Source: an uncultured Chromatiaceae bacterium (GTDB taxonomy: Bacteria; Pseudomonadota; Gammaproteobacteria; JAADHS01). From it: a stretch of 34,307 bases of DNA. Shown piece after piece: positions 1 through 34,307 of the stretch. The stretch lies in contig CALZJI010000180.1 in the NCBI GenBank assembly GCA_945787615.1, positions 1 through 34,307 on the forward strand. Direction: 5' to 3'. Below the pieces are notes generated by a model that did not search any database, had not been told where the DNA came from, and worked only from the letters and a program-made list of their open reading frames with translations. The translations under genes and the position numbers were made by a program. Within the stretch, counting starts at the first letter, position 1; the number at the start of each line of letters is the position of its first letter.

Positions 1-189
1 ACACTGACGATGCACTGCAGATCGTTACACCAGGGTACTTCACATCTCACGTACTTTCTTGGCACCGAAGAACTCGAAAGTATCCCGGAATATTCAGATC
101 ACAGGCCTATTGCCTTCCGGAAACGGCTCGGCACCTTGTTTATAGATCCTACTATCAACAAGTCGCACGAGGTCTTTGACCACGCGCCG

Positions 190-1284
190 TCAAACCAAAT
201 GCTCGTCCAGCGACACGGCCTTTATATAGGCGTACACTTTCATGCCTGGCACTAACGCCAGGTTAGCGAGCGATTTCTGGGTAATACGGGCCAACAGCGC
301 CTGTCCAGCGATATCCACCTTAACGAGAAGAGAGTGTCTTTTTTCGTTGGGCCGGCCAACCTCCAATACCCTGCCCTCTAAGATATTCAAAACACTCGTT
401 GGCGCTTGTGGAAGTGCTATCGCTAGCGACACATTGCTCGCCAGAACGTAGATGCGTAGTGCTTCGCCTACCCGAATGTCGCGTTTCGGAATATAGAGTT
501 TCTCGTCATCTACTCCCAACAACGTTAACTCATACTCGGGCTCATGGCCGAGAACACGCGTTTCTAACACCGCACCAGTCTGCTCTTCCAAGTAGTCAAA
601 CAAATCCAAACGGGAAAATACGTCACGAATACCCCCTTGTGCGACGACCTTACCCTCGTTTAACAACACAACCCAATCGGCTAGCTGATAGAGTTCGCTA
701 ATGGCGTGGCTGACATAGATAACGGGTATGTCAAACTCTGCGGGTAGTTTTCGTAAAAACGGAAGGATTTCACGCTTTCGACGGATGTCCAACGACGCAA
801 GAGGTTCATCCATCAACAACAACCGAGGGCTTGCCAATAGCGCACGGCCAATGGCGACGCGCTGTTGTTCACCCAATGAAAGACTGGCCGGTTTGCGCGC
901 TAGAAGACCACCAATACCCAATAAGTCGATCACTTTATTCGCAGCGATACGCCGCCCTGTCGGGGGTGTTCGTTTCAAGCCATAATTCAAGTTAGCGTTA
1001 ACATTAAGATGCTGGAAAAGCCGTGGTTCTTGGAATACCATCGCGATATCCCGACGATGGGGAGGAACGAAAATACGCTGCGCGCTGTCATGCCAGACGC
1101 GTTCACCAAATCCCACAAACCCGGTCGCGCCGCGCTCTAGACCCGAAATACAGTGGAGCAACGTCGTCTTGCCGCTCCCCGACGGGCCGAATACAGCAGT
1201 GATACCACTCGCCACGGCTTCCAGGTCAACAGAGAAATAAAAGCCTTCGCGAGGCAACTGGATGCGGGTTGTTAAGGCGGTCAT
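190..1284 (-). CDS. modC: Molybdate ABC transporter ATP-binding protein ModC
   Basis: This is the ATPase that powers molybdate uptake on the cytoplasmic face of the inner membrane. The 364 residues match usual ModC length. A Walker A motif GPSGSGKT lies at residues 33-40, the Q-loop is in VFQEP, Walker B is LLLMDEP and the H-loop is YVSHA. The last ~110 residues form the TOBE/Mop-like regulatory domain expected of ModC. The start overlaps the modB stop by 4 bases (ATGA), so the two are translationally coupled. One oddity is the ABC signature, which reads LSLGEQQR where LSGGE/Q is normal, so its third residue is leucine. Sulfate and iron ATPases share this fold, but the modA and modB neighbours settle the assignment. 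Confidence 0.93.
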   Translation of the reverse strand: MTALTTRIQLPREGFYFSVDLEAVASGITAVFGPSGSGKTTLLHCISGLERGATGFVGFGERVWHDSAQRIFVPPHRRDIAMVFQEPRLFQHLNVNANLNYGLKRTPPTGRRIAANKVIDLLGIGGLLARKPASLSLGEQQRVAIGRALLASPRLLLMDEPLASLDIRRKREILPFLRKLPAEFDIPVIYVSHAISELYQLADWVVLLNEGKVVAQGGIRDVFSRLDLFDYLEEQTGAVLETRVLGHEPEYELTLLGVDDEKLYIPKRDIRVGEALRIYVLASNVSLAIALPQAPTSVLNILEGRVLEVGRPNEKRHSLLVKVDIAGQALLARITQKSLANLALVPGMKVYAYIKAVSLDEHLV

Positions 1285-1964
1285 GCGATTCGATAACGGA
1301 AACGGCGATTTACCACGTAAACAGCTAACAACACGACGAACGAGAAGGCCAACAAGCCGGCAGACAACGCATGGGCGGTAGCATAATCCAACGACTCGAC
1401 GTGTTCGTAAATGGAAATCGATAAAACTAGCGTCTTACCGGGAATGCTGCCCCCCACCATAAGCACAACGCCAAACTCGCCTAACGTATGCGCGAAACCT
1501 AACACAGCGGCTGTAACGTAGCCGCGTACAGCCATAGGAACGCAGATGCTAAAGAACGCATCTACAGGAGATGCCCGCAAACACGCCGCCGCCTCCAGCG
1601 GTTTGTGGCCAATAGCCTCAAAGGTACCTTGTAACGGCTGCACAACAAACGGGAGCGAATAAAGCACGGAGGCAATGACCAATCCCGTAAACGTAAAACT
1701 CAACGCCGAACCCGTTAACTGTTGCCATGGCGCACCTATCCACCCCTGTGGTCCGAACGCCAACAGCAGATAAAAACCCAAAACTGTTGGCGGCAATACC
1801 AATGGGAGGGCGACAACCGCTTCGACGGCCGGCTTCCATCGCCTCTGTGTTCGGCTTAGCCACCAAGAAACAGGCGTGCCAACCAACAACAATACAACGG
1901 TCGTTAACCCGGCAAGCTTCAAGGTAAGAAAAATCGGTGAAAGATCGATTGACGTTAAAGACAT
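1281..1964 (-). CDS. modB: Molybdate ABC transporter permease ModB
   Basis: This inner-membrane channel subunit of the molybdate importer has 227 residues, the normal ModB length. About five hydrophobic segments are visible, beginning with residues 12-32. The cytoplasmic coupling loop, typical of binding-protein-dependent permeases, contains the EAAA motif (LEAAACLRAS) followed by the usual glycine region. The gene starts 6 bases after the modA stop and overlaps modC by 4 bases, so modABC is one operon read on the minus strand. The protein would receive molybdate from ModA and dock on ModC. Confidence 0.93.
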   Translation of the reverse strand: MSLTSIDLSPIFLTLKLAGLTTVVLLLVGTPVSWWLSRTQRRWKPAVEAVVALPLVLPPTVLGFYLLLAFGPQGWIGAPWQQLTGSALSFTFTGLVIASVLYSLPFVVQPLQGTFEAIGHKPLEAAACLRASPVDAFFSICVPMAVRGYVTAAVLGFAHTLGEFGVVLMVGGSIPGKTLVLSISIYEHVESLDYATAHALSAGLLAFSFVVLLAVYVVNRRFRYRIA

Positions 1965-1970
1965 CGACTG

Positions 1971-2732
1971 CTAAGGAACACCGTAACCGGTCTGCTCAAT
2001 GACCTCGCGCACGGCGGGTTGTTTTAGAAACCTCATAAATTGCGTTGCCGCTCGATTATGTTTGGCGCGATTCAACACTACCGCGTCTTGTCGTATTGGC
2101 TGATAATAGGTTTGTGGAACTTCCCAAACACGCGTTGCCGCGGCATTGGATTTACTAAGAACTTGAGCTAACGCTACAAACCCTAACTCCGCATTGGCCG
2201 TCGCGACAAATTGGTATGTTTGCGCAACGTTCTCGCCATAGACGACGTTACCTTGTACGATCTCCCATAGGTCCATAGTCACTAGCGCTTGTTTTGCCGC
2301 CGCTCCATAAGGTGCAATTTTCGGATTGGCAAGCGCCAGATGACGAAACGCGCCGCGCCGCAACACCGCCTCACCATGTGCTACATTTTTATCTGTCGCG
2401 CTCCACAACACTAATCTCCCCAACGCATAAGAAAAACGGCTTCCTTTTACCGCAAGCCCTTCATTCTCTAAACGAAGCGGTAAGGCCGCATCGGCCGACA
2501 AAAAAACATCAAACGGCGCGCCTTGCCTAATTTGCGCGTAGAGCTTGCCGCTCGACCCGCGACTCTCAATAATTGTGTAGCCCGTTTCCATTTCGAAACG
2601 ACTCTTTAAAACCTTAAAGGTCGTTGCGAAGTTTGCAGCGACGCCCGCGTGCACGTCGGAAGCAACGACCGTCGCTGAGTTGACGCAGAGAAGAAAAAAG
2701 ACCACCATTCTCATAGAGAGATTGTGCCACAT
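1971..2732 (-). CDS. modA: Periplasmic molybdate-binding protein ModA
   Basis: This periplasmic receptor captures molybdate (or tungstate) and hands it to ModB. The N-terminus has a hydrophobic signal peptide with a likely cut after VVASD-region residue 25. The mature part carries ModA hallmarks: a serine-rich ligand loop (ESRGSSGKLYAQI), the conserved GAPFDVFLSAD stretch, and the late YGENVAQTYQFV and AELGFVAL segments. Length (253) is normal. I kept the first ATG, because the ATG six codons later has no better ribosome site. It is the first gene of modABC. No clear ModE palindrome or molybdenum-cofactor riboswitch was found upstream. Confidence 0.92.
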   Translation of the reverse strand: MWHNLSMRMVVFFLLCVNSATVVASDVHAGVAANFATTFKVLKSRFEMETGYTIIESRGSSGKLYAQIRQGAPFDVFLSADAALPLRLENEGLAVKGSRFSYALGRLVLWSATDKNVAHGEAVLRRGAFRHLALANPKIAPYGAAAKQALVTMDLWEIVQGNVVYGENVAQTYQFVATANAELGFVALAQVLSKSNAAATRVWEVPQTYYQPIRQDAVVLNRAKHNRAATQFMRFLKQPAVREVIEQTGYGVP

Positions 2733-3115
2733 TTATCGCTCAACCTGCACGCCACCTGAAAATAACGTACTACCAACAAGTGACATGCCTTAAGATCAAA
2801 CGCGAATAATGGCAACCCATCAAACACATACGTCAACGGGACGGAAGCTTCTCTCGGTAGACGATGCCTTAGAATTGCTGCTATCGGCGGGTAAAAAAAA
2901 CGGGGGGCGATGCCCCCCGAAGTTCTACAGGGAAAACGTTATTTCCGTGTCTCAATATAACGATTGCTTTCCCCAATGAAACGTTTTATTCGTTTTTCGA
3001 CAATTGCTTACTCCATTAGGTCCTTTATTGGTAAGAGTCCTCAAGCTGTAATGGGACACCTCTTACATTAAAATTAAAGTTTAAGCTTCGGTACTCACCT
3101 CAGCCTACGCTAATT
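2733..3115. other. Intergenic stretch between modA and the EF-hand gene
   Basis: These 383 bases hold no convincing gene. They contain the rho-independent terminator at 2893-2919 that separates the EF-hand transcript from modABC. The remaining ~160 bases beside modA presumably hold the modABC promoter, but I cannot pick a -35/-10 pair with confidence. Confidence 0.6.
2893..2919 (-). terminator. Rho-independent terminator after the EF-hand gene
   Basis: A perfect 8-bp GC stem (CGGGGGGC at 2901-2908 with GCCCCCCG at 2912-2919) around a 3-base loop is followed, on the minus strand, by eight consecutive T (the A-run at 2893-2900). This is a strong intrinsic terminator about 200 bases beyond the EF-hand stop codon. 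It would keep that transcript out of modA. Confidence 0.85.
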
Positions 3116-3373
3116 TCACTCTCCTTCTACTTCACTGAATTCGGTCAGGATCAATTTACCGTCGCCGTCAGTGTCTGCGTCGGCAAACCTTTCGGGCAGG
3201 CCTTTCAGCTGCGTCGCTTCTTCCGGAGTTACGAAACCATCCTGATCTGCATCCAGTGTCGCGAATTTCTCTTCCGCCGTCGCCGCCGCAGCTTTTTTCA
3301 TTTCATCGCCAGCCAGTGCTTGACCGGCAAAGAACATTCCCGCTAATACGCCAATCGTGATCATTTTCTTCAT
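3116..3373 (-). CDS. Small secreted EF-hand calcium-binding protein
   Basis: This is an 85-residue protein with a signal peptide (charged MKK start, hydrophobic core, cut after GQALA at about residue 21), so the mature form is about 64 residues in the periplasm. It contains two canonical 12-residue EF-hand loops, DADQDGFVTPEE and DTDGDGKLILTE, each with acidic residues at positions 1, 3, 5 and 12. It is therefore a calcium-binding protein with a paired EF-hand. A GGAG ribosome site lies about 9 bases before the ATG. It is a single-gene unit with a terminator at 2893-2919. The partner and physiological role are unknown; buffering or calcium sensing in the envelope are inferences. Confidence 0.85.
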   Translation of the reverse strand: MKKMITIGVLAGMFFAGQALAGDEMKKAAAATAEEKFATLDADQDGFVTPEEATQLKGLPERFADADTDGDGKLILTEFSEVEGE

Positions 3374-4015
3374 TTATCTTTACTCCGTCGATTAAGTTAT
3401 TATGGTTACGTGGCGAGCGCTAAAATTGCACCCACCTAAACCCACGAAAGCATAGATCGAGCCAACTCGTTATTTTTTATATATTTCATTCATTTAGCGG
3501 AATTGGATTGATAATTAACGTGTCCTCATAACAATAAACATGTCGCCACGGCGAGACAAATTGCGCTATGCCAATAAGTAATAATACCTACTTTAGTCGC
3601 GCATTAGTCTTATAAATGAATCGGCATAATAGTGTTAAGACCCCTACAGTCCTCTGAAAAAAATAGAAAATTTCCGGCTTACCCTCAATATCATCCAAAT
3701 AGATGTGACAAAATCGAGACGCCCTTTCGACCACCCATGTTACGTACTTCCCTATAAAAACAACCTGTCGCCGATAGACGACAAAAAAAAGTCATTGGCG
3801 CACATAAGGCAAGCAGCGGCGTCGTGTCCGTAAAGGACAAACCTTGTATATCGGAAAGGAATAGCGATGCAAACAGGACGCCGGGGCCGTATTCTCGCGT
3901 CTTAGAGGGAAATTGGGGCGTTATTTCAATGCGAGCAGCCCAGAACATGGACGCGCCCTCGCGGATAGGATTTAGCGAGAACGCGCAATGGCAACAACTA
4001 CCGTAAATTCAAAAT
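3374..4015. other. Gene-poor AT-rich intergenic stretch
   Basis: These 642 bases lie upstream of the EF-hand gene and beyond the end of glrR. The part nearest the EF-hand gene (3400-3720) is AT-rich and should hold its promoter. Two open frames of 60-85 codons overlap on opposite strands at 3691-4006. Neither has a ribosome site, a recognisable motif or a plausible composition, so I regard them as chance. No RNA gene or repeat was recognised. Confidence 0.5.
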
Positions 4016-5383
4016 TTATTGCGGCGACGCGGCTTTAAAGGTTGCTGGGTCCACCTGATGACGGTGTAAAAGCTTATAAAACTCCGTACGGTTTCGCTTG
4101 GCTAAACGGGCCGCTTGACTGACATTCCCACCAGTAATCTTCAACAGCTTCAGAATGTAATCCCGCTCAAAACGGGCTTTGGCATCCTTAAGCGAGGGCA
4201 TTTCTAACGGCTGGTCCTGCAGCGCACCTTGGACTGAGCTAGCGGGTATCACCGTGGTTGTACACAGCGCAAAGGCTTGTTCGACGATATTGCGCAATTG
4301 ACGAACGTTGCCCCGCAAAGGCGCAGCGATGAGTACCTCTAACGCAGCGGGAGAAAAAGTTTTTGGTGGCTTATCGTACCTTTCGGCCAACTCCGCTAGC
4401 ACGGCATTAACAATAAGCGGTATATCCTCCCGTCGCTCTGACAATGGCGGGATCTCCAGAGAAACGACATTCAAACGATAATACAGGTCTTCGCGAAACC
4501 GCCCTTGTTTCACTTCTTCTCTAATATCGCGGTGGGTTGCGGAGATTAACCGAATGTCCACTGAAACCGTTTGTGCCGAGCCTAGCGCGCGGACTGATCG
4601 TTCTTGGATGACGCGGAGTAATTTTGCTTGTAGCCCAATGGGCATGTCGCCAATTTCATCCAGAAATAAGGTTCCTCCGTCGGCCTCGAGTATGAGTCCC
4701 TTATAGTTTCGTGTCGCACCTGTAAACGCGCCTTTTGTGTAACCGAATAACTCAGACTCCAGCAATTGCTCCGGAATGGCCGCGCAATTTATCGTGATAA
4801 AAGGGTTATCGCAACGATGACTGGTTTTATGGATAGCACGCGCGAAGAGTTCCTTTCCCGTTCCGCTATCACCCTTTATGAAGACGCTTGCATCACTTTG
4901 TGCCACTAACCATGCCTGGTGCAGCAAATCTTCCATAAGGGGACTGCGCGTAATGATTTCTTTACGCCAGGCTTCGTCAATATAGGGCCGCCCTTCTCTC
5001 TCGCTTGGGCCGCCCATCCCAACCGCACGCTCAACCTGAGATAAGAGGTCTTTACTGTCAAATGGCTTGGTTATAAAGCCGTATACGCCATGATGAGTCG
5101 CCTTGATCGCGTCGGGTATTGACCCATGCGCCGTCAACATAATCACTGGCAGTGAAGGGTTATCTCTTCGAATGGCCTCTAAAAGCTGCAAGCCATCAAT
5201 CCCCTGCATTCTCAAATCCGTGATAACCAGATGCGGACGGCAAATAGCAAGCTGGTCAAGCGCTTTCTCACCACTGTCGACGGCAATAACGCTATAACCC
5301 GCCGTTTCTAAGCGAAACGATAAAAGTTGAAGCAGGTCCCGGTCGTCATCTACCACAAGTACCGTTGCTCTATTCGTTGTCAT
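4016..5383 (-). CDS. glrR: Sigma-54-dependent response regulator GlrR (QseF)
   Basis: This cytoplasmic NtrC-class activator is phosphorylated by GlrK and opens sigma-54 promoters. A receiver domain spans residues 1-120, with the acidic cluster DDD at 12-14, phospho-acceptor D56 (LVITDLRM) and K106. The AAA+ domain has Walker A GDSGTGKE at 171-178 and the sigma-54 contact loop GAFTGA at 218-223. The C-terminal ~40 residues form a Fis-type helix-turn-helix (NVSQAARLAKRNRTEFYKLL). Its 455 residues agree with GlrR. The start overlaps qseG by 14 bases. The order kinase, lipoprotein, regulator is the same as in Escherichia coli, which favours GlrR over other NtrC relatives. In E. coli the known target is the small RNA GlmY; whether that holds here is not visible. 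Confidence 0.92.
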   Translation of the reverse strand: MTTNRATVLVVDDDRDLLQLLSFRLETAGYSVIAVDSGEKALDQLAICRPHLVITDLRMQGIDGLQLLEAIRRDNPSLPVIMLTAHGSIPDAIKATHHGVYGFITKPFDSKDLLSQVERAVGMGGPSEREGRPYIDEAWRKEIITRSPLMEDLLHQAWLVAQSDASVFIKGDSGTGKELFARAIHKTSHRCDNPFITINCAAIPEQLLESELFGYTKGAFTGATRNYKGLILEADGGTLFLDEIGDMPIGLQAKLLRVIQERSVRALGSAQTVSVDIRLISATHRDIREEVKQGRFREDLYYRLNVVSLEIPPLSERREDIPLIVNAVLAELAERYDKPPKTFSPAALEVLIAAPLRGNVRQLRNIVEQAFALCTTTVIPASSVQGALQDQPLEMPSLKDAKARFERDYILKLLKITGGNVSQAARLAKRNRTEFYKLLHRHQVDPATFKAASPQ

Positions 5384-5987
5384 GATTATCGCCTATATCT
5401 CGTTCCATAATGCTCGCTTCAATGGATTTTAATTGGTTTAACTGATCTTGAAATTTAGTTAATTCCGCCTGTTGTTGCTTGATTTCCTCTTCCAAGGATT
5501 GATTGCGCTCCACCAGTCGGGCTTTTTCTTCTAACAGGCTGTTCTCGTGATCTACCCGCTGCAGCTGTTTGTCTATCATGCTCGAAAAGCTATCCGCAAA
5601 GAACTGCCAAAACTCCCCAGCTTCCTTTTCTCCTAAAAAGCTGTCGTCTAATAGCGACACAGCTAATCTGTAATTTTCCGCGTCCGTATCAGCGTAAACG
5701 AGCAGCAGCGCGTATTTAATGCGATTCACAACGCTCGGATCAGCATTAAACGATTCACTCACCTTAGCCAATTCATCGTCCAACACTTCCTTTGGCAATG
5801 TATTGATATCGTTATAGTATTTTCTTATCTGCCGAATCTCTTCGTAACCCGCATATTGGTGTTTAATCAAGATACGCTGCCGCTCACCGAATCCAAAAAT
5901 GCGCGGTTCGGGGAATGTACACCCACTTATCAAAAGCATGTAGATAGACATTATTACGGGTACAATTGGTTTATAAGCAATATTCAT
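5370..5987 (-). CDS. qseG: QseG-like outer-membrane lipoprotein
   Basis: This is a 205-residue predicted lipoprotein. A short hydrophobic signal ends in the lipobox LLISGC, with the lipidated cysteine at residue 23. The middle is helical, and a coiled coil with many Glu, Gln and Leu covers roughly residues 145-190. In E. coli the lipoprotein encoded between glrK and glrR (QseG) contacts the periplasmic part of the kinase. Position, size class and lipobox support the same role here, although sequence conservation in this family is low. The gene overlaps glrK by 4 bases and glrR by 14 bases, so all three form one translationally coupled operon. Confidence 0.8.
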   Translation of the reverse strand: MNIAYKPIVPVIMSIYMLLISGCTFPEPRIFGFGERQRILIKHQYAGYEEIRQIRKYYNDINTLPKEVLDDELAKVSESFNADPSVVNRIKYALLLVYADTDAENYRLAVSLLDDSFLGEKEAGEFWQFFADSFSSMIDKQLQRVDHENSLLEEKARLVERNQSLEEEIKQQQAELTKFQDQLNQLKSIEASIMERDIGDNHDNE

Positions 5988-7444
5988 GCCGCAACCTTGT
6001 CTAAATGCGCTGGCAGCGTAACTCGAAAATGTGCCCCTTGCTGACCATCTTGCACAACCTCAATCGATCCGTGATGAAATTGAACAAATTCCATAGCAAT
6101 GGACAACCCCAAACCGCTACCTCGTATATCGCTATTGGGCGTGGAGTTACCGCGATAAAAAGCCTCGAAGACCTGTTGAGCATCTTCGGACGCGATCCCG
6201 GGGCCGCTATCAACGACGTCCAAAACAACGCGGTGTTCCACTTGCGACAAGTCGACTGTTAACCGACCCTGTTCCGGTGAATATTTGATAGCGTTCGAGA
6301 CGAGATTGTCCACGACGACGCGTAACTTTTCGCGATCGCCGTGGATGTGAAGCTCGCGACAATTAAGCTGCAAATCGATGCGTTTCGCCAATAGCGCCAG
6401 CTTGTGATCCGCCGCAACGTCCTCAATCACTTGGTCGAGCCGTACGTCCCCTACGTCAAGGGTCGCTTTTTTTGCCTGCACCATATTAAAATTCAACAAA
6501 TTTTCAATCATTTTTTGCAATAACAAGGAATTACGCTGCAACACTCGCGCTACCTCTGTTTGCTGCTTGTTTAGCTGGCCAAGCACGCCTTCCGCCATTA
6601 AGGCACTGCCTTCCCGAATTGCCGTTAACGGCGTTTTTAGTTCGTGGGATACGTGCCGCATGAATTGTCCTTTCTTCTCCTCCAATTCCACCAGCCGATG
6701 TCTGAGCCAGTTTAGGCGCTCACCTAAAGACTGGAGATCTTTCGGCCCTCTCACTTTGATATCGTGATCCAATTTTCCGTTCCCCAGGCCTCGTATTGCA
6801 TCATCGATCTGGTGAATTGGCCGATAAATCATGGTCGACAGAAAGATGGCAAAAACTATGGTTCCCGGCACTAACACCGCCACCTGCCAATTCAACAAGC
6901 GCTCTGCCTTGTCCGCCATCGCCGCTAACACTTGTACTTGGCTATTAATCCACCGTTGGCTCTCTTGGAGAATGGACTCTCCTAGCTGGTTTAAACCACC
7001 GAATTCTTGTTTAGAATCAAATTGTTCAGCTAGATTTACCTCTTCTTGGTTGAGGTATTGAAATAGTATCTCTTCTTTCGCTTTTAACGTATCCAGCTGA
7101 CTCCGTAAAAACGCTTCTTCGGCTAAATCACTGAGAATCTCAGTCGTTTGCTGGAACTGTACCCGACGATTCTCGTAGTTGTGGAGAAGCGTTTCGTCGC
7201 TTAGCACCTGATATTGTCTCGCGGTTCGTTCCATCTCAGTAATCTGCTCTACCAGCGACTGGCTCACCATAGAGGCTTGAGCCGCTCGATAGACCGCGGA
7301 TTCGCTTTTTACGAACAAGCGATCCACGTACAACCCCATGTTAACGAGCGCGATCGACAATGGTAGCGTGACGACGCAAAACCCAATCAACAACAACACA
7401 AAGAACGATTTCGGGCGATAAGTTAAATTAAGGCCCTTTGCCAT
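5984..7444 (-). CDS. glrK: Sensor histidine kinase GlrK (QseE)
   Basis: This is an inner-membrane sensor kinase. I chose the ATG at 7442-7444 because GGGGGA lies 7 bases before it. The frame stays open for 54 more codons upstream, but those residues do not resemble a kinase N-terminus. From this start the protein has 486 residues: membrane segments at about 13-36 and 188-208, a periplasmic helical sensor between them, a HAMP linker, the H-box SHELKTPL with phospho-acceptor H267, N-box DNLVSNAIKYS, and ATP-lid boxes DSGPGIA and GSGLGLSIA. All catalytic boxes are intact. It is the first gene of glrK-qseG-glrR and should phosphorylate GlrR in response to envelope signals. Confidence 0.9.
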   Translation of the reverse strand: MAKGLNLTYRPKSFFVLLLIGFCVVTLPLSIALVNMGLYVDRLFVKSESAVYRAAQASMVSQSLVEQITEMERTARQYQVLSDETLLHNYENRRVQFQQTTEILSDLAEEAFLRSQLDTLKAKEEILFQYLNQEEVNLAEQFDSKQEFGGLNQLGESILQESQRWINSQVQVLAAMADKAERLLNWQVAVLVPGTIVFAIFLSTMIYRPIHQIDDAIRGLGNGKLDHDIKVRGPKDLQSLGERLNWLRHRLVELEEKKGQFMRHVSHELKTPLTAIREGSALMAEGVLGQLNKQQTEVARVLQRNSLLLQKMIENLLNFNMVQAKKATLDVGDVRLDQVIEDVAADHKLALLAKRIDLQLNCRELHIHGDREKLRVVVDNLVSNAIKYSPEQGRLTVDLSQVEHRVVLDVVDSGPGIASEDAQQVFEAFYRGNSTPNSDIRGSGLGLSIAMEFVQFHHGSIEVVQDGQQGAHFRVTLPAHLDKVAA

Positions 7445-7833
7445 AGATAATCCCCCGTTGTCAGATGGGCTCCTCAACAAAACGTTCACCACGTTCAGCC
7501 GCCCCGCCGTGCTCACCAGATCCAGCCCGCACTTCTCATCCGATCCGCACGATCTCTCAGCGGTCGGAAACCCTAGAACTGTACAAACGCTCACCGCTGA
7601 AGACACCGGCGTAGTGGTTCAGTGACGACATCGACCGGAACACAGACATTGTACACTAATTCTCGGTCGCCAACACTAGATCACGCATGAGAATTTGTAT
7701 ATTAACTATTGTTTTATTTGCCTTTTGCACACCAACGACCGCCCAAAGTGCATGAAAACAAATTCACCCATCAGGGTGGTAAAACCGACGTGAATACAGC
7801 AATGGATTCAGCGCAACTGATAGATGGTTCGAC
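7445..7833. other. Intergenic stretch upstream of glrK
   Basis: These 389 bases separate the glrK start from the end of the leftward double-ATPase gene. They should contain the glrK promoter, but no clear -35/-10 or sigma-54 pair stands out. The only protein-like item is a 22-codon frame at 7687-7755 on the plus strand that reads like a bare signal peptide. I see no recognisable GlmY-type small RNA, though that gene sits near glrK in enterobacteria. Confidence 0.45.
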
Positions 7834-9480
7834 CTACCTCGTAGCGTCGGATTCATTGGTGAAAAACGACGCTCGCAGCAAGCCCTTGGTATACTCGTCA
7901 GACGGGGAATTGAATAATGCTTCGGTGGTGCCTTGCTCAACAATCCTACCGTGCCTCATAACGATAATCCTATGGGCAATCGCTCGTATTACCTTAAGGT
8001 CATGGGTAATAAAGAGATAACTCATCTTTCGCTGGACCTGTAAGTTCCGAAGTAACGAGAGCACTTGTTTCTGTACCGACACATCGAGCGCACTCGTCGG
8101 TTCATCCAGCAGCACTATTTTGGGTTCAAGGATAATGGCACGAGCAATGGCAATGCGCTGCCGTTGGCCCCCCGAGAATTCGTGGGGATAGCGGCTCAGC
8201 ATATTCGCCTCCAAACCCACCTCCTCCAAGACCCGTATTACTCGGTCTCTACGTTGGATTTTCGTCAACTCCGAAGCATGGATGCGTAGACCTTCTCCGA
8301 TTATTTGCTCAATGTTCATGCGCGGTGCCAGCGACGAATAAGGATCCTGAAATACAACTTGAAAGTAACGTCGTAAGCGACTTATTTCTCTAACTTTTAA
8401 GCCATCTATTCGCTGGTTGTCGTAACGAACCTCGCCGCAACATGGCTGCAGTCGCCACAAGCACATGCCCAACGTTGACTTGCCGGAGCCAGACTCGCCG
8501 ACTACGCCCAATGTCTCCCCCGCGCGTAGCACGATATCGACATTGTCCACGGCTTTGACTTTATTGACAGCGCGGCGGAAAAAACCGGACTTAAGCATAA
8601 ACGTCCGCTGCAAATGCCTTCCTTCAAGCAGCACCCCTCCGCCAACGGAGGCCGCCTTACTCTCGTCAATTATTCTTTCCGGCTGGCTTTGCAACAGGTG
8701 CGTTGTGTAGGGATGTTTGGGACCTCGAAACACTGTCTCGACATCGGCCTGCTCCACAATTCTTCCCGTTTGCATAACGCAGATTCTATCGGCAAAGCGC
8801 CGAACGAGGTTCAAATCATGGGTGATCATCATCACCGCCATATTGAATTCTCGCTGTAGCGCCTCCAACAGCTCAAGAATCTGTAGTTGTACGGTGACAT
8901 CTAAGGCGGTGGTCGGCTCATCGGCGATTAAAACGTTCGGATTACACGCCAACGCCATCGCGATCATGACCCGTTGACGCTGCCCGCCCGAAAGCATGTG
9001 TGGATAAGAATCGATTCTTTTGTGCGGATGTGGGATCCCGGTCCGGTCCAATAAATCAATCATTCGCTTTCGCGCCGCAGCCCGACTTAGGCCCTCGTGA
9101 ACAACGAGCGGTTCAACGAGTTGATCACCAATCGTAAAGACCGGATTGAGCGAGGTCATGGGCTCCTGAAAGATCATTGCAATGTCCTTGCCGCGCACCC
9201 GCCTTAATGTCCCCTCTGGAGCATCCAGTAAGCTCTCGCCTCGAAATGAAATCGTCCCTGTTGGGTAAATCACAGATTTCGGATCGAGAAGCCGTAGTAT
9301 TGACAGCGCTGTGACCGATTTACCCGATCCGGACTCGCCCACGAGGGCAAGTTTCTCACCTGGAGCGAGCGTAAAACTGACGTTTCGAACGACTGTGTTA
9401 ACTCGCTCGCCGTGGCCAAATGCCACGGACAGGTCGCAAACTTCCAGTAACTCGTCTCTTACAATTGAACTGGTACTCAC
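7834..9480 (-). CDS. Peptide-type ABC importer, double ATP-binding protein (YejF/DppDF-like)
   Basis: Two complete ATPase domains of the oligopeptide/dipeptide family are fused in 548 residues. Each half has a Walker A (GESGSGKS), a Q-loop (FQEPMTS; FQDPYSS), a signature ([16 protein letters not shown]), Walker B (ADEPTTALD; LDEPTSALD) and an H-loop (ITHDL). The architecture is that of YejF-type proteins in which the DppD and DppF functions are joined. The start is GTG at 9478-9480. The gene is read away from the binding protein and permeases, across 251 bases of shared upstream DNA. A second double-ATPase gene is at 14234-15913, so this one may be an alternative motor for the same permeases, or serve another system. 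Confidence 0.88.
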   Translation of the reverse strand: MSTSSIVRDELLEVCDLSVAFGHGERVNTVVRNVSFTLAPGEKLALVGESGSGKSVTALSILRLLDPKSVIYPTGTISFRGESLLDAPEGTLRRVRGKDIAMIFQEPMTSLNPVFTIGDQLVEPLVVHEGLSRAAARKRMIDLLDRTGIPHPHKRIDSYPHMLSGGQRQRVMIAMALACNPNVLIADEPTTALDVTVQLQILELLEALQREFNMAVMMITHDLNLVRRFADRICVMQTGRIVEQADVETVFRGPKHPYTTHLLQSQPERIIDESKAASVGGGVLLEGRHLQRTFMLKSGFFRRAVNKVKAVDNVDIVLRAGETLGVVGESGSGKSTLGMCLWRLQPCCGEVRYDNQRIDGLKVREISRLRRYFQVVFQDPYSSLAPRMNIEQIIGEGLRIHASELTKIQRRDRVIRVLEEVGLEANMLSRYPHEFSGGQRQRIAIARAIILEPKIVLLDEPTSALDVSVQKQVLSLLRNLQVQRKMSYLFITHDLKVIRAIAHRIIVMRHGRIVEQGTTEALFNSPSDEYTKGLLRASFFTNESDATR

Positions 9481-9731
9481 AACTGTTCTCGCACCTCACC
9501 ATTTATCGTTTACTCTGAAGCAGCTACGGGTATAACTCAGTGGCACGCGCTTGACGAAATCATCGCTATACGTCGCTCGTGGTAAAGGTATTAGGCAGAG
9601 CGTCAAGCATCGTGATAGCGGGCTAACTTGATACACAGCAAGAAACATTAGATTATATACAGCAGCGTAACTATATCTACAGATACCCTAATAAGGAATA
9701 GAAATCCCGTTACCACATCGATCGCTTATCT
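9481..9731. promoter_or_regulatory. Divergent upstream region of the peptide importer genes
   Basis: These 251 bases lie between the GTG of the leftward double-ATPase and the ATG of the rightward solute-binding protein, so both promoters must be here unless they lie inside genes. AT-rich stretches at 9650-9700 are the likeliest core promoter for the rightward operon. I could not define a confident operator palindrome or a complete -35/-10 pair. Confidence 0.5.
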
Positions 9732-11606
9732 ATGGAACGACGCTTTACTTTTAAGGATTTTTCCCTCTTCGCGTTCATGACGTTGTTATTCGTAACCGTC
9801 CTGTTGTCCATGTACATGGTTGACAGGCAATGGGAAAAAATGACGGAAATGCAGCGAACCATGGAAGAACAAGCCGGAGATTTGAGGGAACTGCGCGAAA
9901 CCATTCGCTCGGTGGATCAACGCATCCGATCGGCCCCGCGGAACCTAAGCCTCACGGAAAAGGTTGACGAAACAGCCAGCGCGCCGTCTGCTTTCCAACG
10001 CGCCACCGAAGCGTCACGCAAAGCAGACTTCGCTCACGGAGATTGGCGCGTCACAGCGTTCAATGTCGGCCTTAAAACCATAACACCCCTCGTCTCCGCG
10101 GACGCTTACGCCGCCGATGTTCAGAGCTACGCCATTGAGTCATTGATTGCAAGGAATCCGGAAACCCTTGAATGGGAGGGCCTAATCGCCAAAGACTGGC
10201 ATGTCAGCGACGATGGTCTAACGTTTACATTTCAGTTACGTAACGATGTGAGGTTCTCCGACGGCCAGCCTTTAGAGGCGAGCGACGTGGAATTCACGTT
10301 CTCGTTCATTATGAACGAGACCATTGCAGCACCGCGCTCAAGGGCATTCTACGAAAAAATAGAGCGTGTTTCGGCAACGGATAAGTATCAAGTCGTCTTT
10401 ACCTTTAAGGAGCCCTATTTCAACAGCCTGTCTTTGGCAGGCGGTATCGGCGTATTGCCACGCCATTTCTACGAACCGTACCTCAGCGAACCGGAGAAAT
10501 TCAACCAATCAAAAGGGCTGTTACTCGGATCGGGGCCCTATCGGCTCAAGGACCCGACAGGCTGGTCACCGGATAAAGGTTTTGTTGAGTTGGAGCGTAA
10601 TCCGCGGTATTGGGGGCCCGTGCTACCGGCATTCGATCGTTTAATATGGAAAGTCATTGAAAACGACAGCGCCCGCTTGACGACATTTCGTAACGGTGAA
10701 ATCGATACCTACAGTGCCCGTCCCGTTGAATATAGAAAACTGCTGCAAGATGACGAGCTGACCGCTCGCACGCAGAATTTTGAGTACATGAGCCCAACGG
10801 CGGGATACAGTTACATCGGTTGGAACCAAAAACGAAATGAGAAGCCGACTCGTTTCGCGGATAAGCGTGTCCGCCAGGCGATGACCTACTTGGCGGACCG
10901 CCAGCGCATTATCGACGAGATTTTTCTGGGTTACGCCGAAGCGGCGATTAGCCCCTTTAATCCTCGTAGCAAACAACACGCGCCCGAACTCACCCCTCGC
11001 GAGTTCAATCTCGAGAAAGCACAACAGCTGCTCACTGAGGCGGGCTACGCCGACCGCGATGGTGACGGCATCTTGGAGGACGGTCACGGCGAGAAATTCG
11101 AATTCGAATTAGTTTACTTTCAAGATAACGAAGATACTAAACGGATGGTGTTGTTCCTCAAGGATCTCTACGGGCGAGCGGGCGTGTTACTCAAACCCAA
11201 ACCGACGGAATGGGCAGTTCTTATCGATCTAATCAAAAAACAGGACTTCGAGGCTATTACGCTCGGCTGGACCAGCGGCATTGAGACTGATATTTACCAA
11301 ATGTTCCATGGCAGCCAGGCGATTCCGGGCGGTGACAACTTCGTCAATTATAGGAACAAAAAACTGGACACCCTTATCGAGCAGGCTCGCGCCACAGTGG
11401 TTGAGGATCAACGCATGCCGCTATGGCAAGAATGCGAACGTATTCTGCATGAGGACCAACCCTATACGTTTTTAATGCGCCGCAAATCCCTGATCTTTGT
11501 TGATCGGCGCATACAAAATCTTGAGATCACGAAACTTGGATTAAATGTCAGTGCGGTCCCCGTCGAAATCTATGTCCCAGCAGCCCTGCAGCGATATACG
11601 CCCTAA
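9732..11606 (+). CDS. Membrane-tethered extracellular solute-binding protein, family 5 (peptide type)
   Basis: This 624-residue protein belongs to the peptide/nickel-type binding protein family SBP_bac_5. It should capture the substrate in the periplasm for the permeases encoded next. Family features include the core segments WEGLIAKDWHVSDDGLTFTF, FSDGQPLEASDVEFTF, GSGPYRL and LLTEAGYADRDGDGILED (the latter with the acidic DRDGDG loop common in this family). The N-terminus is unusual. Instead of a cleavable signal it has a hydrophobic segment at about residues 11-30 with no obvious cleavage site. This is followed by a heptad-rich stretch to about residue 65 (EKMTEMQRTMEEQAGDLREL) and a polar linker to about 100. 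The protein therefore looks anchored by a coiled-coil stalk. No strong ribosome site precedes the ATG. Confidence 0.87.
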   Translation: MERRFTFKDFSLFAFMTLLFVTVLLSMYMVDRQWEKMTEMQRTMEEQAGDLRELRETIRSVDQRIRSAPRNLSLTEKVDETASAPSAFQRATEASRKADFAHGDWRVTAFNVGLKTITPLVSADAYAADVQSYAIESLIARNPETLEWEGLIAKDWHVSDDGLTFTFQLRNDVRFSDGQPLEASDVEFTFSFIMNETIAAPRSRAFYEKIERVSATDKYQVVFTFKEPYFNSLSLAGGIGVLPRHFYEPYLSEPEKFNQSKGLLLGSGPYRLKDPTGWSPDKGFVELERNPRYWGPVLPAFDRLIWKVIENDSARLTTFRNGEIDTYSARPVEYRKLLQDDELTARTQNFEYMSPTAGYSYIGWNQKRNEKPTRFADKRVRQAMTYLADRQRIIDEIFLGYAEAAISPFNPRSKQHAPELTPREFNLEKAQQLLTEAGYADRDGDGILEDGHGEKFEFELVYFQDNEDTKRMVLFLKDLYGRAGVLLKPKPTEWAVLIDLIKKQDFEAITLGWTSGIETDIYQMFHGSQAIPGGDNFVNYRNKKLDTLIEQARATVVEDQRMPLWQECERILHEDQPYTFLMRRKSLIFVDRRIQNLEITKLGLNVSAVPVEIYVPAALQRYTP

Positions 11607-11627
11607 TCCACGACTCCACAGCATACG

Positions 11628-13010
11628 ATGTATAGCTACGTAATACGACGTCTTTTGCTCATGTTTCCTACATTGATCGGGATTACGCTGGTCGTGTTCA
11701 TTGTTATGGCCGCATCACCAGGGGGCATCGGCGCCCAAAGCCTCATTGAAGGTCAAAACCTCGAACCGCAAGCAAAAAAAGCGCTGGAAGACTACTATAA
11801 CCGTCGCTACGGCCTCGACCAACCGCCCCCCGTACAGTATTTGCGCTGGCTGAATAATATCTCGCCCATTGGCTTCACCCTCGATGAAAGCAATAACGTC
11901 GACGGGTTTTCCTTCACCAAGGGATCTGATCTCGGGCAAAGTATACGCTTCGGTCGACCGGTGTTGGACCTCATTGCGGAACGCGTCCCCATCACCCTAC
12001 TCCTTAACGTGATAACTATCCCTATCATTTATGCCGTCGCCATTGCCATCGGCGTCCGTGCGGCGAGCCAACGGGGTCAGCCATTCGATCTTGGCTCCAG
12101 CGTAACCATACTCGGATTATGGTCAATCCCAACAATGTTGGCAGGCGTATTACTCATTGGTTTTTTTGCCAGCGACCAGTATTGGCGCTGGTTCCCCACC
12201 GCCGGTTTGAACCGGCGCGAAGCGTTAGACATGCCCTTCATGCCTCATTGGAGTTCAGTCACGGATCTGCTGTTGCTCTTTTCATTAATGTCCATCGGTG
12301 TAACAGCGCTAGTGATAGCAAGCCTAAAGTACACAGTACGGACGAGAATGTTATGGATGGGCTTGATTGGCACGGGTTTAGGTTTGGCAATGGGTCATAG
12401 CCTTCCCGGCGGCGACAACGACGTTATCGCCATCGTACTTGCCGCTTTGGCGGGCGCCGCGGCCGCGGCAACCGCGTATACGGATTATGCCAGCTTCCGC
12501 ACCACACTAATGGGCATAACGGGCGCCATGCTTGGGCTCCTCTTGGCTTGGCCGTTAATGCAAGGCGAATTCGTGAGGGGTTTCCTATTGGACCGCATCT
12601 GGCACCTAATTTTACCGGTTGTTTGCTTATCTTACGGTGGCTTTGCCTTCCTCGCCAAACTAACACGTACCGCCGTATTGGAGAATTTGCTAGCGGATTA
12701 TGCGCGAACGGCGCGCGCAAAAGGTGTCCCAGATCAACTCGTCTTGTGGCGCCATGTATTTCGCAACAGTTTATTACCGCTGATTACGGTCACCGCAACC
12801 CTACTACCGGGGTTGCTTGCCGGTTCAGTGATTGTAGAGAGCATCTTTAGTATTGACGGAATGGGAAAACTCGCCGTCGAGTCGGTTAAAGCCCGCGACC
12901 GCGAACTGGTGTTATCGATCACCTTCATTAGCGGTTTATTGACACTGGCAGGCTACCTTATTGCCGATATCTGCTATGCCATCGCCGATCCACGAGTCAG
13001 CTATGACTAA
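11628..13010 (+). CDS. Peptide-type ABC importer permease, DppB/YejB-like, enlarged
   Basis: This is an inner-membrane permease of the DppB family. The N-terminus YSYVIRRLLLMFPTLIGIT is the family hallmark, and the coupling region near the C-terminus (ARTAKGVP-like ARAKGVPDQLVLWRHVFRNSLLP) carries the EAA-type motif. It has 460 residues where typical DppB proteins have about 310-350. The excess is an insertion at roughly residues 205-310 that adds several hydrophobic segments before the usual GFLLDRIWHLILPV continuation. The gene starts 21 bases after the binding protein gene and overlaps the next permease by 8 bases, so the operon is tight. Confidence 0.87.
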   Translation: MYSYVIRRLLLMFPTLIGITLVVFIVMAASPGGIGAQSLIEGQNLEPQAKKALEDYYNRRYGLDQPPPVQYLRWLNNISPIGFTLDESNNVDGFSFTKGSDLGQSIRFGRPVLDLIAERVPITLLLNVITIPIIYAVAIAIGVRAASQRGQPFDLGSSVTILGLWSIPTMLAGVLLIGFFASDQYWRWFPTAGLNRREALDMPFMPHWSSVTDLLLLFSLMSIGVTALVIASLKYTVRTRMLWMGLIGTGLGLAMGHSLPGGDNDVIAIVLAALAGAAAAATAYTDYASFRTTLMGITGAMLGLLLAWPLMQGEFVRGFLLDRIWHLILPVVCLSYGGFAFLAKLTRTAVLENLLADYARTARAKGVPDQLVLWRHVFRNSLLPLITVTATLLPGLLAGSVIVESIFSIDGMGKLAVESVKARDRELVLSITFISGLLTLAGYLIADICYAIADPRVSYD

Positions 13011-14217
13011 AGGCCAAACTCCACCCTCGAAGCCTCCGCGAACGTCTGAGCATCGCAACACGAGTCGCAGTTTCAGCGCCATCGTGTTGCGCGAAGTCTT
13101 AAGCCGGTGGGGGGCCCGCCTCGGTTTGGCGTGGATCGCGGTCCTCGTTATGGTTGCGGTATTCGCTCCCTTTATCGCATCCAGTCACCCGTTGTTGGTC
13201 AGCGAAAACAACTCGACAACGAGCCCCGTGCTTCGCCACCTTACGGCGACTGACGTTGCGCTCTTAGCCGTATTCTTTTGTACGCTATTCCTGTTGTTCG
13301 TCCGCACCGCGCTGCACGTTAAGTTCCTCATCCTCCTATGCGCCGGAATCGCTGCCAGTGCGTTCAGCGCTATGGTTGTTTCGCCCCCTCAGCTCGTCAT
13401 TTATGAGCAGTATCGCGAAAGACAAGTCGCGGGGCATTTCGATTGGGCTCTATTTGCACCGATACCGTATTCACCGAAAGACTATTTACGAGACCACGGT
13501 GAGACCGGTTTAGAATCACCATTGGCGGAAAAACAACGAACGCATTGGTTTGGCACCGAAGAAAACGGCGCGGATGTACTCAGTCGCATGATTCACGCAT
13601 CGCGCATTGCACTGGGCATTGGTTTTATTGCAACGGGCATCGCGATGATCATCGGCGTTATTATCGGCGGTCTCATGGGCTATTTCTCCGGCCTTCTCGA
13701 TATTATCGGCATGCGCTTGGTAGAAATCTTTGAGGCCATCCCAACATTGTTCCTACTTCTTACATTCGTTGCCTTTTTCGGCCGCAGTCTTTATATCATG
13801 ATGATCATTATCGGTGTAACCAGTTGGTCGGGTTACGCCCGCTATATCCGTGCCGAATTTCTTCGTCTTCGGGAACAAGATTACGTCCAAGCCGCGGTAG
13901 CGTGCGGCTTGCCTTTGCGCTCCGTTCTTTTCCGCCACATCCTACCCAACGGGGTCGCGCCTATTCTCGTCGCCGCCAGTTTTGGCGTGGCCTCCGCAAT
14001 CCTCGCCGAAGCCACCCTCAGTTTTTTAGGCTTGGGTCTTGTGGACGACCCCTCCTGGGGGCAAATGCTCAACCAAGCGGTGACCTCGTCCACCTTCAAC
14101 TGGTGGATGGCCGCATTCCCCGGCGGAGCGATTTTTCTCACGGTGTTCGCGTATAACCTCATTGGCGAAGCCATGCGCGATGCGCTTGATCCTTACTTAA
14201 AAAAATCCTCGATGTGA
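13003..14217 (+). CDS. Peptide-type ABC importer permease, DppC/YejE-like, enlarged
   Basis: This is the second permease subunit, of the DppC family, with 404 residues from the ATG at 13003, which overlaps the previous gene by 8 bases. A TTG 14 codons upstream is also in frame but lies deep inside the previous gene. Family features are the polar N-terminus before the first membrane segment, the HWFGTEENGADVLSRMIHASR block (DppC proteins have a similar GTD.GRDV/LSR block), and the EAA loop EQDYVQAAVACGLP...LFRHILPNGVAP. Between the first membrane segment and the HWFGTE block there is an extra ~110 residues with two further hydrophobic stretches. With the enlarged DppB-like partner, this suggests a co-evolved, larger channel. 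Confidence 0.87.
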   Translation: MTKGQTPPSKPPRTSEHRNTSRSFSAIVLREVLSRWGARLGLAWIAVLVMVAVFAPFIASSHPLLVSENNSTTSPVLRHLTATDVALLAVFFCTLFLLFVRTALHVKFLILLCAGIAASAFSAMVVSPPQLVIYEQYRERQVAGHFDWALFAPIPYSPKDYLRDHGETGLESPLAEKQRTHWFGTEENGADVLSRMIHASRIALGIGFIATGIAMIIGVIIGGLMGYFSGLLDIIGMRLVEIFEAIPTLFLLLTFVAFFGRSLYIMMIIIGVTSWSGYARYIRAEFLRLREQDYVQAAVACGLPLRSVLFRHILPNGVAPILVAASFGVASAILAEATLSFLGLGLVDDPSWGQMLNQAVTSSTFNWWMAAFPGGAIFLTVFAYNLIGEAMRDALDPYLKKSSM

Positions 14218-14233
14218 GAACCGATTAAGCGCA

Positions 14234-15913
14234 ATGTTACTTCAAGTTAAAAACCTCAAGACCCACCTAAGCGTCAGTAACGAAACGGTACAGGCCGTTG
14301 ACAATATAAGCTTCGAGATCGGTAAAGGGGAGACGTTCTGCTTAGTCGGTGAATCAGGGAGCGGCAAGTCTGTTTCCGCATTATCGGTGATCCAGCTTCT
14401 ACCGACGGGTATTGCATCACACCCTAGCGGTCAAATAGTGTTCGATTACCGCCATGACGATGGCACCATCGAGCGCGTTGACATGCTTCGCATCAACGAA
14501 CAAAAACGACGCAAAATTCGTGGATCACGAATCGCGATGATCTTCCAAGAACCCATGACATCGCTCAATCCCGTTTATACCGTTGGAGATCAAATTATAG
14601 AAGCGCTGCAACTCCATAATCCCGAACTGAGCTACGGAGAGGCCCGTCAGCGGGCCATCACCACGCTGGAGCAAGTCAGTATTCCTAATCCGACGGAGCG
14701 AATAGACGAATACCCCCATCGTCTTTCAGGTGGCCAACGCCAGCGCGTTATGATCGCCATGGCGATGGCATGTGAACCTGACTTGCTCATTGCCGACGAG
14801 GCGACAACGGCGCTTGATGTCACCGTTCAAGCGGAAATACTTCGCCTAATGCGAGAGCTACAACAACGCAAAGGCATGGGCATTCTGTTTATCACTCACG
14901 ACTTCGGCGTTGTCGCAAACATCGCGGATCGGCTAGCGGTAATGCGCGCCGGAAAGATCGTTGAGAACGGCACACTTAACCAAGTTCTCCTGAAACCACA
15001 GCATCCTTATACACAATCATTGTTGGCTGCGTTACCAGAAAATTTGAAAAAAGTACATCGATCGAGCGACGAACCTACTTTTCGCTCTATCGATGCTTCG
15101 GCGACTCGAAAAACGAGCAACGAAAATTTGGTAGAAATAACGGATCTTCGGGTTTACTTCCCAATAAAAAAAGGCGTTCTGAAACACACTGTCGGCCATG
15201 TAAAGGCAATCGATGGTGTCGACCTTAATATTAAGGTGGGCCAAATAGTGGCCCTCGTGGGCGAGTCCGGTTGCGGTAAAACAACCCTTGGACGAACATT
15301 ACTTCGGTTAATCAATTCGACGGCAGGCTGTATTTATTATCAAGGACAGGACATTACTCGGATAACACGAAAACAGATGCAGCCGTTTCGGCGCAAAATG
15401 CAGATCATTTTCCAAGACCCCATGTCGGCGCTAAACCCCCGGCTGACGATAGCCGCCACCCTAACCGAACCCATGGCCGCGCACGGTATCGGCGATTCAA
15501 AAGACGAACGCTTGGCCCTAGCGCACGATATCTTATCGCAGGTGCATTTGGAACCTGACTACCTCTGGCGCTACCCACACGAATTCTCAGGAGGCCAACG
15601 GCAGCGTATAGGTATTGCGCGGGCGTTGGTACTCAATCCTCGCTTTGTCGTTTGCGATGAAATCACCAGTGCACTGGACGTTTCGGTCCAAGCCGAAATT
15701 CTAAAGCTTCTGCTCTCACTGCGCCGTGAGCGCGACCTGACCCTCCTCTTTATTACCCACAACATCGGCGTAGTTGAGTATATTAGCGATGAAATGGCCG
15801 TAATGTACGCGGGCCGGATCGTAGAGCGCGGCCCAACGGAACTAATAAGCGCCCGACCTCAGCAAAGCTATACAAAAAAATTGCTTGCAGCCGTGCCTCG
15901 AATTAAAATCTAG
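14234..15913 (+). CDS. Peptide-type ABC importer, second double ATP-binding protein (YejF-like)
   Basis: This 559-residue fusion of two oligopeptide-family ATPase domains is the last gene of the rightward importer operon, 16 bases after the permease. The N-half has Walker [19 protein letters not shown], signature LSGGQRQR and Walker [11 protein letters not shown]. The C-half has [26 protein letters not shown] and [10 protein letters not shown]. In both halves the residue after the catalytic Asp-Glu is not the usual proline (DEA, DEI). The minus-strand gene at 7834-9480 has DEP in both. All ATP-binding residues are otherwise present. It is the natural motor for the two permeases just upstream. 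Confidence 0.9.
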
Positions 15914-15936
15914 CCATATGAGTCCGCCCTATGCTT

Positions 15937-15942
15937 TATAAT
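15937..15942 (+). promoter_or_regulatory. Candidate -10 element for fabI
   Basis: A perfect TATAAT lies at 15937-15942, about 120 bases before the fabI ATG in the 150-base gap after the importer operon. No good -35 hexamer is present 16-18 bases upstream (CCATAT at the 17-base spacing), so this is only a candidate. It would give fabI its own promoter separate from the transporter. Confidence 0.35.
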
Positions 15943-16063
15943 GCAGTACCGCGCTCGAAACACGCTGGCGCAACAATTGAGGTCTCGCTAGCCACATTCA
16001 GGATACGCGCTTGGATATACGCATTAGTCAGAAAATTCAATAGGATATTAACAGGAGAGTACA

Positions 16064-16855
16064 ATGGGGTTTTTGCAGGGTAAACGGGCACTGATCGTAG
16101 GACTTGCGAGCAACCGTTCGATTGCATGGGGAATCGCCAAAGCGATGCGTCGCGAAGGCGCCTCGTTGGCGTTCACCTACCAAAACGAAAAGCTACAAGA
16201 CCGCGTGGAAAAGTTCGCCGCTGAATTGGACTCGGACATCACCATTCCATGTGATGTTGCCAGCGACGAACAAATCGATGCCGTCTTTAATCACTTGGAC
16301 GATTTCTGGGATCACCTGGACATCATTGTCCATTCCGTCGCCTTTGCTCCAAGCACCGAGTTGGAAGGGGAGTACTTGGACGCCGTTACCCGGGAAGGTT
16401 TCCGGGTTGCCCACGAAATCAGCTCGTACAGCTTTGCGGCATTGGCGAAAGCTGGGCGGAATATGATGGAAGGCCGCAACGGGGCATTGCTGACTTTGAG
16501 TTATCTCGGTGCCCAACGCGCCATCCCCTATTACAACGTCATGGGTTTGGCAAAAGCGAGCCTAGAGGCCAACGTACGTTACATGGCCCAAACACTTGGC
16601 CCGGATAACATCCGCGTCAATGCCATTTCGGCTGGGCCCATAAAGACCTTAGCGGCGGCTGGCATTAGCAATTTCCGGAAGATGCTCAACCACGTCGAAA
16701 ACAACGCACCGCTACGCCGTAACGTAACCATTGACGATGTAGGCAATGCATCAGCTTTTCTATGTTCTGACTTAGCTTCAGGTATAACCGGTGAGATTAT
16801 GTATGTCGATTCGGGGTATAACACCATTGGTATGGCTATCCCGGAGGAAAGCTAA
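16064..16855 (+). CDS. fabI: Enoyl-[acyl-carrier-protein] reductase (NADH) FabI
   Basis: FabI catalyses the last reduction of each fatty-acid elongation cycle, reducing trans-2-enoyl-ACP with NADH in the cytoplasm. The 263 residues align by eye with E. coli FabI over the whole length. The nucleotide-binding region [15 protein letters not shown] is present, as are catalytic Tyr147 and Tyr157 and Lys164 (Y-x6-K) in [20 protein letters not shown], and the substrate loop [13 protein letters not shown]. An AGGAGA ribosome site sits 6 bases before the ATG. Residue 93 is Ala (HSVAFAP) where E. coli has Gly93, a site where changes affect diazaborine and triclosan binding. Ala occurs naturally in other FabI proteins, so this is not evidence of resistance. 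It converges on ppiD. Confidence 0.96.
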
Positions 16856-16878
16856 CGATCTATCGTAACGGTTATTTT

Positions 16879-16905
16879 CGCGGAAGCGGGTTTAGCCGCT
16901 CCGCG
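16879..16905. terminator. Hairpin between convergent fabI and ppiD
   Basis: A stem of CGCGGAAGCGG with CCGCTCCGCG (one bulged A) sits 24 bases after the fabI stop in the tail-to-tail gap with ppiD. There is no T-run on either strand, so intrinsic termination is uncertain. Position and stability suggest a shared terminator or 3' end stabiliser. Confidence 0.4.
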
Positions 16906-16987
16906 ACGTAAACAATCCATTGCCACCACGCGGCGCTAACTTTCGCTCGCTACTCCTACTCCGCGCCATTCTGAAGCCGACGGACGT

Positions 16988-18901
16988 TTATAATTGTTCC
17001 GGGAATAACACCACGTCGGCTGACTGCTTCCACATCTCTATCATTGCACCAAACTCAGCCTGACCCCCTACCCGGATTTGCGTATCCTTGAGCACTGTCT
17101 TGTCCTCATCGGAGAGTGAAGCGGGGTCTCCATCACGCACTTCGTAGACAGAATACACGGCATAGTCACCGCTGGGCAACTGGAACGTACCCACGGATGG
17201 CTGCTCTTCCGTGGGGCGCGCGGTCTCAAACACGACTCGAACCAAGCTGCGATCAATAGAGTCGTCGTTTCGGCCAATAAAACCAGGCCGTTTCCACTCA
17301 AGGTCGAGACCCGTAGCGAGTTCAGTGGGATCCCCACCCTCTCTCATCTGCGCTAAGAATGCTTCGCCGCTAGACTTGGCCTTATCTTTGCCCTGATTCT
17401 TGCGCAAAATCTCAGTTATCTGTTCGCGCACTTCTTCTAACGGTTTAGTGGTCGACGGCTTGTGTTGTTTAACGCGTAAGACAACGACGTCATTTGTCGT
17501 TACCTCTATCAATTCGCTATTGTTTCGATTCTCTAACACGTCAGACTGGAACGCGGCCGTTCTTATCTTGGGGTTATCTGCAATACCCTCGCCTTTCGTT
17601 CGGCTAAACAGCTCGCTCTCTACTACCTCCATATCTAGTACTTCCGCGGCAACGCTCAGCGTATCAGGATTCTCAAACGCTGCCGTCTCCAGTTGTTCAA
17701 CGAGCTCAAAAAACTGCCCGTCAGCCTCGGTGTTGCGATACTCTTGTTCGAGAATTTCGCGTACTTCTTCGAACGGTTTAATCTTACGTGGCTCTATATC
17801 GGTTAATTTTATAATGTGGAAGCCAAAACCGCTTCGCACAATCTCACTAACTTGACCTTTTTCCAACGCGAACGTCGCATCCTCAAAGCTCTTGTCCATA
17901 ATACCTCGGCCGAAGAATCCAAGGTCGCCTCCCTGGCCGGCCGATCCAGGATCATCCGAATAGGTCTTAGCAAGCTCTTCAAACGCCTCGCCCTCTCGCG
18001 CCTTTGCTAAGACTTCCTCTGCCTTTTTTCGCGCCTCTTCAAGGCCGGCCTCATCAGCGTCCGAGTCCACTTGTATTAGAATATGGCTCGCTTTGCGCCG
18101 TTCTTCCGTGCCGAAATTCTCCGCCTGTTCCTCATAACTCGCCAATAACGCGTCTTCATCAACGTCCACCTTCGCTGCCAAATCTGCCATGGCGAGTCGG
18201 ATATATTCGATGCTGACTTGTTCCGGATTGGCAAAAGCCTCAAGATTTCGATCATAGTGTTCTTGTACAGCACTATCGTCGACGGTTATCTCGTCCAAAT
18301 AATTTTCCAACGGAAAGATAACGTAACCGACGGATCGTTCCTGATCACGAAGACGAACTATGTTATTGACGTTTTTCTCTGATACTAACGCGGTGTTCAG
18401 TATGCCGAGTAGAGGTTGATTTAGCAGAAGCGCTCGTCGTTGCTCGAATTCCCACTGAGCCGGAGACATGGCAAGTCGGCTTACGAGTTGCTCATAGAGT
18501 TCACGATCAAAGCGGCCCTCGGTTTGGAACTCTTGTATCTGGTTAATAAAACTAGCGAGCTGCGCATCCCCGATACTAAACCCGTTGTCCTCTGCCACTT
18601 GCACCCTGACTTCTTGTTCCACGAGGGACTGAAGCACTAAATCCTTCGAAACGAGGTTTTCCAACAGCGCGGGATCGATGTTACTACCAAACTGGCCCTG
18701 GATACGCGCGCGTTGCTGATTATAAGCATTTTGGAACTGCCGAAGTTTAATATCGACGTCGTTTACCCGCCCAACGCTGACGTCGGACTCAGGTTCGAAA
18801 TAAGCGTTCACACCCCATACCGCGAAGACCAATATGAGTAAAGCGACGATTACCCACGCGATCCAGCTTTGGGCGCGGTCACGAATAGCCTGCATTAACA
18901 T
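16988..18901 (-). CDS. ppiD: Periplasmic folding chaperone / peptidyl-prolyl isomerase PpiD
   Basis: PpiD is an inner-membrane anchored chaperone at the periplasmic exit of the Sec translocon. The N-terminus is typical ([16 protein letters not shown], then a membrane segment at about 13-33, then WGVNAYF). A SurA-like chaperone region follows. One parvulin domain covers about residues 265-370, with KASHILIQ, the [10 protein letters not shown] loop and GFHIIKL. The C-terminal half is the less conserved helical and isomerase-like part. Length (637) is close to the ~620 of E. coli PpiD. In E. coli, PpiD shows little isomerase activity, so the domain alone does not prove catalysis. Linkage to lon, clpX and tig matches other gammaproteobacteria. 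Confidence 0.93.
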
Positions 18902-18978
18902 AGAATATGGCGCTCTCGATCATTAAACGACAGGATAGCTTTACAACTTCCTAACTGAATTGAATAATTTCCCAGTAT

Positions 18979-19085
18979 GTTTCCCGTAACCCACTCCGAC
19001 CGATTGTACGACGAAACCAACTCGCGGGAAACGCGTCTCAGGCCCCAATCGGGCGGTTAGTTTAAGCTTTTTAAACGGGAAACGC
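18979..19085. repeat. Three CGGGAAAC-type motifs upstream of ppiD
   Basis: CGGGAAACGC occurs twice in direct orientation (19025-19034 and 19076-19085, 51 bases apart), and the reverse complement GTTTCCCGT occurs at 18979-18987. All three lie within 190 bases upstream of the ppiD start, just outside the inverted-repeat element. They could be operator sites for a dimeric regulator or a chance cluster. They do not match the CpxR box. Confidence 0.4.
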
Positions 19086-19092
19086 TAACTTA

Positions 19093-19126
19093 GGGCTCGC
19101 GTCAAAATCAATTCACATTTTGGGCG
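19093..19126 (+). repeat. Left terminal inverted repeat of the MITE-like element
   Basis: This 34-base arm matches the reverse complement of 19379-19412 with mismatches only at 19109 and 19124. Confidence 0.85.
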
Positions 19127-19378
19127 ATGAGGCGCTCGCCTGGCAAAGCTTCCGCGTCCTCGGCAACTGCGTCCTCAATTGCCGTTCCCGACGCAATTCT
19201 ACCTCCTGCGGTCACTTCGGGCTCCTCGGCAACCGCTCCCTGCATTGCTCTAACTCGTGCATCCATGCACTCGTGCCCTCTCATGACACTAGCACATCCA
19301 TGTGCGTCGTCCCTGTAGGCGTGCTCTCGCTCCTTACCTACGTCCATATAGGTAACGCAGCCAGGCGAGATGGATCGA

Positions 19379-19412
19379 CGTCCAAAATGTGAATTAATTT
19401 TGACGCGAGCCC
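19379..19412 (-). repeat. Right terminal inverted repeat of the MITE-like element
   Basis: This 34-base arm pairs with 19093-19126 (32/34). It is followed directly by TTA, the presumed target duplication. Confidence 0.85.
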
Positions 19413-19486
19413 TTAGTCAAGCAGAGGTGATTGTGGCGAAAAACATCGCTAAATTCAAGAAACGCGGATTAATTCCAGAAATAAAA

Positions 19487-19516
19487 AGGGCGCTTTGCGT
19501 CATCTCAAAGCGCCTT
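19487..19516 (-). terminator. Rho-independent terminator of the tRNA-Val/tRNA-Asp transcript
   Basis: A perfect 9-bp stem, GGCGCTTTG (19489-19497) with CAAAGCGCC (19506-19514), encloses an 8-base loop. On the minus strand it is followed by a run of five T (the A-run at 19483-19487). It begins about 13 bases after the tRNA-Asp CCA end and clearly ends that transcript. Confidence 0.88.
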
Positions 19517-19528
19517 CACAATGATTTA

Positions 19529-19605
19529 TGGCGGAGTGGACGGGACTCGAACCCGCGACCCCCGGCGTGACAGGCCGGTATTCTAACCAACTGAACTACC
19601 ACTCC
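19529..19605 (-). tRNA. tRNA-Asp (GTC)
   Basis: This 77-base cloverleaf includes an encoded CCA. The 7-bp acceptor stem is GGAGTGG with CCACTCC, the D-loop contains GTTGGTTAGA, the anticodon loop is CCTGTCACG with anticodon GTC, and the T-arm contains GGGTTCGAGTCCC. It lies 6 bases after tRNA-Val in the same transcript. Confidence 0.97.
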
Positions 19606-19611
19606 ACTAAG

Positions 19612-19687
19612 TGGTGGGTGCTGAGGGGATCGAACCCCCGACCCTCGCCTTGTAAGGGCGATGCTCTCCCAGCTGAGCTAAGCACCC
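19612..19687 (-). tRNA. tRNA-Val (TAC)
   Basis: This 76-base cloverleaf includes an encoded CCA. The acceptor stem is GGGTGCT with AGCACCC, the D-arm is TAGCTCAGCTGGGAGAGC, the anticodon loop is CCTTACAAG with anticodon TAC, and the T-arm contains GGGGTTCGATCCCC. It is first in a tRNA-Val/tRNA-Asp pair, an arrangement seen near lon in other gammaproteobacteria. Confidence 0.97.
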
Positions 19688-20031
19688 GAGCGAGGTCGCT
19701 ATTTTACGGCATCCTTGAGCACCTTTCCAGCATTCAGTAGTAGAATTCCGCACGTTTTTCTAAAAATTTTGCAGCAGATAGAAATTCTCGGCGAGCGTCT
19801 TACGCCGTCGTTTGTGTATACGTATATGACCGACTACGGATCGTTCGGCGCCGCCCGCTCCATTTATTTTCCGCTTGTACGACAGAACGTACCGAAAAAT
19901 GCCTTAACTGCCTCGGCACACGTCCAACTGTTCCTGTGTGAGCACTACCCCACGAAATTTACGCTTGCGCAAAACGTGTGCCTACCGCGCTGCGGCGGCC
20001 CCACCCACTTTATCCTTTTGCAAGATCAGAG
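19688..20031. other. Intergenic stretch between lon and the tRNA pair, lacking hupB
   Basis: These 344 bases hold the tRNA promoter near 19700-19730. They also contain a 9-bp inverted repeat, GGCACACGT (19915-19923) with ACGTGTGCC (19974-19982), 50 bases apart. A 106-codon frame on the plus strand starts with TTG and has no recognisable feature. In many gammaproteobacteria hupB (HU) follows lon. Reading the minus strand here in all frames I find no HU-like sequence. Confidence 0.5.
19701..19729 (-). promoter_or_regulatory. Candidate promoter for tRNA-Val/tRNA-Asp
   Basis: On the minus strand, TGGAAA (-35, 19724-19729) and TAAAAT (-10, 19701-19706) are separated by 17 bases. The -10 ends 13 bases before the tRNA-Val 5' end, and the GC-rich sequence between them resembles the discriminator of stable-RNA promoters. 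The -35 matches consensus at 4 of 6 bases. Confidence 0.5.
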
Positions 20032-22464
20032 TTAATGAGGCCGTATACGCCGTTCTTTTGTCTTCTTGCTGCTCCGCGTCTTATCGACGGCTTCGCCCTT
20101 TTCCTCCTTGAGCAGCGGCTCGGGCATACGCTGTAGCGCGACTTCCAATACTTCGTCGATCCAGCGCACCACACGAATTTCAAGATTTTGCTTGATATTC
20201 TTAGGTATTTCCGTCAAATCGCGTTCATTCTCCCCAGGAATCAATACCGTCTTGATACCACCGCGATGGGCTGCGAGTAATTTTTCCTTAAGGCCGCCGA
20301 TGGGTAATACCTCACCGCGCAACGTAATCTCACCGGTCATCGCCACGTCCGCTCGAACGGGAACGTTAGTCAACACAGAAACAAGTGCGGTGCACATTCC
20401 GATACCCGCACTTGGGCCGTCTTTCGGAATGGCGCCCTCAGGTACGTGGATATGGACGTCGTTTTGTTGATAAAACTCAGGATCCACACCAAGCACTTCA
20501 GCACGATTACGCACCACCGTCATCGCGGCTTGAATCGATTCCTGCATGACATCGCCCAGCTGCCCAGTAATCGTCAACTTCCCTTTACCGGTAGCCACCG
20601 CCGCTTCGATGGTCAATAGATCGCCGCCCGCTTCGGTCCATGCCAATCCAGTAACTTGGCCAATTTGGTCTTTCTCCTCCGCGAGACCAAACCGGAACCG
20701 TTTAACGCCGAGATATTTCTCCAGGTTACGGGAAGTGATGACCGCCTTTTTCTTGTACTCGCCCAACGAGATGCCCTTCACAACCTTACGGCATATTTTA
20801 GAAATCTCGCGATCAAGACTGCGGACACCCGCCTCCCGAGTGTAATAGCGGACGATGTCGCGTATTGCGCCGTCGGTAATGCTGAGTTCATCCTCGTTCA
20901 ATCCGTTGACATTTACCTGTTTTGGAAGCAGGTAACGCGTAGCAATATTTAGTTTTTCGTCTTCCGTGTAGCCGGATAAACGAATCACCTCCATCCTGTC
21001 CAGCAGCGGCCCTGGTATGTTTAGACTATTGGCCGTGGCGATAAACATCACATCGGACAGGTCGTAATCAACTTCCAAGTAATGGTCGTTGAAGGTATGG
21101 TTCTGCTCAGGATCCAGCACCTCGAGCAATGCGGAGGCGGGATCACCCCGAAAGTCCATTGACATTTTGTCCACTTCGTCCAACAGGAACAATGGATTGC
21201 GCACGCCCGCTTTAGCTAGGTTTTGTAAGATTTTGCCAGGCATGGAACCGATGTAGGTGCGCCGATGCCCCCTTATTTCGGCCTCATCACGCACGCCGCC
21301 CAGTGCCATGCGCACAAACTTCCGATTCGTGGCTCGCGCGATTGATCGTCCCAACGATGTTTTGCCGACACCGGGCGGCCCAACCAAACACAGTATTGGA
21401 CCCTTTAGCTTGTTAACCCGTTGCTGAACCGCCAGGTATTCGAGAATTCGCTCCTTTACTTTCTCAAGGCCGTAGTGATCGGCTTCGAGTACGTCTTCTG
21501 CAGCAGCGAGATCTCGCCGAACTTTTGATCGTTTCTTCCACGGCACATTGACTATCCAGTCAATGTAGTTACGCACCACAGTAGCCTCCGCCGACATGGG
21601 CGACATCATTTTGAGTTTATTCAATTCGGTCGTCGCTTTGGCTTTGGCTTCTTTCGACATTCCGGCTTTTTCTATTTTCTCCGTAAGATCCTCGATCTCA
21701 TTTGGAACATCCTCGAGCTCGCCCAGCTCCTTTTGTATCGCCTTCATTTGTTCGTTGAGGTAATACTCGCGTTGGCTTTTTTCCATTTGCCGCTTAACAC
21801 GTCCGCGTATCCGTTTCTCAACTTGAAGCAGATCGATCTCTGACTCCATCATCGCCATGAGCCGCTCGAGGCGCTCACGGACGTTAACGAGTTCGAGAAT
21901 CTCTTGACGCTCGTCGATTTTTAAGGCCATGTGAGCCGCAATGGTATCGGCCAATCGCCCGGGGCCATCGATTGTGCTTAATGATGAGAGGATTTCCGGC
22001 GGTACTTTGTTGTTGAGTTTTACGTACTGGTCAAATTGACCGAGAACGGAACGTGCTAATACTTCAGCCTCGCGCTCAGCCAGATCCTCCGCGGGAAATA
22101 GCCCGATGGCGGCTTTGAAATAAGCGTCGCCCCCGATAAATTCCCTGATTTCGGCACGTTCCGCCCCTTCCACCAGAACCTTGATGGTGCCATCGGGGAG
22201 CTTAAGTAGCTGTAAAATAGTCGATAGCGTTCCGACTTGGTAGATGTCCTCTTCTTGAGGATCATCCATGGCAGCGCTCTTTTGCGCTCCCAAGAAGATT
22301 TGTTTGTTTTGTTCCATGGCCGCTTCAAGGGCCTTGATGGATTTCTCTCTACCCACAAACAGTGGAATGACCATGTGTGGGTAAACAACAACGTCTCGGA
22401 GGGGTAATACAGGAACGACGACTTGCCGTACACCTGGATCGACCATTGCCTCGCTCCGTGCCAT
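20032..22464 (-). CDS. lon: ATP-dependent protease Lon (La)
   Basis: Lon is the cytoplasmic AAA+ serine protease that removes misfolded proteins and short-lived regulators. I chose the ATG at 22462-22464 because GGAGGT lies 8 bases upstream. The open frame extends 18 codons further without a ribosome site. From there the protein has 810 residues: a LON N-domain ([27 protein letters not shown] in part), a coiled region, the AAA+ module with Walker A GPPGVGKT and Walker [10 protein letters not shown], and the protease domain with the Ser-Lys dyad at about S685 (KDGPSAG) and K726 (GGLKEK). The tail is about 20 residues longer than E. coli Lon and strongly basic ([14 protein letters not shown]). 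A sigma-32-like promoter lies at 22644-22672. Confidence 0.96.
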
Positions 22465-22643
22465 ATTATCTACCTCCGCTTCGAAAACCAGACGTTTCTC
22501 GTCACAGCGGACCGTCACACACGAATTTACTCGTCGGCAAAACCAAACGGTGCGTACGACACTGTACTTGGGCGTCCTCGCCTAGCTCTTCGTATTACGA
22601 TTACTCTCTAAGAGCCCTTGAGCCTCGCGGGCCCTTCCAATTG

Positions 22644-22672
22644 ATATGGTGTCTGTGCTTTAGCATTTCAAG
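22644..22672 (-). promoter_or_regulatory. Sigma-32 (heat-shock) type promoter upstream of lon
   Basis: On the minus strand a perfect -35 CTTGAAA (22666-22672) is followed, after 14 bases, by CACCATAT (22644-22651). This matches the RpoH -10 consensus CCCCATNT at all but one position. The spacing is within the accepted 11-16 range. Transcription would start near 22637 and give lon a leader of about 170 bases. In E. coli lon is a known sigma-32 gene, so the site fits its role. Confidence 0.72.
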
Positions 22673-22771
22673 CGTCGCACGCTTCAAAGACAGGGTAAAC
22701 CAATTATTCACCCCAATTATGAGCGCCGGATCATACGGGAATCCCTCTCGCCAGCGCTAGCGGTCCCCCCT

Positions 22772-24055
22772 TTAGTCCGTTGACGCAACCCTTTGCTGCT
22801 CAGACCCTTCGTACATAAGTATCGGATCGGATTCCTCGTTTATTACCCCTTCATCAACAATGACTTTACTGACGTCTTCCATCGACGGAAGTTCGTACAT
22901 GGTGTCAAGCAAGACCTGTTCCAATATCGAGCGTAAACCACGAGCACCCGTCTTACGCTCCATTGCCTTACGCGCTACGGCCTTGAGCGCGTGACCCCGG
23001 AACTCCAGTTCAGCGCCTTCCATTTCGAAGAGCTTCGCATACTGCTTGGAAATAGCGTTCTTAGGCTCGCTTAGTATTTTTACCAGCGCTTCCTCGTCCA
23101 GTTCATCGAGTATTGCGACGACCGGCAACCGCCCTACGAATTCCGGAATGAGCCCGTATTTAATCAGATCTTCCGGTTCAACGGTGTGCAAAATCTCTTT
23201 GGTATGCGAAGTGTCGTCTTTACTTTTGACCTCGGCGGCGAATCCAATTCCCCCCTTCTCCGAGCGGTCGCGAATGATTCTGTCCAAGCCGGCAAACGCA
23301 CCGCCACAGATAAACAAGATGTTTGCCGTATTGACTTGGAGAAACTCTTGTTGTGGATGCTTTCTCCCGCCCTGCGGAGGTACCGAGGCAACCGTTCCCT
23401 CGATCAGTTTTAACAACGCTTGCTGAACGCCTTCACCCGACACGTCTCGAGTAATCGACGGATTGTCCGCCTTGCGCGAGATTTTATCGATCTCGTCAAT
23501 ATAGACAATTCCCGTTTGGGCCTTTTCCACATCGTAGTCGCATTTTTGCAGAAGCTTTTGGATGATATTCTCGACGTCTTCGCCCACGTAACCCGCTTCC
23601 GTCAACGTCGTCGCATCGGCAATAGTGAACGGTACATTAAGCAACCGAGCAAGCGTTTCGGCCAACAGCGTCTTGCCACACCCCGTCGGGCCGACAAGCA
23701 AGATGTTGCTCTTGGCCAACTCGACATCGTCTTTTTTTAATCCCGCCTCTAAGCGCTTGTAGTGGTTATAAACGGCCACCGAAAGCACTTTTTTCGCAGC
23801 ATGCTGTCCCACCACATATTCGTCGAGGATTTGATTGATTTCTTTGGGCGTCGGAAGTTTACTACCCTTCACAGAGGCGGATTTCTCTTGCATCTCCTCT
23901 CGGATAATGTCGTTGCAAAGCTCTACGCATTCATCGCAGACGAAGACCGACGGCCCGGCGATTAGCTTCCGAACCTCATGCTGACTCTTGCCACAAAATG
24001 AGCAATAGAGTAATTTTTTGTTATCATCACCGGAGTTATGCTTGTCGTCGCTCAT
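22772..24055 (-). CDS. clpX: ATP-dependent Clp protease ATP-binding subunit ClpX
   Basis: ClpX is the AAA+ unfoldase that feeds tagged substrates into ClpP. At the N-terminus is the C4 zinc-binding domain with cysteines 18, 21, 40 and 43 (YCSFCGKS...[10 protein letters not shown]). The AAA+ domain has Walker A GPTGCGKT, Walker [11 protein letters not shown], pore loop GYVGEDV, the RKH-region segment, sensor-1 and the IGF-type ClpP-docking loop region ([12 protein letters not shown]). Its 427 residues are normal for ClpX. It lies downstream of clpP with a 212-base gap, so both co-transcription and a separate promoter are possible. Unlike lon, no convincing sigma-32 site was seen directly upstream. 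Confidence 0.96.
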
Positions 24056-24267
24056 AACGTTACCTCTATCACCACAAAGACTTGCCAGTTAGTCCCTTAA
24101 CGAAAGCTCGAATCTCGCAAGGTTTTATTCCTACATTTCGAATCGCCAACCTAAACCCTTAACCTATGAGTCTACGCCTTGCCCTACTCTTTACTGTGAG
24201 GGTTCCCAGTGGACTACTTCTACATACGCACGGATCGTTTTTCCGAGCCTCGCTTATCCTTAATTCC

Positions 24268-24918
24268 TTATTCCTCGGGCAACTCAGAGTCAGCATCCCT
24301 CTGGGTTAGCACCCCATCAATGAGGCCGTAGTCCAAGGCCTGATCGCCGCTCATGAAGTTGTCCCTGTCCGTGTCCCGTGCTATCCGCTCAAGAGACTGC
24401 CCCGTGTGCTTGGCCATGATCGCATTCAACCGCTCTCTCACCAAGAGAATCTCCCGCGCGTGTATATCTATGTCAGACGCTTGGCCTTGGAATCCACCAA
24501 GCGGTTGATGAATCATCATCCGCGAATGAGGCAGGCAAAAGCGTTTTCCTTTCGCCCCACCGGCTAACAATAGCGCGCCCATGCTTGCGGCCTGACCGAT
24601 ACACATCGTACTTACGTCTGGTTTTATAAATTGCATCGTATCATATATCGCTAACCCCGCACTGACCGAACCACCCGGAGAATTTATATAAAAGTACACA
24701 TCCTTATCGGGGTTTTCCGACTCAAGGAAAAGCAATTGCGCAACCAATAAGTTAGCAGCGTAGTCCTCGACCGGCCCCACCAAAAACATGATCCTCTCTT
24801 TGAGAAGACGCGAATATATATCATAAGCGCGCTCCCCACGCGTCGACTGCTCTACCACGACAGGAACGAGATTGAGTCCTTTCATGGGTGGCACCCCGCT
24901 ACTCATTGTATCGGACAT
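24268..24918 (-). CDS. clpP: ATP-dependent Clp protease proteolytic subunit ClpP
   Basis: ClpP is the barrel-forming serine protease that degrades substrates unfolded by ClpX. I chose the ATG at 24916-24918, because GAGGAGGGG ends 3-4 bases before it. An upstream GTG eight codons earlier would place that ribosome site inside the gene. From this start the protein has 216 residues, with the catalytic triad at Ser112 ([11 protein letters not shown]), His137 (RMMIHQP) and Asp186 (DRDNFMS). Each is one position on from the E. coli precursor numbering. The order tig-clpP-clpX-lon is conserved in gammaproteobacteria. Confidence 0.96.
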
Positions 24919-25192
24919 TTGCCCCTCCTCTTTAAGCAACACAGCCTATCTTTATACAATGTTTCATGCGTATTCGCACGTAAATATAGATCCACTCTAA
25001 TAGTCAGCATAACGGAGAAATGCTCAGCTACCGTTCCATTTGCCTCTACGTTAGTGTAATAACACAAAAATAACGTAGATTTTACTGATACAATCGAACA
25101 TGTTTTACGCCGTCATAGAGCCCACGTAGGGTTCGCTAAATGTTCACAGCCATTATTCCGTCATTGCGTTCGGAAGTTGTTCCGTACGTTAG

Positions 25193-26500
25193 CTATTGCG
25201 ATCCTTCCCCTTCATGCAGCAGCTCCTGCACGGCCATTGCCTTTTCCGTTATGTTAGCGCTCTGCAACGCCCAGTCGATCGTTTGGTCCTCGAGAAGCAA
25301 CGCTTCCACTTCCCCCAAACGGCCCCTGTTACCATAGTACCATTTCACCACCTCTTCAGGTTTCTCGTAGGTGACGGCAAGCGTTTCAACAGCGTGGCGT
25401 AAATCTTCGGGCGACACTTTCAGGTCTTGTTCTTTAATGATATGGGAAACGATTAGACCCAGTGTCACGCTACGCCGCGCCGCCTCTACAAAAAGGCCAC
25501 GATCTAATTTGATGTTCTGCTCCGTTACGCCGCTCGAAAGCAGTTGGGAGCGCGCGTTGTTCATACGACCCTCAATCTCATTTTCGACTAGCGTATTAGG
25601 GACTTCTACGCTCGCAGAATCGAGCAACACGGAAATTACTTGATCTTTAACCTTCGCTCTAACTGCTTGTGCCACTTCACGTTCAATGTTGTCGCGAACT
25701 TGTTTTCGTAGTGACTCGACGTCGTTAATACCAAACCGTTTGGCAAACTTGTCATCGATCTCCGGCAGTGACGGCCGACTAACACTATTTATCGTCACAG
25801 AAAAATGCGCTTCTATACCAGCGAGTTTTTCTACCGGGTAGTTATCAGGAAAAGTAACGTTAAGTCCCCGCTGTTCGCCCGCGCAAGCGCCGACAAGTTG
25901 ACTCTCAAAATCCCCAATTAATGACTTAGAGCCGATGACAACCTCGTAGGCTTGTGCCTCGCCGCCGTCGAAGGGCTCGCCCTCCACCGTACCAACGAAA
26001 TCTAGGTTAATTCGGTCTCCTTCTTCAGCCGCGCGCTCAACGGCTTTCCATTCTATTTGCTGCTTTCGCATCCGTTCCAGGACGTTATCGACATCGGCTG
26101 GCAAAACCTCAACAACGGGTTTTTCAACCTTAAATGCATTAGGAACCGTTACCTTGACTTCCGGATAGATTTCGAAAACGGCCGTATACTCAAAACCCTT
26201 ACCAGGCTCGAGGCGCGTCGATTCAATTTTAGGCTGGCCAACGAGACGCAATTTTTCTCGAACAACAGCTTCGCGAAAACTCTGCTGCATTACGTCCTGA
26301 CTGACTTCCTCCCGCACCTGCGCACCATAACGGCGCTCAATGACGCCCAAAGGTATTTTCCCCGGTCGGAAACCGTCTAAACGAACCTTGCCGGCTAACG
26401 ATTTAAGACGCTCTTTCACTTGCTTTTCAATGAGTTCCGGAGGCACTGCAACGGTCATTTTGCGTTCAAGGCCTTCCGTACTAGTAACTGACACTTCCAT
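25193..26500 (-). CDS. tig: Trigger factor, ribosome-associated chaperone
   Basis: Trigger factor binds ribosomal protein L23 at the exit tunnel and shields nascent chains. The ribosome-binding signature GFRPGKIP is at residues 44-51. The FKBP-type isomerase domain covers about residues 155-240 (DRINLDFVGTVEGEPFDGGEA, then the SLIGDFESQLVGACAGE flap). The C-terminal helical arms make up the chaperone cradle. Its 435 residues agree with the family. The start is the ATG at 26498-26500; no strong Shine-Dalgarno is seen (GAAAAG only). It is preceded by tRNA-Leu on the same strand and followed by clpP after 274 bases. Confidence 0.95.
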   Translation of the reverse strand: MEVSVTSTEGLERKMTVAVPPELIEKQVKERLKSLAGKVRLDGFRPGKIPLGVIERRYGAQVREEVSQDVMQQSFREAVVREKLRLVGQPKIESTRLEPGKGFEYTAVFEIYPEVKVTVPNAFKVEKPVVEVLPADVDNVLERMRKQQIEWKAVERAAEEGDRINLDFVGTVEGEPFDGGEAQAYEVVIGSKSLIGDFESQLVGACAGEQRGLNVTFPDNYPVEKLAGIEAHFSVTINSVSRPSLPEIDDKFAKRFGINDVESLRKQVRDNIEREVAQAVRAKVKDQVISVLLDSASVEVPNTLVENEIEGRMNNARSQLLSSGVTEQNIKLDRGLFVEAARRSVTLGLIVSHIIKEQDLKVSPEDLRHAVETLAVTYEKPEEVVKWYYGNRGRLGEVEALLLEDQTIDWALQSANITEKAMAVQELLHEGEGSQ

Positions 26501-26633
26501 CTTTTCGATAACCCTTAATGTAAGCTTTACTTACGGCGTAAGTATTAACTAGTTTAACGTTGTTTAGAAAAAGGAAATTTTTCGGCGTCTAAATTGCAGA
26601 GTAGAACGACGGTTCTCGGTTAACAAAACTAAC

Positions 26634-26719
<86 letters not shown>

Positions 26720-26763
26720 AAAAATGACCTGGATTAAAACCATCTTGGGATAGACAACTAGTT

Positions 26764-26793
26764 ATTATAGTGGAGTCAACGTGGAGGTGTAAC
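26764..26793 (-). promoter_or_regulatory. Candidate promoter for tRNA-Leu
   Basis: On the minus strand, GTTACA (-35, 26788-26793, 4 of 6 consensus) and a perfect TATAAT (-10, 26764-26769) are 18 bases apart. The predicted start is about 40 bases before the tRNA 5' end. It could also serve tig by read-through. Confidence 0.5.
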
Positions 26794-26943
26794 CCCTTGA
26801 CCGAGAAAATGCACTACTTTCTTCATAAATTCCAGTAAGATAGTCGGCGGCTCAGGACACTAACACAAAAAAAACGTAAGCGCACGTTAAAAATAGGACG
26901 ATACGTGTACGTGTTCAGTATTCAATGTATTAGACGGCCGCAG

Positions 26944-27130
26944 CACAACTGCCTGACCGACGCACAGGGACGTGCGAGTGTCACGAGAGGGCGGGAGCCC
27001 AAAGTGATCGTAGCAGATACGATCCCAGGGATGGAGGAGTTAGAATCGGGCCGGGAGCAAGTGATCGAGAGCAATGCAGAAGCAATTGCCGAGGTTGGGT
27101 GTGAGAAATTAGGGCTAGCCATCCCCACGG
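26944..27130 (+). repeat. Degenerate relative of the MITE-like element interior
   Basis: Two blocks match the minus strand of the 19093-19412 element: 26958-27000 against 19267-19309 (about 35 of 43 bases) and 27067-27094 against 19223-19250 (most positions). The order is kept, but about 30 extra bases lie between the blocks. No terminal inverted repeats are recognisable, so this is a decayed copy. It lies in the 420-base gap between tRNA-Leu and oxyR, and a chance 86-codon frame crosses it. Confidence 0.6.
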
Positions 27131-27138
27131 TCGGCAGG

Positions 27139-28068
27139 CTACGTCAACAAGGTATCGGTCTCTAGCATCCGCACACAGTTCAAGGGCGACGCAAGGACGA
27201 CCCGGCGAATGAGATCGATCGCTTCAGAGCGGGCAAAACTTCTCCGCCACGCCAATCCTACGCGACGCGTTGGTTCCGTGCCCACGAAACGTCGAATCGT
27301 TAAGAATTGTTCGGAGTAGCGATCGACAGCCGCTGCCGTGCAGGGTAGTACCGTTATTCCCAACCCCGATGCCACCATGTATCGAATGGTTTCCAATGAC
27401 CCCGCTTCCGTGAGGCTTTTATTGCTTGGATAGCCACAATCGGGGCACAGCTTTAGCACTTGATCGCGAAAACAATGCCCCTCACCCAACATCAAAAGAT
27501 CTTCTCGCGCGAGGTCTTGTACCTCGATTGCTGCTTTTTCTGCCCACGGATGGGGCACGGGTAGCACTACTACAAACGGCTCGTCGTAAAGGGCCAAACT
27601 TTTTATACCTGATTGACCAAACGGTAATGATACCACTACAACATCTACCTCTCCGCGCTTCAAACGTTCCACTAGGTTAGCGGTAGAATCCTCCACGAGA
27701 ATGAGCGGCATCTGCGGTGCCATCTCGTGCAAGAGTGGCACTACGTGGGGTAACAAATACGGACCGATGGTGTGAATTAATCCCAACCGCAGTGGACCGA
27801 CCAATTGGTCTTGCCCTTGATGGGCGATCTGCTTAAGCGTCTCGACTTCCTCCAGAACCCGCTGCGCTTGTTCGACGACCCTTGCCCCTGCGGGTGTTAC
27901 TGTTACTTCGTTTGTCGCACGCTCGAATAACGTTACGCCAAGTTCATATTCTAATTTTCGCACCGCTACACTGAGCGTTGGCTGACTAACGAGGCATGAT
28001 TCCGCCGCCCGCCCAAAATGGCGCTCCCTCGCCACCGCCAGAATGTAACGCAATTCCGTTAACGTCAC
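27139..28068 (-). CDS. oxyR: Hydrogen peroxide-sensing LysR-type regulator OxyR
   Basis: OxyR is a tetrameric DNA-binding regulator that forms an intramolecular disulfide under peroxide stress and then activates antioxidant genes. It has the N-terminal LysR helix-turn-helix (FGRAAESCLVSQPTLSVAVRKLE at about 18-40) and a C-terminal substrate-type domain. The decisive feature is the peroxide motif GHCFRDQVLKLC, in which the two redox cysteines fall at residues 199 and 208, exactly as in E. coli OxyR. A further cysteine (C211) follows closely. Length 309 is normal. The last codons come within ~10 bases of a degenerate repeat copy, so the extreme C-terminus may have been altered. No catalase or peroxidase gene is adjacent in the window. 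Confidence 0.92.
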   Translation of the reverse strand: MTLTELRYILAVARERHFGRAAESCLVSQPTLSVAVRKLEYELGVTLFERATNEVTVTPAGARVVEQAQRVLEEVETLKQIAHQGQDQLVGPLRLGLIHTIGPYLLPHVVPLLHEMAPQMPLILVEDSTANLVERLKRGEVDVVVVSLPFGQSGIKSLALYDEPFVVVLPVPHPWAEKAAIEVQDLAREDLLMLGEGHCFRDQVLKLCPDCGYPSNKSLTEAGSLETIRYMVASGLGITVLPCTAAAVDRYSEQFLTIRRFVGTEPTRRVGLAWRRSFARSEAIDLIRRVVLASPLNCVRMLETDTLLT

Positions 28069-29319
28069 GCCACCTTACTCCGTTCACCGTGTTGAAAGGC
28101 TGGTAATTCCACTGTCAAACTTCAATTAAAACTAAAGGCAAATTTCCATTGTTCGAGCAGTCACCATTGAGATATCTAGCGACACCCTTCTTGAAATCAA
28201 CGTTTTCCACGCCTTCGTCTGTCGCCAAAACGCGCGTGGGTTCGCCCAAGGCGAGGTACCGCAAGATTCGTCGGCATGCCATTTCAGCTCATTTTGCATT
28301 AAACCGGACCCGATAAGGGACTACTCGGGCGAGATATTGCGTAAATTGAGAATGTAGACGCCATTAACGGCACGCGAAGGTCCCGGCCACATGAGGAGCG
28401 GCCGGAGCGACTCGTTGGAGAATAGGATAACGATGTTGGGTATTGTTGACTTGATTCGCCCGGCTCCAAGTTTGCGCTCGCTAACCGAATCGTTGCTCGG
28501 TCGTTTCGGTTATTCAAATCATATGGGGTACCGAGGAAGACCGTCTGACATGCGCCCCCGTTTCTCCCCTGCAAGGTAAGATAACAGGAAGATGTAACAC
28601 CTATGTCAAGATCACCATGATCGCCAGTTACCGAGGCGACGTCCATCTGTGGTAATGCCAACAACCGCACGCCTAACGATACGGCGCCCGGTTTGACAAT
28701 GCGCACAATTGGCACATTCGCTTCAAGGAATATAGCAGCGACCGCGTTCACATCGGGGCTCGTATTACGTGTCTCTTCGTCCTTGTGTTCACCTTTCCCT
28801 CCAAAGGCCGAGACCGTTAACGACACATCCCGCGCCATCGGACAACGTTCCTTACCGCAAAACCACGCGAAGGAAGCTGGTGCGCCACGTCGAATGGAGA
28901 TCCCTTTCCATATGGTCCACATTCGGATACCGCTGTCGATAGGGACAAATACTGAGTAACCACCTAACGGCGATCAGCCAAGCCGGCATCAAAGCCCTAC
29001 TTCACGTTTTTCGCGGGGCCATGCGCCTATCTATCGATAGGTTAGGTAAGGTCTTCCCGCAACAAGAACGGGCCTCTACTCTCGGCAACATCATGACTTG
29101 CACACGGCCCCAAAACAATTCAATATTTTCATTATGGAAGAGCCGAAGATGCCGACATAGACAGGTGGGTCGGCATTTCGTCTGAATGGTTAGTAGTTTG
29201 GGAGAGCGGAGGCCTTTACGCCATTTTGCAGACGACGAGAGGAGCTTGTGTTTATGACACGCTAAGTTACTAAGTCATACAAGCATAACTAATGTCTAAA
29301 CAAAGTAGCGAGGCACAAT
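28069..29319. other. Gene-poor stretch between oxyR and the acyltransferase-hydrolase gene
   Basis: These 1251 bases contain only one sizeable open frame (28299-28838, minus, listed separately). The rest (28069-28298 and 28923-29319) shows no recognisable gene. A hairpin with 8-bp arms ATGCCGAC (29149-29156) and GTCGGCAT (29169-29176) around a 12-base loop lies about 150 bases before the next gene. Its role is unclear. The region should hold promoters for oxyR (leftward) and for the fusion gene (rightward), but none is clear. Confidence 0.45.
28299..28838 (-). CDS. Uncertain hypothetical protein, possible relic
   Basis: This frame of 179 codons reads from an ATG at 28836-28838 that has AAGGA ten bases upstream. 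The frame is open a further 28 codons without a ribosome site. It has no signal peptide, membrane segment or motif I recognise. The central part (AIFLEANVPIVRIVKPGAVSLGVRLLAL) looks protein-like. The last third is rich in Ser, Arg and Pro and looks like a read through the wrong frame, which suggests a frameshifted or decayed gene. By simple chance a frame this long would be uncommon in a region this short, so I list it with low confidence. Confidence 0.28.
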   Translation of the reverse strand: MARDVSLTVSAFGGKGEHKDEETRNTSPDVNAVAAIFLEANVPIVRIVKPGAVSLGVRLLALPQMDVASVTGDHGDLDIGVTSSCYLTLQGRNGGACQTVFLGTPYDLNNRNDRATIRLASANLEPGESSQQYPTSLSYSPTSRSGRSSCGRDLRVPLMASTFSIYAISRPSSPLSGPV

Positions 29320-31602
29320 TTGACAACAAAGTACGACGAGCAAGACTTCCAACTTAACCGAGCCACATATGAGTGGTCAGTGCGCGTTTTCGCGACCTTC
29401 GAAAAAGTACTGAGCGCCAACATAAAAATGCATCATAGCGAAGAGCAGCTCGCTCAAGGCAGTATCTTCCTCTTCAACCACTTCGCTCGATTCGAGACAT
29501 TTATTCCGCAATATTTAATCCATAAAAAAACGGGCGCATTATGCCGTTCTGTGGCCGCTGCGGATTTTTTCGTTGAAGATGCGACGCTTTCGGAATACTT
29601 ACGTAGCGTTGGCGCTGTACCAAACGATTACCCGAAACTCTTACCGTTTCTTGCTGCCGAGATTTTGCGGGGAAGAAAGGTTATTGTTTTTCCCGAAGGC
29701 GGCATGATCAAAGACCGCCGCGTTCTGGATCACCGTGGTCATTACAGTATTTTTTCGCCAACCGCTGGCGAGCGGCGCAAACATCATACAGGCGCCGCGG
29801 TCCTGGCGCTTATGGTTGAAGCGTTTAAGACCGGAATCTTGGCTGCCGAAAAACGAGACGATACACAGCTCATCGAATCATGGGCCAAGCGCCTAAAGTT
29901 GGAGAGCGAAGGGCATTTGTTAGCGGCTGCTCGAGAGCCAACGCTCATCATTCCAGCGAACATAACGTTTTTCCCCATTCGCGTCAGCGATAACTTACTT
30001 CGTAAAGGCGTAGAGCTTTTCAACCGTCGATTAAGCAGACACCATAGTGAAGAATTGTTGATCGAAGGAAATATCTTACTCAAAAATACGGACATGGACA
30101 TCCGTTTGGAAGACCCGGTCCTTCCCTCGGAACATTGGCACTGGTGGGAAAAGAAGTTAGCGGGAATTCTCGTAAAACGCGCCGAATCAATGGATACCTT
30201 TTTCGGTCTAGGATCGCGTCAGGGCCATTGGACCGAGCTCTTAATGCGCCGCTCCTTACGTAAGAAGTCACTAGACGTACGCAACCAGTATATGTATAGG
30301 GTGTACGCTGGAGCCACGATCAATTTGAGCCACCTGGCGTCACGGCTCATATTCTTATTACTCGATGCCAAACAGAGCGAGATAACACATCGTGATTTCC
30401 ACGTTACACTTTACTTGGTGGTCAAAAACGCGCATAGATCGCCAAAACTGCATCTTCATCGCAGCCTACTCAATCCCAATGCCTATGAAGGCTTACTTGA
30501 CCTCAACTGCCCTAGTCTCAACAAATTCCTAGAGACGGCTAAGACTATGGGGCTCATTGAGCACCAACAAGACGTTTACCGTTTTTTGCCAAAACTCCGG
30601 GAGCAGTACGAATTTCACGAAATACGAGTGGAAAACTTGGTCGCTGTTTATGCCAATGAGGCGCTCCCTATCACTGAGGTCACTACACTACTTCAACACG
30701 CGTTGAAGCAAGCCAAGAAAGCAGATTCTCAATCGTTAGCTAAACACCGCTTTGATGATGAACTCATCGCGTTTCAGTGGGACAAGGCGCATTATAACAA
30801 AGCCCATCACCTCTCAATAAATAAACACGAAACCGCCACCCAACCTCCTGAGCCCTATTTACTGTTACCTAAGAAGGCAAGATCATTGGGCATCCTTCTT
30901 GTTCACGGTTTTCTCGCTACACCTTCCGAGTTGAAAAACGTCGCTGATACGTTACATGCCGCCGGTTATGCATCTTTGGGGGTACGCCTCAAAGGACACG
31001 GGACCTCGCCATGGGACTTGCGCGACAGGAAATGGACAGATTGGTTTGATTCGGTGCGCCGCGGTTATTCGATCTTATCCGCTTTTGTTGATAAAATTTG
31101 TATTGTGGGCTTCTCATGCGGTGGAGCGTTATCATTGAAACTCGCCTCTGAACGGCCCGACGGTCTTGCGGGTGTGGCCGCCGTTTCGCCTCCTCTAAAG
31201 TTCACAAACAAGAATTTTGTGTTCGTTCCCTTGGTACACGGCGCGAACCAACTCACCCGATGGATCCCGGCCTTCGAAGGTATTATGCCTTTCCGCCGTA
31301 ATGAATCCGAACACCCCGACATCAATTACCAGAACATTCCGTTGCACGGGCTTTACCAGTTACGCCTATTCTTAGACGATTACGTGAATCACTTGGATAA
31401 GATAACTTGTCCAACACGTATCCTACAAGGTACGGAGGACCCCGTCGTTGACCCCCAAAGCGCCGAACTTATCTTCGAAAAATTAACAGTCGCTGACAAA
31501 TCGATTCATTGGGTGGAGTCTGACCGGCACGGCATCTTAAATGAATCCATTGGTGACACACGGGAAATACTAGATACGTTTATCAGACAATGCGACAACT
31601 AA
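29320..31602 (+). CDS. Fusion of a PlsC-like acyltransferase and an alpha/beta hydrolase
   Basis: This 760-residue two-domain protein has an N-terminal part like glycerolphosphate acyltransferases: an NHFARFE box (H54, with Glu59 in place of the usual Asp of HX4D) and the VFPEGGMIKDRR block at about 123-134. A middle region (about 290-500) has no recognised domain. From about residue 530 an alpha/beta hydrolase of the monoacylglycerol-lipase/carboxylesterase type follows, with oxyanion motif VHGFLATP, nucleophile GFSCGG (Ser599), acid in QGTEDPVVD (Asp707) and His737 (SDRHG). The likely role is acyl transfer and hydrolysis in lipid remodelling; the substrate is unknown. The start is TTG with a weak GAGG site. 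An ATG at 29292 is open in a neighbouring frame and would join this one by removal of one base near 29331. Confidence 0.8.
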   Translation: MTTKYDEQDFQLNRATYEWSVRVFATFEKVLSANIKMHHSEEQLAQGSIFLFNHFARFETFIPQYLIHKKTGALCRSVAAADFFVEDATLSEYLRSVGAVPNDYPKLLPFLAAEILRGRKVIVFPEGGMIKDRRVLDHRGHYSIFSPTAGERRKHHTGAAVLALMVEAFKTGILAAEKRDDTQLIESWAKRLKLESEGHLLAAAREPTLIIPANITFFPIRVSDNLLRKGVELFNRRLSRHHSEELLIEGNILLKNTDMDIRLEDPVLPSEHWHWWEKKLAGILVKRAESMDTFFGLGSRQGHWTELLMRRSLRKKSLDVRNQYMYRVYAGATINLSHLASRLIFLLLDAKQSEITHRDFHVTLYLVVKNAHRSPKLHLHRSLLNPNAYEGLLDLNCPSLNKFLETAKTMGLIEHQQDVYRFLPKLREQYEFHEIRVENLVAVYANEALPITEVTTLLQHALKQAKKADSQSLAKHRFDDELIAFQWDKAHYNKAHHLSINKHETATQPPEPYLLLPKKARSLGILLVHGFLATPSELKNVADTLHAAGYASLGVRLKGHGTSPWDLRDRKWTDWFDSVRRGYSILSAFVDKICIVGFSCGGALSLKLASERPDGLAGVAAVSPPLKFTNKNFVFVPLVHGANQLTRWIPAFEGIMPFRRNESEHPDINYQNIPLHGLYQLRLFLDDYVNHLDKITCPTRILQGTEDPVVDPQSAELIFEKLTVADKSIHWVESDRHGILNESIGDTREILDTFIRQCDN

Positions 31603-31830
31603 CCCGCGTTTCTCACCATCGCTATCTGCACGCGCTTGCGCGACGTTGGCTACCTTTTCGTACCAGTTGAAGAAATACGGATTTGGCGCATTGACGGACT
31701 TTTCGTAAAGAGCATCGCAGGCGGCTTTAAACCGACTCACGCGTTGTTCAATCCATACTTTCGATAAAGCGCTCAGTATATAGTATAATACCAATGTACG
31801 AATACCATTTTTCTTCGCCGAGAAAATCAC
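31570..31830 (-). CDS. Small hypothetical open frame, possibly a relic
   Basis: This 86-codon frame is read from GTG and its end overlaps the end of the acyltransferase-hydrolase gene by 33 bases. The second half (KVWIEQRVSRFKAAC then NPYFFNWYEKVANVAQA) has a protein-like composition with a helical pattern. The first third is hydrophobic and AT-rich, and no ribosome site is seen. It could be the C-terminal remnant of a larger gene. I do not recognise the family. Confidence 0.28.
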   Translation of the reverse strand: MIFSAKKNGIRTLVLYYILSALSKVWIEQRVSRFKAACDALYEKSVNAPNPYFFNWYEKVANVAQARADSDGEKRGLVVALSDKRI

Positions 31831-32096
31831 GACGCGTTAATATCCACAGCGTCTAACAACCTCTGGAATACCATCGAAAACGCACTACAACGCCTACCAT
31901 GCACGCGCTAGGTATCTATACGTATTTACAGTTTGGCTCCACATAAGAAATGATTGAATCAGTAGTAAACGCGGCGCCAACATCCACATACCCTAGCCAC
32001 TACGTAAGCGTTTTATTTTGAGCTTGCGGCTGTCGCAGCGACCAATTTTTCTAACTTCATTGACGAAAGAACAACAACAAGGATAAGGAGAATCTC
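31603..32096. other. Intergenic stretch before the VPIPA-CTERM gene
   Basis: These 494 bases contain the uncertain frame ending at 31570 on the minus strand and the upstream region of the surface protein gene. The AT-rich part near 31775-31800 resembles a promoter for the minus-strand frame. No confident promoter, repeat or RNA gene is seen. Confidence 0.4.
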
Positions 32097-32759
32097 ATGA
32101 GAACAGAACTGCACGAGTTTCGCTCGTTTTGCCATCAACAAGCCTTCCGAATAAAAGCCACTTTCGCCGCAACATTACTCTTCACCGCAGGTGGCGTTCA
32201 GGCCGCGTCGCTTAATCTATCATTGAACGACTTTCCGGATATACTTTCCCAGTTTATTGCTGTTAGCTATACGCAGTCCACAGACCAGCTTTCCGCAATC
32301 GGTTTTGCGCTTGAAATAAATGACGATGGCGTCGGTGACGCCGAAGGCATTACAAACGGGACGTTTTCCCTCACGGCAGCCATTGACAACACCGGCAACT
32401 TAAGCGGCGGAAGCGTAGAAATTGGTGGTACGGTGCCGACTCTGGGATTTAACTCGGGAACGCTTCTTACAGGCACACTCACTGACTTCGGTTTTCCCGA
32501 CGCCGGTGGCGATCCGCTCGAGTTTTTGTTCGACGTCAGCGGTGGAGACGTAGCGCCGTTGTACGGAGGTTTACCGGGAGGGATAATTCTAGCGGCGACC
32601 GGATTTGGCGGCGATTTTAATGTAGACTTTGCGAACGGCACGGGTGTAGCCGACGTAGCACCTGTCCCGATCCCTGCGGCAATTTGGTTGTTCGGCTCGA
32701 GTCTAGTCGGTTTGATGGCGGTTGCGGCTCGTCGTAAGCATATTGTTGGTTCCTCCTAA
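32097..32759 (+). CDS. Secreted protein with VPIPA/PEP-CTERM sorting signal
   Basis: This is a 220-residue exported protein with an AAGGAG ribosome site 7 bases before the ATG. A long signal peptide probably ends near residue 37 (AGGVQA-ASL). The mature region is rich in Gly, Asp, Ser and Thr and strand-like, with no known catalytic motif. The C-terminus has the full sorting signal: the short motif VPIPAAIW, a hydrophobic helix (LFGSSLVGLMAVA) and a basic end (ARRK). Proteins of this type are recognised by an exosortase, cleaved, and placed on or outside the cell, often with exopolysaccharide. No exosortase gene is in the window, so one must be elsewhere. A hairpin follows the stop. Confidence 0.85.
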   Translation: MRTELHEFRSFCHQQAFRIKATFAATLLFTAGGVQAASLNLSLNDFPDILSQFIAVSYTQSTDQLSAIGFALEINDDGVGDAEGITNGTFSLTAAIDNTGNLSGGSVEIGGTVPTLGFNSGTLLTGTLTDFGFPDAGGDPLEFLFDVSGGDVAPLYGGLPGGIILAATGFGGDFNVDFANGTGVADVAPVPIPAAIWLFGSSLVGLMAVAARRKHIVGSS

Positions 32760-32775
32760 ATACTTAATTTCCCGT

Positions 32776-32803
32776 TGCCGGGAACGTAGCGGTGTTCCCG
32801 GCA
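32776..32803 (+). terminator. Hairpin after the VPIPA-CTERM gene
   Basis: A perfect 10-bp stem, TGCCGGGAAC (32776-32785) with GTTCCCGGCA (32794-32803), encloses an 8-base loop and starts 17 bases after the stop. It lacks a T-run, so it may be a weak terminator or a 3' stabilising structure. Confidence 0.5.
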
Positions 32804-33004
32804 TCGCCATGACGTTTAAACCTATAAAAAATCTATACACGTTATTATTTCCCGCATAATCGACAGAACAAGCTGCGCCGCGGTCTTTATCTTGTCGCCA
32901 AAAGCCCATCCTGACACACATAGCCACGTTGGTGTTCGCGATGGAGCTAAATCTCACCGACCTATGACCCGCCTTTTCTCGTTCTAGCCCACGTTCCTCA
33001 CCAA

Positions 33005-33207
33005 CAATCTCGGCAATTGGTCGGTAATCGCTCCTGCATTACCGACATGGACGTAGGTAAGGGGCAAGTGTCGCGTTAATATGGACAACGAAAGCGACTG
33101 TGCGATTGTCGAGAGAGGACAGGAGTCCGAAGCGACCATACGTGTATCAGGCGAAACCTACCACTTCCTGCCCCCATCCCCTACCTGCGTCGGTGTAGGC
33201 AACGCAG
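33005..33207. repeat. Rearranged relative of the MITE-like element, middle part inverted
   Basis: Three blocks match the 19093-19412 element. 33021-33040 resembles 19225-19245 in the same orientation (the TCGGTAATCGCTCC stretch). 33047-33061 is an exact 15-base match to 19333-19347 in reverse orientation. 33180-33207 matches 19333-19360 in the same orientation (22 of 28). The 19333-19347 segment is thus present twice here, head to head. The middle segment 33095-33125 also resembles the minus strand of 19270-19300. No terminal inverted repeats remain. Confidence 0.6.
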
Positions 33208-33263
33208 AGAACCCTATGATTCTGATACCAAAAACTTGGAGATGTAGACGCGGCAGTTATGAC

Positions 33264-33479
33264 CTACAACAGGTTAAGCTCTAAATACACGGATTCCGTA
33301 AGTACGATCGGCAAGCGCTTACCGTTGTCTGCCAACACGCTATACATGCTAGTAACAGAGGCGACGGATTTCATCGCTTCTTGATGTCTAACGACTTGCG
33401 CGCTAAATGCCCGCCGCGGAGACCGATTCAACCCAATCGAATTCCAATACGCCTGTATAGCGCCGAGTGCCAGGAGCAC
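33264..33479 (-). pseudogene. Possible relic of a membrane protein gene
   Basis: This 71-codon frame starts with GTG, but the frame is open upstream to about 33538. The extra codons read as a hydrophobic stretch (GWIIIFFHGPLAGF) continuous with VLLALGAIQAYW. After that come about 50 polar residues ending at the TAG. This looks like a membrane segment with a cytoplasmic tail and no proper start, consistent with the 3' part of a decayed gene. I do not recognise the family, and chance is also possible. Confidence 0.25.
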
Positions 33480-33500
33480 CGGGAACCCGGCTAAAGGGCC

Positions 33501-33611
33501 ATGGAAAAAAATAATTATCCAACCTTGCTTGTCTTTTTACTCAGCTTCTGCGTTACGGCAACTGTTGTATATTTCAATATGCGCCACTTACCGCGCCTTG
33601 AATCTAAGTAA
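33501..33611 (+). CDS. Possible 36-residue single-span membrane peptide
   Basis: This short frame begins ATGGAAAAAAAT and encodes a polar N-terminus (MEKNNYP), one hydrophobic segment (TLLVFLLSFCVTATVVYF) and a basic tail (NMRHLPRLESK). AAAGGG lies immediately upstream, closer than ideal. The layout is typical of small inner-membrane peptides. It overlaps, on the other strand, the upstream open part of the frame at 33264-33479, so at most one is real. Confidence 0.3.
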   Translation: MEKNNYPTLLVFLLSFCVTATVVYFNMRHLPRLESK

Positions 33612-33708
33612 AAAATCCGGCGCAATTTTTGGCTAATAATTATTTTCCGCGGCCCTAACTATATATAGCGTTATGTTTGGACTCACCTTTTGGACGTTGG
33701 CTCCTAAT

Positions 33709-34307
33709 CTAATCCGACTCCTCCGAATCGGACCTAGACCTTGACTTCGACCTAGACTCCGACTCCTCAGAATCCGACCTTGACCTCGACTTCGACCTAG
33801 ACTCCGAGCCCTCCGAATCCGACCTAGACCCGGACTTCGACTTAGACTCCGAGCCCGACCCTGATCTCGACTCCGACTCCGACTCCGACTCCGACTCCGA
33901 CTCCGACTCCGACTCCGAATCTGAATCTGAATCTGAATCTGAATCTGAATCCGAATCTACGCCACCAGGTCCACAACCGAAACATTGCTCACCTAGATAG
34001 TGCGCGCTATCCGATGCCACATCAGTAATACCAGACGCGTTTCCGGAAACCTCAGCAGTGTTTACATGCGGGCCCGGTACCGCATCCACCGCGACTTCAC
34101 AGTCATACGATTCACGCGGTTGCAACGACGTGGGTATGGCGCATTGTTGTCTAATTGCACGGTCGACATTCGTGTCCGTCACGTCTCGTAATGTAACATC
34201 CGTTAGCGTAGCGTTACTTTCGTTGATAATCTCGAACTTGAAGTACACCTGGTCTACACAAGCGATCGTTGTTGTCCCGCCTGAATCGCTGTCCGAATCG
34301 CTGTCCG
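33709..34307 (-). CDS. Serine-aspartate-repeat surface protein (partial; N-terminus beyond the window)
   Basis: The frame is open to the right edge, so this is the C-terminal ~199 residues of a larger protein. From the edge inward it reads: a first SD repeat (DSDSDSDS) and a GGTTT linker; one beta-sandwich module of about 90 residues ([20 protein letters not shown] to [10 protein letters not shown]); a CFGCGPGG linker with two cysteines; a second repeat of SD then SE units; and a tail of three 15-residue repeats rich in Arg, Lys and Ser ([15 protein letters not shown]). Modules of this kind with SD linkers occur in secreted adhesin-like proteins. No sorting signal or anchor ends the protein. 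A cell-surface role is inferred. Confidence 0.78.
33717..33850 (-). repeat. 45-bp tandem repeats encoding the RS-rich tail
   Basis: Three adjacent units of 15 codons each encode variants of [15 protein letters not shown]. The two units nearest the stop are almost identical at protein level, and the third ([15 protein letters not shown]) is diverged. They replace the acidic SD repeat with an Arg/Lys-Ser dipeptide repeat at the extreme C-terminus. Confidence 0.75.
33869..33958 (-). repeat. Hexanucleotide tandem repeat encoding SE/SD units
   Basis: Fifteen hexamers lie in a row: eight GACTCC then seven of GAATCT type (one GAATCC), read on the minus strand as Glu-Ser and Asp-Ser pairs. The sharp switch between two nearly pure hexamers suggests two separate expansions. 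Slippage here would change protein length without a frameshift. Confidence 0.9.

Follow-up and report, generated by a model that had tools for sequence, protein, structure and literature searches.

A mobile inverted-repeat element carrying a one-stranded array of GGA-loop hairpins, possibly shaped by CsrA-type recognition

The bacterial MITEs NEMIS, RUP, ERIC and Nezha are dispersed elements with terminal inverted repeats and without a transposase (PMC3733652). REP/BIME repeats are short palindromes of high copy number with a GTAG tag beside the hairpin and an associated RAYT; in REP dimers the two copies are mostly inverted, and the loops of many REPs conform to TY or CMA (PMC3733652). Among RNAs that sequester CsrA, CsrB/CsrC, RsmX/Y/Z and Pf1-3 are built of repeated short GGA-loop hairpins, with 22 GGA in CsrB and 21 in Pf2 (PMC11882849). 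The SELEX consensus of CsrA is RUACARGGAUGU, the GGA lying mostly in hexaloops closed by stems of at most four pairs, and RsmE binds ANGGAN loops in which both N are variable (PMC7652899). The element described here resembles the MITEs named above in its terminal inverted repeats, its dispersed copies and its lack of a transposase. Unlike them, however, it varies in length through tandem hairpin cassettes with GGA loops on one strand, and its chassis spans several phyla, with no parent found.

The window, i.e., the whole stretch of DNA that was analysed, comprises 34,307 nucleotides from an uncultured Chromatiaceae bacterium. A sequence-only reading of it had described a 320-bp inverted repeat at 19093-19412 with arms matching at 32 of 34 positions, and these coordinates and this count were reproduced. 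The left arm reads GGGCTCGCGTCAAAATCAATTCACATTTTGGGCG; the right arm, reverse-complemented, reads GGGCTCGCGTCAAAATTAATTCACATTTTGGACG. With the flanks counted in, the inverted repeat amounts to 39 nt at 92%, and the likeness of the two ends reaches about 52 bp inward at 85%. A direct TTA adjoins both ends (ACTTA ... TTAGT). Its earlier interpretation as a target duplication is supported by sibling elements, which share a 3-bp TWA duplication. The features are as follows.

19090-19092, no strand: target duplication TTA, left copy (target CTTAG)
19093-19126, plus strand: left terminal inverted repeat, 34 bp, end A, then GATGAGGCGCTCGCCTGGC
19145-19360, minus strand: interior array, 12 GGA on the minus strand and 0 on the plus strand
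19225-19274, minus strand: GGA-hairpin cassette of about 50 nt with two hairpins (coordinates read off the window sequence)
19229-19248, minus strand: hairpin GCAAUGC-AGGGA-GCGGUUGC, second hairpin of the cassette
19257-19270, minus strand: hairpin GTGC-AUGGAU-GCAC, ANGGAN loop
19292-19305, minus strand: hairpin GCAC-AUGGAU-GUGC, ANGGAN loop; ACAUGGAUGU fits ACANGGANGU
19334-19355, minus strand: hairpin UUACCUAU-AUGGAC-GUAGGUAA, repeat-unit M1; the closing pair is U-G here
19379-19412, minus strand: right terminal inverted repeat, 34 bp, end B, inward then TCGATCCATCTCGCCTGGC
19413-19415, no strand: target duplication TTA, right copy

The element lies, as the sequence-only reading had placed it, in the lon-ppiD interval, with ppiD (16988-18901, minus strand) on one side and tRNA-Asp, tRNA-Val and lon on the other; an intrinsic terminator stands between the tRNA operon and the element. 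The open reading frames of 19093-19412 include no transposase, again as had been stated. The interior, being a repeat array, leaves one frame open for 90 aa (19120-19392), which is unlikely to be a gene. Such arrays (19120-19392 in the window, and that of locus L010) open in long frames and may get annotated as small hypothetical proteins.

Chance pairing of the arms is ruled out. With up to 3 mismatches allowed, the arm matches the window twice (0.00 expected), and the search of the full genome that had been proposed as a check returned 149 copies at the same threshold, against 0 for the reversed pattern (assembly of 4.06 Mb in 616 contigs, 85% complete). Elements in this genome span 87-499 bp, the commonest form being 155 bp (12 of 49). 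Identical 3-bp flanks were found in 34 of 51 of these elements and in 44 of 64 foreign ones. TTA or TAA stands on both sides in 39 of the 51 elements with flanks, the base before the duplication is C in 38 and the base after it is G in 43; the target of the family is thus CTWAG. Terminal inverted repeats, a target-site duplication, no transposase, dispersed copies and absence from the corresponding interval of two relatives (G002 and G003, see below) together identify 19093-19412, almost beyond doubt, as a MITE, and bear out its earlier description as a complete non-autonomous element. The additional label "recently mobile" goes further than these results: the ends are near-identical in many copies, but no parent insertion sequence was found.

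The 155-158-bp chassis is common to other phyla. Among the matches listed, elements of 156-158 bp with the same ends occur in Desulfobacterales, on a Desulfosarcina plasmid, in an Olavius delta symbiont and in an assembly labelled Kiritimatiellae, and one of 179 bp occurs in an assembly labelled Nitrospirae; one Desulfobacterales genome (G369) contains 186 arms. The exact arm sequence had 0 matches in named genomes, in which the relaxed arm pattern did match. In plasmids, the arm search gave only chance matches, and in viral contigs 0.

No transposase was found between such ends in this genome, at its 85% completeness, or in Desulfobacterales contigs. In both sets, unpaired arms and arm pairs 0.7-3 kb apart were followed as candidate parents and led to ordinary genes or further MITEs. 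PF01609 transposase loci were rejected, their ends being different from those of the element, and in 8 genomes there was neither a match over the cut-off to PF13586 or PF13612 transposases nor an IS5-type transposase with the element's ends. A 3-bp TWA duplication within CTWAG and ends starting with GGG are also features of PIF/Harbinger-Tourist and IS5-type elements. Compared with an IS5/PIF-type MITE, the CTWAG-TWA duplication agrees, whereas the cognate transposase with these ends was not found. From this target choice we infer that the parent should resemble the IS5/PIF-Harbinger group. Insertion of the MITE into a CTTAG target duplicated TTA, and the MITE was presumably moved in trans by a transposase recognising GGGCTCGCG...

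The interior of the element, which the earlier note overlooked, is far from inert: GGA-loop hairpins from a separate cassette family form a strand-polarised array in it. In this genome, hairpin cassettes have entered the chassis and expand in tandem, with the loop GGA on a single strand. In perfect hairpins from all elements of this genome, the loop contains GGA in 82 of 89 cases and TCC in 1, the corresponding counts in the rest of the window being 15 and 18 of 182. CANGGANG occurs 95 times on the GGA strand versus 2 on the other, and its density is 9.9/kb against 0.67/kb. In the elements of this genome, the GGA strand has 78 hairpins with a 4-bp stem and an ANGGAN loop, the opposite strand 3; the 66 elements examined from other lineages, which share the chassis, have none. 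Sibling elements contain up to 21 GGA, the window element 12.

The modules expand as near-identical tandem units of 47 bp (M1). Judged by eye, the 155-bp form has no unit, the 202-bp form has one beside the old core, and the 249-bp form has two in tandem. The 91 M1 copies sampled read CCTAC-ANGGAY-GTAGG. Gathered with the loop left free, they have A at the first loop position in 91 of 91, T, G, A or C at the second (64, 18, 6 and 3 copies), each base of GGA in 90 of 91, and then C, T or G. Hairpin arrays without recognisable arms occur at two further loci of this genome (L015 on contig C158 and L013 on contig C3), so an array can do without the MITE chassis or lose it.

Of 369 sampled genomes of class Gammaproteobacteria, 59 contain a match to the interior of the window element. 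A covariance model of the 50-nt cassette has matches in 80 of 274 sampled Gammaproteobacteria genomes; the matches come from 68 genera, and about 14 genomes have some 20 copies or more, counted under a cap per genome. The two hairpins are found independently by RNAalifold. Across 72 distinct cassettes, 11 of 12 stem pairs undergo double changes (55 cells, a number reached in 0 of 500 shuffles, whose mean is 6.6), and the covariation score is 0.239, compared with 0.092 after shuffling and at most 0.067 after sliding, in an alignment that was itself fitted to the structure. An unfitted alignment (A1) points in the same direction, with 5 of 12 pairs, 15 cells and a score of 0.184 against at most 0.053 slid. 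The cassette is therefore very probably an independent dispersed family with a covarying two-hairpin structure.

Among 105 distinct copies, 98 have ANGGAN as loop 1, with both N free, and loop 2 contains GGA in 100 of 106. The only poorly paired stem position (unpaired in 21 of 72) is the one that uses the A of loop 1. This A is kept in 103 of 105 copies even though 25 have C, A or G at the position that would pair with it; it is thus kept as a base, not as half of a pair. The unpaired linkers CGA, TAG and CCGA are conserved as strongly as the GGA loops. Rfam returned no match to the 320-bp element up to E 5, the CsrB/Rsm families included, and elsewhere yielded tRNAs only, plus 6S at a sibling locus. 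No description of the cassette was found in the open-access part of PubMed Central.

Strong inverted repeats frame 9 of 46 cassettes, nearly all in other genomes, compared with 2 of 700 control positions. These frames differ from one another, among them CTAGGAGCCTGTCGGACTTGAG (L234), TAGGAGGCTGTCCGAAAA (L229) and CTAGCC(C/T)GCAT(A/T)TCTCAC (L230, L233 and L253); the cassette thus rides on chassis of more than one kind. At 892-2647 of locus L313 (contig C602 of this genome) lies an intact IS1380-family insertion sequence with ends CTAGCCCGCATTTCTCAC; these are nearly the same as the ends of the cassette-bearing MITEs L230, L233 and L253.

Three other explanations deserve consideration. A structural RNA gene or riboregulator fixed between tRNA-Asp and ppiD would be in keeping with the very stable fold of the element on either strand (z -9.2 and -10.3), but the inverted repeats account for much of this stability, and many copies of the element lie elsewhere in the genome. 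Moreover, the order lon / tRNA-Val / tRNA-Asp / ppiD is kept in G002 and G003, whose interval is without the element, and the interval between ppiD and tRNA-Asp of a third relative, G001 (L300), contains a different MITE (GGAACGTACACGAAATAACTTCCGAATTTGGCGC...), which is an independent insertion into the same interval. The comparison with G001-G003 is at the level of the interval, not of the exact base, the relatives being too diverged to provide an exact empty site at the nucleotide level; at this level, the search for an empty site in a relative that the sequence-only reading had suggested showed G002 and G003 to lack the element. The two outcomes that it had named as contrary to an insertion, an arm with no other copy and a conserved RNA at this locus in distant relatives, did not materialise. 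In our opinion, a locus-bound RNA gene is extremely improbable.

The interior might also be the passive filling of an ordinary MITE, i.e., old captured repeat DNA grown by slippage and recombination, with GGA constant by descent only. The random orientation to genes, the expansion by near-identical 47-bp units and the weakness of the promoter-like sites within the element all suit this account. It nevertheless meets a difficulty in the 72-106 distinct cassettes from many genera, in which the stems covary, A and GGA are fixed and both N vary; because descent alone does not predict this combination, we consider it unlikely, if worth keeping in mind. The conservation of the linkers points to a further constraint, which may be a REP-like signal for mobilisation. 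The cassette could be pictured as REP-type DNA, a hairpin with a GTAG tag, which a RAYT transposase mobilises and whose loops and linkers that enzyme maintains. The likeness to REP/BIME (PMC3733652) lies in short palindromes, high copy number and (G)TAG beside a hairpin: TAG is invariant and GTAG is common immediately before hairpin 2, with the first G variable and the window copy reading GTTAG. RAYT-type Y1 transposases are also present in 18 of 20 cassette-rich genomes versus 10 of 16 cassette-free ones. The cassettes differ from REP/BIME, however, in their GGA loops, in their tandem head-to-tail order (L242) and in their distance from the RAYT genes examined: within 1.5 kb on each side of 30 Y1/RAYT loci there was no full cassette and one weak 25-nt match. 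The complete genome G239, moreover, has 18 cassettes and no Y1 match. A RAYT-mobilised origin of the cassette thus strikes us as rather improbable.

Recognition by CsrA/RsmA, which we prefer, is the best-fitting account of the loop rule, since the cassette loops, with two free N and a conserved A, agree with what is described for CsrA and RsmE; that CsrA-type recognition shaped the cassette is, judged by these loops, about an even proposition. The element contains short-stem ANGGAN hairpins and several GGA sites per RNA, and the genome carries a single canonical copy of csrA. CsrA RIP-seq in Pseudoalteromonas fuliginea BSW20308 gave the motif AuGGA (PMC11882849), and a plasmid of strain Bsw20308, pPBSW1, carries the cassette at 785710-785759 of its record. 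Like CsrB/CsrC, RsmX/Y/Z and Pf1-3 (PMC11882849), the elements consist of repeated short GGA-loop hairpins, with up to 21 GGA per element compared with 22 in CsrB and 21 in Pf2. Unlike those RNAs, they are dispersed transposable copies without an Rfam match, known here from sequence alone. The linkers count against CsrA, because binding alone would not require them to be as conserved as the loops.

Several further observations weigh against this reading. The promoter-like sites inside the element are weak and none is convincing, and the intrinsic terminator cuts the element off from the tRNA operon. In this genome, the GGA strand is sense to flanking co-directional genes in 8 cases and antisense in 9, i.e., random; in other genomes, where genes were called by ORF length only, a weak bias of 18 sense to 10 was observed. 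Single stem changes of the G-U and A-C types number 13 to 27 in all and about 13 to 8 without the loop-closing pair, and a strand call from them does not favour the GGA strand.

We infer that the array may be transcribed and bind CsrA. If the strand with the GGA loops is transcribed, each element would become a multivalent CsrA/RsmA ligand, and dispersed copies could work as small mobile decoys or provide untranslated regions with CsrA sites. A net decoy effect in the cell is possible, although doubtful. The stronger proposal, that a cassette of about 50 nt evolved to bind CsrA/RsmA and rides several unrelated MITE chassis in Gammaproteobacteria, the copy number of the elements tuning the free pool of the regulator or each insertion rewiring it at its own site, is offered tentatively, as less likely than not. 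Taken as a whole, a MITE carrying an independent GGA cassette with a putative CsrA/RsmA ligand role seems to us a reasonably probable explanation of the locus. No paper linking MITEs and CsrA sites, and none of the hairpin sequence strings, was found in the open-access part of PubMed Central.

Should CsrA bind the cassettes, mobile DNA would be spreading binding sites of a global post-transcriptional regulator across genomes. Each insertion would bring a CsrA site or decoy with it, and the control of carbon storage, motility and biofilm would be influenced by MITE load. Even if the ligand is not CsrA, the covarying two-hairpin cassette is present in 80 of 274 genomes and in several inverted-repeat frames, with no Rfam match and no description found.

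Several minor observations concern the family in this genome and its relatives. In G001, a copy of the chassis occupies the rpsO-pnp interval, flanked by TAA at either end. Minimal elements of 41 bp (L094 near 4014, L101 near 3664 and L126 at 4843) consist of scarcely more than the outer ends GGGCTCGCGC...GCGCGAGCCC, and most have TTA or TAA on both sides. A second repeat type (L185 at 2636, L190 at 2237 and L010 at 2853) shares the outer end GGGCTCGCG but has a different interior (TTCGCGCCCAGATTTGGGTCAGATT...); a similar interior is also present in Desulfobacterales (L090 and L138). At L035, a 218-aa frame inside one element copy or remnant, on the inner side of the arm at 1031, resembles the start of an integrase-type transposase. 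Finally, a 6S RNA gene (L183, 3256-3440, contig C379) lies near two copies of the element.
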